A stretch of 50,410 nucleotides of DNA from contig CACBPP010000007.1 of NCBI GenBank assembly GCA_902541175.1, positions 1 through 50,410 on the forward strand. Reading direction: 5' to 3'. This stretch comes from an uncultured SAR86 cluster bacterium. GTDB lineage: Bacteria > Pseudomonadota > Gammaproteobacteria > Magnimaribacterales > D2472. Positions 1 to 50,410 of this stretch are shown here, piece after piece; positions within the stretch are counted from its first letter, which is position 1, and every line of letters starts with the position of its first letter. The notes beneath the pieces are model-generated. The model did not search any database. It was not told the DNA's origin and saw nothing but the letters and a program-made list of their open reading frames with translations. Made by a program: the position numbers and the translations under genes.

Positions 1-661
1 ATTTATTGGTTTCATCTGGAGAGATTTTTAAAAAAATTGGTTTTTTAAAATTAACCTCATCAACTTTTTTTTCTACTGAAATAATTAGATTCTGAAGATT
101 TTCTTTTAAATGTAAGTCTCTTAAGTCAGGTGTATTAGGTGAAGATATGTTAATTGTAATGTAATCAGCAAACCTATGAATTTTATCAATACAAAGCAAA
201 TAATCATTTATCCTTTGGTTGCCAGAGGAAGATTTGTTTGCGCCAATATTAACTCCAACAACTCCCTCATATTTCCTTTTTTTAAGATTATTAACCAAAT
301 AATCAATACCTTTGTTATTAAAACCAAGCCTATTAATAATAGAATTTTCAGAATAGTTTCGAAATATACGAGGTTTAGGATTGCCATATTGTGGTCTCGG
401 AGTAACGGTACCAACCTCTAAAAAACCAAATCCTAGAGCGCCTAATGCATCTATATAATCACCATTTTTATCTAAACCAGCAGCTGTGCCAAGTTTGTTT
501 CTGAACTTCATACCAAAAATATTTTGTTCATTTTGATTAATAATTTTTTTATTTAATACTCCTAATAGTTTCAATTTATATAAAAAATTGAGAGAATTCA
601 GTGATGTTGAGTGAGCAAACTCTGGAGGCAGAAATCTAAATATTTTAAGAAAAAAATTCAA
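1..661 (-). CDS. pyrD: Dihydroorotate dehydrogenase (quinone), class 2, partial (3' end outside window)
   Basis: This gene oxidises dihydroorotate to orotate in pyrimidine synthesis, passing electrons to quinone through FMN at the membrane. About 220 residues are readable without a stop from a TTG at 659-661 to the window edge. Visible landmarks are AAGLDKNG, VGTVTPRPQ, NRLGFNN, NISSPNTPDLR (carrying the class 2 catalytic Ser region) and LKISPDE. The N-terminal helix region before AAGLDKNG is the quinone/membrane part typical of class 2. The TTG overlaps the galU stop as TTGA, so translation is probably coupled to galU. The C-terminal third (FMN/phosphate site) is missing only because the window ends. 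Family identity is secure; the TTG start is inferred from the coupling and from the lack of an earlier ATG that would leave a full N-terminus. Confidence 0.93.
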   Translation of the reverse strand, partial: MNFFLKIFRFLPPEFAHSTSLNSLNFLYKLKLLGVLNKKIINQNEQNIFGMKFRNKLGTAAGLDKNGDYIDALGALGFGFLEVGTVTPRPQYGNPKPRIFRNYSENSIINRLGFNNKGIDYLVNNLKKRKYEGVVGVNIGANKSSSGNQRINDYLLCIDKIHRFADYITINISSPNTPDLRDLHLKENLQNLIISVEKKVDEVNFKKPIFLKISPDETNK

Positions 662-1518
662 ACAATATCCTTAATAATTTTTTTTACTGATTCGTTAATT
701 GAATCATCCCTCAAAGCGAGAGCAATGGTAGCATGAACAAAACCCTCTTTACTACCACAATCAAATTTTTCTCCATCATAGATCGTACCAAATACTTCCT
801 CATCAATTAACATGGATTTAATTGCATCTGTTAATTGTATTTCCCCAGATTTATCTGGTTTTGTGGACTTTAAATGCTCAAAAATTAATGGATTAAAAAT
901 ATATCTTCCACACACAGCTAAATCTGATGGAGCTTCATCTGCATTGGGTTTTTCAATAATATCATCAACTTTCATAATTCTTTCTGAAATCTTGTCTGGT
1001 TTTATTACTCCATATTTATGAATATTTTCTTTATCAATTTGATTAACAGCTATAACTGAAGATTTTTTTTCAGAAAAAATTTCTATTAATTGTTGTAAAC
1101 AAGATTTTTCAGAAAAAAACAAATCGTCTGGAAGCATGACAGCAAATGGATTTTTTCCAACTATGCTTTCGGCATGAAGAATTGCATCGCCAAGGCCATT
1201 TTGATTCTCTTGATTAATATAGTAAAACTTAACTTTTGAAAAAATTTTATTATTTATTTTTTCAGCTATTTCCTGTTTACCAGATTTGATTAATGTTGAT
1301 TCTATTTTTTTATTTTTTTTAAAATGATTTTTTATTGAGAACTTTTCTGGACTGGTTACAAAAATAATTTCATTAATACCTTCCCTTACTGCTTCTTCAA
1401 CTGCATATTGAAGTAGCGGCTTATCTATTATTGGAAGCATCTCTTTAGGGATTGCCTTTGATGCAGGTAAAAATCGTGTTCCAAGGCCTGCAACTGGTAA
1501 TACTGCTTTTTTAATCAA
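658..1518 (-). CDS. galU: UTP--glucose-1-phosphate uridylyltransferase
   Basis: The enzyme makes UDP-glucose from UTP and glucose-1-phosphate in the cytoplasm, feeding LPS and other glycan synthesis. The 286-residue length is normal for GalU. The nucleotidyltransferase signature GLGTRFLPASKAIPKEMLP lies near the N-terminus, followed by DKPLLQYAVEEA. LPDDLFF and the IIEKP and DCGSKEGF motifs follow in family order. It starts at TTG, 3 nt after the rhomboid stop, with no obvious Shine-Dalgarno, and its stop overlaps the pyrD start. It is the third gene of a tight nadK-rhomboid-galU-pyrD unit. Function is confident; the start codon is the only one that keeps the conserved N-terminal KKAVLPVAGLG. 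Confidence 0.95.
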   Translation of the reverse strand: MIKKAVLPVAGLGTRFLPASKAIPKEMLPIIDKPLLQYAVEEAVREGINEIIFVTSPEKFSIKNHFKKNKKIESTLIKSGKQEIAEKINNKIFSKVKFYYINQENQNGLGDAILHAESIVGKNPFAVMLPDDLFFSEKSCLQQLIEIFSEKKSSVIAVNQIDKENIHKYGVIKPDKISERIMKVDDIIEKPNADEAPSDLAVCGRYIFNPLIFEHLKSTKPDKSGEIQLTDAIKSMLIDEEVFGTIYDGEKFDCGSKEGFVHATIALALRDDSINESVKKIIKDIV

Positions 1519-1521
1519 TTT

Positions 1522-2145
1522 TTATATTCTCTTCAAAAAATTCTTATATATCATAGCAAACAAAATACCTGACATTAGACCTCCTAGGTGAGCATAATTT
1601 GCTACTGAGCCAAATCCAAATAAATCTAATATTCCAATGAATCCTAATAGCAGCCAAACAATCATGAATAAATATATTGCTGGTGGCAAATCATATCTTC
1701 CATATTTAGACTCAAACTCAAGAATCATACAAAAACCAATCAAGCCATAAATTACACCAGACAATCCTCCAAATAGGCTAGAGTTGGTAAATATATATTG
1801 AAGAAGGTTGCTTAGGATTGCGGAGAAAATTACAAGTACTATAAAAGTATAAGATCCATCAATATTTTCAATCTTTTCTCCCAATATATATATCCATAAA
1901 CAATTAAATGCTAAATGAGCAAACGAAAAATGTATAAATATTGGTGTTATTGTTCTCCACCACTGATTGTCTTCAAGGTAGGTTTGATTTAGATCCGCTA
2001 TAGATACATATCCTTGATTGGAAATAATTATCTTTGTAAAAGTTAAAGGCTCTATAAATACAATTAATGATCCAAAGTTTGAAATTAATGCAATTACAAT
2101 TGCTATGAAGATAATTGGAATATGATAATTTTTTAAAATATTCAA
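1522..2145 (-). CDS. Rhomboid family intramembrane serine protease
   Basis: A 207-residue multi-pass membrane protein of the S54 rhomboid family. It carries the loop-1 WWRTITPIFIH segment, the FAHLAFN motif of helix 2, the catalytic-serine motif GLSGVIYG and the histidine of YAHLGG in the last conserved helix, so the Ser-His dyad is intact. The first hydrophobic segment spans about residues 8-34. Rhomboids cleave membrane proteins within the bilayer; the substrate cannot be predicted here. It starts at TTG one base after the nadK stop (TAA-A-TTG) and lies 3 nt from galU. Its place between nadK and galU says little about its role. Confidence 0.88.
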   Translation of the reverse strand: MNILKNYHIPIIFIAIVIALISNFGSLIVFIEPLTFTKIIISNQGYVSIADLNQTYLEDNQWWRTITPIFIHFSFAHLAFNCLWIYILGEKIENIDGSYTFIVLVIFSAILSNLLQYIFTNSSLFGGLSGVIYGLIGFCMILEFESKYGRYDLPPAIYLFMIVWLLLGFIGILDLFGFGSVANYAHLGGLMSGILFAMIYKNFLKRI

Positions 2146-2146
2146 T

Positions 2147-3010
2147 TTAATTTTTAGAAATATTTAAGCTCCAACCTAACTTTTCTCTGCATGCCTCAAA
2201 AAAATCATTATCATTTGGATGAACTAATTTTAAAGTTTTCTCCATTTTAGATATTAAAATTTTCTCACCATATGGAATATCAATGTCGTCTTGACCATCA
2301 ACGCAAATTTTTGCATTTTCATTAGGTCCATCAAACAAATCCATTTCAACCTTTTCATCTGTAGAAATTACAAAGGGCCTTGAAGATAAGCTTTGAGGAA
2401 GCATTGGAAGAATTGTCCAAACATCTAAACTTGGATGAATAATTGGACCACCTGCTGATAAAGCATATGCAGTCGATCCTGTTGGGGTAGCTATTATTAA
2501 ACCATCTGACCTTTGCTCATAAACAACTTTGTCGTTTACATTTAACCGATATCTCATTAGCTGAGCATATGCACCAGAGTGGATAACAACCTCATTTAGA
2601 CCATATAAATGATTATTCCCAAATTTGGCAGAAACTAAATTTCTTTCTTCAATTTTATAGTTACCATCCAAGACTTCCTTAATAGTTTTTTCAAAATTAT
2701 CAGTGCTTATATCGGTAAGAAATCCTACATTACCCATATTAATTCCAAGAATAGGAATATCGTAATTTAAGTACTTCCTTGCAGCATTCAAAAGAGTGCC
2801 ATCTCCACCAAAAACTACAACAATATCGACTTTTTTTACAAATTCCTTGTGCTCAAGAACAGTAAAATTTTCATTTTTGTTATTTGAAGACTTATCAATG
2901 TACAAATTAATATCTAAATTTGATATCGAATTTATCATTAGATTAAGAGCTTCGTTATCAATACCATTAGATAAATCTTCTTTAACTAATATGCCTATTT
3001 CTCTAAACAT
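2147..3010 (-). CDS. nadK: NAD kinase
   Basis: ATP-dependent NAD+ kinase, the only route to NADP+ in most bacteria. It carries the diagnostic GGDGTLLNAAR motif, the INMGNVGFLTD segment and the DGLIIATPTGSTAY nucleotide-binding motif, and its length is normal (about 287 residues). A start 9 nt earlier (3019) is open, but that ATG overlaps a perfect TATAAT at 3018-3023, so I prefer the ATG at 3008-3010 (MFREIGIL). With that -10 element, transcription would begin about 1 nt before the ATG, giving a leaderless mRNA. It is the first gene of the nadK-rhomboid-galU-pyrD unit and is divergent from an acyl-CoA dehydrogenase gene. Confidence 0.95.
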   Translation of the reverse strand: MFREIGILVKEDLSNGIDNEALNLMINSISNLDINLYIDKSSNNKNENFTVLEHKEFVKKVDIVVVFGGDGTLLNAARKYLNYDIPILGINMGNVGFLTDISTDNFEKTIKEVLDGNYKIEERNLVSAKFGNNHLYGLNEVVIHSGAYAQLMRYRLNVNDKVVYEQRSDGLIIATPTGSTAYALSAGGPIIHPSLDVWTILPMLPQSLSSRPFVISTDEKVEMDLFDGPNENAKICVDGQDDIDIPYGEKILISKMEKTLKLVHPNDNDFFEACREKLGWSLNISKN

Positions 3011-3017
3011 AGCGCGC

Positions 3018-3023
3018 ATTATA
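3018..3023 (-). promoter_or_regulatory. Putative -10 element of nadK (leaderless)
   Basis: A perfect TATAAT on the minus strand, with a TTAATA hexamer 17 nt upstream as a weak -35. Its last base lies 7 nt from the nadK ATG at 3010, so the predicted transcription start is essentially at the start codon. No Shine-Dalgarno is possible with this start. The prediction is by eye in AT-rich DNA. Confidence 0.5.
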
Positions 3024-3089
3024 CAACTTATAAAAAAATGTATTAATAAGTTTTATATTTTCAATACTCGAAAAAATTAAATATACGCA

Positions 3090-3095
3090 TATAAT
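3090..3095 (+). promoter_or_regulatory. Putative -10 element for the first acyl-CoA dehydrogenase gene
   Basis: A perfect TATAAT in the nadK/acyl-CoA dehydrogenase divergent region. It lies 4 nt before an in-frame ATG at 3100 and 34 nt before the better-supported ATG at 3130. I see no convincing -35. A start near 3102 would give a leader of about 28 nt to the 3130 ATG. Confidence 0.4.
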
Positions 3096-3129
3096 ATTGA
3101 TGATTTTAATTAAAACAAATATCAATAAT

Positions 3130-4323
3130 ATGGCTAATTTAGATAAATTTAGAGAAGAAACAAAAGAATGGCTTGATAAAAACTGTCCTCCTTCGATGAG
3201 AAGTGGCGCAGACCCTAAGATACCGGTTGACGAGGTTTGGGGTGGCAGAAATGCAGAATATAAAAATCCTGAATCCAAACTATGGTTAGATAGAATGGGT
3301 GAAAAAGGATGGACTATGCCAACTGTACCTAAGGAATATGGCGGTGGTGGTCTTTCAAAAGATGAAGTTAAGGTGCTTAATGAAGAATTATTTAGAATTG
3401 GTGCAAAACAACCTCTGCTGAGTTTTGGCATATGGATGCTTGCACCTGTATTGCTTGAATACGGCTCTGAAGAACAAAAAAAAGAACATATACCAAAAAT
3501 TATTAAAGGTGAAATAAGATGGTGTCAAGGATACTCAGAACCTGGATCAGGATCAGATTTAGCGAGTCTTGCAACAAAAGCAGAAGATATTGGTGAGAAA
3601 TTTCTAGTAAATGGTCAAAAAGTGTGGACCTCATATGCAGATAAAGCAGATTGGATATTTGCATTAGTAAGAACAGGTCCTAAAGAACCAAAACATGATG
3701 GTATAAGTTTTTTGTTAATAGACATGGCTACTAAAGGAGTTAGCACAAAGCCTATTACACTCATATCAGGAAAATCGCCATTTTGTGAAACATTCTTTGA
3801 TAACGTAGAGGTTCCTAAAGGAAACTTAATAGGTGAGTTAAACGCTGGTTGGACTATTGCAAAAAAACTTTTGCAACATGAAAGAGCCTTCATTTCAAAT
3901 TTTGGTCTTGCTGCTGGTATGGGTAGTAAAAGAGATATTGTATCAATTGCTAAAAAGCATTTAGGTGAAGAAAATGGGAAAATTAATAATGGTTTTTACC
4001 GATCTGAAATATCATCACATAAGATTAAAGAGCATGCTTTTGGTCTTACTTTAAAAAGAGCTGGAGATGAAGGAGGTAAAGCAAGCGCAACAGCATCTAT
4101 GTTTAAACTTTATGGAACAGAACATAATAAAAAAAGGCATGAGCTTATGGTTGCCGCTTCAGGAATTAATGGAGTTGCATGGGATGGTGACGAATTTGAT
4201 GATAACGATAAGAATTTAACAAGAGCTTGGCTTAGAACTAAAGGAAACTCAATTGAAGGTGGAACCTCAGAGGTTCAACTTAATGTTATTTCTAAAAGAG
4301 TACTTGGACTTCCAAGTCAATAA
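3130..4323 (+). CDS. Acyl-CoA dehydrogenase, catalytic-type subunit of a paired enzyme
   Basis: FAD-dependent acyl-CoA dehydrogenase of about 397 residues, introducing an alpha-beta double bond in acyl-CoA. Visible are the middle-domain WCQGYSEPGSGSDLASL and VNGQKVWTS motifs and the C-terminal EGGTSEVQ. A Glu at about residue 251 in QHERAF aligns with the catalytic base of isovaleryl-CoA dehydrogenase-type enzymes. The next gene, 6 nt downstream, is a second acyl-CoA dehydrogenase lacking this Glu, which is the layout of heteromeric (alpha2beta2) enzymes such as the actinobacterial steroid side-chain dehydrogenases. The frame is open from TTG 3097 and ATG 3100; I prefer ATG 3130 (MANLDKF), where family similarity begins. 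The substrate is unknown. Confidence 0.85.
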   Translation: MANLDKFREETKEWLDKNCPPSMRSGADPKIPVDEVWGGRNAEYKNPESKLWLDRMGEKGWTMPTVPKEYGGGGLSKDEVKVLNEELFRIGAKQPLLSFGIWMLAPVLLEYGSEEQKKEHIPKIIKGEIRWCQGYSEPGSGSDLASLATKAEDIGEKFLVNGQKVWTSYADKADWIFALVRTGPKEPKHDGISFLLIDMATKGVSTKPITLISGKSPFCETFFDNVEVPKGNLIGELNAGWTIAKKLLQHERAFISNFGLAAGMGSKRDIVSIAKKHLGEENGKINNGFYRSEISSHKIKEHAFGLTLKRAGDEGGKASATASMFKLYGTEHNKKRHELMVAASGINGVAWDGDEFDDNDKNLTRAWLRTKGNSIEGGTSEVQLNVISKRVLGLPSQ

Positions 4324-4329
4324 TCATAG

Positions 4330-5469
4330 ATGAAATTAGTACTATCAGAAGAGGAACAGTTCCTTAAAGATACAGCAAAAAACTTTGCCGAAGAAAGATC
4401 GCCAATATCTCATTTTAGATCCTTAAGAGATAATAATGATCGTAAATTATGGGATAAAGATATTTGGTCAGAAATGGTAAAACTTGGCTGGCCAGGAATA
4501 TTAATTCCTGAGGAATTTGGAGGTTCTAATTTTGGAGTCACCGGTATTGGTGTCATATTACAAGAGTGTGCAAAAACACTAACGCCCTCTCCACTTTTTG
4601 CAACAGGTGTTTTAGGTGCTTATGCTATTTCTGAGTTTGGAAATGATGAACAGAAAAATAATTATCTGCCTAAAATTGTAAATGGAGAAATCACTACAGC
4701 ACTTGCAGTAGATGAAACAAGTCATCATGACCCATATGCCACTGAATTAATTGCTAAAAAAAGTAACTCGGGTTTCACTTTAAGTGGTAAAAAAATATTT
4801 GTAATTGATGGAGCCAGCGCTGATCTTCTAATTGTTCTAGCAAGAACATCTGGTTCAAAGGGTGATTCAACAGGTTTATCTTTATTTATTATGGATTCGA
4901 ATCAATCTGGTATTGAAGCAAAAAAACTTGATATGGCAGATTCTAGAAACTATGCAAATATATATTTTAATGATGTCAGTATCGATGAGTCATCGCTATT
5001 AGGAGATCTTGAAACTGCAGGAGAAACTGTTGAGAGCATTCTGGATATTGGGAGAATTGCTATGTCTGCTGAAATGCTTGGAAATGCAGAATCCGCCTTT
5101 GAAATAACTCTCGATTATTTAAAGCAAAGGAAACAATTTGGAGCATTGATAGGTTCTTTTCAAGCGCTGCAACATAGAGCTGCTGAAATGTTTTGTGAGA
5201 TAGAATTAACAAAATCTTCAGTATTAGCAGCTATGAGAGCAGCTGATGAAAATTCAAATGAACTTCAAAGACTATCTAGTCTTTCAAAAACAGTTGCAGG
5301 AGAAACTCTCCACTTAGTATCCAACGAGGCAATTCAGATGCATGGTGGTATTGGAGTAACTGATGAATATGATATCGGCTTCTTTCTCAAAAGAGCAAGA
5401 GTTACTGAGCAGATTTTTGGTAGTGCAAAGTATCATACTGAGAGGTATGCAAACTTAAGCGGTTTTTAG
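4330..5469 (+). CDS. Acyl-CoA dehydrogenase, probable non-catalytic partner subunit
   Basis: A 379-residue acyl-CoA dehydrogenase fold with N-terminal LSEEEQFLKDTAKNF, a degenerate middle domain and a C-terminal helical domain (YLKQRKQFGALIGSFQALQH, then MHGGIGVTDE). At the position where the upstream partner has the catalytic Glu this protein has Gly241 (DIGRIAM), and its C-terminal motif does not supply a Glu either. By analogy with heterotetrameric family members it likely completes the FAD or active site of the upstream protein rather than acting alone. It lies 6 nt from its partner and 14 nt from the acyltransferase gene. The non-catalytic role is an inference from alignment by eye. Confidence 0.83.
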   Translation: MKLVLSEEEQFLKDTAKNFAEERSPISHFRSLRDNNDRKLWDKDIWSEMVKLGWPGILIPEEFGGSNFGVTGIGVILQECAKTLTPSPLFATGVLGAYAISEFGNDEQKNNYLPKIVNGEITTALAVDETSHHDPYATELIAKKSNSGFTLSGKKIFVIDGASADLLIVLARTSGSKGDSTGLSLFIMDSNQSGIEAKKLDMADSRNYANIYFNDVSIDESSLLGDLETAGETVESILDIGRIAMSAEMLGNAESAFEITLDYLKQRKQFGALIGSFQALQHRAAEMFCEIELTKSSVLAAMRAADENSNELQRLSSLSKTVAGETLHLVSNEAIQMHGGIGVTDEYDIGFFLKRARVTEQIFGSAKYHTERYANLSGF

Positions 5470-5483
5470 AGGGTCTTTATATA

Positions 5484-6374
5484 GTGGTGACGACAATCAA
5501 ATCAATATTAATTGGTTTAATTACGTTTATTTTAATATTATCAGAACTTATATTAGGGTTTGGCACTCTTGCAATAATTAATATACCAAGAGCAATAATT
5601 CCTATAAAAGCGTTTAAAATTCATCTCAGTAAAGTATCAAACTTCATTGGAGACCTCACTGTTTATGGTCTAAAGATTATTATGCTTATCATGCATGGTG
5701 ACAACATTAAATTAATTGAAAAGAATAAAGAGTTTGCTCTAGACGAATGGTACATGGCCATGTCGAATCATCAATCATGGGCAGATATTTTTGTATTGCT
5801 AGTTGCTGCAAATTATAAGATTCCTCTTTTAAAATTTTTTATGAAAAAAGAGTTGTGGTGGATACCTTTTATTTTTTTAGCGAACAAGACATTAAACATG
5901 CCTTTTGTAAATAGACATTCAAAAGAGGAGTTAGAGAAAGATCCCTCCCTAAGAACAAAAGATTATGAAAATACTCTTAAATCTTGCAAACGTTTTCTAA
6001 GATCTCCATCTACCATATTTAGTTATGCTGAAGGAACAAGATTTACAAAAGAAAAACATAAATTACAAGAATCGCCTTATCAGAATCTACTCATTCCAAA
6101 AATTGGAGGCATGGCAACCGCTCTATCTGCAATGCCAAAAATCAACACATTAATTGATTACACTCTGGTCTATAAAAGTGATAAGAGAAGTGCATGGAAT
6201 TTTTTAACTGGTGAAATGAGTGAAGTTAAAGTTCTTGTTACAAAACATAATATTCCTGAAAATCTTAAGAATAGAAATTATTCAGAAGATCAAAAATATA
6301 GAGAGGATTTTAAAAACTGGATTGAATCAATATGGGATCAAAAAGATAAAGATATAGAAAATTTAAAGTTCTAA
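5484..6374 (+). CDS. 1-acylglycerol-3-phosphate acyltransferase-like membrane protein
   Basis: A 296-residue PlsC-superfamily acyltransferase. It has an N-terminal hydrophobic segment (about residues 5-30), the catalytic HX4D motif in MSNHQSWAD and the substrate motif YAEGTRFT. Its length and layout resemble the YihG-like group (about 300 residues) rather than short PlsC enzymes. It probably transfers acyl chains to a lysophospholipid or a similar acceptor in the inner membrane. The start is GTG 5484, with AGAGGG at 5468-5473 ten nt upstream; GTG 5487 is the alternative. It follows the acyl-CoA dehydrogenase pair closely, so co-transcription is likely. Its 3' end overlaps the convergent rraA-like gene by 12 nt. 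Confidence 0.82.
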   Translation: MVTTIKSILIGLITFILILSELILGFGTLAIINIPRAIIPIKAFKIHLSKVSNFIGDLTVYGLKIIMLIMHGDNIKLIEKNKEFALDEWYMAMSNHQSWADIFVLLVAANYKIPLLKFFMKKELWWIPFIFLANKTLNMPFVNRHSKEELEKDPSLRTKDYENTLKSCKRFLRSPSTIFSYAEGTRFTKEKHKLQESPYQNLLIPKIGGMATALSAMPKINTLIDYTLVYKSDKRSAWNFLTGEMSEVKVLVTKHNIPENLKNRNYSEDQKYREDFKNWIESIWDQKDKDIENLKF

Positions 6375-6848
6375 TTTTTTTTTACTGATAATCCATCCAT
6401 TACTGTCAATATAAATCCAATCACCAGGATTTATTTCTACTGAACCAAGTTTTATTGGAACGTCTTTTTTTCCAATGCCCACAGATTTATTTGTTTTTTT
6501 TGGATAAGTGTTTTGTGCGTACACTCCTATATCAATGTTCTGAATAATTTCAACGTCTCTGATGCAACCATTTGTTAATATTCCATTCCATTTATTCTCA
6601 TATGCTTTTTGAGCGATCTGATCACCAACCATTGAGCATAATTCTGATCCAGTATGTTCAATCAATAAAACTTTTCCTTCGGCATGTTCATTCACAAACT
6701 CTTTGACAATACTGTTTGAATGTTCACACTTAGCTGTATGAATTTGACCAAAAAATTTATTTTTTGAGCCATATGAGTTCAAAAAAAGATCCCCTATTTG
6801 GATATCATTAAATTCATCACATATATCAGGTACAGAAAAGTTATACAT
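6363..6848 (-). CDS. rraA: RraA-like protein (RNase E regulator / class II aldolase-like fold)
   Basis: At 161 residues it matches the length of Escherichia coli RraA and shares its order of motifs: N-terminal PDICDEF, FFGQIHTAKC, then AYENKWNGILTNGCIRDVEII. E. coli RraA inhibits RNase E, but relatives with the same fold are Mg-dependent aldolases or oxaloacetate decarboxylases. The GCIRD motif here keeps the Arg-Asp pair typical of the enzymatic branch, whereas E. coli RraA has Gln after Arg. The role is therefore open between regulation and catalysis. A TAGAAT hexamer lies 6 nt before the ATG, consistent with a leaderless start, although AGAAG next to the ATG could be a weak ribosome site. 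Confidence 0.8.
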   Translation of the reverse strand: MYNFSVPDICDEFNDIQIGDLFLNSYGSKNKFFGQIHTAKCEHSNSIVKEFVNEHAEGKVLLIEHTGSELCSMVGDQIAQKAYENKWNGILTNGCIRDVEIIQNIDIGVYAQNTYPKKTNKSVGIGKKDVPIKLGSVEINPGDWIYIDSNGWIISKKKLEL

Positions 6849-6854
6849 ACTTCT

Positions 6855-6873
6855 ATTCTAAATCATTCTAAAT
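6855..6873. repeat. Short direct repeat ATTCTAAAT x2 between rraA and the NMO-like gene
   Basis: The 9-mer ATTCTAAAT occurs at 6855-6863 and 6865-6873, one helical turn apart, in the short divergent intergenic region. It could be a regulator site or simply the -10 region of rraA: the minus-strand copy nearest the gene reads TAGAAT, 6 nt before the ATG. Confidence 0.45.
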
Positions 6874-6917
6874 TTAATGTAATATAAACTGTATGAAGTA
6901 TTTCTTTGGGAGTATTT

Positions 6918-8072
6918 ATGAAATCACAAATTTGTAAGATTCTTGATATAGAGTTTCCTCTTATAGCATTTAGTCATTGTAGAGATGTTGTTGCTGCTGT
7001 ATCAAAAGCAGGCGGTATGGGTGTTCTTGGAGCTGTTGGCCTATCTCCTGAAAAGCTTGAAATTGAATTAAATTGGATTGATGAGAATATAGATGGCAAG
7101 CCTTATGGTGTTGATGTTTTGGTACCTAATTCATATGTTGGCAAAGGCGAAAATCTAACCACAGACGACTTAAGAGCAATGATACCTCAAGAACATAGAG
7201 AGTTTCGAGCAGACATTTTAGAACAACATGATATAAATGCAGCTGATTTAAGAAGTGGCGATGCCTCTGAAAAAATAGAACAAAGTTCAAATCAAGTCTT
7301 AGGAGCAGGACTTGATGGTGCCAAAGAAGTGCTTGAGGTTGCTTTTTCTCATCCAATTAAACTTGTAGCAAATGCATTAGGCGTTCCTCCAAAATGGATG
7401 TTAGATATGGGGAAACAAAATAATGTTCCTGTTGCAGCGCTAGTTGGAGCAAAACAACATGCAGTTAAGCAAGCTGAAGCAGGGGTAGATATTATTGTTG
7501 TATCTGGCACTGAAGGAGGCGGTCATTGCGGAAGTGTTTCAACAATGGTTTTAGTTCCTGAAGTTAGAAGAGCTCTTAAATCATATGGTGATTTGCCTAT
7601 ACTTGCAGCAGGAGGTATTTGTACTGGTGAACAAATGGCAGGTGTTATGGCTATGGGAGCGGACGGAGTATGGTGTGCTTCTGTTTTTCTTCCAACAACA
7701 GAAGCTGAAACATCTGATAATATTAAAGAAAAATTAGTTGCTGCATCATCAAGTCACACTGTTAGATCAAAAAGTAGAACTGGAAAACATTCAAGACAAT
7801 TAACATCTCCATGGGTTGAAGCATGGGAAGGTAAAGATGCGCCAGAGCCACTACCTATGCCTCTTCAAACAATGGTGAGTGAGCCAGCTCTTAGGAAGGT
7901 TGCTGATCAAGCAGCAATTGGACATGAAGGAGCTAAACAACTTGAAACATATTGGGTTGGTCAAGGAATTGGATTGGTAAATGAATCCATTACTGCCGGA
8001 CAAACAGTTCAAAAATTCAAAGAAGAATTCATAGACTCCTATGAAAGGATTAATGAACTTATTTCTGATTAA
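6918..8072 (+). CDS. Nitronate monooxygenase-family FMN enzyme
   Basis: A 384-residue TIM-barrel protein of the nitronate monooxygenase / 2-nitropropane dioxygenase-like family. Visible are KAGGMGVLGAVG near the N-terminus, SGTEGGGHCG with the catalytic-type His, and the phosphate-binding LAAGGICTGEQM followed by GADGVW. Such enzymes oxidise alkyl nitronates, but many homologues have other, unassigned roles. The start is ATG 6918, preceded by GGGAG at 6908-6912 (spacer 5 nt); an earlier TTG at 6906 sits inside that site and is rejected. A TATAAA at 6883-6888 could be its -10. The glycosidase gene follows after 19 nt. Confidence 0.8.
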   Translation: MKSQICKILDIEFPLIAFSHCRDVVAAVSKAGGMGVLGAVGLSPEKLEIELNWIDENIDGKPYGVDVLVPNSYVGKGENLTTDDLRAMIPQEHREFRADILEQHDINAADLRSGDASEKIEQSSNQVLGAGLDGAKEVLEVAFSHPIKLVANALGVPPKWMLDMGKQNNVPVAALVGAKQHAVKQAEAGVDIIVVSGTEGGGHCGSVSTMVLVPEVRRALKSYGDLPILAAGGICTGEQMAGVMAMGADGVWCASVFLPTTEAETSDNIKEKLVAASSSHTVRSKSRTGKHSRQLTSPWVEAWEGKDAPEPLPMPLQTMVSEPALRKVADQAAIGHEGAKQLETYWVGQGIGLVNESITAGQTVQKFKEEFIDSYERINELISD

Positions 8073-8091
8073 ATTAATTGGACAATTCTAA

Positions 8092-10023
8092 TTGGTTAAA
8101 ATCCTTAAAAATCTCCTTATTGTTGTTACCTGTTTTATAACAATAGTTTTTATCTATGTATTCATAAATTATTCAAAACCATTTGAAAAGTTAAAAATTA
8201 ATAATTCTTTGTATGATGAAATTCAAATACTAATTATTGATAATCAAGAGTTTAGAGATCTAAATAAGAATAATATCCTAGATGTTTATGAAGATCATAG
8301 ATTAAATGCTCAAACAAGAAGCAATGATCTATTGAGTGAAATGACTCTTGAGGAAAAAGTTGGTCAGATGTTTCACCCTCCATTTATCTTAGAACCAGAT
8401 TTGCTAATGTTCCTTTATGAGGTTGCAATTAGAGGAAACAAATTAACTGAATCTCATATTGTTGAAGACAATATTACTCATTTTAATCTTTACGGAAATC
8501 CAAGTCCTGTTAAATTAGGTAGTAAGATAAATTATTTACAAAAAATTGCATCAAGAACAAGGTTAGGTATACCTATAACTATAAGCTCTGATCCTATCCA
8601 TGAAGTACCTAGAGGTGGTGGGATTGCTTCATTTTCAGTAGATGGATTTTCAAAATGGCCTTCTCAATTGGGTTTTGCTGCCTCACAAGATCCAAATTTA
8701 GTAAGAAGATTTGCGGAGGTTGCTAAAGAAGAATATCTTGCAGTTGGAATTAGAACAGCCTTGCATCCTATGTCAGACTTAGCAACAGATCCAAGGTGGG
8801 CGAGAAATTTTGGTACTTTTGGTTCGAGTGCATATTTATCAAGCGATATGACCCTTGCATACATGGATGGATTTCAAGGAAAAGATATTAACAATGATAG
8901 TGTTCTAACTATGGTGAAGCATTTTCCAGGTGGAGGTCCTCAAGAGGATGGTTTAGATGCTCATCTTTTTAGTGGGCGCAATCAAATATATCCTGGCAAT
9001 AATTTTAATTACCACTTAATTCCTTTCAAAGAAGCTATCAAAAATAATTTAAAGGTCATCATGCCATACTATGGAATCCCTGTTGGGCAAACCAATGAGG
9101 AAGTTGCAATGGCTTTTAACAAATATGTTCTTACTGATTTATTAAGGAATGAACTTGGGTACAATGGAGTAATATGCTCAGATTGGGGAGTAATTACTGG
9201 AAGACATTGGGGTGTGGACAGTCTATCTATAAAAGAAAGATATAAAAAATCTTTAGAGGCAGGAATTGATCAATATGGAGGTGAAAATGATCCCTCACAT
9301 ATAATAAATTTAGTTAAAGATGGTCATGTTTCTGAAGAAAGGGTTAACGAATCAGTTAAAAAAATTTTAATAAATAAATTTGAATTAGGTTTGTTTGATA
9401 ATCCTTATGTTGATGAGGATATTATTAACAAAAGAGTTAATACAATTGAGAATATTGAAGCAGGAATAGAGGCACAAAGACGTTCTATTGTTTTGCTTGA
9501 AAATAATGGAGTGCTTCCCTTAAAACAAGATACAAAAATATTTGTTGATGGACTCGATAAAAATATAGCAGCTCAATTTGGGACATTGGTGGAAAAAACC
9601 AAAGATGCAGATATTGTAATAATGTATATTCACACTGTGTTTAATGGTAATCAAGAATCTGGTTTAAATAGAGCATTTGATAACTTCTTAAGTACCTTAT
9701 TCCCAAATGGAGATTTAAATTTCAATGAAGAAATCTTAGATAAAGTCAAAAAATATTCAAAAGATAAAGATTTAATTGTGGTTGTTGATTTAAATAGACC
9801 TGCAATTCTAGCTAACATCAAAGAAAGTGTTTCAGGCTTGATTGGAACATTTGGTGTTGAAGATAGCGTAATATTTGAGGGCTTATATGGGCAATTCAAT
9901 CCTTCAGGCAGATTACCTTTTGAGATACCATCCTCAATGGAATCTGTTTTGAATCAAAAAGAGGATATGCCTGATGATACATCGAATCCTACATACGAAT
10001 ATGGGTATGGAGCTAGCTACTAA
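8092..10023 (+). CDS. Glycoside hydrolase family 3 protein, membrane anchored
   Basis: A 643-residue GH3 enzyme, probably a periplasmic beta-glucosidase or exo-beta-glucanase anchored by an N-terminal membrane segment (about residues 8-26) without a clear cleavage site. The catalytic (alpha/beta)8 domain shows DPRWARNFGTFG, MVKHFPGGGPQEDG and the nucleophile motif GVICSDWG with Asp at about 364. The C-terminal alpha/beta sandwich starts near RRSIVLLENNG. The protein ends at GYGASY, so the FnIII-like domain that often follows is absent. The start is TTG 8092, chosen because it keeps the membrane segment. The 3' end overlaps the convergent msr gene by 4 nt. Substrate is not predictable. Confidence 0.85.
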   Translation: MVKILKNLLIVVTCFITIVFIYVFINYSKPFEKLKINNSLYDEIQILIIDNQEFRDLNKNNILDVYEDHRLNAQTRSNDLLSEMTLEEKVGQMFHPPFILEPDLLMFLYEVAIRGNKLTESHIVEDNITHFNLYGNPSPVKLGSKINYLQKIASRTRLGIPITISSDPIHEVPRGGGIASFSVDGFSKWPSQLGFAASQDPNLVRRFAEVAKEEYLAVGIRTALHPMSDLATDPRWARNFGTFGSSAYLSSDMTLAYMDGFQGKDINNDSVLTMVKHFPGGGPQEDGLDAHLFSGRNQIYPGNNFNYHLIPFKEAIKNNLKVIMPYYGIPVGQTNEEVAMAFNKYVLTDLLRNELGYNGVICSDWGVITGRHWGVDSLSIKERYKKSLEAGIDQYGGENDPSHIINLVKDGHVSEERVNESVKKILINKFELGLFDNPYVDEDIINKRVNTIENIEAGIEAQRRSIVLLENNGVLPLKQDTKIFVDGLDKNIAAQFGTLVEKTKDADIVIMYIHTVFNGNQESGLNRAFDNFLSTLFPNGDLNFNEEILDKVKKYSKDKDLIVVVDLNRPAILANIKESVSGLIGTFGVEDSVIFEGLYGQFNPSGRLPFEIPSSMESVLNQKEDMPDDTSNPTYEYGYGASY

Positions 10024-11279
10024 GAAATTTCGTTTCTTGGTTTAAATTCCAATACGGTAGCATTGATACAGTATCTTGGCATGCCATTTGGACCATCATC
10101 AAATACATGTCCCAAATGTATATCCGTGGAAACTGATCTTATTTCAGTCCTTTTCATACCGTAACTATTATCAGGAAGTTCATATACAGATCCATCAACA
10201 GGTTTCGTGAAAGATAACCAACCAGACCTTGAGACAAATCTATTTCTTGTATCAAAAAGAGGTTCTCCACTGAGTTTATCTATAAAGATACCATCTGGTG
10301 TATTTTTAAAAATTTGATATTCTTTGCAGAAGCGTGCATCAGTTCCTTTATTAAATGCGACGTTATATGCCTCTGAATTTCCTAATTTAAATTTACCCAA
10401 TAATTGATAAAAATCTTTTTGATTTATGTATCCCTGATACGAAAAAATCTCTTTTCCATTTTCTAGAAAAATTAAAGATGGAGTAGCCCAGGTAGGAGAT
10501 TTAATTTCAAGGCCATGTAACTGATCAGAAGTTCTATAGCTCAAGGGGATACTTCCTTTATAGCTATTAGTCACATCATCCTTAAATTTTTCACAGTAAG
10601 GACAATAATTTTGAGAGTCTAGAACTAATATTTGCTTTCCTGTAAGAAGATATTCATTATCTTCGAAAATTTTTTCTTCATCGTTAAAAACAATTCCTGT
10701 TGATAGGTCTGGGCAATAGCCATTAGGATTCTTTTTTAAATAATCCTGATGATATTCTTCTGCAAGATAAAAGTTATCTAAAGGCTCCAGCTTGGTTCTA
10801 ATTTTTCCATAACCTCCCTCAATTAGGAGAGCTTGGTATTCAGCTATAATCCTTTCTGCGAGTTCTTTCTGAGATTCATTTTGAAAAAGAATTGTTGATC
10901 TATATTGAGTACCTATATCATTGCCCTGCCTATTATGTTGAGTAGGATCATGAGTCTCAAAAAAGTGTTTTAATATATTTTCAAGGGATATGGCATTACT
11001 ATTAAAAGTTACTTTCACTACTTCTGCAAAATTCTTCTCGTTATACTTATTTTTAAACTGAATTATAGATCTGTAATTTGGTTTTATGCCATATCCATTT
11101 GCATAGCCAGATTCTGCATTGATAACTCCATCCATTAATTCATAGCCCTTTTCAGCCCCCCAAAAGCAACCTGATCCAAGATAAATTGTTTCAACATGCG
11201 AGGTTTTACTTGCACCTAGATATGGAGTTATTAACAAAACTAGTATTAAGTAATTTAAGATTTTAACTTTCTGGTTCAT
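10020..11279 (-). CDS. Exported MsrA - thioredoxin-like - MsrB fusion
   Basis: A 419-residue three-domain methionine sulfoxide repair protein. Residues 1-24 form a signal peptide. MsrA (about 30-190) carries the catalytic Cys38 in GSGCFWGAE. A thioredoxin-like domain (about 200-298) has NYCPYCEKF with Cys226/Cys229 and the cis-Pro segment WATPSLIFLENG. MsrB (about 305-415) has SGWLSF, HLGHVFDDGP and catalytic Cys404 in RYCINA. The thioredoxin module presumably reduces both reductase domains in the periplasm. Neisseria PilB has the order Trx-MsrA-MsrB, so the middle position here is unusual. The frame is open further upstream, but ATG 11279 gives the signal peptide; it overlaps the end of the GST gene by 17 nt. 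Confidence 0.9.
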   Translation of the reverse strand: MNQKVKILNYLILVLLITPYLGASKTSHVETIYLGSGCFWGAEKGYELMDGVINAESGYANGYGIKPNYRSIIQFKNKYNEKNFAEVVKVTFNSNAISLENILKHFFETHDPTQHNRQGNDIGTQYRSTILFQNESQKELAERIIAEYQALLIEGGYGKIRTKLEPLDNFYLAEEYHQDYLKKNPNGYCPDLSTGIVFNDEEKIFEDNEYLLTGKQILVLDSQNYCPYCEKFKDDVTNSYKGSIPLSYRTSDQLHGLEIKSPTWATPSLIFLENGKEIFSYQGYINQKDFYQLLGKFKLGNSEAYNVAFNKGTDARFCKEYQIFKNTPDGIFIDKLSGEPLFDTRNRFVSRSGWLSFTKPVDGSVYELPDNSYGMKRTEIRSVSTDIHLGHVFDDGPNGMPRYCINATVLEFKPRNEIS

Positions 11280-11883
11280 ATTTATAACTCTTACTTTTAA
11301 TAAAAGCAGGTCTTGAAAATAGATTATCAGACCACCTCTTAATATTTGGTTTAAATGCTTGCTCAATACCGAGTGCTTCAGCAAGATTTATTGCATAACT
11401 AACACAAATATCTGCTAACGTGAAACGATTTGAGCACAAGTACTCTTTATTATCTAAGGATTTTTCAAGGAGTTTCAACCTAGAAACAAACCATCTGCTA
11501 TATCCTTCAACAGCAGCGTCAGCAACTCCTGGTTCCTGAAATTTATATCTCAAAACTACTGTTTGCGGAAAAGTTAACGTAGCATCAGAGTGGAATAGCC
11601 AATTTAAATACAACGGGTAATCTTCTTCATTTGGTAATACTTGAAGATCAGTTGGGCCATACTTTTCTACAAAATATTGCGAAATTGCAACGGATTCTGT
11701 CATTTTGACGTCGCCATCAATCATATATGGAACTGTTCCAAGTATATTAATATCTAAATATTCTTTCATAAATACTCTTGGAGGAAATGGCATCATGATT
11801 AATTTATAATCTAGCCCCATTTCTTCTGCAGTCCATATTGGTCGCATGGCTCTAGAATTTTCTGTACCGTATATATTTATCAT
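11263..11883 (-). CDS. Glutathione S-transferase family protein
   Basis: A 206-residue soluble GST. The thioredoxin-fold N-terminal half includes NILGTVPYMIDGD and MTESVAISQYFVEKYG, the cis-Pro and glutathione gamma-glutamyl binding segments. The helical C-terminal half includes SNRFTLADICVSYAI with the N-capping Asp typical of GSTs. The substrate is unknown. It is the promoter-proximal gene of a two-gene unit with the Msr fusion, so a role in oxidative or electrophile stress is plausible but inferred. It is divergent from the Atu-like operon, sharing a 91-bp intergenic region. Confidence 0.85.
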   Translation of the reverse strand: MINIYGTENSRAMRPIWTAEEMGLDYKLIMMPFPPRVFMKEYLDINILGTVPYMIDGDVKMTESVAISQYFVEKYGPTDLQVLPNEEDYPLYLNWLFHSDATLTFPQTVVLRYKFQEPGVADAAVEGYSRWFVSRLKLLEKSLDNKEYLCSNRFTLADICVSYAINLAEALGIEQAFKPNIKRWSDNLFSRPAFIKSKSYKYEPES

Positions 11884-11921
11884 ATTTTGAAATTTTAAAT
11901 GGTTATTTTACATCTATTTAG

Positions 11922-11949
11922 TGGTAATATTAATGATATTATATTACCA
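11922..11949. promoter_or_regulatory. Perfect 9-bp inverted repeat, candidate TetR operator
   Basis: TGGTAATAT (11922-11930) and ATATTACCA (11941-11949) form a perfect inverted repeat with a 10-bp centre. It lies 25 nt before the carboxylase beta start and 39 nt before the divergent gst start. A TTTACA at 11907-11912 could be a -35. The operon encodes its own TetR regulator, and AtuR of Pseudomonas, a TetR repressor of the analogous operon, is known to bind inverted repeats in its own control region. The operator assignment is an inference. Confidence 0.55.
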
Positions 11950-11974
11950 TTATTGTTCAATTTGGGTTTACATT

Positions 11975-13633
11975 ATGAAAAAAGAAAATATTTCTCCAGT
12001 AATTAAGACAAATCTAGACACCAAGTCAGAACAGTATCTTAAAAATAAAGAAATGATGCTTGAAAAACTAAAATTTTTAGATGGTCTCCTTGATTTAGCA
12101 GAAATAGGCGGAGGTATGCATCATCATGAACGTTTAGCAAAACGTGGTAAAATGCCAGTTAGACAAAGAGTCATGAATGTTCTTGACCAAGACAGCCCTT
12201 TTCTAGAAATTCAACCTTTTGCTGCTTATGGAACCAATAATTATAACGTTGGTGGTGGATGTGTTTCAGGTGTAGGCATAATATCTGGAATAGAGTGTGT
12301 AATTTTTGCCAATGATCCAACTGTTAAAGCAGGAGCAATGACTGTTTATGTTGGTGAAAAATGGAAAAGAGCAAAAGAAATTGCTAGAGAAAATAGAATA
12401 CCATTTATAAGTTTTGTTGAATCTGCTGGAGGGGATTTAAATGTTTCAAATAACAGCGGTGATACTCCTCCAATTGCGCCAACCCTTCAACAAGGTCACT
12501 TTGCATCAACAGGAAGATTCTTCTATGAAATGACTGAATTATCAAAATTAAGAATTCCTGTGATTTCAGTTGTATTTGGTTCATCAACAGCCGGAGGTGC
12601 ATATCAACCAGGAATGTCTGACTACAATATTTTTATCAAAGACCAATCAAAGGCATTTCTTGCAGGTCCACCTTTGGTAAAAATGGCAACTGGAGAAGAA
12701 TCAGATGATGAAACGCTTGGTGGAGCGCAAATGCATTCTGAAGTTTCTGGGCTGTCTGATTATCTTGCTGAAGATGAAATGGATGCTCTTAGAATATGCA
12801 GAGAAGTTGTATCTCATTTGAACTGGTCAAAAAAAGGCCCAGAACCACAAATTCTATCTGAAGAACCAAAACATGATAAAGAAGAGTTATTGGGAATTCT
12901 TAGCGAAGATCTAAAATCTGCAGTTGATATAAAGGAAATTATTGCTAGATTTACTGATGGTTCAAAATTTGAAGAATTCAAACCTTTATATGGGTCATCT
13001 TTGGTATGTGGTTGGGCTTCAGTTCATGGGTATCAAGTTGGAATTATTGGTAACAATGGTCCTATCTATCCTCAATCTGCTGAAAAAGGAGCAAGTTTTA
13101 TTCAATTGTGTAATAAAAGAGATATCCCACTAATATTTCTTCACAATGTAACTGGATTTCTTGTTGGCAAAGACTTTGAAAGGCAAGGTATTATCAAAAA
13201 AGGTTCTCAACTTATAAATGCTGTTTCAAATTCAATGGTGCCGCACATAACGTTTATTGTTGGAGCATCATATGGAGCTGGTACATATGCAATGTCTGGA
13301 AAAGCATTTAATAACAGATTCACATTCCTATGGCCAACAGCCAAAATTGCAGTTATGGGGCCTGAACAAATGGCAGGTGTGATGTCTATTGTTAGAAAGG
13401 CAAAAGCAAAAAGAGATGGCAAAAAATTTGATGAGAAAGCTGATGAACAACTTAAAGCAATGGTAATTGACTACCTTGAAAAATTGTCTCATGGTCTTGT
13501 TGCAAGCAGCATGCTGACTGATGATGGAATTATTGATCCAAGAGATACCAGAGATGTTATTGGATTTTGTCTATCAATTGTAAGTAATAACGTTATTGAA
13601 GGAGCAAAAGAATATGGAGTATTTAGATTATGA
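11975..13633 (+). CDS. Acyl-CoA carboxylase beta subunit (carboxyltransferase), AtuC/MccB-like
   Basis: A 552-residue carboxyltransferase of the biotin-dependent acyl-CoA carboxylase family. It transfers carboxyl from carboxybiotin to an enoyl- or acyl-CoA. Motifs include GGGMHHHERLAKRGK near the N-terminus, IFANDPTVKAGA, SAGGDL, GSSTAGGAYQPGMSD, and GASYGAGTYAMSGKAF in the C-terminal half. The clustering with AtuA and a TetR regulator favours a geranyl-CoA-like role, but 3-methylcrotonyl-CoA or another branched substrate is possible, and the sequence is divergent from both as I remember them. ATG 11975 is chosen over an earlier TTG that would overlap the inverted repeat. The stop overlaps the alpha subunit start (ATGA). 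Confidence 0.85.
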   Translation: MKKENISPVIKTNLDTKSEQYLKNKEMMLEKLKFLDGLLDLAEIGGGMHHHERLAKRGKMPVRQRVMNVLDQDSPFLEIQPFAAYGTNNYNVGGGCVSGVGIISGIECVIFANDPTVKAGAMTVYVGEKWKRAKEIARENRIPFISFVESAGGDLNVSNNSGDTPPIAPTLQQGHFASTGRFFYEMTELSKLRIPVISVVFGSSTAGGAYQPGMSDYNIFIKDQSKAFLAGPPLVKMATGEESDDETLGGAQMHSEVSGLSDYLAEDEMDALRICREVVSHLNWSKKGPEPQILSEEPKHDKEELLGILSEDLKSAVDIKEIIARFTDGSKFEEFKPLYGSSLVCGWASVHGYQVGIIGNNGPIYPQSAEKGASFIQLCNKRDIPLIFLHNVTGFLVGKDFERQGIIKKGSQLINAVSNSMVPHITFIVGASYGAGTYAMSGKAFNNRFTFLWPTAKIAVMGPEQMAGVMSIVRKAKAKRDGKKFDEKADEQLKAMVIDYLEKLSHGLVASSMLTDDGIIDPRDTRDVIGFCLSIVSNNVIEGAKEYGVFRL

Positions 13634-15552
13634 TCTTTAATTCTATATTGATCGCTAACAGAGGCGAAATTGCTTGCAGAATTATTAAAACTGCAAAAGA
13701 AATGGGGATAAAATCTATTGCTGTTTATGTTGATGCGGACAAGGACTCGCTATTTGTAAAACAAGCTGATGAATCAATTAGATTGGAAGATGGAGGATAT
13801 CTTGATGAAGATCAAATTATTAATGCTGCTAAAATGTCTGGCGCTCAAGCAATCCATCCTGGGTATGGATTCCTGTCAGAGAACGCTTCTTTTGCAAGAA
13901 AAGTAAAAAAAGAAAAGTTAATCTGGGTTGGTCCATCCCCTAATGTTATCTCTGTAATGGGAGATAAATTAAAAGCAAAAGAATTAGCTATTAAAGCTGA
14001 TGTTCCTACTCTACCAATGACATCTAAACCAAATGAGGCAAAAAAAATTGGGTACCCTCTTCTAATTAAAGCAGCCGCAGGTGGCGGTGGAAAAGGAATG
14101 AGAATTGTAAATAAAGAAAAGGATCTAAAGGAATCTATTGTTAGTGCTCAAAGGGAAGCTAAAAGCGGGTTTAATGATGAAAGAATCTTTATTGAAAGAT
14201 ATGTAGAAAAATCTAGACATATTGAAATTCAAATTCTGGGCGATAGTAAAGGCAATGTTGTTCATTTAGGTGAAAGAGAGTGCTCAATTCAAAGAAGACA
14301 CCAAAAAATAATTGAGGAGTCTCCATCTCCAAGGATTTCAGATGATGTAAGAAATAAAATGGGTGAAGCAGCAGTTAAGCTTGCGAAACAAATTAAATAT
14401 GAATCTGCTGGCACAGTAGAGTTTCTTTTTGATGATAAAACTGAAGAATTTTGGTTTTTAGAGGTTAATACAAGGCTTCAAGTTGAACATCCGGTTACTG
14501 AAGAAGTTACAGGTATAGATTTAGTATGTGAACAACTAAAGATTGCAAGAGGAGAATCACTTGAATTTGATCAAAAAGATATAACTTGGACTGGCTCATC
14601 AATCGAAGCAAGGCTATATGCTGAAGATCCAAATAATGATTTTCTTCCAGAAATTGGGACATTAATTGCTTTCGAGGAAAATAATTCTGCGGAGGCCAGA
14701 TGGGATACAGGTGTAAACAAAGGAACGGTAGTCGGAACAGATTTTGATCCCATGCTTGCAAAAATAATTTCGTATGCTCCGAATAGAACTGATGCTGCCG
14801 GTAAATTAGCTAAAGCTCTTGAATCAGCTCACATTGGTGGTGTAAAAACAAATAGAGATTTTTTAGTAAATTGTTTAAAAACTAAAGAATTTTTAGATGG
14901 GGATACCACCTCAGATTTTATTGAAAGAGTAAAACCCAGCAGAAAGCTCGAAATTAATCAATCAGAAATTGAGCATGCTTCTGCTATTGCCGCAATGTGG
15001 ATGCAACAACAAAATAGAAATAATTCCAATGTTGCAAAATTTATGCCTTCCGGTTGGACAAACGGAAGATTGCCAAATCAAAAAGTAACATTTGAATTTG
15101 AAAATACTGAATATGATTTTGAATATAAACAAAAACGAGATCAAAAGTTTCTTTTTTCAAATAATAAGGAAGCATTCATTTATTCGAGTGATGAGGATGG
15201 AATAGACATGATCTTTGATGGTAAAAGACACTATTCCAGAGTGACGGTATCAACAAACAATATTTTAGTACATATGCCATTCGGTGATGTGATGCTTGAA
15301 TTGAAGCCTAGATTTAAAATGCCAGGTACTGAAGTTACTATTGGTGGACTAATTGCTCCAATGCCAGGAAAAGTTATTGATGTAAAAGTTAAAAAAGGTA
15401 AAAAGGTAAAAGCTGGTGATACCTTAGTTATTCTTGAAGCAATGAAAATGGAACATTCAATTAAAGCTTCTGAAGATGGAACTGTTTCAGAACTATTAAT
15501 ATCGGTAAATGATCAAGTTGAAAATGGTGCCTTATTGATGGTGGTTAAATAA
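13630..15552 (+). CDS. Acyl-CoA carboxylase alpha subunit (biotin carboxylase plus BCCP), AtuF/MccA-like
   Basis: A 640-residue biotin carboxylase fused to a biotin carrier domain. Near the N-terminus is LIANRGEIACRII. The ATP-grasp domain shows AAAGGGGKGMRIV, VHLGERECSIQRRHQK and FLEVNTRLQVEHPVTE. A middle BT-type linker region of about 100 residues follows, then the C-terminal lipoyl-like domain with EAMKMEH, biotinylated at Lys606. The domain order and length match MCC and GCC alpha subunits. It is translationally coupled to the beta subunit by a 4-nt overlap and precedes the TetR gene by 7 nt. It would carboxylate biotin with ATP and bicarbonate for the beta subunit. Confidence 0.93.
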   Translation: MIFNSILIANRGEIACRIIKTAKEMGIKSIAVYVDADKDSLFVKQADESIRLEDGGYLDEDQIINAAKMSGAQAIHPGYGFLSENASFARKVKKEKLIWVGPSPNVISVMGDKLKAKELAIKADVPTLPMTSKPNEAKKIGYPLLIKAAAGGGGKGMRIVNKEKDLKESIVSAQREAKSGFNDERIFIERYVEKSRHIEIQILGDSKGNVVHLGERECSIQRRHQKIIEESPSPRISDDVRNKMGEAAVKLAKQIKYESAGTVEFLFDDKTEEFWFLEVNTRLQVEHPVTEEVTGIDLVCEQLKIARGESLEFDQKDITWTGSSIEARLYAEDPNNDFLPEIGTLIAFEENNSAEARWDTGVNKGTVVGTDFDPMLAKIISYAPNRTDAAGKLAKALESAHIGGVKTNRDFLVNCLKTKEFLDGDTTSDFIERVKPSRKLEINQSEIEHASAIAAMWMQQQNRNNSNVAKFMPSGWTNGRLPNQKVTFEFENTEYDFEYKQKRDQKFLFSNNKEAFIYSSDEDGIDMIFDGKRHYSRVTVSTNNILVHMPFGDVMLELKPRFKMPGTEVTIGGLIAPMPGKVIDVKVKKGKKVKAGDTLVILEAMKMEHSIKASEDGTVSELLISVNDQVENGALLMVVK

Positions 15553-15559
15553 TTTATTA

Positions 15560-16174
15560 ATGCAAAATTTAGATCACCAAAGTAATTTACAACAGAATAA
15601 AAATTCAAGAATCTATACAAAAAGGCACCATGAAATTATAGATGCTCTAGAGAGATTACTAGAGCAAGGCGTTCCAGAATTAACTATGTCTGAAATAGCT
15701 AAGAAACTAAAAATTTCATTGAGAACACTATATGAAATTGCTCCAAGCAGAGATAAATTAATTTTGATGACAATGGATAATATTCTCAAAAAATTAGGAA
15801 AATTTGCAATGGATTCTGTGGAAGATATTGATTCGCCAATCAACAAATTAGAAAAATATCTTTTTATAGTTAATCAAGCTGTTGGTCCAAAGTTTGATAG
15901 ATTCTTAATTGACATGGAAAAAATTAATGGGTCAAAAACAACAGCTGATTACCACGAAAACTTTATAAAAAATTATATTAAAAAGCTCCTAGAAGAGGCG
16001 ATTGAAAAAAAAGAAATTAAATCGATTGATGTTAAAGCCTTTTCAATACTTCTAGGAGGAATAGGTAGAGAATTTTTTAAAGAAAAAAACAAAAATTCAA
16101 TTAATTTAACACCTGAAGAATCTGCAAATTCAATCACAAGCATAATATTGAATGGAATTAAATTAGAGAACTAA
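15560..16174 (+). CDS. TetR/AcrR family transcriptional regulator
   Basis: A 204-residue regulator with an N-terminal helix-turn-helix (about residues 20-66: IIDALERLLEQG, LTMSEIAKKLKISLRTLYE) and a helical C-terminal ligand domain. It lies inside the Atu-like operon between the carboxylase and atuA-like genes, overlapping the latter by 1 nt (TAATG). It probably senses an acyl-CoA or terpenoid-derived ligand and controls the operon, possibly through the inverted repeat at 11922-11949. In Pseudomonas the comparable regulator AtuR is also TetR-type but sits at the operon's edge. Family assignment is secure; target and ligand are inferred. Confidence 0.87.
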   Translation: MQNLDHQSNLQQNKNSRIYTKRHHEIIDALERLLEQGVPELTMSEIAKKLKISLRTLYEIAPSRDKLILMTMDNILKKLGKFAMDSVEDIDSPINKLEKYLFIVNQAVGPKFDRFLIDMEKINGSKTTADYHENFIKNYIKKLLEEAIEKKEIKSIDVKAFSILLGGIGREFFKEKNKNSINLTPEESANSITSIILNGIKLEN

Positions 16175-17949
16175 TGAATAAAGACTTTATAAAAATTGCT
16201 AATTGCAGTGGATTTTATGGGGATAAATTGTCTGCAGCAAAAGATTTAGTTGATGGAGGTCCTATAGATGTTCTTACTGGTGACTATCTTGCTGAATTAA
16301 CAATGGCTATTCTCTTTGGTCAAAAAATGCAAAGAGGTGAGGATAAAGGCTATGTAGGAACCTTTTTGAAACAAATCAATCAAATCGCAAAGTCATGCAA
16401 AGAAAAAAATATCAAGATTGTAAGTAATGCTGGTGGATTAAACCCAAAGTCTATGGCTATTGAGATAGAGAAAATTTTGAAAGAACAGTCAATAGATATG
16501 AAAGTAGCTTACATAGATGGCGATGATTTAATGCCAACAATTTCCAATTTAAAAAAATCAGGAGAAGAGTTTAAAAATATTGATAAAGGCAAAAGATTAG
16601 AAGAATCCGGTTACTCTCCATTAACAGCAAATGCATACCTTGGTGCTTGGGGCATAAAAGAAGCTTTAGACAAAGGTGCTGATATTGTTGTCTGTCCAAG
16701 AGTTACAGATGCAGCCGTAGTAATTGGCCCAGCAGCATGGAAATTTAATTGGAAAAGAGACAACTATGATGCTTTGGCAGGAGCTCTTGCGGCAGGACAT
16801 ATTATTGAATGTGGATGCCAAGCAACTGGAGGAAATTATGCTTTTTTTAAAGAAGTTGAAAGTTTTGATAATGTTGGCTATCCAATTGCTGAAATATATG
16901 AAGATGGTAGTTTCTATGTTACAAAACATCCTGATACAGGAGGTTTAGTTTCTACTGGAACAGTTACAGCTCAACTTCTATATGAAATAAATTCGCCTGC
17001 TTATGTAAATCCAGATGTGATAGCTCATTTTGATACGTTAAAAATTGAGGAAGTTGAGAAAGATAAAGTCTATGTATCTGGTTGCAGAGGAAGTTCACCA
17101 CCAGATAAACATAAAGTATGTATTAATCTTGCAGGAGGTTTTAGAAACGGAATGGAGATTATCTTGACTGGTCTAGATATAGAAGACAAAGCAAAGGTTT
17201 TTACAGATGCTTTATTTAATTCAGTTGGCGGCAGAAAGCAATTCGATGAAGTTTCCATTCAGCTTCATCGAACAGATAAAGAAAATCCAAATAGCAACGA
17301 AGAAGCAATGGCATCCCTTTTAGTTTCAGTAAAATCGAAAGATCAAAACTTAGTTGGCAGGCTATTTAGCGCAAAAATAATTGAACTAGCCTTAGCAAAT
17401 ATTCCAGGTTTTTTTGCACAAGGCGGCGTAAAATCCAGTGGACCAGTAATAATTTATTGGCCCGCTTTAGTGGATAGTAAGCATATTAAAGAGAAAGTGC
17501 ATATTGATGGTGAAGAAATTGAGGTTATTCCAACAAGTCAATTGGAATTAGAAGAGATTTATTACCAGAAAGAGCCAATAAAAATTAAAAAGATTAAAAA
17601 AGAAGATGAAAAAGAAATTTACTTTGGTGAAATTTACGGAACAAGATCTGGTGACAAAGGAGGCTGTGCTAATCTTGGCGTTTGGGCCAAAAATGCGAAC
17701 TCATTTGCTTTTCTTCATGATTTTTTAACTGTAAAAAAACTCAAGGAATTACTCCCAGATTTAAATCAATATAAAATTGAAAGATTTGAATTGGCTAACA
17801 TAAACTCTCTTAATTTTTATATTCATGACATATTGCAAGATGGAGTATCTTCAAATGATAAAAAAGATGCACAAGCTAAATCTTTAGGTGAATATTTAAG
17901 GGCAAAAAAAGTTAAAGTTCCACAAAGTATTATTGGAGATATAGGATGA
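16174..17949 (+). CDS. atuA: AtuA family protein (acyclic terpene utilisation, DUF1446-type)
   Basis: A 591-residue protein of the AtuA/DUF1446 family. The N-terminal domain begins with IANCSGFYGDKLSAAKD and VDVLTGDYLAEL-like sequence; the middle contains GADIVVCPRVTDAAV and the downstream ECGCQATGGN. The C-terminal domain carries GEIYGTRSGDKGGCANLG, typical of the full-length AtuA architecture. AtuA is needed for citronellol and geraniol degradation in Pseudomonas, but its biochemical reaction is not established. The gene is coupled to tetR (1-nt overlap) and to the crotonase gene (ATGA overlap). Its presence is the main reason to call this operon Atu-like rather than a plain leucine pathway. 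Confidence 0.88.
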   Translation: MNKDFIKIANCSGFYGDKLSAAKDLVDGGPIDVLTGDYLAELTMAILFGQKMQRGEDKGYVGTFLKQINQIAKSCKEKNIKIVSNAGGLNPKSMAIEIEKILKEQSIDMKVAYIDGDDLMPTISNLKKSGEEFKNIDKGKRLEESGYSPLTANAYLGAWGIKEALDKGADIVVCPRVTDAAVVIGPAAWKFNWKRDNYDALAGALAAGHIIECGCQATGGNYAFFKEVESFDNVGYPIAEIYEDGSFYVTKHPDTGGLVSTGTVTAQLLYEINSPAYVNPDVIAHFDTLKIEEVEKDKVYVSGCRGSSPPDKHKVCINLAGGFRNGMEIILTGLDIEDKAKVFTDALFNSVGGRKQFDEVSIQLHRTDKENPNSNEEAMASLLVSVKSKDQNLVGRLFSAKIIELALANIPGFFAQGGVKSSGPVIIYWPALVDSKHIKEKVHIDGEEIEVIPTSQLELEEIYYQKEPIKIKKIKKEDEKEIYFGEIYGTRSGDKGGCANLGVWAKNANSFAFLHDFLTVKKLKELLPDLNQYKIERFELANINSLNFYIHDILQDGVSSNDKKDAQAKSLGEYLRAKKVKVPQSIIGDIG

Positions 17950-18731
17950 AAAAATTATCTTTAGATGGTCTCATATTTAAAGCAACTGAGATAGATATTA
18001 AAAATAATATAATGAATATCACGCTTAATAGGCCTGAAAAAAAGAATGCTTTAAATAATGTAATGATGAACGAAATTAACTATGCTTTAGCTTACGCAAA
18101 ACAAGAAAGATCCGTAAGAGTAGTAATTATTTCTGCAAAGGGTGATATTTTTTGTGCTGGATCAGATTTATCAAGAAGTAAAGCTGAGTCAAATGTACCA
18201 AAATTAGATGATGCTGATGATATAAGCTTATCCTTAAGACATTTATACAAACCAGTTATATGTAAAATTCAGGGTTCAGTTTTAGCTGGAGCCCTTTTGA
18301 TAGTAACTAATTCGACTCATGCAATCGCAGTAAATGAAGCAACCTTCTCAGCACCTGAAATTCACAGAGGATTGTGGCCATTTATGGTTATGGCTGGATT
18401 ATTTAGAGTTATGCCTAAAAGAGCTGGCCTTGATTTTATAATGCGCGGTATACCTATTGATTCAAAAAAAGCTGAAGACTGGGGTTTAATTAATGAATCT
18501 GTAAAAAAAGAGGAACTAAATGAAAAAGTTGATAAACTAGCTAATGAGCTTGCGAGTTTAGCGCCAGAAACAATGAAATTTGGCCTAGAGGCATATGAGA
18601 AACAAGATTCAAAGAGTTTTGATGATGCCCTTCCATACTTAAAAGAACAAATAGCAAAATGCTTTGAGAGTAAGGATGCTAAAGAAGGTATAACTGCCTT
18701 TCTTGAAAAAAGAAAACCAAACTGGGATTAA
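17946..18731 (+). CDS. Enoyl-CoA hydratase/isomerase family protein (crotonase fold)
   Basis: A 261-residue crotonase. It has NRPEKKNALN and the oxyanion-hole segment DIFCAGSDLS. In the second conserved block, GSVLAGALLIV has Leu where classical hydratases have the first catalytic Glu, while the second Glu is kept in SAPEIHRGL. The reaction may therefore differ from simple hydration; within an Atu-like operon a hydratase acting on the carboxylated enoyl-CoA would be expected. The C-terminus FLEKRKPNW is typical. It is coupled to atuA by a 4-nt overlap and precedes the acyl-CoA dehydrogenase pair by 12 nt. The fold is certain; the reaction is open. Confidence 0.85.
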   Translation: MKKLSLDGLIFKATEIDIKNNIMNITLNRPEKKNALNNVMMNEINYALAYAKQERSVRVVIISAKGDIFCAGSDLSRSKAESNVPKLDDADDISLSLRHLYKPVICKIQGSVLAGALLIVTNSTHAIAVNEATFSAPEIHRGLWPFMVMAGLFRVMPKRAGLDFIMRGIPIDSKKAEDWGLINESVKKEELNEKVDKLANELASLAPETMKFGLEAYEKQDSKSFDDALPYLKEQIAKCFESKDAKEGITAFLEKRKPNWD

Positions 18732-18743
18732 ATAGGAAATTAT

Positions 18744-19970
18744 ATGGACTTAAATTTTGGAAAAAAATATAAAGACTTTACAAAAGAAGTAAAAGATTTT
18801 TGTAAAAAATATAAAGGCATACATTTTATAGACTCATCAAAAGTACCTTTATCCGGTTCATTTAAATCAGGTGAAATTAAGATGACTAGATCTGATTGGC
18901 AAAAAATTCTTATTGAAAAAGGTTATTTCGCAAGATCGATTCCTTCAGAGTATGGTGGTTATGGTGAAGAGAGCGATATTATTAAAAGTAGGATTATCGC
19001 AGAAGAGTTCGCCAAATCAAAAATACCACCTCCAATGGGTGGTCAAGGAATTGATATGCTTGTTCCAACTCTTTTAGAGCTAGGAACAGAAGAACAAAAA
19101 CAAAAATACATAAAACCTACATTGCATGGAGAAATTATTTGGTGTCAGGGTTATTCAGAACCCAATGCAGGAAGTGATTTAGCAAGCCTCCAGACCAAGG
19201 GTAAGCTCATTGATGGAAATTGGGTAATAAATGGGCAAAAAATTTGGACTAGTACTGCTCAATATTCACAAATGATGTTTTGTCTGGTCAGAACTGAGCC
19301 CGATGCCTCTAAGCATGCAGGAATAAGTTATTTATTAATTCCAATGGACACTCCAGGTATTGAAATCAGGCCATTGGTTGATATGACCCTCAATGCTGGA
19401 TTCAATGAAGTATTTTTTACCGACGTCACAATTCCTGAAAATAATATTGTTGGTAAACGAGGTGAAGGTTGGGCTGTAGCAAATGCAACATTAAGTCATG
19501 AAAGAGGGTCTCTCTCAGATCCAAATGCAATGATGAATAGATTAAATTCACTTATTGATAGAATGAAAAAGGAAACTATTAACGGTGAAAAAGTCATTAA
19601 AAATCCAGTCTACAGAGATAAACTTATGAAAATTCAAGGAAAAGTAATTGCTTTTCAATCAAACTCTCTTAGAGTTTTATCCGCTAAATTAAATAAAAAT
19701 CAAGACGTCAAGATTGCTGGCATGATACAAAAACTTGTTGGTACAGAGTTAAGGCATGAGCTTGAAGGTTTCGCTATAGATATTATGGGCGAGCTTGGGA
19801 CACTTTATGAAAATAGTCCCAACATTAGAGATGGTGGATCGTGGCAAATTGCATATATGTATTTTCTTGGATTAATAATTGGCGGGGGAACAAGCCAAAT
19901 TCAAAAAAATATTATTTCTGAAAGAGGTCTTGGTATGCCAAAAGAACCAAAAGTTCAACAAGGAGCATAA
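18744..19970 (+). CDS. Acyl-CoA dehydrogenase, catalytic-type subunit of the second pair
   Basis: A 408-residue FAD-dependent acyl-CoA dehydrogenase, similar in layout to the gene at 3130-4323. Motifs are IIWCQGYSEPNAGSDLASL, VINGQKIWTS, SHERGSLSD with Glu at about 253 (candidate catalytic base) and GGGTSQIQKNIISERGLG at the C-terminus. In an Atu-like operon it would oxidise the saturated branched acyl-CoA, the step done by AtuD in Pseudomonas. It is followed after 1 nt by its partner subunit. Substrate specificity is inferred from context only. Confidence 0.87.
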   Translation: MDLNFGKKYKDFTKEVKDFCKKYKGIHFIDSSKVPLSGSFKSGEIKMTRSDWQKILIEKGYFARSIPSEYGGYGEESDIIKSRIIAEEFAKSKIPPPMGGQGIDMLVPTLLELGTEEQKQKYIKPTLHGEIIWCQGYSEPNAGSDLASLQTKGKLIDGNWVINGQKIWTSTAQYSQMMFCLVRTEPDASKHAGISYLLIPMDTPGIEIRPLVDMTLNAGFNEVFFTDVTIPENNIVGKRGEGWAVANATLSHERGSLSDPNAMMNRLNSLIDRMKKETINGEKVIKNPVYRDKLMKIQGKVIAFQSNSLRVLSAKLNKNQDVKIAGMIQKLVGTELRHELEGFAIDIMGELGTLYENSPNIRDGGSWQIAYMYFLGLIIGGGTSQIQKNIISERGLGMPKEPKVQQGA

Positions 19971-19971
19971 T

Positions 19972-21060
19972 ATGTACTTTGGATTATCTGAAGACCAGAT
20001 ATTTTTTCAAGATAATGTTAAAAAATTTCTTGAAGATAATGCTCCTTTAGATGTGATTAGAAAGATTGCAAATGAAGATGACAAAACAAGCAAAGAAGAT
20101 CTTCATAAAGGAATTATAACTTTAGGCATCAATAACATTTTAATTCCTGAAGAAAATGGTGGACTAGGATTAGATCTATTGTTTGCTACTGCAGTTTCAC
20201 AAAGTCTTGGAGAAGGTATAGCTACACTCCCCTTTACAGGCTCATATGTTATGGCTCCAATAGCAATCAAATATGGTGCAAATGAGGAGCAAAGAAATTT
20301 TTATTTAAATGAAATGTCTAGTAATAATATTAATTTTAGCATTGGTTTTTCAGAATTTTTTGGATCAAGAAATGAATCAGAGCTTAACTTTTTAAAAAAT
20401 AAAGTAAATGGCAAAACTTTTTTTGTTATGGATTTTGATTATGCAACACACATAATGGTATGCGATAAAGATGGTCAAATAGGTATTGTTTCCCTGGAAT
20501 CAACTGGAATTGAAGTTGTGGATTTGATTACCGTTGATAAAACTAGAGTATTCAAGGAAATAATTTTTAAAAATACTGAGGTTGATATTTTAGAAAATAC
20601 TTTAAGTTCAAAAGAAGCAGTTAATAATGCAATTGATGCGGGTAGGATAGTAATCGCTGCTGACTCATTGGGAGCATCAAAAGCTATGTTAGATAAAGCT
20701 ATTGAGTATTCAAAAGAAAGAAAACAATTTAATAGAGCTATAGGATCATTTCAGGCAGTAAAACATATGTGTGCTGAGATGGCTGCAGAGCTCGAGCCGT
20801 GCTATTCAATTCTTTGGCACGCTGCACATTCTTTTGATAGTGGAGAAAAAAATAAGAAAATTATGGCTTGTCATGCAAAATCTCATATCTCAGATATCTC
20901 AAAGATGATTTCAAAAAAAGCAACAGAAGTTCATGGAGGAATGGGATTTACAGATTTGCTTGGATTACATTACTGGTTCAAAAGAATTGGTGTTAATAGA
21001 CAAATGCTTGGATCTCCAGAAATAATTAGAGAAGAAGCAGCCAAGTCTCAAGGCTTATAA
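19972..21060 (+). CDS. Acyl-CoA dehydrogenase, probable non-catalytic partner subunit of the second pair
   Basis: A 362-residue acyl-CoA dehydrogenase fold: MYFGLSEDQIFF at the N-terminus, a degenerate middle domain, and the C-terminal YSKERKQFNRAIGSFQAVKH and VHGGMGFTDL segments. The position of the partner's catalytic Glu is occupied by Gly224 (DAGRIVIAA), so it probably assists the upstream subunit in a heteromeric enzyme. ATG 19972 is preceded by AGGAG at 19961-19965 (6-nt spacer) inside the end of the previous gene; the longer open frame from 19879 has no support. prc follows after 5 nt. Confidence 0.83.
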   Translation: MYFGLSEDQIFFQDNVKKFLEDNAPLDVIRKIANEDDKTSKEDLHKGIITLGINNILIPEENGGLGLDLLFATAVSQSLGEGIATLPFTGSYVMAPIAIKYGANEEQRNFYLNEMSSNNINFSIGFSEFFGSRNESELNFLKNKVNGKTFFVMDFDYATHIMVCDKDGQIGIVSLESTGIEVVDLITVDKTRVFKEIIFKNTEVDILENTLSSKEAVNNAIDAGRIVIAADSLGASKAMLDKAIEYSKERKQFNRAIGSFQAVKHMCAEMAAELEPCYSILWHAAHSFDSGEKNKKIMACHAKSHISDISKMISKKATEVHGGMGFTDLLGLHYWFKRIGVNRQMLGSPEIIREEAAKSQGL

Positions 21061-21065
21061 ATATT

Positions 21066-23102
21066 ATGATCAATTTTAGACTTTGTATTTTATTATTATG
21101 TTCTTTTGTCATTGCTGAGGAATATATAAGTATTGAACTTAGTGATTCTAAAAAAGAGCTTAGCCAAGAGATTTTTAAGAAACTTAACAATGAACATTAC
21201 ATAAAAGAAATTGATAAAGATAATTTCAATGAAAGGTATTTTGAGGCAATAATTGAGAAGCTTGATAAAGAAAAGAATCTTTTTATTGAAAAAGAAGTTC
21301 AGTCATATATTAAGAAATCAAGAGATGTCATTGACGGTGATTTTGACATTAAGTTAGCTTATGAATTAATTAATCTTTATTTTGACAGATTGACTGATTT
21401 CTTTGAATATCAAATTGATTTGATTGAAGAAAATACCTTCGACTTTTCAAAAAAAGAATATTTAGATATTTATTATGAAGATAACCAATGGCAATCTAAT
21501 TTTAATGATCTCTATAAACTTTGGAAACTAGAAACCAAAAATGATCTATTAGTTGCAAAATTATCCGATTCATCAAATTCAGAGCCATCAAATGACCTAA
21601 TAAAAAGATATAAGAATAGAATAAGACGAATAACTCAACAAAAAGAGGAAGACATATTCTCATTGGCAATAAATATTTTGTCTAACCAATTTGATCCTCA
21701 CTCAACATATTTATCGCCAAGATCTGCAGAAGACTTTGATGTCAATATGAGCTTAAAACTTAATGGCATTGGCGCTCTACTTGGCATAGAGGATGACTAC
21801 ACAAAAATCATAAGTTTGGTTCCTGGTGGTCCTGCTGAAAAATCTGGAAAAATTAAACCAGAGGATAGGATTACAAAAATCAGGCAAATTGGTACAGACA
21901 ATTATCAAGACGTTATTGGATGGAGAATTGATGAAGTGGTTGATTTAATTAGGGGTGAAGCAGGAACTGAAGTAGAGATAGAATTTATTTCATTTGACTC
22001 GTCAAGCGATTCAACCAAATTGGTGACTCTTAAAAGAGAGGAAATCAAACTTGAGGATAGAGCAGCAAAATCAGAAATTATTAATATAAATAATAATAAG
22101 ATTGGGATAATTGATCTGCCATCTTTTTATATAGACTTTAACGAGTATCAGAATAGAGTTAAAGACTATAAGAGTAGTAGCAATGATGTCAAAAAAATAC
22201 TAGATGATTTTAATGCTTCAAATGTAGATGCTGTAATTTTGGACTTAAGAAATAACGGTGGTGGTGCATTAATAGAAGCTAATAAGATCATTGGGTTATT
22301 TGTTTCATCAGGTCCAACTGTTCAAGTTAAACAAAGTCGAGGCTACATTCAACCCTATGGTGCTTCAAGAGCTGTTCAAGTTTGGGATAAACCTATGCTA
22401 GTTTTAGTTAACCGCTATTCTGCATCTGCTTCTGAGATAGTTGCAGGAGCTATTCAGGATTACAAAAGAGGTTTTGTTGTTGGACAAAGAACATTTGGGA
22501 AAGGAACTGTTCAGAGTTTAGAGAGTTTATCAGAAGGACAAATTAAAATTACGGAATCTAAATACTACAGAATCAATGGGATGAGTACTCAAAACAAAGG
22601 AGTAATTCCTGATATAGAACTTCCTGTAACTTGGGATATTGAAACAGTTGGTGAAAGTTCCTATCCGACTGCTATGGAATGGGATGTAATCAGGCCATAT
22701 AGGCATAAAAAATTTAAAATTAATCCAGATCTAATTGAAAAAGTTATCGCAAATTATGAATTTCGTTTAAGTGAAGAACCGAATCTCAATTATCTAAAAA
22801 AAGTAAGAGATAGGTATGACTTAAATAAAAATAAAAAAAAGTTGAGCTTAAATCTAGAAGACAGAAAAACACAAAAAGAGTTGCGTAAAGACTGGCTATT
22901 AAGCATTGAAAATGAAAGAAGGCTTAAGGTTGGATTGGAAGAATTTATTTCCTATAAAGAAATGGAAGACTTTAATGAATCTGATACTAGTATAGAAAAT
23001 AATATTAATTTGATAGACGATTATCAATTAATTGAATCTACAAATATAATTAATGATTTTATAGTTCTTGAGAAAGAGATAATTTTGTCCTCAGTAAAAT
23101 AA
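21066..23102 (+). CDS. prc: Carboxy-terminal processing (tail-specific) protease
   Basis: A 678-residue S41 periplasmic protease of the Prc/Tsp type, involved in trimming or degrading envelope proteins. It has a signal peptide (about residues 1-17), a long N-terminal helical region, a PDZ domain (about 235-325) with LNGIGALLGIE, and the protease domain with RYSASASEIVAGA and FGKGTVQS. By the spacing known in E. coli Prc, Ser454 and Lys479 form the catalytic dyad. The C-terminal DUF3340-like segment is present, so length is normal. It lies 5 nt after the Atu-like operon and 1 nt before xthA, so it may be co-transcribed with them; a separate function is likely. Confidence 0.92.
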   Translation: MINFRLCILLLCSFVIAEEYISIELSDSKKELSQEIFKKLNNEHYIKEIDKDNFNERYFEAIIEKLDKEKNLFIEKEVQSYIKKSRDVIDGDFDIKLAYELINLYFDRLTDFFEYQIDLIEENTFDFSKKEYLDIYYEDNQWQSNFNDLYKLWKLETKNDLLVAKLSDSSNSEPSNDLIKRYKNRIRRITQQKEEDIFSLAINILSNQFDPHSTYLSPRSAEDFDVNMSLKLNGIGALLGIEDDYTKIISLVPGGPAEKSGKIKPEDRITKIRQIGTDNYQDVIGWRIDEVVDLIRGEAGTEVEIEFISFDSSSDSTKLVTLKREEIKLEDRAAKSEIININNNKIGIIDLPSFYIDFNEYQNRVKDYKSSSNDVKKILDDFNASNVDAVILDLRNNGGGALIEANKIIGLFVSSGPTVQVKQSRGYIQPYGASRAVQVWDKPMLVLVNRYSASASEIVAGAIQDYKRGFVVGQRTFGKGTVQSLESLSEGQIKITESKYYRINGMSTQNKGVIPDIELPVTWDIETVGESSYPTAMEWDVIRPYRHKKFKINPDLIEKVIANYEFRLSEEPNLNYLKKVRDRYDLNKNKKKLSLNLEDRKTQKELRKDWLLSIENERRLKVGLEEFISYKEMEDFNESDTSIENNINLIDDYQLIESTNIINDFIVLEKEIILSSVK

Positions 23103-23103
23103 T

Positions 23104-23916
23104 ATGAAAATAGTTTCTTTTAATATTAATAGTATAAGAGCCAGGCCACATCAAATTGAACATTTGAGAGATACAATCGATCCAGATGTTATTGGGCTTC
23201 AAGAAACTAAAGTTGACGATCCTGAATTTCCAATTGAGGTCATAAATGAATTAGGATATCACGCAGAATTTTGGGGTCAAAAAGGACATTATGGTGTTGC
23301 AATTTTAAGTAAGGAAAAGCCAATTAATACTGTTAAGGGTTTTATTAATGATTCTGATGAGGATCAAAAAAGATTTATACAATCAAAATTTACATATGGT
23401 AAAAGTGAAATAATTGTCATGAATGGTTATTTTCCTCAAGGTGAAAATATTAATCATGAAACAAAGTTTCCAAAGAAAATAAAATTTTATGATGATCTTC
23501 ATTCGCATATTTCTAATCTTAAAAAGAACGAAAAAAACTTAATTATAATGGGAGACTTTAATGTATCACCTGAAGATATTGATATTGGAATTGGTGAACA
23601 AAATGCAAAAAGATGGTTAAGAGAGGGAAAAACTTCATTTCAACCCCAAGAAAGGGAGATGTGGAATAGAATTAAAAGCTTGGGTTTTGTTGATTCATGG
23701 AGGGAAATTTACCCTACCGAATCATCCATTTATTCTTGGTTTGATTATAGATCAAGAATGTTTGATCAAAGCCCAAAAAGAGGTCTAAGGATAGATCATA
23801 TTCTTTTATCTGAGAACCTAAAAAATTTAATTAAAGATGTTGGTATTGATTACGATGCTCGCGCAATGGAAAAACCATCTGACCACTGTCCTGTGTGGTT
23901 AGAATTAAATGAATAA
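23104..23916 (+). CDS. xthA: Exodeoxyribonuclease III
   Basis: A 270-residue Mg-dependent AP endonuclease/3'-5' exonuclease for base excision repair. Visible are MKIVSFNINSIRAR, LQETKVDD (metal-binding Glu), IMGDFNVSP, LRIDHILLS and the final SDHCPVWLEL, which together are the complete active-site set of the exonuclease III family. Length is typical. The gene starts 1 nt after prc and overlaps the GNAT gene by 8 nt. Confidence 0.95.
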   Translation: MKIVSFNINSIRARPHQIEHLRDTIDPDVIGLQETKVDDPEFPIEVINELGYHAEFWGQKGHYGVAILSKEKPINTVKGFINDSDEDQKRFIQSKFTYGKSEIIVMNGYFPQGENINHETKFPKKIKFYDDLHSHISNLKKNEKNLIIMGDFNVSPEDIDIGIGEQNAKRWLREGKTSFQPQEREMWNRIKSLGFVDSWREIYPTESSIYSWFDYRSRMFDQSPKRGLRIDHILLSENLKNLIKDVGIDYDARAMEKPSDHCPVWLELNE

Positions 23917-24346
23917 TATATTATTTAAGACACCTTCAAGTTCTGAAGAATTCAAAAAATATGATCTATTTAGATGGAAAATTTTAAGAAAGCCTATAGG
24001 TAAATCTATTGAGTCTTTGAAGGATGAATATGAAGATTCGAGCTATCATCTAATTGGAGTAATTGATAGTAAGATAATTGCATGTGGAAGACTCCATTTT
24101 AATAATGCTTACGAAGCACAAATAAGATATATGGCAATTGATGAGCATTTTCAGAGAAAAGGAATTGGACTAAAAGTTATTGAATTGCTTGAAGCAGAAG
24201 CGAAAAAAAAACAAATAAATAAAATTATTCTAAATGCGAGAAATCACGTTATAGAATTTTATAAAAAGTCTGGGTACATGGCTGTAAGAAAGTATGAGGG
24301 TTCTGATACTGGAATTCCTCATACAACTATGGAAAAAATACTATAG
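23909..24346 (+). CDS. GNAT family N-acetyltransferase
   Basis: A 145-residue GNAT protein. The acetyl-CoA binding motif is EHFQRKGIGLKVIELLEAEA, preceded by the beta-strand IRYMAID and followed by NARNHVIEFYKKSGY. The N-terminal YDLFRWKILRKP resembles ElaA/YjcF-like acetyltransferases. The acceptor is unknown. It overlaps xthA by 8 nt, so it is translated from the same mRNA, and abuts the convergent tadA gene with no spacer. Confidence 0.82.
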   Translation: MNNILFKTPSSSEEFKKYDLFRWKILRKPIGKSIESLKDEYEDSSYHLIGVIDSKIIACGRLHFNNAYEAQIRYMAIDEHFQRKGIGLKVIELLEAEAKKKQINKIILNARNHVIEFYKKSGYMAVRKYEGSDTGIPHTTMEKIL

Positions 24347-24805
24347 TTATCTTTTTTGTTTAAAAAAATCCTTCAATAAATTTGCGCTGATTTCTTCACT
24401 TAAGCCATATTTAAACTCTACTAAATGATTCAAAGCTTTATTTTCAAGGAAGTTATCTATTGAACAAATACTTCCAGTTTTGGGTTCTTTTGCTGCAAAA
24501 ACTAGCTTGTCTAATCTTGCATCAACAATTGCTTTAGCGCACATATGACAAGGCTCCAAAGTAACATAAATAGTACATCCATTTAGTCTGAAATTATTTA
24601 GTTCTTTTGAGGCAGATCTTAATGCATTAATTTCTGCATGAGAACTGACATCATTGTCAGCAATTACAGTATTTCTTCCCCTGCCAATGATTATATTTTC
24701 CTTAACCACTACTGCGCCAACCGGAACCTCATCTTTAAAGAAAGATTCCCTAGCAAGCTCCATGGCAGATTCCATAAAAAATCTGTCTTGATCTGAGAAA
24801 TGCAC
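24347..24805 (-). CDS. tadA: tRNA-specific adenosine deaminase
   Basis: A 152-residue zinc deaminase converting the wobble adenosine of tRNA-Arg to inosine. It has the HAEINAL motif (zinc His and catalytic Glu) and PCHMCAKAI (two zinc Cys), plus ARESFFKDEVPVGAVVV near the N-terminus and the KTGSICSIDNF segment, which is typical of TadA rather than free-cytosine deaminases. It is the last gene of the dmdA-CIA30-tadA unit, 3 nt after the preceding gene, and abuts the convergent GNAT gene. Confidence 0.9.
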   Translation of the reverse strand: MHFSDQDRFFMESAMELARESFFKDEVPVGAVVVKENIIIGRGRNTVIADNDVSSHAEINALRSASKELNNFRLNGCTIYVTLEPCHMCAKAIVDARLDKLVFAAKEPKTGSICSIDNFLENKALNHLVEFKYGLSEEISANLLKDFFKQKR

Positions 24806-24808
24806 TTT

Positions 24809-25333
24809 TTAGTATAGTTCTATATTTGCAATATCTAGTTGAGCAGTAAAATCTTTACCATATGCAACCAGCCCGATAGATCTTATTGTTCTAAAATCAA
24901 TACCTTGCTTTTGATTTCTAGAATATTTAAAACTTGATAGAGGTAATTCAATAATTTGCCATTCATTTGAAGCGTAAAATTCAGCATAATAGTAATTCCA
25001 AGGCATCATTCTTGGAGCTCTTAGATGGACAAAGTATTCATTATTATTGCCTCTAATTTTTAGCCTAATGCCTTCAAAATCATTACTATTTAAATATACG
25101 CCAACTCTGGACTGAATAAATCCTCCATTATTTTCAGTACTGACATCGCCTTCAAGCCTATAGAATTTTTTACCATCTTCTTCTATTTCATAAAAGTTCA
25201 CTTCAGATATGCCGCCCATTACCTGATCAGATATTGCAGACCAATTCGCCCTTACATCATTGAGGTTATCGATAATCATTGCAGATAAGTTTAAACAAAA
25301 AAATGATAAAGAAACAAAAACTACCTTGAACAT
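24809..25333 (-). CDS. CIA30/NDUFAF1-like domain protein, exported
   Basis: A 174-residue protein with a signal peptide (about residues 1-18, MFKVVFVSLSFFCLNLSA) followed by a CIA30-type beta-sandwich. The signature NWSAISDQVMGGISE matches the W...DxVMGGxS motif of that family, and GGFIQSRV and IRSIGLVAYG follow. In eukaryotes NDUFAF1 helps assemble complex I; bacterial homologues are mostly uncharacterised and the exported location argues against the same job. It lies 1 nt after dmdA. Domain family is confident, function unknown. Confidence 0.75.
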   Translation of the reverse strand: MFKVVFVSLSFFCLNLSAMIIDNLNDVRANWSAISDQVMGGISEVNFYEIEEDGKKFYRLEGDVSTENNGGFIQSRVGVYLNSNDFEGIRLKIRGNNNEYFVHLRAPRMMPWNYYYAEFYASNEWQIIELPLSSFKYSRNQKQGIDFRTIRSIGLVAYGKDFTAQLDIANIELY

Positions 25334-25334
25334 A

Positions 25335-26486
25335 CTAATCTAGATGAGTGTCTTTATCTGCTTGATACCATGGCATCTTCACAACAACACAATTTAAGTC
25401 TCCATAAGGACTCTCAACAACTAGCTTGGAGCCTTCATCAGCAAACTCAATGTCTACAATTGCAAGTGCGATATTCTTTTTAAGTCGTGGTGAGAAAAAT
25501 GCTCTAGATACCCTTCCAACTTTTTTTTCAGAATTATTTACTGGCCAAAAATTTTCAGGAGCCTTTGTTAAAGGATCGCCATCAAGCTCAAGTCCAACTA
25601 ATTTTTCTTTAATTCCATTTTCTTTTATTTTTTTAAGAGCTTCTTTGCCAATAAAATCTATTTCTTGATCTAAATCAACCAATCTCCCAAATCCAATAGT
25701 GTAAGGATTATGCTCTCTTCCAAAATCACTTCCATATGAGAGTAATCCTCCTTCAATAGTTCTTATAGTATTTGGTGCGATAACTCTTCCATTAAATTCC
25801 TGTGCAGCATCATAGACTAATTCAAATAGCTTATTGCCAAGTTTTCTATCTTGAAGATATAACTCATAACTAAGCTCTCCACTCCAACCAGTTCTAGCAA
25901 TTACCATTGGTATATCATCTAATTTGGTTTGTTTTGCTTTGTAGTAGCCTAAGTCATCATGTTCGCCATTAAATAGCTTTTGAATTAATTTTCCTGACTT
26001 TGGTCCACTTATTTGCAACGGAGACACGTCGGGTTCATGAATTGAAACATCCATTCCAGAGTTAACTGCAATTCCTTGAAGCCATAAGATAACATCTCCA
26101 TCACCTGGTGAAATCCAAAATTTATTATCCTCAAGTCTTAATAAACAAGCATCATTAATTATTCCGCCATCCATGTCTGTAAGAATAATGTATTTGCAAA
26201 AACCAATTTCACACTTCTCTAAGTTCCTGGGTGTTATATACCTAACAAAGTTATAAGCATCCTTTCCATTAATTTCGATTTGACGTTCTGCAGCAAAATC
26301 ACCAAATGTCACGTCATTTATTAAGCTTTCATATTCTTTTTCTGGACCTGAAAATGCAGTGGGCAGATACATTTTGTTATAAACCGTAAAGCCTGTAACA
26401 CCATACTTGAGATTAGAATCATAATAAGGAGATTTTCTTATTCTGGTTCCTATTCCAATCATTAATGGTAATTGTGATTTTGACAT
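25335..26486 (-). CDS. dmdA: Dimethylsulfoniopropionate demethylase-type GcvT-family protein
   Basis: A 383-residue THF-dependent aminomethyltransferase-fold protein. It closely recalls marine DmdA in RIRKSPYYDSNLKYGV, PEKEYESLINDV, ILTDMDGGIINDACLLRL, SGMDVSIHEPDVSPLQ, ARTGWSGELSYE, and SPRLKKNIALAIVDIEF. DmdA transfers a methyl from DMSP to THF, giving methylmercaptopropionate and 5-methyl-THF, an abundant marine carbon and sulfur route. A related but non-DMSP GcvT paralogue cannot be excluded without a tree and active-site comparison. ATG 26486 has a good AGGGAG site at 26495-26500 (8-nt spacer). It is divergent from the methyltransferase-kinase-nucleotidyltransferase cassette. Confidence 0.72.
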   Translation of the reverse strand: MSKSQLPLMIGIGTRIRKSPYYDSNLKYGVTGFTVYNKMYLPTAFSGPEKEYESLINDVTFGDFAAERQIEINGKDAYNFVRYITPRNLEKCEIGFCKYIILTDMDGGIINDACLLRLEDNKFWISPGDGDVILWLQGIAVNSGMDVSIHEPDVSPLQISGPKSGKLIQKLFNGEHDDLGYYKAKQTKLDDIPMVIARTGWSGELSYELYLQDRKLGNKLFELVYDAAQEFNGRVIAPNTIRTIEGGLLSYGSDFGREHNPYTIGFGRLVDLDQEIDFIGKEALKKIKENGIKEKLVGLELDGDPLTKAPENFWPVNNSEKKVGRVSRAFFSPRLKKNIALAIVDIEFADEGSKLVVESPYGDLNCVVVKMPWYQADKDTHLD

Positions 26487-26548
26487 GTGGTATGCTCCCT
26501 AATTAATTGGTATTTTAATCTCAAAATATCTTGGGAGTAAATGCATTA

Positions 26549-26576
26549 TTTACATATTTAGATTATTATTTATATT
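26549..26576 (+). promoter_or_regulatory. Putative promoter of the methyltransferase cassette
   Basis: TTTACA (26549-26554) and TATATT (26571-26576) are separated by 16 nt. Each matches the sigma-70 consensus at five of six positions. The predicted transcription start is near 26583 and the gene has GGGG at 26587-26590 just before its ATG. The call is by eye. Confidence 0.5.
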
Positions 26577-26594
26577 GCTATTTATAGGGGAAAA

Positions 26595-27698
26595 ATGGGC
26601 AAAAAAAGATTTTTTGATGATAGATTGAAATATCTATCATTTATCCAAAATACTGGGGAAAAAAAAGCAATATCTGAAAAGATTTATCCCTTCATTTCAA
26701 AACTATCTCAAAATAAATCCTATTTAAGAATACTTGACGCCGGAACTGGAGATGGAACAATTAATGCTAACATCATTAAGAGTTTTCATAGATATCATCC
26801 ATACACTTCTCTTCTCATTACAGGTAAAGAAATAAGTTATGAAGATCTAAAAAATACTCTAGAAAAAATGCCAGATAGGTTTGTTGAGCATCCAAATCTT
26901 TTGGTAACAATGACAAATGTTAAATTTTCAGAACTTGGTCTAATTGAAAGTGCATCTAAAATTAGTAACAAAAAAGTAAGAGAATTTAATTTAATTCTTA
27001 AAAGCGACAATTCTTATGACTTTAATTCACAAATTACAGGCAATAAACTTGGAAATTTTATTAAAAAATACTGGGGCATTGAGATTGATGATAAAGGAAG
27101 AACTTCATATTCAAATCCCTGTATTGTAAGAATATATAGAGAAGATAATTCTCGGCATCTTAAGCAGTTTCTTAACAACGATTATAAGAACAATAATTAT
27201 GATTTAATTATTGCTTCTCAAGCCTATAGAGCAGCTTCAACAGTCAAGATAAAAGTAAATAATGTAATTGGGCCTTTAATGAGGTTATTAAATAAATCTG
27301 GCAAGCTTTTAGTAACTCACTCTTATGGTGGGAAAAGTATTCAAAAAGTTTTAAAAACAGCCTTTAAAGAAAAAGAGGCATTTCCTAACAATGCGAGAGA
27401 TATAATTGATTATTTAAAAAATAATCCAACTGGAGAAAATAATTTGTATAATTTTTCAAATCCAGTTTCATACAACTTTAGTTTTAAAAAAGCACCTGAT
27501 CAAACTGTAACTGAGTTGTTTGGACACAATACTGATGCAAAGTGGGCAAATATTCTGTATGTAGGACAAATCCCAGAAAAAGATATTCAATTCATTGAAA
27601 AAAATCCAAGACTTTATAATAAGGTTAAAAGGACTATTGAAAACATAGGAAATATAGAATTTAATAACGAACTATTTACTATTACAAAAATTAGATAA
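26595..27698 (+). CDS. SAM-dependent methyltransferase-like protein, unknown substrate
   Basis: A 367-residue protein with a class I methyltransferase motif I, ILDAGTGDGTIN (about residues 45-56), and a later YDLIIASQAYRA strand. The middle holds a long insertion (about 115-200), and the C-terminal part (SYGGKSIQKVL, VTELFGHNTDAKW) matches nothing I recognise. It probably methylates a small molecule, but this is a fold-level inference. The start ATG follows GGGG by 4 nt. Its stop overlaps the next start (TAATG), and the third gene overlaps the second by 8 nt, so the three proteins are likely made together. Alternatives include a related transferase without methyl activity. Confidence 0.62.
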   Translation: MGKKRFFDDRLKYLSFIQNTGEKKAISEKIYPFISKLSQNKSYLRILDAGTGDGTINANIIKSFHRYHPYTSLLITGKEISYEDLKNTLEKMPDRFVEHPNLLVTMTNVKFSELGLIESASKISNKKVREFNLILKSDNSYDFNSQITGNKLGNFIKKYWGIEIDDKGRTSYSNPCIVRIYREDNSRHLKQFLNNDYKNNNYDLIIASQAYRAASTVKIKVNNVIGPLMRLLNKSGKLLVTHSYGGKSIQKVLKTAFKEKEAFPNNARDIIDYLKNNPTGENNLYNFSNPVSYNFSFKKAPDQTVTELFGHNTDAKWANILYVGQIPEKDIQFIEKNPRLYNKVKRTIENIGNIEFNNELFTITKIR

Positions 27699-28108
27699 TG
27701 AAGATTTTAATAATGGGGCTTCCAGGAAGTGGCAAAACTTACTTAGCAAAAAGAATGCAACCAATATTGAAAGCTGCATGGTATAACGCAGACATTGTAA
27801 GAGAAATGGCAAATGACTGGGATTTTTCACCAGAAGGTAGAATTAGACAAAGTTTAAGAATGAAGAACTTGGCTGATTTTGAAAAATCTCAGGGGAGAAT
27901 TGTAATTTGTGATTTTGTTTGTCCTACCAGTGAAACAAAAAAAAATTTTAATCCAGACATTACAATATGGATGAATACAATCAAATCTGGCAGATACGAA
28001 GATACAAATAAAATGTTTGAGGAGCCGAGTGAGATAGATTATGAAGTTAAGCAAATGAACGATACAAATCATGAAACTATTGCAGCTCAAATTTTAGAAA
28101 ATGTTTGA
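27698..28108 (+). CDS. Small P-loop kinase resembling adenylylsulfate kinase
   Basis: A 136-residue P-loop protein: Walker A GLPGSGKT at residues 7-14, WYNADIVRE in the place of the LDGDNVR substrate motif of APS kinase, then DWDFSPEGRIRQSLRM and ICDFVCPTSE in matching order. It is shorter than usual CysC (about 200 residues), because the C-terminal part is condensed to DTNKMFEEPSEIDYEV. It likely phosphorylates a hydroxyl of a nucleotide-activated or small substrate; whether that is APS is unclear. It is coupled to the methyltransferase upstream (1-nt overlap) and the nucleotidyltransferase downstream (8-nt overlap). Confidence 0.7.
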   Translation: MKILIMGLPGSGKTYLAKRMQPILKAAWYNADIVREMANDWDFSPEGRIRQSLRMKNLADFEKSQGRIVICDFVCPTSETKKNFNPDITIWMNTIKSGRYEDTNKMFEEPSEIDYEVKQMNDTNHETIAAQILENV

Positions 28109-28490
28109 TTGGAAAAAGCCAACTGTTCAAATGCTAGGAAGATGGCAACCATGGCACAAGGGTCATCAAGAACTATTTAAAAGATCAGTTAAAAAAACAG
28201 GTCAGGTAATTATTCAGGTAAGAGACGTTGAAGGGTCATCAGGTGGAAAAGGACAAGACGATAATCCATTTTCCTGGGAAGATGTTTGTAAAAATATTGA
28301 GGAAAATCTTGCAAAAGATGGTTTTGAGAGAGGCGAAGAATATGAAATAATGCTTGTACCAAATATAACCAACATAACTTATGGCAGAGGAGTTGGTTAT
28401 GTATTTGAAGAAGAATCATTCGATGAAGAAATATCTTCCATAAGTGCTACAAAAATTAGATCAGAATTAAGAGAAAAGGGAAAGCTTTAA
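28101..28490 (+). CDS. Small cytidylyltransferase-fold nucleotidyltransferase
   Basis: A 129-residue protein of the HIGH-type nucleotidyltransferase superfamily. The ATP-binding GRWQPWHKGH lies at about residues 13-22 and the C-terminal ISATKIRSELREKG is the equivalent of the ISxTxIR motif seen in NMN and phosphopantetheine adenylyltransferases and in ATP sulfurylase. It would transfer a nucleotidyl group to a small phosphate, sulfate or related substrate. Paired with an APS-kinase-like protein, an activation route is suggested, but the substrate is unknown. It is the last gene of the cassette and lies 1 nt from the convergent saccharopine-dehydrogenase-like gene. Confidence 0.68.
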   Translation: MFDWKKPTVQMLGRWQPWHKGHQELFKRSVKKTGQVIIQVRDVEGSSGGKGQDDNPFSWEDVCKNIEENLAKDGFERGEEYEIMLVPNITNITYGRGVGYVFEEESFDEEISSISATKIRSELREKGKL

Positions 28491-28491
28491 A

Positions 28492-29658
28492 CTATTCTAC
28501 TTTAAAAGAAAGTCCTGCATTTCTCTCTAATCTTTTTATCAATTTTTCACCCATTGATGCAGCTGGCGTATAAATACCACCAGGTAAATCTTTACAATCT
28601 TTAACAAGACAAACTGCGCTTTCTGCTATCATTTTAGAAGTTGATCCATAACCAGGATCCATGTCTCCGCTAACTGAGGCTTTTAATGTATGATCATCTA
28701 AATCTGCACAAAAAAGAACATCGTAGTTTCCATTTTCCCTTGATTCTTTTGAGGGTCCCTCACCTGGCTCTGGAGCATCTCCTAAGGGATTCATTGTTGA
28801 TATAAATTCTGCAGAAGCTTTACCCTCTTCTCCTGATCCCTGAATCCACATTTCATTATATTTAAAGTCTTCTCCATAAATATGGTTCATCAATTTGTTT
28901 GAACGATGAATGTTTTTGGTATTTATTGGAGCCATGAAAAAAGGAGCTACCCAAGTATCAAGCTCTTCATCATATTTTGGTTTAGAGTCGTCATCTTGTT
29001 GAACGCCTTGAAAACCTTCACATAAAGCATGAGGATTAATAAGAACATTAATAAGATCAGGGTTTGTATGCAAAGCAGCCATGGTTGCCTTCATGGATGC
29101 AGCCGTTCCGCCAGAAAACTCTCCATTCATGTCTCTTACCCTTCCCCTTACTGAGGGAGCATATTTATTGAACTTTGCCTTAACTTCCTCTTGAACAAAT
29201 AAAACTCCCAGATCGAAAGGAATGCTATCAAATCCGCAAGAAAAAACTATTCTTGCACCTTTTTGTTTTGCTTCATCAGAATATTCAGAAATAATTTTGT
29301 GCATAAAACCTGGTTCACCACATAAATCAACATAATCAGTTCCTGAAGATATGCATGATGTAATAATTTTTTCTCCATATAATTGGTATGGACCAACTGT
29401 AGTTAATACACATTTTGTTTGGCTAACCATTGCGTCAACAGATGCCTGATCAGAACTATCTACTATCATCATTGCAATATCTGAGGGAAGATTAAATCTA
29501 TCTTTTACTTTTTCGAGTTTTTCTTTATTTCTTCCGGCAATAGCCCATGAAATATCATCATTACAACCATATTTATTAATTACATACTCGACAACAAGCT
29601 TTCCAGTAAAGCCAGTTGCTCCAAAAATTACAAAGTCATATTGATTTGAGTTACTCAT
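28492..29658 (-). CDS. Saccharopine dehydrogenase-like NAD(P)-binding oxidoreductase
   Basis: A 388-residue protein with an N-terminal Rossmann motif FVIFGATGFTGKLVVEY and the AGRNKEKLEK segment, then LTTVGPYQLYGE and DYVDLCGEPGFM. This arrangement matches the saccharopine-dehydrogenase-like / trans-acting enoyl reductase group known in mycobacteria and widespread in lipid-rich bacteria. The reaction is probably reduction of an enoyl-lipid intermediate, but this is not proven for marine homologues. It is divergent from a FadD-like gene, which fits a lipid role. Confidence 0.75.
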   Translation of the reverse strand: MSNSNQYDFVIFGATGFTGKLVVEYVINKYGCNDDISWAIAGRNKEKLEKVKDRFNLPSDIAMMIVDSSDQASVDAMVSQTKCVLTTVGPYQLYGEKIITSCISSGTDYVDLCGEPGFMHKIISEYSDEAKQKGARIVFSCGFDSIPFDLGVLFVQEEVKAKFNKYAPSVRGRVRDMNGEFSGGTAASMKATMAALHTNPDLINVLINPHALCEGFQGVQQDDDSKPKYDEELDTWVAPFFMAPINTKNIHRSNKLMNHIYGEDFKYNEMWIQGSGEEGKASAEFISTMNPLGDAPEPGEGPSKESRENGNYDVLFCADLDDHTLKASVSGDMDPGYGSTSKMIAESAVCLVKDCKDLPGGIYTPAASMGEKLIKRLERNAGLSFKVE

Positions 29659-29684
29659 ATTAATTCCTACATAAAAGATTAAGC

Positions 29685-29711
29685 ATTATAATATTAATAA
29701 ATATATATATT
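29685..29711. promoter_or_regulatory. Divergent promoter region with overlapping -10 elements
   Basis: ATTATAAT at 29685-29692 holds TATAAT on both strands, so it could serve both divergent genes with leaders of about 20 nt. On the plus strand TATATT at 29706-29711 lies exactly 6 nt before the FadD-like ATG at 29718, an alternative that would give a leaderless mRNA. No Shine-Dalgarno precedes that ATG. These are by-eye calls in very AT-rich sequence. Confidence 0.4.
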
Positions 29712-29717
29712 AATTAA

Positions 29718-31526
29718 ATGTTTAAAAAAATAAGCGAATTTTTTAGAGTTATTGGCGAGCTAAGATATATCATTCCTTTAATTAGGTATAAGTGGCCTGA
29801 ATTAGATGAAAATGCCTCACTGGCTCATACCTTTCAAGAAACAGTTAAAATCCATGGAGAAAAAAATTTTTTGTACTTTGAAGACGAAGTATGGACATAT
29901 GCAGAAACAAATAAAGCAGCAAATATGCTCGCAAATAAACTTTCAAATGAAGGTATTGAACATGGAGATAAAGTAGTTCTATTCATGGAGAATAGGCCAA
30001 ATTTTGTAATTTCTCTATTAGCTTTAAATAAATTAGGAGCTATCGGTGCTTTAATTAATACAAGTCTTACTGGAAGTCCCCTTGTTCATTGTATTAATAC
30101 ATCTGATTCAAAAAAATGTATATTTGGTGATGAATTATCTAATTCTTTAGAAGGCGTTCTAACAGAAATTAATATAACTAAATCAACTGACCTGTTATGG
30201 GTTGAAGACAATAATTCAAATAAGTGTCCTGAATGGGCATCAAATATAAATGAAAATCTTGATCAATCTAAAGGGTCAAATCTTGAAGAGACCAACAAAG
30301 TTGTAGCAGGTGATACTGCTTTTTATATATACACATCTGGAACAACTGGAGTGCCAAAAGCAGCATTATTTCCAAATGTAAAAGTGGTAGCAGGATCTTA
30401 TAATATTACTAAAGCAGGATATAGATTAAATAGTGACGACTGCATGTATAATTGTCTTCCTTTATATCATTCGACAGGTTTAATTCTTGGTCTATGTGCA
30501 TGTATCCAAGCAGGTGCATCAACATTCATAAAACGAAAATTTTCAGCTTCTTCATTTTGGAGTGAAGTTCAAAAATTTAAGACAACAGCCTTCGTTTACG
30601 TGGGTGAATTATGTAGATACCTAAGTTTTCAAGATTCCTCTGAAGATGAAATAAATAATCCAATTTCAAAAATGGTTGGTAATGGTCTTAGACCAGATCT
30701 TTGGGATACTTTTAGGAATAGATTTAAAGTTGAGCGAATATGTGAAATATATGGTGCTAGTGAAGCTAATGGCATGTTTATGAATCTTTTAAACAAAGAT
30801 CAAACAATAGGTATGACAAATACAGAAATAAAACTATTCGCTTATGATGTGGCCGAAGACAAATTAATAGTTGATCAAAATGGAAAATATATTGAAATTA
30901 AAGATCATTCTCCAGGTTTAGCTCTCATGAAAATTGGTCCAAATGCAATTTATAATGGATATACCGATGCACAGGCAAGTGAAAAAAAAATAATACGAGA
31001 TGTTATCGAAGAAGGTGACAGATGGTTTGATACTGGAGACCTTTTAAAAACAATGGATGTTGGTTTTGCTTTGGGAAGACAGCATTATCAATTTGTCGAC
31101 AGAGTTGGGGATACTTTTAGATGGAAATCTGAAAATGTTTCAACAAATGAGGTTGCTGAAATTCTTAATGCATTCGATCAAGTAAATATGGCAAATGTCT
31201 ATGGTGTTAAAGTGCCACAAAGCGAAGGAAGAGCTGGCATGGTTGCATTCAATTGCAATCTAAATAATTTTGACTGGGATAAATTCTCCGAATTTGTAGA
31301 TGAAAAACTTCCAAGCTATGCGCAACCAGTCTTTGTAAGGATTATTGATGTACTTGAAACAACTGGAACATTTAAATTAAAAAAGAATAACTTAAGAGAA
31401 GAAGCATATCACCTTGATAAAGTTAAAGGAGATAAAATTTTTGTTAAAAAGCCTGGGGAGAGTATTTATTCTATGCTAGATGACAGCTATTATGATGTTA
31501 TTCAAGAGGGTCGGGCTGGTTTTTAA
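29718..31526 (+). CDS. Long/very-long-chain acyl-CoA synthetase (FadD6/FATP-like)
   Basis: A 602-residue adenylate-forming enzyme that activates fatty acids to acyl-CoA. It has the AMP-binding motif IYTSGTTGVPKAALFP, the EIYGASEANG segment, and the GDRWFDTGDLL and FVDRVGDTFRWKSENV motifs; the last two match the FATP/very-long-chain subgroup. A hydrophobic N-terminal stretch (about residues 10-25) may associate it with the membrane. It would feed substrate to the acyl-CoA dehydrogenases and crotonases elsewhere in the window. It ends 5 nt from the convergent cupin gene. Confidence 0.88.
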   Translation: MFKKISEFFRVIGELRYIIPLIRYKWPELDENASLAHTFQETVKIHGEKNFLYFEDEVWTYAETNKAANMLANKLSNEGIEHGDKVVLFMENRPNFVISLLALNKLGAIGALINTSLTGSPLVHCINTSDSKKCIFGDELSNSLEGVLTEINITKSTDLLWVEDNNSNKCPEWASNINENLDQSKGSNLEETNKVVAGDTAFYIYTSGTTGVPKAALFPNVKVVAGSYNITKAGYRLNSDDCMYNCLPLYHSTGLILGLCACIQAGASTFIKRKFSASSFWSEVQKFKTTAFVYVGELCRYLSFQDSSEDEINNPISKMVGNGLRPDLWDTFRNRFKVERICEIYGASEANGMFMNLLNKDQTIGMTNTEIKLFAYDVAEDKLIVDQNGKYIEIKDHSPGLALMKIGPNAIYNGYTDAQASEKKIIRDVIEEGDRWFDTGDLLKTMDVGFALGRQHYQFVDRVGDTFRWKSENVSTNEVAEILNAFDQVNMANVYGVKVPQSEGRAGMVAFNCNLNNFDWDKFSEFVDEKLPSYAQPVFVRIIDVLETTGTFKLKKNNLREEAYHLDKVKGDKIFVKKPGESIYSMLDDSYYDVIQEGRAGF

Positions 31527-31531
31527 TAAAA

Positions 31532-32053
31532 CTATTTAATATTACTATCTATTAAAACCGCTATTAATAATGCTGGTTCACTTCCATTATTTACCCAGGC
31601 ATGATTAGTACCCCTTTGAACAACTACATCAAATGGCTTTAAGTCAATTTCTTCTTCATCAAGAATTAAAGTAACATCGCCCTCTAATAAGATTATGTAA
31701 TCTATAGTTTCAGTCTTATGCATTGCTGGATGCTTAGTAGTATCTACCCTATGATGAGCAGCACCGATTTTTTCAAATGCATCTGCTGCAATTTCTTGCA
31801 TCATTGCTTCTGGGACTCCTTCAGGCAAAGGATTTATTTGGAAATATCTAAACTTTGTACCGCCGCTTGGTGGCGATAATAATATATCTTCGTCTGCCCT
31901 ATCAATTTCATCAGTTGAAATAATATCGGAACCATCTGTATTCCATAATTCAAAAAGGCCTCCAACATCTTCTCCAATTGATCTTGCAGGGGGACCATCA
32001 AGTGTAACAATAGATTTGCCATCTTGATTATGTCCTGTAATTATTCTTCTCAT
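31532..32053 (-). CDS. Cupin-domain protein
   Basis: A 173-residue single-domain cupin. The second half shows HKTETIDYIILLEGDVTLIL (cupin motif 1) and KPFDVVVQRGTNHAWVN (motif 2), with His and Glu residues able to bind a metal. The N-terminal MRRIITGHNQDGKS begins a beta-rich region common to cupins of this size. The enzymatic role, if any, is unknown. It is co-transcribed with nagZ: AAGGAG lies 6 nt before its ATG, inside the end of nagZ, and the gap is 2 nt. Confidence 0.8.
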   Translation of the reverse strand: MRRIITGHNQDGKSIVTLDGPPARSIGEDVGGLFELWNTDGSDIISTDEIDRADEDILLSPPSGGTKFRYFQINPLPEGVPEAMMQEIAADAFEKIGAAHHRVDTTKHPAMHKTETIDYIILLEGDVTLILDEEEIDLKPFDVVVQRGTNHAWVNNGSEPALLIAVLIDSNIK

Positions 32054-32055
32054 AT

Positions 32056-33066
32056 TTAACTCCTTATTTCGTTTAACTTATTTTTTATTTTCATTGTTCT
32101 TTGATTGGATTGAAGTTTATGCCAGTCTACATCTTTAACTTTCTTCATATTAGATATGTTCTTGATAGGCTCAATCTTAATATCATCTAAGAAACTTAAT
32201 GCTTTTTTTACTTCATCTCTGTTATTACAAATTATTGCCATATCGCAACCTGCTTGAAATGAATCCCTTATTTTGATGGAACAATTTTCTCCTGCTGCTC
32301 CCTCCATTGATAGATCATCGCTTATTATCAAGCCTTGATAATTCAACTCCTTTTTAAGTATATCTTGAATCCAAGTACTCGAAAAACTTGGAATATTTGC
32401 ATCAACTTCAGGAAACAAAATATGCCCGCACATTACAATATCAAGCTTATCTTTCAATTTTATGTATGGCTTAATATCTGAATCTATTAAGTCTTCCATA
32501 GACCTATTGTCTATTGGCAATTGTAAATGGCTATCTTCATAAACACCTCCATGGCCAGGGAAGTGCTTTCCTGTTGATTTCATACCAGCATCATGCATTC
32601 CATCAATATATTTAGATGTATATGAAATTACTTCCGAAACATTATTTGAAAATGCTCTGTCTCCTATAATACTGGAAGTTTTTTCATCCACATCTAGCAC
32701 AGGTGCAAAATTAATATCAATACCAACTGCTATTAATTCACTAGAAATTAACCATGCTAAATCTGTAAAAATTTCCATGTCATTATTTTCTTTTGCATAA
32801 AATGAAATTTCTTGCATAGATGGGATGAGCGAGAATTCATTTTTAAATCTCTGAACTCTGCCGCCCTCTTGATCAACAGCAATAATAATATTTTCTTTTA
32901 TAGAATGTATTTCACTTATAAGATTTTTTAATTGTTCAAAAGATTCAAAGTTTCTTGAAAAAAGAATTAATCCACCAACGTGTTTGTTAGAAATTATAAA
33001 TTTATCTTCATCTGATAGATTCTTTCCATTTATATCTATCATTAATCTTCCATATAAATCTTTCAT
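32056..33066 (-). CDS. nagZ: Beta-N-acetylhexosaminidase, peptidoglycan recycling
   Basis: A 336-residue cytoplasmic GH3 enzyme that removes GlcNAc from anhydro-muropeptides. Diagnostic motifs are AVDQEGGRVQRFK, the catalytic loop STGKHFPGHGGVYEDSH with its general acid/base His, and IISDDLSMEGA with the nucleophile Asp. The length is normal for NagZ, and unlike the other GH3 protein in this window it has no signal or C-terminal domain. The start ATG 33066 has an extended -10 (TGATATGAT) ending 6 nt upstream and no Shine-Dalgarno. Confidence 0.93.
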   Translation of the reverse strand: MKDLYGRLMIDINGKNLSDEDKFIISNKHVGGLILFSRNFESFEQLKNLISEIHSIKENIIIAVDQEGGRVQRFKNEFSLIPSMQEISFYAKENNDMEIFTDLAWLISSELIAVGIDINFAPVLDVDEKTSSIIGDRAFSNNVSEVISYTSKYIDGMHDAGMKSTGKHFPGHGGVYEDSHLQLPIDNRSMEDLIDSDIKPYIKLKDKLDIVMCGHILFPEVDANIPSFSSTWIQDILKKELNYQGLIISDDLSMEGAAGENCSIKIRDSFQAGCDMAIICNNRDEVKKALSFLDDIKIEPIKNISNMKKVKDVDWHKLQSNQRTMKIKNKLNEIRS

Positions 33067-33072
33067 GTTTAA

Positions 33073-33078
33073 ATCATA
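33073..33078 (-). promoter_or_regulatory. Putative extended -10 of nagZ (leaderless)
   Basis: TATGAT on the minus strand preceded by TGA, giving an extended -10 (TGN-TATGAT). It ends 6 nt before the nagZ ATG, so the expected transcription start is the A of the ATG. Confidence 0.45.
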
Positions 33079-33116
33079 TCAAAGAAAATTGATTCAAGTT
33101 AAGCTGATATAAAATA

Positions 33117-33122
33117 TATAAT
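33117..33122 (+). promoter_or_regulatory. Putative -10 of the SDR gene (leaderless)
   Basis: A perfect TATAAT ends 6 nt before the SDR ATG at 33129, placing transcription start at the start codon. A second candidate, TGATATAAA at 33105-33113 (extended -10), would leave a leader of about 10 nt. No Shine-Dalgarno is visible. Confidence 0.45.
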
Positions 33123-33128
33123 TAAATT

Positions 33129-33881
33129 ATGAAATCTAGAGCTTTAATTACAGGAGCATCCACAGGTATAGGTTATGCGTATGCCAAACATCTATCAAAA
33201 GAAGGATGGATTCTAGATCTCATTTCAGAAAATGCAGAAAGATCAATGAAGTCTAAAGATGCATTAAATAATCCAGTTGCAAACTTTTATCTTGCTGATT
33301 TATCAAAAAAATCTTCAATCAAAGAAATAATATCTAACTACGAAACTCCTGATCTAATTGTTGCAAATGCTGGTATTGCCATTAATGGCTCAATTGGAAA
33401 ATTGAGTGAATCACAAAAAGAAGATGCCTATTACCTTATGTGTGGCGGTATTATTGATCTTATTGAAGGATTTGCTCCGAAAATGATTAAGAAAGGTACT
33501 GGAAGGATAGTTATTATTTCAAGTATTGGTGCAATAACTGCAATGCCAAAATCTTCAATATACTCCAGCGCTAAAGCAGGTATTTATATGTATGGTAAAT
33601 CTATTTCAGCTGAATTGGAAAATAAAGGTATTTCGGTAACGGTTAGTTTACCTGGTTATGTTGAGACCGAAGCTCATAAAAAAGCTGGGCTAGATCATTT
33701 GAAATCAAAGGTTCCCAATTGGATGTGGATTAGTGCAGATAATGTTGTTAAACAAACTGAAAAAGCATCAAAGAAAGGAAAATCAGAGGTAATTCCGGGT
33801 ATTGTTTATAAACTTACAAAACCTTTTTTAAAATTTAGTGCTGCTATTAATATATGGAGATTGATAACTAAGAAGAATTAG
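33129..33881 (+). CDS. Short-chain dehydrogenase/reductase
   Basis: A 250-residue classical SDR. It has the NAD(P)-binding motif ITGASTGIGYAYAKHL, the structural NAG motif in VANAGIAI, the catalytic Ser in IVIISSIGAIT, and the Tyr-Lys pair in YSSAKAGIYMYGKS, followed by SLPGYVETE. All catalytic residues are present. The sequence is closest in style to the YqjQ/DltE-like SDRs, but substrate cannot be told. Its 3' end overlaps the convergent apt gene by 4 nt. Confidence 0.85.
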   Translation: MKSRALITGASTGIGYAYAKHLSKEGWILDLISENAERSMKSKDALNNPVANFYLADLSKKSSIKEIISNYETPDLIVANAGIAINGSIGKLSESQKEDAYYLMCGGIIDLIEGFAPKMIKKGTGRIVIISSIGAITAMPKSSIYSSAKAGIYMYGKSISAELENKGISVTVSLPGYVETEAHKKAGLDHLKSKVPNWMWISADNVVKQTEKASKKGKSEVIPGIVYKLTKPFLKFSAAINIWRLITKKN

Positions 33882-34420
33882 TAATCTACAATAGTTTTTA
33901 CAAAGTAACCCTTTTCTTTTATCAATTCGCTCCCACCAAGATCAGTTAAGTCAATTATGCACAAAATTAATATATCCTCATTTCTAACATTAAAGTTTTT
34001 TGTCAGTAACTCAGCACATGCTATTGCTGTTCCACCAGTTGCAACCAAATCGTCAACAATAACAATTTTCTCACCAGGTTTTATTTCTGTATTTTGCTGA
34101 ATTTCTATTGAAGTACTTCCATACTCAAGATCAAAACTCTTTTTAAAAGTTTTATTAGGTAATTTACCTGGTTTTCTTGCAAGAACAAAAGGCAGACTAA
34201 GGTCTCTAGCAATAGTTCCAGCAAAAATAAAACCTCTGCTTTCAATGCTAGCTATAATATTTGCTCCAAATTCTCTTGTAATCTTTGTTAATTCATCGCA
34301 AGTTTTAACAAAAGCCTCAGGCGTTTCAATAAGACTAGTAATATCTCTAAATGAAATACCATCAATTGGGAAGTTTTCTACAGTTCTTATGAATCTTTTT
34401 AAATCAAGTGGGTCACTCAT
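33878..34420 (-). CDS. apt: Adenine phosphoribosyltransferase
   Basis: A 180-residue type I phosphoribosyltransferase making AMP from adenine and PRPP. Visible are FPIDGISFRDITSL near the N-terminus, IASIESRGFIFAG, and the PRPP-binding IVDDLVATGGTAIACAELL. The start at 34420 (MSDPLDLKRF) is chosen because its ATG overlaps the stop of the upstream crotonase gene as ATGA; an earlier ATG at 34435 would extend 5 residues into that gene. It belongs with the purine salvage genes at 36837-44327. Confidence 0.93.
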   Translation of the reverse strand: MSDPLDLKRFIRTVENFPIDGISFRDITSLIETPEAFVKTCDELTKITREFGANIIASIESRGFIFAGTIARDLSLPFVLARKPGKLPNKTFKKSFDLEYGSTSIEIQQNTEIKPGEKIVIVDDLVATGGTAIACAELLTKNFNVRNEDILILCIIDLTDLGGSELIKEKGYFVKTIVDY

Positions 34421-35226
34421 CACATATCTTTCCAATTAGGATCTCTTTTTTCTAAGAATGCATCAATGCCTTCTTTTGCATTTTCATTTAATGTATTCGC
34501 TGTCATTACCTTTGAAGTATATTCATATGCATCAAATAAGTTTAGCTCAGACTGCTTATAGAATGCTTCCTTTCCAATTGAAACCACCGAAGCTGATTTT
34601 TTTGAAATTTTTTCTGCTAAATCCATTACTGATTTTGTGAGCTCTTTCTCTGAAACAAAGTCATTGATGAGTGAAATTCTTTTTGCTTCATCAGCATTTA
34701 TCATGTCGCCTGTTAAAAGCATTTTCATAGAATCTTTTTTACTAACACTCCTTGATAAAGCAACCATGGGCGTTGAACAAAATAGTCCAATATTAACGCC
34801 GGGTGTAGCAAATTTTGCAGAATTGGAAGAAACAGCTAAATCACAAGAAGCTACTAACTGACACCCAGCTGCTGTAGCAATCCCATTTACTTCTGCAATT
34901 ACTGGTTTGGAACAATTAACAATTAATTGCATTAAAGTGGAACAAGTCTTAAATAATTCTAAGTAATAAGATTCTCCACTATCATCAGATTTTCTAGCTT
35001 CATTAATTTCTTTTAGGTTGTGTCCTGAGCAAAACACGTTTCCAGTTGAAGCAATTACAATAACTTTAATCGAGTTATCTTTTGATGACTCCGTTATTGC
35101 ATTTATAAGTTTTTGCATCATCAATTCAGATAATGCATTCTTATTATCCAAATCATTTAATGTCAGACGAAGAATGCCATCATCATTGCATTCTATTAAA
35201 AGTATGTTTTCTGAGCTTTCTTTCAT
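34420..35226 (-). CDS. ECHDC3-like enoyl-CoA hydratase family protein lacking both catalytic Glu
   Basis: A 268-residue crotonase-fold protein. It has LNDLDNKNALSE, the oxyanion-hole segment NVFCSGHNLKE, and the ATAAGCQLVASCDLAVSS and TPGVNIGLFCSTPMVALSR blocks, which match the ECHDC3-type branch. Both Glu positions of classical enoyl-CoA hydratase are replaced (Gln in GCQLV, Gly in TPGVN), so hydration is unlikely and the activity is unknown. It ends FLEKRDPNW as in other crotonases. It is coupled to apt by ATGA overlap. TTTAAT lies 6 nt before its ATG, a possible leaderless -10. Confidence 0.82.
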   Translation of the reverse strand: MKESSENILLIECNDDGILRLTLNDLDNKNALSELMMQKLINAITESSKDNSIKVIVIASTGNVFCSGHNLKEINEARKSDDSGESYYLELFKTCSTLMQLIVNCSKPVIAEVNGIATAAGCQLVASCDLAVSSNSAKFATPGVNIGLFCSTPMVALSRSVSKKDSMKMLLTGDMINADEAKRISLINDFVSEKELTKSVMDLAEKISKKSASVVSIGKEAFYKQSELNLFDAYEYTSKVMTANTLNENAKEGIDAFLEKRDPNWKDM

Positions 35227-35263
35227 AATTTAATTAAATGACATATATATTTAATAGTCCAAT

Positions 35264-35668
35264 TTAATTTTCAAGAACTTTCTTAGGGCATTCATTCATA
35301 ACAAAAATAATATCTGAATCTTTAGCTAAACGTGAAGATTTTTCATCAACTATTCCCTCTTGTGTCCAAATCACTTCTACGCCTTTTTTAATTGCATCTT
35401 GAGTTATTTCCATTACAAATTCTTTTGAACGAAAGATATCTACCATATCAATTTTTTGATTAATCTCTTTTAAGTTTGAAAAACACTTCTTACCGAGAAT
35501 TTTATTATCTGCATGATTTGGGTTTACCGGAAATACTTCATACCCTTTGCTGATAAGGAATTTCATGACTTTATAGCTATCTCTTTGAGGATTGGGACTT
35601 GCTCCAATAAGAGCTATAGAAGATATGTTCTTTAAAATTGCTTTTAAGCTTTCTTTATTTAAGTTCAT
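35264..35668 (-). CDS. CoA-binding domain protein (YccU-like)
   Basis: A 134-residue single CoA-binding (Rossmann) domain protein: ISSIALIGASPNPQRDSYKV, YEVFPVNPNH, and KGVEVIWTQEGIVDE. Such proteins bind CoA or acyl-CoA but have no settled function. Start ATG 35666-35668 (MNLNKESL) lies inside the 19-bp repeat copied from the guaA 3' end; in that repeat the guaA stop and this ATG form ATGA. This suggests the gene once directly followed guaA. A GTG at 35674 is open in frame but less likely. Confidence 0.8.
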   Translation of the reverse strand: MNLNKESLKAILKNISSIALIGASPNPQRDSYKVMKFLISKGYEVFPVNPNHADNKILGKKCFSNLKEINQKIDMVDIFRSKEFVMEITQDAIKKGVEVIWTQEGIVDEKSSRLAKDSDIIFVMNECPKKVLEN

Positions 35669-35682
35669 TCCCACTCAATAGT
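35664..35682. repeat. Distal copy of the 19-bp direct repeat (candidate att site)
   Basis: TTCATTCCCACTCAATAGT, identical to the guaA 3' end at 36836-36854. It contains the ATG of the CoA-binding gene. The distance between the first bases of the two copies is 1,172 bp. Confidence 0.85.
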
Positions 35683-35725
35683 AGAACACCTCTGAAACCC
35701 ACTATTTAAAGGGTTCTGTAAATGA

Positions 35726-35743
35726 TGTGTCACATTTGTGTCA
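35726..35743 (+). repeat. Two TGTGTCA motifs, 11 bp apart, beside the distal repeat
   Basis: TGTGTCA occurs at 35726-35732 and 35737-35743, one helical turn apart, in the non-coding flank of the putative element; the first is part of the palindrome ATGTG-T-CACAT (35725-35735). Further copies lie on the other side at 36740-36746 and 36800-36806. They may be recombinase arm sites or operators. Confidence 0.5.
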
Positions 35744-35761
35744 TACGAATTATTTAGCATT

Positions 35762-36259
35762 CTATGATTTCCATACTCTTGTTGTTACCAATTGAATAAT
35801 AATTTCTTTAAGTTCTTTGAACATTTCTTGCTCTGTAGCATTAGTTGTCATTGAGGTATGCCTGCCTGCAAAACTCCAATATTCTACCAATGATTTGTCA
35901 CCATCTCCTTTGCTTCTTAAAAGAGTCGGTTCTGACATCCTGCATCTAACTGTTGCATGATATTCGTCCCAAAAGAAAAATTTTTTCTCCTTAATTGAAA
36001 AAATAAATTCATAAGTAAATCTTAGGGTGCTTTCATCACATTCATCATAAATTCTATGCTCAGAGAAAATTTCAGAGATGCCTTGATTTTTCCCCCAGTC
36101 AACAATCTCTTCTAATCTATGAACAATATTATTTTCTGTTAAATAATTATCAACTATCGATTTATGTTCTTCATAATCTTGCTTAAAGATTTCTTTATCT
36201 TTGATATCTTTAAATTTTCTTTTGGAAAGTAAGTTATCCAAATCTTGTTTTTCGTTCAT
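35762..36259 (-). CDS. Hypothetical protein, cargo of the putative mini-element
   Basis: A 165-residue soluble, charged protein that I do not recognise. The N-terminal third is rich in Lys, Asp and Glu (KRKFKDIKDKEIFKQDYEEH) and probably helical; the middle contains FSEHRIYDECDESTLRFTYE and FFFWDEYHATVRCRM, alternating aromatic and charged residues suggestive of beta-strands; the C-terminus is helical (EMFKELKEIIIQLVTTRVW). There is no signal peptide or membrane segment. It starts 3 nt after the membrane-protein gene, so the two are made together. No function should be assigned. Confidence 0.7.
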   Translation of the reverse strand: MNEKQDLDNLLSKRKFKDIKDKEIFKQDYEEHKSIVDNYLTENNIVHRLEEIVDWGKNQGISEIFSEHRIYDECDESTLRFTYEFIFSIKEKKFFFWDEYHATVRCRMSEPTLLRSKGDGDKSLVEYWSFAGRHTSMTTNATEQEMFKELKEIIIQLVTTRVWKS

Positions 36260-36262
36260 TAG

Positions 36263-36694
36263 TTATCTTCTTGCTAATTTATCTAATAAAGATTCATCTA
36301 CATTGAAACTCAATCTCTTTGCTGAGTTCATTGCCTCATAAAGACCCTTATCATTTAGCAAAGCATCTAAAAGATTCTGTTCATTAGATTTATTTAATAT
36401 TCCTTGTAAAAAACTGATTGCAACAATTCCAATGAGAAACCACCACCATGCTGATGTAAAACTTAAATAAACTGTGTAACCTAATCCTGCCAGTTCTGCA
36501 TATACCCAGAAATTATGTGCTCTCCACGATGCTTTTAGAATACTTTTGTTATCTGCAAATTGAAGAATATTTGGATTATTGGTCATTTCCTTTGCCGTAA
36601 TATTATCCATTCCGAGTTGTAAATATCCTTCTTCATGATATTTCCTCATTTCTGAATATGATATGTCAAATTCATTTGAGTAAATTATTTTCAT
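36263..36694 (-). CDS. Hypothetical membrane protein, cargo of the putative mini-element
   Basis: A protein of about 143 residues (154 if the TTG at 36727 is used) with a hydrophobic central stretch (YAELAGLGYTVYLSFTSAWW, then WFLIGIVAISFLQGIL) forming one or two membrane spans, flanked by soluble N- and C-terminal parts. I do not recognise the family. I prefer ATG 36694 because CATAAT ends 6 nt before it and TTGAAA lies 15 nt further upstream, a candidate leaderless promoter; the TTG start would coincide with that -35. It is paired with the soluble 165-residue protein downstream. Confidence 0.65.
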   Translation of the reverse strand: MKIIYSNEFDISYSEMRKYHEEGYLQLGMDNITAKEMTNNPNILQFADNKSILKASWRAHNFWVYAELAGLGYTVYLSFTSAWWWFLIGIVAISFLQGILNKSNEQNLLDALLNDKGLYEAMNSAKRLSFNVDESLLDKLARR

Positions 36695-36739
36695 TAAATA
36701 ATTATGCCATGAACTTATGACTTTCAATAATTATGTCTT

Positions 36740-36806
36740 TGTGTCAGATTTGTATTTTTAAGATTTGGAAACCTGCATTCCTTCATTGAAGTGACAAATT
36801 GTGTCA
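36740..36806 (+). repeat. Two further TGTGTCA motifs in the guaA-proximal flank
   Basis: TGTGTCA at 36740-36746 and 36800-36806, in the 109-bp gap between the membrane-protein gene and guaA. The second copy is preceded by GTGACAAAT, making an imperfect palindrome. The motif and its T-rich 5' side match the copies at 35726-35743. Confidence 0.5.
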
Positions 36807-36835
36807 TTCATAAACCATTGATATAAGGTATTTAT

Positions 36836-36854
36836 TTCATTCCCACTCAATAGT
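36836..36854. repeat. guaA-proximal copy of the 19-bp direct repeat
   Basis: The same TTCATTCCCACTCAATAGT, here encoding the guaA C-terminus TIEWE and its TGA stop (36837-36839). Confidence 0.85.
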
Positions 36855-38402
36855 CGCAGGAGGTTTGCTTGAAACATCATAAACGACTCTACTGACTTCC
36901 TCTATTTCATTTACAATTCTATTAGACACGCGTTCTAGGAAATCATACGGAAGATGAGCCCATCTTGCTGTCATAAAGTCTACTGTTTCAACTGCTCTTA
37001 AGGCAATTACTTCTGCATATCTTCTCTCGTCTCCAACTACACCAACAGATTTCACAGGCAATAAGACAGCAAATGCTTGACTAACTTTTTCATATAATCC
37101 TGCATTAATAAGCTCCTCAATAAAAATGCTATCTGCTTCTTGCAAGATTAATGTTTTTTCTTTTGTAATCTCACCAATAATTCTTACGCCCAACCCTGGT
37201 CCTGGAAAAGGATGCCTGTCTAACATTTCTTTTGGAATTCCAAGCTCAATCCCCATTCTTCTTACTTCATCTTTAAATAGATCTCTTAAGGGTTCAATTA
37301 GTTCTAGTTCCATTTCTTCAGGAAGTCCACCAACATTATGATGAGACTTAATAACTCTAGCTTCATTTGATTCAGAGCCTGATGATTCTATTACATCTGG
37401 ATAAATAGTTCCTTGAGCTAAAAACTTAATATCTTTCAATTTTATTGCTTCTGAATCAAAAACATCTATAAAAGTTCTTCCAATAATTTTTCTTTTTTGC
37501 TCAGGATCATCAATACTTTCAAGATGTCTTAAAAATAAATCTTGGCTATTAGATTTAATAACATTTAGATTCATATTTTCCTTAAAAGTTTGCATAACTT
37601 GTTCGCTCTCACCTTTTCTTAATAATCCATTATCAACAAAAACACATGTCAAATTCTTTCCAATTGCTTTATTTAACAAAACAGCAGTAACTGAGGAATC
37701 CACTCCACCAGAAAGTCCAAGCAGAACATTGTGATTGCTTACTTTATCTTTAATTTCTTTAACTCTTGAAGATATTAAGTCATCCATTTTCCAATCGTCA
37801 TGTGCGCTACACACATTGAAGATAAAATTCCTAAGAATTAATAATCCATTTTCAGTATGTGTAACCTCTGGATGAAATTGAAGTGCATGAATAGGAAGCT
37901 TTTTATGCTGCATTGCTGCAATAGGTGCAGTGGAAGTTGATGCTGTTAATTCAAATTCATCAGGTAAATCTTGAACCTGATCGCCATGACTCATCCATAC
38001 ATTTAATTTTGTATTTATATTTTTAAATAATAATGAATCTGTCACAATTTCAAGCTCAGCATGACCAAACTCTTTTTTATCACTAGATATGACATGTCCT
38101 CCCATTTGCTCTGCCAAAGTTTGCATTCCATAGCAAATTCCAAGAAGTGGAACATTTAAATCAAAAATTACTTGAGGCACCCTTGGGGTGAAGCTATTTG
38201 TAACAGAGTTTGGGCCTCCAGAAAGAATAACTCCCTTAGGGTTAAGTTTTATTATTTTTTCTTCATCAATGTCCCATGGAAGGATTTCTGAATAAACATC
38301 AAGCTCTCTAACACGTCTTGCAATCAACTGAGTATACTGTGACCCAAAATCAAGAACTAAAATAGTATCAATCTCTTTTTTATTACTAGATAAGTTGCTC
38401 AT
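36837..38402 (-). CDS. guaA: GMP synthase (glutamine-hydrolysing)
   Basis: A 521-residue two-domain enzyme converting XMP to GMP with glutamine and ATP. The N-terminal glutamine amidotransferase domain has nucleophile Cys90 in GICYGMQ and the His-Glu pair in LQFHPEVTH. The ATP-pyrophosphatase domain begins near 210 with [12 protein letters not shown], and the C-terminal dimerisation domain ends in the conserved KPPATIEWE. It follows guaB by 6 nt and is translated from the same unit. Its last 17 bp plus 2 bp are duplicated at 35664-35682, so its 3' end is a probable insertion site. Confidence 0.97.
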
Positions 38403-38408
38403 TAATTA

Positions 38409-39872
38409 TTAGCTTCTTTGATAATTAGGAGCCTCTTTTGTAATCATCACATCATGTACGTGGCTTTCAGCCATTCCAGCATTAGTTATTTCAACAAACT
38501 GACTTTCAAGCTGCATAGATCTAATATCTTTACAGCCTACATATCCCATACTTTGTCTTAAACCACCCTCTAGTTGATTTATTACGTTTATAACTAATCC
38601 CTTATATGGCACTCTTCCCTCAATACCTTCAGGAACTAATTTATCTGACTGAATATCTTTTTGAAGATACCTATTAGCGTCATTTCTTTCAGTCATTGCA
38701 CCAATAGATCCCATTCCCCTGTAAGTCTTAAAACTTCTTCCTTGAAAAAGCTCAACCTTACCCGGCGCCTCTTCAGTTCCAGCAAATAAACTACCAAGCA
38801 TAACTGAGTCAGCTCCTGCAGAAATTGCCTTCGCTATATCGCCTGAGAATCTTATACCACCATCTGCAATAATTTTTACATTATTTTTTTTGAGAGCTTC
38901 TTTTATTTCAAGAATTGCTGTTATTTGTGGAACTCCAATGCCTGCAATAATTCTAGTAGTACAAATTGATCCTGGGCCCATACCAACTTTTACTGCATCA
39001 ACTCCAGCTTTTGCTAATTCTTTTGCAGCATCAGCTGTAGCTATATTACCTGCAATGATTTCAATATCGTTGAATTCATTTCTTATATTTTTTATAGTCT
39101 GTAAAACGTTTTTTGAGTGACCGTGCGCACTATCAATAACAAAAACATCAACTCCAGCTTCAAATAGTGCTTCAGCTCTCTCGAGAGTGCTTTCCTCTGT
39201 ACCTATTGCAGCAGCTACTCTTAATCTTCCAGAATTATCTTTAGTTGCATTAGGATGTTGTGCAGATTTTTCAATATCTTTCATCGTGACAAGCCCTGAT
39301 AAATTTTTGTTTTCATCCAAAACTAAAACTTTCTCAATTCTATTTTTATACATTAATTGCATAACATCTTCTTGAGCAAAACCTTCATCAACAGTGACGA
39401 GTTTTTCAAATGGAGTCATGATTGTTGAAACGTTAGAATCCATATTTTCTGCATATCTGAAATCTCTGCCTGTAACAATACCTTTTAATTGACCATTATC
39501 TACTACAGGCATCCCTGAAATACTAAGTTCATTTGTAAGATTTTTGAGCTCTTCTATTGAATTTGTTGAACTAATTGTAACAGGGTCACGAACAATTCCA
39601 CTTTCATATTTTTTTACTGATTTTACTTCACTTGCCTGTTTTTCAATTGAGTTATTTTTATGTATAACCCCTATTCCTCCAGTCTCAGCAAGCGATATAG
39701 CCATTTTTGACTCAGTTACAGTATCCATTGCAGCTGACAATAACGGAATTTTAAGTGAAATTTTTTCTGTTAAGTTTGACGAAATGTCAACTTCGCTTGG
39801 AAGAAAGTCGCTGTATCGAGGAAGAAGTAAGACGTCATCGAACGTTAACGCTTTATATTTTAATTTTTCCAT
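38409..39872 (-). CDS. guaB: IMP dehydrogenase
   Basis: A 487-residue NAD-dependent enzyme oxidising IMP to XMP, the committed step to GMP. The TIM barrel is interrupted by a tandem CBS domain (about residues 95-205). Catalytic Cys lies in GMGPGSICTTRIIAG, and the IADGGIRFSGDIAKA and YRGMGSIGAM motifs are complete. The flap is present near VPYKG. ATG 39872 is preceded, 5 nt earlier, by a perfect TATAAT and has no Shine-Dalgarno. It is the first gene of guaB-guaA. Confidence 0.97.
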   Translation of the reverse strand: MEKLKYKALTFDDVLLLPRYSDFLPSEVDISSNLTEKISLKIPLLSAAMDTVTESKMAISLAETGGIGVIHKNNSIEKQASEVKSVKKYESGIVRDPVTISSTNSIEELKNLTNELSISGMPVVDNGQLKGIVTGRDFRYAENMDSNVSTIMTPFEKLVTVDEGFAQEDVMQLMYKNRIEKVLVLDENKNLSGLVTMKDIEKSAQHPNATKDNSGRLRVAAAIGTEESTLERAEALFEAGVDVFVIDSAHGHSKNVLQTIKNIRNEFNDIEIIAGNIATADAAKELAKAGVDAVKVGMGPGSICTTRIIAGIGVPQITAILEIKEALKKNNVKIIADGGIRFSGDIAKAISAGADSVMLGSLFAGTEEAPGKVELFQGRSFKTYRGMGSIGAMTERNDANRYLQKDIQSDKLVPEGIEGRVPYKGLVINVINQLEGGLRQSMGYVGCKDIRSMQLESQFVEITNAGMAESHVHDVMITKEAPNYQRS

Positions 39873-39877
39873 ATCAG

Positions 39878-39883
39878 ATTATA
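39878..39883 (-). promoter_or_regulatory. Putative -10 of guaB (leaderless)
   Basis: A perfect minus-strand TATAAT ends 5 nt before the guaB ATG, so the transcription start would fall at the start codon. I see no clear -35. Confidence 0.45.
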
Positions 39884-39926
39884 TCCAAACCCGTTAAGAA
39901 AAAAAAGGTAATAAATGATTAGAAAA

Positions 39927-40490
39927 CTAAACTTTATTTTTAATATTTGAAATTAAATCCTTTAATTCAGGTTTGTTTATTGCGATCTCCTCAATAGAAA
40001 GACCATCAAGTTCATGAGGAAATACAAGCCATTTATTGGTCTCATGAAGATAATAATCAGGAACATTATCCGTAAGATTTTTATCCGGTTTAAAATATGG
40101 GGTAGCAACTTTTATTTCAGGAGTATTTTTTTTGCATGCAGATTTAATGTCGCTGATTATTTGTTGAATTGAATGTCCTGTATCATGAACATCATCTACA
40201 ATTAGTAGCCTATCTTCTGATTCTAATTGTCTAATAACATAATTAAGTCCGTAAACTTGAACTTTATCTTTTTTTTCGTTTATTCCAGAATAGTATGAGG
40301 TTCTTATGGCAACATGATCTGATTTAAGTCCAAGATAACTTAAGAATTCTTGTACCGCTATACCTATTGGAGCTCCACCTCTCCAAACACCAACAATATA
40401 ATTTGGTTCAAAACCACTTCGATAAACATTCCAAGCTAGTTTGAATGAATCTTTAAGCAAATCATTAGACTGAATGAACAGCTTTTCCAT
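39927..40490 (-). CDS. Purine phosphoribosyltransferase (hypoxanthine/xanthine-type)
   Basis: A 187-residue type I phosphoribosyltransferase. It has VGVWRGGAPIG in the first half, the PRPP-binding LIVDDVHDTGHSIQQII, and a C-terminal WLVFPHELDG that packs over the base. It resembles hypoxanthine, xanthine or guanine enzymes rather than adenine phosphoribosyltransferase. The neighbours guaB and guaA support a role in purine salvage. TGC-TATATT, an extended -10, lies 4 nt before its ATG. Base specificity is not determinable by eye. Confidence 0.82.
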   Translation of the reverse strand: MEKLFIQSNDLLKDSFKLAWNVYRSGFEPNYIVGVWRGGAPIGIAVQEFLSYLGLKSDHVAIRTSYYSGINEKKDKVQVYGLNYVIRQLESEDRLLIVDDVHDTGHSIQQIISDIKSACKKNTPEIKVATPYFKPDKNLTDNVPDYYLHETNKWLVFPHELDGLSIEEIAINKPELKDLISNIKNKV

Positions 40491-40550
40491 ATTAAATATA
40501 GCAAAATTATGTTAAGAATAGTTAATTATAACTTCAATAACGCAAAATAA

Positions 40551-42869
40551 TTAAAAATCATAACTTATTCTTGTCATGAATTGCCTTGGCGGTATCAATT
40601 CAAGTCCTGTAGCAGCAACTCCGAAAACATCTGTCATACTAGAGTTTACACCATCCTCATCAGCTATATTTAAAAATAGAAAATCTAACCCGATATTATT
40701 TTGAAAATCCACTCCAACTGTAAGATTGAATATTTGATATTCAGGAACAATATCAACAATAGGATTATTAGATACTCTTTGCATGAATTCGCCTCTTCTT
40801 ATGAACTGAAAAATAGTTGTAATTTCATTTCCTGAGACTGAAACTGTTTCATAGGTAACTGTTGCATCTGCAGTAAAATCTGGAGTTTTTGCTAATTCAT
40901 TACCTTTAACATTTTCCCTAAGACCATATCTTAAATCCTCTTCACCAAAGAAGTATTGATAAGCATCAACATTATCAAGAACATCATAATTGGAAGTCAC
41001 TTCAGTATCTAAAAATCCCAGATTCATATCAAATGTCAACGAATCTGATATCAACGCAGTAAATTCTATTTCAATACCAGACATTTCTGAGCTAGGAATA
41101 TTTGCAACTCCACCTCTGTATGGATCTGGATCGGTCGCTTGAAATTGAAGATTTTCATAATCATATGAAAAAACTGCCATGTTTGCCCTAGCATTGCCAT
41201 CAAATAAATCTGTTTTTAAACCAAATTCTACAGAATCAACTGTTTCAGGTTCAAATGTTTGAAAGACCATGGGTGGTGCATTATCATCTGCATAACCATA
41301 TGTTAAATTTGTTCCGCCAGGCTTAAATCCTGAAGAAAATGAAATATAAACCATTGTCGCATCTGCAACATCAAACTCACCTGTAACTCGACCAGTAATT
41401 TCATCTCCAGTACCTTTTGCTTGAAAAGGATCTACATTAAAGAAATTTGTGACATCAGTTTCAAATGTATCTTCAGAGTATCTTATACCCGATATTAATC
41501 TAATGGTATCACTTACACTATATGAAGTTTGACCATATACAGAATATGATTCTCTTGATGGATAAGCATCAGTAACAAAATCAAATTCTGCATCAAAAAC
41601 AGCAAACCTTCCTGGTATTCCAAAGTCATGAGTGTAACAATAACTAGCACTGGCAAATGGCTCTCCACAAACATATTTGAGAATACCATTTAGGTCGTTA
41701 TCTCTATAACCTCTAATATGATTTTCGATTTCATGCTCCATGTAAAACGCGCCAACAGTCCAGTCTAATTTTCCGTCAAGAGCTGGTTCATTTGATACTA
41801 AATTTATTTCAAAAGTTGAAGTATCTACTAGTGATGTTTCAGGATTAAACTCTGCCATTTGATAAGTCGCGTCAGCGCCTAATCCTGGAATAGCCAATAC
41901 AGGGTCTCCGTAATTATGGCGATCATTATCCCTTACAACTAGAACATCATCCTCCTGTGAGCTTGCTAAAATTTTAAGACTTGCAAAACCAAGATCTGAT
42001 TCATATGTCAAAGCAATTACTTTTGATGTTAATTCTTGTTTTGATAATGAGTCCTGTGATAATTTTCGCATACTATCATTTACATCATCTATACCTTTCA
42101 TAGCTGCACCATTTCTATCTGAATCAAAATATTGACCAAAAAGTCTCAAAGATGATGTATCACTTAATTCAAAAATCCAATCACTTCTGATGCTTATGCT
42201 TGATGCATCATCTAGTTCTTGACCATTTACAACATTTTCAGAAAAACCATCTCGGCTTATTGATGAAAATGTGAACTTAGTTGCTGCAGATTCTGATATA
42301 GGAAAATTTGTTGATGAGGTTATCTTTTTCATACTATAGTCGCCAACGGTGATTGATGCTTTTGAAGAAAATGATTCAGTTGATGGTCTTTTACTGATTA
42401 CATTGATAGCACCACCAGTTGAGTTTTGACCAAATAATGTACCTTGTGGACCTCTTAAAACTTCAATTCTTTCAACATCTACAAAATCAGTTTGTAACGA
42501 AAATGGTGAGGCAATAAAAACTCCATCCATATGATAAGCAACAGAAGGAGCGGCTATAGCGTTTTGATTAGTTTCATTTCCAACACCTCTAATTGATATA
42601 ACAGTTTTATATCCTTCATTTTTAGCAACTGTGACACCAGGAACAATACTTGTAAGATCTACAAAAGATGTAATATTTTTATCCTCAATTTCAGATTCTG
42701 TTATAGCAGTAACTGCTTGAGAAATTGTCTGCAAACTCTCATCTCTTTTTTCAGCAGTAACAATAACTTCCTCAAATACTTGTTGGTTATCTTGTGAAAT
42801 AACATTCAAATTAAAAACAAAAATGGTTGCTATACATAACTGTGGTAGTCGGATGGTACTAAATTTCAT
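40551..42869 (-). CDS. TonB-dependent outer-membrane receptor
   Basis: A 772-residue outer-membrane beta-barrel importer powered by TonB-ExbBD. A signal peptide occupies about residues 1-26. A TonB box, EEVIVTAEKR, is at 33-42, the plug domain has IRGVGNETNQ and RIEVLRGPQGTLFGQNSTGG, and the barrel has YGQTSYSV and a C-terminal RISYDF ending in Phe. Length is normal. AGGGATC lies a few nt before the ATG. The gene is divergent from an AzgA-type purine permease and follows purine genes, which makes a purine or nucleoside substrate conceivable, but receptors of this subgroup take many ligands. Confidence 0.9.
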   Translation of the reverse strand: MKFSTIRLPQLCIATIFVFNLNVISQDNQQVFEEVIVTAEKRDESLQTISQAVTAITESEIEDKNITSFVDLTSIVPGVTVAKNEGYKTVISIRGVGNETNQNAIAAPSVAYHMDGVFIASPFSLQTDFVDVERIEVLRGPQGTLFGQNSTGGAINVISKRPSTESFSSKASITVGDYSMKKITSSTNFPISESAATKFTFSSISRDGFSENVVNGQELDDASSISIRSDWIFELSDTSSLRLFGQYFDSDRNGAAMKGIDDVNDSMRKLSQDSLSKQELTSKVIALTYESDLGFASLKILASSQEDDVLVVRDNDRHNYGDPVLAIPGLGADATYQMAEFNPETSLVDTSTFEINLVSNEPALDGKLDWTVGAFYMEHEIENHIRGYRDNDLNGILKYVCGEPFASASYCYTHDFGIPGRFAVFDAEFDFVTDAYPSRESYSVYGQTSYSVSDTIRLISGIRYSEDTFETDVTNFFNVDPFQAKGTGDEITGRVTGEFDVADATMVYISFSSGFKPGGTNLTYGYADDNAPPMVFQTFEPETVDSVEFGLKTDLFDGNARANMAVFSYDYENLQFQATDPDPYRGGVANIPSSEMSGIEIEFTALISDSLTFDMNLGFLDTEVTSNYDVLDNVDAYQYFFGEEDLRYGLRENVKGNELAKTPDFTADATVTYETVSVSGNEITTIFQFIRRGEFMQRVSNNPIVDIVPEYQIFNLTVGVDFQNNIGLDFLFLNIADEDGVNSSMTDVFGVAATGLELIPPRQFMTRISYDF

Positions 42870-42901
42870 AAGTGATCCCTTTTTTTAATAATTATTATAA
42901 G

Positions 42902-42919
42902 TACATGCAATATACATGC
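42902..42919. repeat. TACATGC direct repeats in the receptor/permease divergent region
   Basis: TACATGC occurs at 42902-42908 and 42913-42919, 11 bp apart, and a related TCATGT follows near 42928. A TATACT at 42986-42991 may be the permease -10. No riboswitch-like structure was recognised here. The repeats could bind a regulator. Confidence 0.35.
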
Positions 42920-43028
42920 CAAAAAATCATGTCCTAAAAATAAAATATAATTAACACTAGTAGCTAAAACACTATTAAATAATTGTATACTTTTAGTTCT
43001 AAATCAAAATTTTCAAATTTAAAAATTT

Positions 43029-44327
43029 ATGAAACAAACATTAGATCAGATTTTTAAACTTCAGGATAATAATACCACTATTAAAAAAGAATTTTTAGCT
43101 GGATTTACAACATTTATTACAATGGCTTACATAATTTTTGTAAATCCACAAATAATGGCATTAAGTGGTATGGATCAGGGAGCAATCTTTGTTGGAACAT
43201 GCCTTGCTGCAGCAGCAGCATGTTTTGTGATGGGATTTTTTGCAAATTGGCCTATAGGATTAGCTCCAGGCATGGGACTAAATGCTTTTTTTACCTACAC
43301 AGTGGTTGGAGAGATGGGCTACTCTTGGGAAGTGGCATTAGGTGCTGTGTTTTTAGCAGGTGTTTTATTTTTTATCATGAGTATTACAAAGTTAAGAGCC
43401 TGGATGATATCAAGCATTCCTATGAATCTTAGAATCGCAATGGGTGCTGGAGTGGGTTTATTTATTGGACTTATTGGATTAAAAAATGGAGGGATAATTG
43501 TTGGTAACCAAGCCACTCTTTTATCACTTGGAGAATTTTCCCAAATCGAGACACTTCTGGCTGCGATAGGATTTTTAATTATTTCAATTTTATCTGTAAG
43601 AAAAGTAACAGGCGCAATAATTATTGGTATTTTAATAACAACTTTTATTGCATATTTTATAGGCTTAATAGAATTTAATGGTCTAGTGTCATATCCTCCT
43701 GAAATAGCGCCAACATTCATGAAACTTGATATTTTAGGAGCATTGAATCTTGGGATGTTAACAATAATTATGTCATTTTTATTTGTTAATTTATTTGATA
43801 CTACCGGCACACTGCTTGGTGTTGCTACAAGAGCAAACTTAATTGGTAATGATGAAAAGTCTAATGGGCTTAATAAAGCTCTTAAAGCTGACAGTAGTGC
43901 TAGTATATTTGGAACATTTTTTGGTTGCTCCCCAGTTACAAGTTATGTAGAAAGCTCAGCGGGTGTTGAAGCTGGGGGAAGAACAGGACTTACTTCAATT
44001 GTTGTTGGTTTATTGTTTTTATTAGCTATGTTTCTATCCCCTCTTGCTTCTATTATTCCTCCGTATGCTACTGCAGGCGCTCTGATATATGTGGCTATTC
44101 TCATGTTGAGCGGCATGGAAAAATTGAATTGGTCTTCAACTGCTGAGCTTTTACCTGCGCTAGTTATCATAGTAATGATTCCACTAACATTTTCAATTGC
44201 AGATGGTATTGCTCTAGGTTTTTTAACATATGTTTTTCTAAAATTTTTTAATGGCGAATATAAAGAAATTTCTTCTGGTGCTTGGTTTTTGACTGTGATT
44301 TTTATTTCAAAATTTATATTTTTATAA
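43029..44327 (+). CDS. AzgA-type (NCS2-related) purine permease
   Basis: A 432-residue inner-membrane transporter with about 12-13 hydrophobic segments. Family motifs include FITMAYIIFVNPQIM in the first membrane helix, GLAPGMGLNAFF, LFDTTGTLLG and SPVTSYVESSAGVEAGGRTG. This family imports adenine, guanine or hypoxanthine with protons. The gene lies near guaA, guaB and a phosphoribosyltransferase, supporting uptake and salvage of purine bases. Its end overlaps the convergent small membrane gene by 6 nt. Confidence 0.9.
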   Translation: MKQTLDQIFKLQDNNTTIKKEFLAGFTTFITMAYIIFVNPQIMALSGMDQGAIFVGTCLAAAAACFVMGFFANWPIGLAPGMGLNAFFTYTVVGEMGYSWEVALGAVFLAGVLFFIMSITKLRAWMISSIPMNLRIAMGAGVGLFIGLIGLKNGGIIVGNQATLLSLGEFSQIETLLAAIGFLIISILSVRKVTGAIIIGILITTFIAYFIGLIEFNGLVSYPPEIAPTFMKLDILGALNLGMLTIIMSFLFVNLFDTTGTLLGVATRANLIGNDEKSNGLNKALKADSSASIFGTFFGCSPVTSYVESSAGVEAGGRTGLTSIVVGLLFLLAMFLSPLASIIPPYATAGALIYVAILMLSGMEKLNWSSTAELLPALVIIVMIPLTFSIADGIALGFLTYVFLKFFNGEYKEISSGAWFLTVIFISKFIFL

Positions 44328-44549
44328 AACTAAACCAAGTATATATATAAATGTTAATCCAGCATTTAAAACTATAAGTGAATTTTCTTTCCATAAGTAG
44401 CCAACAATAACCCATAAAGAATTAGCGATTATAAATGCCCAATGATGATATTCTAAAGCAGGAATAAAGCTTGCCAAGACAGCCGCAATAATTAATATTG
44501 CAGTAGCGATCCACGCTAAAAACTGATGTGGTTTTTCATTTTGCTTCAT
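44322..44549 (-). CDS. Small two-helix membrane protein
   Basis: A 75-residue protein with three hydrophobic stretches (FLAWIATAILIIAAVLASFI, WAFIIANSLWVIVGYLW, and a final LIVLNAGLTFIYILGLVL), so two to three membrane spans. I do not recognise a function. It looks real rather than accidental: it lies 11 nt after the pterin dehydratase gene in the same direction, and its coding frame has a coherent membrane pattern. It overlaps the convergent permease end by 6 nt. Confidence 0.65.
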   Translation of the reverse strand: MKQNEKPHQFLAWIATAILIIAAVLASFIPALEYHHWAFIIANSLWVIVGYLWKENSLIVLNAGLTFIYILGLVL

Positions 44550-44560
44550 TTTAAATAGTG

Positions 44561-44908
44561 TTAATCTTTGTTATCAAAAAGTGCATCAGTTTTAGATGCG
44601 CAAATAAAGTCATTTTTATGAAGACCCCTTATTTTATGTGACCACCAAATGACAGTAACTTTTCCCCACTCAAGAATAATTTCTGGATGATGGTCTTCTT
44701 TTTCGGCAAGGTCTGCAACCTTATTTAAGAAGTTAAGAGAATCCTTATAATTAAGGAAAACATACGAACATATAATTTTCTTTAGATTGTCATCTTTAAA
44801 AACTTTCCACGATGGAATTTGAGATAGTAGTTCTTTAATTTCGTTATCCATTAAAACTGGAGCATCTGCATTGCATGCTTCACAACTACTTTTTAATAAT
44901 TCTGTCAA
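44561..44908 (-). CDS. phhB: 4a-hydroxytetrahydrobiopterin dehydratase (pterin carbinolamine dehydratase)
   Basis: A 115-residue protein of the PCD/DCoH family, recycling the pterin cofactor of aromatic amino acid hydroxylases. The hallmark DHHPEI is present, followed by VTVIWWSHKIRGLHKNDF. I place the start at TTG 44906-44908 (MTELLKSSCEAC), one base after the fumC stop (TAA-A-TTG, the same junction as nadK-rhomboid); the longer open frame to 44998 lies inside fumC in another frame. No pterin-dependent hydroxylase is in the window, so the partner is unknown; these proteins can also have moonlighting roles. Confidence 0.87.
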   Translation of the reverse strand: MTELLKSSCEACNADAPVLMDNEIKELLSQIPSWKVFKDDNLKKIICSYVFLNYKDSLNFLNKVADLAEKEDHHPEIILEWGKVTVIWWSHKIRGLHKNDFICASKTDALFDNKD

Positions 44909-44909
44909 T

Positions 44910-46301
44910 TTATAAACTACCCTTAGCAAGCTTTGAAGGATCAAGCAACTTTGCAAGTTTTGTTTTTGATAAGTCAGTCTCTTCAGCTGCGACATCAATT
45001 ATTGGTCTGTTCTCTTTGTAAGCCTTCTTAGCGATAGATGCAGCCTTTTCATATCCAATTATTGGATTTAATGCAGTGACAAGAATGGGATTTTTAGATA
45101 ATGATACTTCTAAATTTTTTTTATTAACTTTAAAGCTGCTTATAGCATTTTTTGATAGAACATTCATTGCGCCTGATAAAAGGTTGATGCTTTTGAGTAG
45201 GTTATAAGCTATTACTGGGAGCATTACATTAAGTTGAAAATTTCCAGACTGAGCAGCAACTGTTATTGATACATCATTCCCAATAACATCAGCCGATGCC
45301 ATTGTAACTGCTTCAGGAATGACTGGATTTACTTTACCTGGCATTATGCTGCTACCAGGTTGTAATGCTTTTAGTTCTATCTCAGAAAGCCCAGCTAATG
45401 GGCCGCTATTCATCCACCTGAGATCATTAGATATCTTCATAAGCACCAAAGCTAGATTTTTAAGTTCTCCAGATAGTTGAACCGAACAATCTTGTGCACT
45501 CAATTCATGATAAAAGTTTTTGCTAGGCACACATTTATTACCCTTTCCCAAAAGTTTTGTCATTTCCAGAGCAAAGTATTTAGAAAAATTTTTGTGAGCA
45601 TTAATACCACTCCCTACAGCAGTCCCACCCTGTGGTAACTCAAGTAGTTTTTTTTCAATAATTAATAACATATCTTTAGAAGACTTTAGTTGACTTGACC
45701 AAGCGAAAAGTTCTTCTGCAAAATCAACGGGCATAGCATCCATGAGATGAGTTCGACCAGTTTTAATAGTCCCTCTCAATGAAGTAGCTTTTTTTTCAAT
45801 GCTCATTATTAGTTTATCTAATGCGGGATAAAGTTTATTTTTTAGATCCATATGAGCGCTTATCTTAATAGCCGTTGGTATAACATCATTGCTACTTTGA
45901 CTCATATTGACGTCATCATTTGCATTGACTTTAAGCTTGGCATATTTACTTGCTAAATTTGCAATAACTTCATTTGCATTCATGTTAGAGCTAGTTCCAG
46001 AACCAGTCTGGAAAACATCTATGGGAAATTCATGATGATGTTTTTCTTGCCAAACTTCTTTTGCTGCTCTAGATATAGCCATAGATTTACTTGAAGATAT
46101 TAACTTTAGTCTTAAATTTGCCTTTGCTGCAGCGTCCTTAATTAGGCCTAATGAGGAAACAAATGACTTGGTAAATGGAAAATCCATCTTTATTCCACTT
46201 ATCGGAAAATTATTCACAGCTCTTTGTGTTTGAGCTCCCCATAAGGCCTTTGATGGAACTTTAACTTCACCTAGACTATCTTTTTCTATTCTATATTTCA
46301 T
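44910..46301 (-). CDS. fumC: Fumarate hydratase, class II
   Basis: A 463-residue cofactor-free fumarase of the TCA cycle. Motifs: WGAQTQRAVNNFPISG near the N-terminus, TGSGTSSNMNANEVIA, GRTHLMDAMPV, and the family signature GSSIMPGKVNPVIPE in the flexible catalytic loop. The length fits class II. It is followed after 1 nt by the pterin dehydratase gene. The upstream region to the divergent aldolase is short (about 60 bp) and holds no clear promoter I would assign. Confidence 0.95.
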   Translation of the reverse strand: MKYRIEKDSLGEVKVPSKALWGAQTQRAVNNFPISGIKMDFPFTKSFVSSLGLIKDAAAKANLRLKLISSSKSMAISRAAKEVWQEKHHHEFPIDVFQTGSGTSSNMNANEVIANLASKYAKLKVNANDDVNMSQSSNDVIPTAIKISAHMDLKNKLYPALDKLIMSIEKKATSLRGTIKTGRTHLMDAMPVDFAEELFAWSSQLKSSKDMLLIIEKKLLELPQGGTAVGSGINAHKNFSKYFALEMTKLLGKGNKCVPSKNFYHELSAQDCSVQLSGELKNLALVLMKISNDLRWMNSGPLAGLSEIELKALQPGSSIMPGKVNPVIPEAVTMASADVIGNDVSITVAAQSGNFQLNVMLPVIAYNLLKSINLLSGAMNVLSKNAISSFKVNKKNLEVSLSKNPILVTALNPIIGYEKAASIAKKAYKENRPIIDVAAEETDLSKTKLAKLLDPSKLAKGSL

Positions 46302-46360
46302 ATTTGTATCTATATTTGATAAGCTATTTTAACATTAAAGAGCTTTGGAGAATAAAAACT

Positions 46361-47170
46361 ATGTCAAATGTTACACCTATTAAAATAGATACTACTGATG
46401 GAAGGTTGCCTCTTAAGGAAAAGGGTTTAATTTTTCAGGAGTTTGCTAATCCTGCCGAAGAGAGACGAAACCAACTTGAGAAACTTGCTGCAGGATTTAG
46501 GTTATTTGATTATTTTGGATTTAATGAAGGTGTGGCTGGACATATCACTTACAGAGATCCTGAATTTAAAGATCATTTTTGGGTAAATCCACTTGGTGTT
46601 CATTTTTCTCAAATATCTGTATCAGATCTTTTACTAGTTAATCATGATGGTAAAGTAGTTCAGGGAGATAGAGATGTAAATGTTGCCGCATTTGCTATTC
46701 ACTCTAGGCTTCATGCGGCAAGACCTGACGTCAACGCAGCTGCTCATTCTCACTCAATATATGGAAGAACTTTCTCAACGTTAGGTAAATTGCTTGATCC
46801 AATATCTCAAGATGCCTGTGCATTTTATGAAAATCAAGGTATCTATAAAGATTTTTCAGGAGTCGTTGAGGAAGTAGATGAAGGAGATGAAATAGCAAAA
46901 GCTCTTGGAGACAAAAAAGTAGCAATACTTCAGAATCATGGTATTTTGACTACAGGTCCATCAGTTGACATTGCACTATGGTTTTATATGTCCATGGAGA
47001 GATGTTGCCAAGCCCAGTTGATGGCTGAAGCTGCAGGAGAACCAATTTCAGTATCACATGAGACAGCTATCAAAACAAGAGAGTTCATTGCAAACGACAT
47101 AGCTGCTTGGGCAAGTTATCAACCTGCATTTGATAAGATTGTAAAAATGCAGCCTGATCTATTAGATTAA
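46361..47170 (+). CDS. Class II aldolase/adducin-domain protein
   Basis: A 269-residue protein of the class II aldolase/adducin fold: LAAGFRLFDYFGFNEGVAGH, HFWVNPLGVHF, and the metal-binding AAAHSHSIYGR with two His, then VAILQNHGILTTG with a third. The metal site looks complete. Homologues range from sugar-phosphate aldolases to decarboxylases or unknown enzymes, so no substrate is assigned. ATG 46361 (MSNVTPIKID) follows GGAG at 46347-46350; an earlier in-frame start at 46304 adds a non-conserved tail. It ends 1 nt from the convergent aldehyde dehydrogenase gene. Confidence 0.83.
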   Translation: MSNVTPIKIDTTDGRLPLKEKGLIFQEFANPAEERRNQLEKLAAGFRLFDYFGFNEGVAGHITYRDPEFKDHFWVNPLGVHFSQISVSDLLLVNHDGKVVQGDRDVNVAAFAIHSRLHAARPDVNAAAHSHSIYGRTFSTLGKLLDPISQDACAFYENQGIYKDFSGVVEEVDEGDEIAKALGDKKVAILQNHGILTTGPSVDIALWFYMSMERCCQAQLMAEAAGEPISVSHETAIKTREFIANDIAAWASYQPAFDKIVKMQPDLLD

Positions 47171-47171
47171 T

Positions 47172-48590
47172 CTATGGAGCAATTATTGCTTTAGTTTCAA
47201 GGCATTCCTCTAAACCATGAAGCCCATGTTCTCTTCCATTTCCTGAAGCCTTATAGCCCCCAAAGGGAGCTCCAGTTCCTCTTGCGCCTCCATTAATAAT
47301 TACTTGTCCAGCTCTTATCTTTCTAGCAACGTCTCTAGCATGATCGGGATCACCTTGAACATAACCTGCTAGACCATATTCAGTATCATTAGCAATATTT
47401 ATAGCCTCTTCTTCATTATTGTATTTAATCATTACAAGAACAGGACCAAATATCTCTTCTTTTGCTATCGTCATGTCATTTGTTACATTTGCAAAAACTG
47501 TTGGTCTTACATAGTAACCTTTTTCACATCCATCTGGTTTTTCTAAACCACCCGCGACCAAAGTTGCACCCTCTTCAATGCCTATTTCTATTAATTTTAG
47601 AATTTTCTCGTATTGAACTTGATTTGCAATCGGTCCCAATCTAAATTCACCATTTGGATCTCCTACAGTAGTACTGTTTGCAGTTGCAACAGCAATTTCT
47701 ACAGCTTTATCATAATTCTTTGCAGAAACAAGCATTTTTGTTGGAGCATTACATGACTGTCCTGAATTTAAAAAACAATGTCCTGCGCCACCTTTAACAG
47801 ATTTTTCTAGGTCAGCTACATCATCAAGAATTATGTTTGAAGATTTGCCACCAAGTTCTTGGTGCACACGTTTAACCGAACTTGCAGATGCTTGCGCTAC
47901 AGCAATGCCAGCTCTGGTTGAACCAGTGAATGACATCATAGCTACATCTGGATGCTCTGATAATGCTGCTCCAACAGTAGGCCCATATCCATTAACAACG
48001 TTAAAGACTCCGTTAGGTACATCGGCTTTATCGAATACTTCTGCTAAAAGCATTGCACAATATGGTGATATTTCACTTGGTTTAAGGACCATAGTGCAAC
48101 CTGCTGCTAAAGCTGCAGACACTTTTGTTGTAATTTGATTCATTGGCCAATTCCAAGGAGTTATCATACCGATTACTCCAATAGGTTCCTTTATTAAGGT
48201 GTAATCTCCCTCAGGTTTTTCAAATTCATAACTCTCTAATGCATCCAGAGTTTCATGAATATTTTTAATTCCTGTCTTGGCTTGCGCCGCTTCAGACAAC
48301 CAAATTGGCGATCCCATTTCTTTGGAAATAATTTTAACGAAATCATCATATCTTGCTTCATATTCAGTAATTATGTTTTTAAGTAATTCTATTCTTTGAG
48401 CTTTTGTTGTTTGTTGGTAAGATGAAAAAGCATTTAATGCAGCACTTACAGCTTTCCCAATATCTTCTTTAGTGCCAGCGGTGACTTGTCCTATTATTTC
48501 TTCATTTGCAGGATTTATAACATCAATTGTTTCATTTGATTCTGAATTTACCCACTCACCATTTATATAAAAGTTTAAATCATTACTCAT
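47172..48590 (-). CDS. NAD(P)-dependent aldehyde dehydrogenase
   Basis: A 472-residue aldehyde dehydrogenase. It contains the FYINGEWVNS N-terminus, ITPWNWPMNQITTKVSAAL, the cofactor motif SFTGSTRAG, catalytic Glu in QELGGKSSNIIL, catalytic Cys in FLNSGQSCNAPTK, and KEEIFGPVL. All active-site residues are present. The aldehyde is unknown. ATG 48590 is preceded by GGAG with an 8-nt spacer; an earlier start (48620) is unsupported. It lies 64 nt downstream of fhs and may be co-transcribed with it. Confidence 0.9.
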   Translation of the reverse strand: MSNDLNFYINGEWVNSESNETIDVINPANEEIIGQVTAGTKEDIGKAVSAALNAFSSYQQTTKAQRIELLKNIITEYEARYDDFVKIISKEMGSPIWLSEAAQAKTGIKNIHETLDALESYEFEKPEGDYTLIKEPIGVIGMITPWNWPMNQITTKVSAALAAGCTMVLKPSEISPYCAMLLAEVFDKADVPNGVFNVVNGYGPTVGAALSEHPDVAMMSFTGSTRAGIAVAQASASSVKRVHQELGGKSSNIILDDVADLEKSVKGGAGHCFLNSGQSCNAPTKMLVSAKNYDKAVEIAVATANSTTVGDPNGEFRLGPIANQVQYEKILKLIEIGIEEGATLVAGGLEKPDGCEKGYYVRPTVFANVTNDMTIAKEEIFGPVLVMIKYNNEEEAINIANDTEYGLAGYVQGDPDHARDVARKIRAGQVIINGGARGTGAPFGGYKASGNGREHGLHGLEECLETKAIIAP

Positions 48591-48654
48591 TATTAATTCT
48601 CCAAAAAATTTACAAACCAAATTATAATCAAATACTATTTAATGAACTATATTA

Positions 48655-50334
48655 TTAAAATAGTCCGGCAATTTCATTATTATCGTCAAGACCAATTGCC
48701 TCTGCTGCTGGAACTCTTGGAAGGCCAGGCATTGTCATAATTTCACCACAAACCACAACTACGAATTCTGCACCAGCTGATAGTCTTACCTCTCTTATTG
48801 GAACTTCATGACCTGTTGGGGCTCCCATAAGCAATGGATCAGTCGAAAAACTGTATTGCGTTTTTGCCATACACACAGGATAAGAACCAAAACCATCATC
48901 TTCTAACTTCTTGAACTGATTTCTAACTTTTTTATCAGCAATAATATCTTCAGCTCCATAAATATTTTGAGCAATGTATTTAGTCTTATCCCACAAAGAC
49001 ATATTGTCCTCATACAAGGTCTTAAAATCAGATATATTCGAGTCTGCTAGTTTAGCTACTTCCTCAGCAAGCTCTGATGCTCCCAGACCACCTTTTTCCC
49101 AATGTGAGGAAATTTTGCATTGAACACCAAGATTCTTGCAGAAATTTATAATTGCATTGTGTTCTCTTTCAGTATCTGTAACGTAGTCATTAATTGCAAC
49201 AACTACAGAGACTCCAAATTTATTTATATTTTCAACATGTTTTTCTAAGTTTTTGCAGCCTAATGTAACTGCATCGACATTTTCTGTTCCTAAATCCTCT
49301 TTCTTCACACCCCCATGCATTTTAAGTGCTTTTGTTGTTGCAACTAGAACAACTGCATCAGGTTCAAGGCCAGATTTTCTACATTTAATATCAAAAAATT
49401 TTTCAGCACCTAAGTCTGCACCAAATCCAGCTTCAGTAACTACATAATCTGCAAGCTTTAATGCAGTTTTTGTTGAGACAACTGAATTACAACCATGAGC
49501 TATGTTTGCAAATGGACCTCCATGCATAAAGGCTGGGTTATTTTCTAAAGTTTGGACCAAGTTTGGTTGAAAAGCATCTTTAAGCAATGCAGTAACTGCG
49601 CCATCTGCATTGAGTTGACTAGCTCTTACTGGTTCATTTGATTTTGTGTAGCCAATAACAATATTTCCAATTCTTTTTTGTAGATCCTCAATATCAGAGG
49701 CCAAACAGAAAACTGCCATGATTTCTGATGCAACCGTAATATCAAATCCACTTTGTCGCGGTATGCCATTACCCGTTCCACCAAGACCGCATGTAATATC
49801 TCTTAAAGATCTGTCATTCATATCTACAACTCGTTTCCAAGTTATTCTTCTTGGATCAATATTTAGTTCATTATCCCAGTGAATATGGTTATCAATTAAA
49901 GCAGATAGCAGATTATGAGCTGCTCCAATAGCATGGAAATCACCCGTAAAATGAAGATTAATATCAGTCATTGGAATTACTTGAGCATAACCACCCCCAG
50001 CTGCGCCACCCTTCATACCAAAACAAGGCCCCAAGCTTGGTTCTCTTAAACAAATCATTGCTCTTTTACCAATGTGGCATAATCCATCGACCAGACCAAC
50101 ACTTGTTGTAGTTTTTCCTTCTCCTGCTGGTGTTGGAGATATTGCTGTAACTAAAATTAATTTTCCGTTTTTATTTTTTGAAACAGAATTTACAAAATCA
50201 GAATTTAGCTTAGCTTTATCATCACCAAATTTAATTAAATTTTTTTGATCGATATCTAGTTTTTTAGCTATTTCATCAATTGATTTTTTATGAGCAGCAT
50301 TAGCTATCTCTAAGTCACTTGGATAGGCAGTCAT
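48655..50334 (-). CDS. fhs: Formate--tetrahydrofolate ligase
   Basis: A 559-residue ATP-dependent enzyme making 10-formyl-THF from formate. The P-loop motif [14 protein letters not shown] lies near residue 68, then [34 protein letters not shown] and [11 protein letters not shown]. Length is typical. It links formate to the one-carbon pool, which dmdA in this window would also charge with methyl groups, and which purine synthesis uses. ATG 50334 is preceded by GGAGG with a 4-nt spacer. Confidence 0.96.
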
Positions 50335-50338
50335 AATT

Positions 50339-50371
50339 CCTCCATGAACCCTAAAATTATCAATCAGTATA
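50339..50371 (-). promoter_or_regulatory. fhs ribosome site and putative -10
   Basis: On the minus strand a strong GGAGG (50339-50343) precedes the fhs ATG by 4 nt, and TATACT (50366-50371) is a possible -10 giving a leader of about 25 nt. I see no confident -35 within the window. Confidence 0.5.
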
Positions 50372-50410
50372 CATAAGAGACTTTATGATAACTACAAAAA
50401 TTTTTTTAAT

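Follow-up and report, generated by a model that had tools for sequence, protein, structure and literature searches.

In the window, the whole 50,410-nt stretch of SAR86 DNA analysed here, a putative methyltransferase (MT) gene, a short kinase gene and a minimal nucleotidyltransferase gene overlap, and the question is which of them work together and what they produce. In the original prediction, all three jointly activated and modified one small molecule. The functional unit is the pair of kinase and nucleotidyltransferase, and on balance this pair would be a minimal PAPS-synthesis module, with the nucleotidyltransferase as an unrecognised ATP sulfurylase. Gene linkage, folds, residue conservation, distribution and the absence of Sat and CysD matches are the basis of this reading.

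Gene layout and the methyltransferase

The three ORFs were found on the plus strand as predicted (Table 1), with overlaps of 1 nt (MT and kinase) and 8 nt (kinase and nucleotidyltransferase). The predicted motifs were all present: the P-loop GLPGSGKT and NADIVR in the kinase, and GRWQPWHKGH and ISATKIR in the nucleotidyltransferase. Of 60 genomes searched, one and the same set of 39, including the window's own, had homologues of the kinase and of the nucleotidyltransferase (a 40th kinase row, G058 with E = 6e-4, was left out), and 29 had MT homologues; chance ORFs were thus excluded for all three genes. A promoter-like match (10/12) was located at 26549-26576, 5' of the MT gene. The scanned stretch had 11 promoter-like sites and 12.1 were expected in shuffles; since the count was not above this expectation, the match is no evidence for the separate promoter that had been proposed. 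No glycan genes were noticed among the ORFs at 22-33 kb, some of which were covered by the Pfam scan. The divergent gene was nearest to the DMSP demethylase model PRK12486, with a score under the cut-off of 410 bits; therefore, "DmdA-like" is a fair description and identity as DmdA is not established.

Table 1. Features of the kinase-nucleotidyltransferase locus and its flanks (window coordinates)
Feature	Coordinates	Strand	Remarks
DmdA-like/GcvT-family gene, divergent, context	25335..26486	-	PRK12486, 342.3 bits; PF01571, E = 2.7e-33
Putative class I methyltransferase (MT) gene, 367 aa, 5' of the pair	26595..27698	+	weak Pfam matches
Kinase gene, short APS-kinase-like P-loop type, 136 aa	27698..28108	+	
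Nucleotidyltransferase gene, minimal NMNAT/PPAT-like, 129 aa, proposed ATP sulfurylase	28101..28490	+	
Saccharopine-dehydrogenase-like gene	28492..29658	-	PF03435, E = 1.6e-12; synteny

The MT was recognised by an LDAGTGDG motif and a PF13489 match (E = 0.13) that did not reach the gathering threshold (12.5 vs 27 bits). PF13847 matched five of ten aligned MT homologues (best E = 0.0011), and comparison with PDB profiles gave nothing of note (best E = 0.19). Among the 60 genomes searched, the MT was restricted to family f1, and by coordinates its gene directly adjoined the pair in 26 of the 29 MT-bearing genomes, so the trio also occurs outside the window. This adjacency and the gene overlaps favour joint modification of one small molecule by the three proteins. 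However, none of the 80 viral loci and 17 of the 80 genome loci had the MT (the other 63 lacked it), a pattern-based scan found no MT relatives in viruses, and the phage search gave no match. In genomes G030 and G014 the MT was at its usual locus without the pair, and a divergent pair was located elsewhere in the genome; at loci L149 and L150 a saccharopine-dehydrogenase-like homologue came directly after the MT gene, and the pair was absent there. The MT is thus probably a SAR86 neighbour of the pair and not part of the functional unit, and joint modification by all three is highly improbable. The linkage of kinase and nucleotidyltransferase, and their proposed role in activating a small molecule, stand.

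The kinase and nucleotidyltransferase pair

The wider conserved linkage is that of the pair. Of 80 genome loci, 75 had both the short kinase and the nucleotidyltransferase, 72 of them with a gap of no more than 60 nt and 3 with one of up to 300 nt. The corresponding count for viral contigs was 78 of 80, with gaps of 60 nt or less in 63, up to 300 nt in 13 and 926 nt in 2; the remaining two, L025 and L081, are on contigs that end less than 100 bases from the kinase. Kinase counts took in all ORFs, including those under longer antisense ORFs, and a canonical CysC (257.6 bits) 4.4 kb downstream at locus L214 was left out of the 75. Fusions of the two proteins were found in all three phage records opened, in two proteobacteria (Microvirga and G447) and in haloarchaea. 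In the five haloarchaeal records opened (of nine matches), the nucleotidyltransferase was fused to a kinase that passed TIGR00455 (147.8-160.3 vs 138.7 bits). The halves of PHROG 10255 (230 positions) matched the kinase (E = 1.5e-29) and the nucleotidyltransferase (E = 8.9e-22); this family is named only "kinase" (category "other"), and it differs from the window, where the two are separate genes.

In the kinase, the P-loop covers residues 7-14, NADIVR occupies residues 30-35, where the canonical motif is DGDNVR, and the lid is shortened. The protein passed the Pfam APS_kinase model PF01583 (30.1 bits vs gathering 21.1) and failed the NCBIfam equivalog TIGR00455 (22.6 vs 138.7 bits); by sequence, it is classed as APS-kinase-like and not as a CysC equivalog. 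Its predicted structure (pLDDT 90.5) aligned over 136 of 136 residues with the APS-kinase domain of 5cb6 (Z 17.1, rmsd 2.0 A). VIA-align of the model showed that the top 22 PDB entries were all APS kinases or had an APS-kinase(-like) domain (Z 17.1-15.8); other P-loop kinases ranked behind them by Z, with a sugar kinase (15.6) and a gluconate kinase (15.3) still near.

Residues D32, R35, F43 and R48 of the kinase were the same in all 32 sequences of the alignment. By motif position, via aligned haloarchaeal kinases, we read them as the likely counterparts of D480, R483, F492 and R497, which are described as APS contacts of M. tuberculosis CysC in excerpts of PMC4373884; the counterpart of F576 is ambiguous in the shortened lid. 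The DGD phosphotransfer motif was NAD in all 32 aligned kinases, with the first Asp changed to Asn and the second kept. According to excerpts of PMC11697783, APS kinase activity of human PAPSS was abolished when both aspartates were mutated. The changed motif, the shortened lid and the nearness to sugar and gluconate kinases count against the PAPS reading; on balance, the kinase very likely acts on APS.

The nucleotidyltransferase has the motifs GRWQPWHKGH, NPF, YGRGVGY and ISATKIR. Both NMNAT models stayed below their cut-offs (PRK01153, E = 4.7e-8 yet 32.8 vs 127 bits; TIGR01527, 30.4 vs 181.2). The PDB profile match was 1f9a (MJ0541, E = 1.3e-10), which is named "hypothetical protein" in the table and which we take to be an archaeal NMNAT. 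The predicted model (pLDDT 82.7) had its best Z (11.0) to PPAT/NMNAT, and the GRxQPxHxGH motif and the nucleotidyltransferase fold agree with NMNAT membership. The folds were APS-kinase for one protein and NMNAT/PPAT-like for the other. Comparison with the Sat family PF01747 gave 13.6 bits (gathering 24.3), and the QxRN motif of Sat was missing. HxGH, also found in Sat, was present as HKGH, with both His invariant in two family alignments, and is common to the whole superfamily. The Sat fold was not among the 50 PDB matches listed for the model, which is not an exclusion, and PF01507 (CysD PP-loop) was not among the Pfam matches at E up to 1.

All 21 family-invariant residues, including both His of HxGH, were kept in 191 of 195 nucleotidyltransferase rows, and G447 and the haloarchaea kept 21/21. 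Three further rows deviated at one residue each, and the sole degenerate one, from Microvirga beside NodP/NodQ, had lost 6 of 21, a single instance that favours the ATP-sulfurylase reading. The genome-contig loci were collected by the pattern R[WF]QP[WL]HxGH, so conservation of these residues there is partly selected. The nucleotidyltransferase could alternatively be an accessory (regulatory, scaffold or channelling) of an APS kinase that receives APS from an undetected or external source. Kinase-only relatives on Methylosinus, Rhizobium, Cupriavidus and Rhodoferax plasmids favour this, as does the coexistence of the nucleotidyltransferase with Sat in G036, G064, G065 and G071 without marked degeneration, which indicates that redundancy alone does not erode it. 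An accessory role is nevertheless unlikely in view of the residues retained in 191 of 195 rows and of G447, a 100% complete genome that has the fusion and a sulfotransferase but no Sat or PF01507 matches. We moderately favour APS synthesis as the activity of the nucleotidyltransferase.

Sulfation genes and sulfate-activating enzymes

The product had been left open, with a hint of sulfur metabolism taken from the DmdA-like neighbour. Sulfur does appear to be involved; the clue lies instead in the sulfotransferases, CysQ, DUF2061 and NodP/NodQ at homologous loci, which PAPS best explains. A sulfotransferase was upstream of the fusion in all five haloarchaeal records opened. Of the 80 genome loci, 13 had one at most 33 nt upstream of the kinase or overlapping it, and in six of eight f2 genomes it was directly upstream. 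The G050 cluster consisted of sulfotransferase, CysQ-like, DUF2061, nucleotidyltransferase and kinase genes; CysQ was upstream at five alphaproteobacterial loci (5/5 passing TIGR01331), and the Microvirga locus carried a NodH-like sulfotransferase, NodP and NodQ-DUF2061. In the window's own genome, the sulfotransferases were unlinked to the pair.

Of the 39 pair-bearing genomes of the SAR86 set, 38 had a PF13469 sulfotransferase and 38 lacked Sat, which was found in one of the 60 genomes searched. A PF01507 match of CysD strength was found in none of the 60, including the window's own and all pair-bearing genomes; the one strong match was CysH-like. Completeness was 90% or more in 23 genomes: 11 of these had both the pair and a PF13469 sulfotransferase, 12 had neither and none had only one. 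This co-occurrence tracks family lines in the relatives, so its Fisher value does not count as independent evidence. A phylum search (E 1e-15) found the nucleotidyltransferase in 2 of 398 genomes, including the window's own.

These linkages bear on a split NadR, in which the kinase would act on nicotinamide riboside and the nucleotidyltransferase would be an NMN adenylyltransferase for NAD salvage. Archaeal NMNAT models and chains were the top sequence matches of the nucleotidyltransferase, and viral nadM is described as an auxiliary gene in excerpts of PMC8066274. NAD salvage is very improbable, because of the linkages to sulfotransferases, CysQ, NodP/NodQ and canonical CysC; the NMNAT equivalog score and the APS-kinase type of the kinase by sequence and fold also argue against it.

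Scarce sulfotransferases in viruses are the weak point of the PAPS reading. PF13469 was matched in 2 of 16 viral contigs searched whole (one of these below cut-off) and in none of three phages, and no sulfotransferase was among the 25 families listed, out of 53, for 69 of 170 viral neighbour clusters. The 14 unmatched contigs, the NMNAT/PPAT-like nucleotidyltransferase and the Asn in place of the first Asp of DGD would fit a PAPS analogue, in which another oxyanion or phosphate ester is adenylylated and then 3'-phosphorylated to serve a purpose other than sulfation, as is conceivable in viruses. Such an analogue seems improbable, since sulfation genes make up those cellular contexts that are informative, and canonical APS kinases are fused to the same nucleotidyltransferase family. 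A CDP- or glycan-precursor pathway was rejected; epimerase and UDP-glucose dehydrogenase occurred in viral flanks, but the partner was not consistent. Anti-phage defence was also rejected, with no match from PADLOC.

Proposed pathway and comparison with known systems

In the proposed PAPS pathway, the nucleotidyltransferase, as an NMNAT-like ATP sulfurylase of neither the Sat nor the CysDN type, would convert ATP and sulfate to adenylyl sulfate (APS) and pyrophosphate. The gene-overlapping, elsewhere fused, kinase would phosphorylate the 3'-OH of APS at once, and this immediate step to PAPS would pull the unfavourable adenylylation of sulfate. In the SAR86 host, the users of PAPS would be sulfotransferases whose genes lie elsewhere in the genome; other carriers would supply it to adjacent sulfotransferases, and CysQ would remove the by-product PAP.

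The same two reactions are combined in PAPS synthase or bifunctional Sat-CysC (human PAPSS, Aquifex 2gks), which also has an HxGH adenylyltransferase and an APS-kinase-fold domain. The pair differs in its 129-aa nucleotidyltransferase, which is NMNAT/PPAT-like and not Sat, in its NADxxR, short-lid kinase, and in having the kinase gene first. CysDN-CysC and NodP-NodQ also supply PAPS, for uses such as Nod factor sulfation; Microvirga carries NodP/NodQ and the pair side by side, whereas the window's genome had no CysD-family match in a search with PF01507. Archaeal NMNAT (NadM) and PPAT (CoaD) share the fold, GRxQPxHxGH and NPF, but the pair's nucleotidyltransferase is shorter, with its own GR[GDE]VGY motif and a sulfation neighbourhood. 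Viral CysC of 109-135 modelled residues is described as distinct from prokaryotic CysC in excerpts of PMC9529941. Viral cysC auxiliary genes are assigned to assimilatory sulfate reduction, and an adenylyltransferase partner is not mentioned, in the excerpts of PMC9529941 and PMC10914622 considered here. Compared by description, these genes may include the pair's short kinase. A literature word search, with most subscription journals outside its coverage, did not find the pair as a PAPS module, which does not imply absence from print.

To our knowledge, sulfate activation is carried out by two enzyme types, Sat and CysDN. We lean slightly towards a third, an NMNAT-derived enzyme of about 129 residues that would convert sulfate directly to APS and be coupled to a pared-down APS kinase, in streamlined ocean bacteria lacking Sat and CysD, in haloarchaea and in many T4-like environmental (probably marine) viruses. 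If this is true, a much smaller third type would be a new step in sulfur biochemistry, and a small sulfate-to-PAPS system could be of use for in vitro sulfation. Under this reading, some of the viral auxiliary genes labelled cysC, and possibly some labelled nadM, would belong to one PAPS pathway and not to sulfate reduction and NAD metabolism, and the pair would account for sulfation in SAR86 and other organisms without detected Sat or CysD.

Kinase-transferase pair and adjoining methyltransferase

The original prediction described three overlapping genes, and the ORF coordinates confirmed the overlaps of 1 and 8 nt. The window is one contig (C7) of 13 in a 1.16-Mb genome, which is among the 60 genomes of relatives searched. 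The same 39 of these 60 genomes held both kinase and transferase (one weak kinase row, in G058, was excluded). The two genes were adjacent on one strand in 38 of the 39 (the gap in G042 was 193 nt); in G036 they lay on two contigs, with a sulfotransferase match near each. Kinase and transferase are regarded with high confidence as one unit.

Coordinates of features in the window and in other opened loci (L numbers)
Feature	Record	Position	Strand
Methyltransferase ORF	window	26595-27698	+
Kinase ORF	window	27698-28108	+
Transferase ORF	window	28101-28490	+
DUF2061 (PF09834)	L106	8175-9764	
DUF2061 (PF09834)	L036	6423-6635	
DUF2061 (PF09834)	L201	7793-8008	
DUF2061 (PF09834)	L139	8982-9209	
TonB-receptor-like gene	L264	2541-6439 (with TPR-sulfotransferase gene)	
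TonB-receptor-like gene	L264	10945-15627 (with TPR-sulfotransferase gene)	
CysH-like protein	L132 (= L169:11274-11867)	5983-6576	

The methyltransferase was found in 29 of the 60 genomes and adjoined the pair in 26; contig ends obscured its placement in G008, and G030 and G014 carried it away from the pair. In these two genomes it lay at the syntenic site, flanked by the DmdA-like and saccharopine-dehydrogenase-like genes and directly neighbouring the latter with zero genes intervening. Their divergent pair was grouped with glycan-type genes (L131 and L132; gene names are our reading) and on a different branch within the cellular clade of the tree. We read this as loss of the pair from the syntenic locus and its replacement. 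On this reading, the methyltransferase is probably not a functional partner of the pair.

The methyltransferase-like protein (367 aa) showed 71-83% identity to nine aligned SAR86 homologues, had no curated family match over cut-off, and no relatives of it were found in viral contigs. The L132 cluster, of Wzz/UDP-glucose-dehydrogenase type and holding a kinase-transferase pair, also held a CysH-like gene under the CysH cut-offs. SAR86-like transferases (80 and 78% identity) were present on L191 and L200, contigs from bins labelled Bacteroidota, with no short kinase near them; transfer or misbinning is possible.

Structures, conserved residues and known ATP sulfurylases

The kinase model had a pLDDT of 90.5. 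Its top 22 PDB entries, at Z 17.1 to 15.8, were APS kinases or proteins with an APS-kinase(-like) domain; a sugar kinase (Z 15.6) and a gluconate kinase (Z 15.3) came next. APS contact residues of M. tuberculosis CysC are reported in PMC4373884, and the kinase residues at those positions were invariant in the alignment. Asn replaced the first Asp of DGD, the lid was short, and by the models tested the protein was APS-kinase-like, not a CysC equivalog. The kinase very probably acts on APS.

The transferase model (pLDDT 82.7) had a PPAT/NMNAT fold with Z about 11; Foldseek alone was weak (best E 1.2e-3). By the models tested it was not Sat, CysD or NMNAT. All 21 residues invariant in the transferase alignment were kept in 191 of 195 rows, with one change in three rows and six in Microvirga; these rows retain any redundancy and include the 15 sequences defining the invariance, and the 80 genome loci were found via a pattern over part of the 21 residues, the viral loci via the kinase. 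The transferase is somewhat more likely than not to make APS.

Sat was present in one of the 60 genomes (G036) and in three of 15 further genomes (G064, G065, and G071). None of the transferase rows with at least three changes came from these Sat-bearing genomes, so the argument from redundancy is weakened. PF01507, the CysD family, was not found in the window's own genome. It gave weak rows in 22 of the 60 genomes, and the sole strong row among the 60 was a CysH-like protein (G014). Among 44 further records, the 1e-56 match was Microvirga NodP, a Natrinema plasmid had a match of 1.4e-32, and G069, G070, and G071 gave weak rows. G447 (1.9 Mb, 100% complete) held an intact fusion and a sulfotransferase, and searches there for Sat and PF01507 found neither.

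Sulfotransferases and other sulfation genes

PF13469 sulfotransferases occurred in 43 of the 60 genomes; 38 of these were among the 39 pair carriers and five among the 21 genomes lacking the pair. The only pair-bearing genome lacking PF13469, G050, had a PF00685 sulfotransferase instead. When only genomes with a completeness of 90% or more were counted (23 in all), 11 had pair and PF13469 sulfotransferase, 12 had neither, and none was mixed; this co-occurrence tracks the families and cannot serve as an independent statistical test. PF13469 matches were also found in 14 of the 15 further genomes (three only at E >1e-7), nine of 10 plasmids, two of 16 viral contigs (one under cut-off), and none of three phages. 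The window's own genome had three sulfotransferases, two of them TPR proteins, each the next gene after a putative TonB receptor gene (L264; receptor identity is our reading).

The order sulfotransferase-kinase-transferase was found in six of eight SAR86 f2 family genomes (L136, L138, L140, L141, L142, and L146) and, with gaps of at most 33 nt, in 13 of the 80 loci on genome contigs, a set that shares some members with those genomes. G050, of family f4, had a PF00685 sulfotransferase, CysQ-like, DUF2061, transferase, and kinase genes clustered, the CysQ-like protein scoring 222.7 bits with TIGR01331, slightly below 228.8; the seven other f4 genomes searched had neither pair nor PF13469 sulfotransferase. 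CysQ lay upstream at five alphaproteobacterial loci (L237-L241), exceeding the TIGR01331 cut-off in all, with the kinase between in three and a kinase match on another contig in two.

In each of the five haloarchaeal plasmids opened, of nine matches, the gene for a cysC-annotated protein had a sulfotransferase upstream of it; this protein passed the APS-kinase equivalog TIGR00455 and was continuous with the transferase. A YqcI/YcgG-family gene directly followed these genes in four (L111-L114) and was upstream on the opposite strand in L110. A Microvirga plasmid held a NodH-like sulfotransferase, a kinase-transferase fusion, NodP, and NodQ with a C-terminal DUF2061 in place of CysC (Nod names are our reading from Pfam matches and gene order). 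Rhodoferax and Rhizobium plasmids had kinase and sulfotransferase without transferase.

Viral relatives and comparison with PAPS synthase

Kinase relatives were encoded by 573 stretches of the viral collection, from presumably marine carriers. In the best 80 of the 573, the transferase followed the kinase at 78 loci, and a DUF2061-like protein occurred at 16, 15 times between the two and once (L104) before the kinase; that of L036 matched PF09834 on checking. T4-like genes in the flanks included UvsY, UvsW, ThyX, and a helicase. DUF2061, predicted to be a small membrane protein, appears repeatedly alongside sulfate activation, in Microvirga as a fusion with NodQ/CysN, and may assist that process by transport or membrane anchoring.

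Both window proteins matched PHROG 10255. Five phage records matched both halves, and the three opened (L022-L024) encoded a single fused protein. In the Casjensviridae phages L022 and L024, the fusion was near genes for a MazG-like pyrophosphatase and an annotated cysteine dioxygenase, with a NADAR-domain gene in L022; this group is possibly a sulfur-related cassette. Cells and viruses separated in the tree (FastTree, 103 pairs including three fusions; support values not shown); a single alphaproteobacterial pair, L239, was basal on the viral side.

Viral cysC genes are already known and, in PMC9529941 and PMC10914622, are assigned to assimilatory sulfate reduction; PMC8066274 gives viral nadM and cysC as separate entries. 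By the models tested, the kinase is no CysC equivalog and the transferase falls outside Sat, CysD and NMNAT. The pair would thus function like a PAPS synthase, with the transferase as a proposed new form of ATP sulfurylase in its first half.
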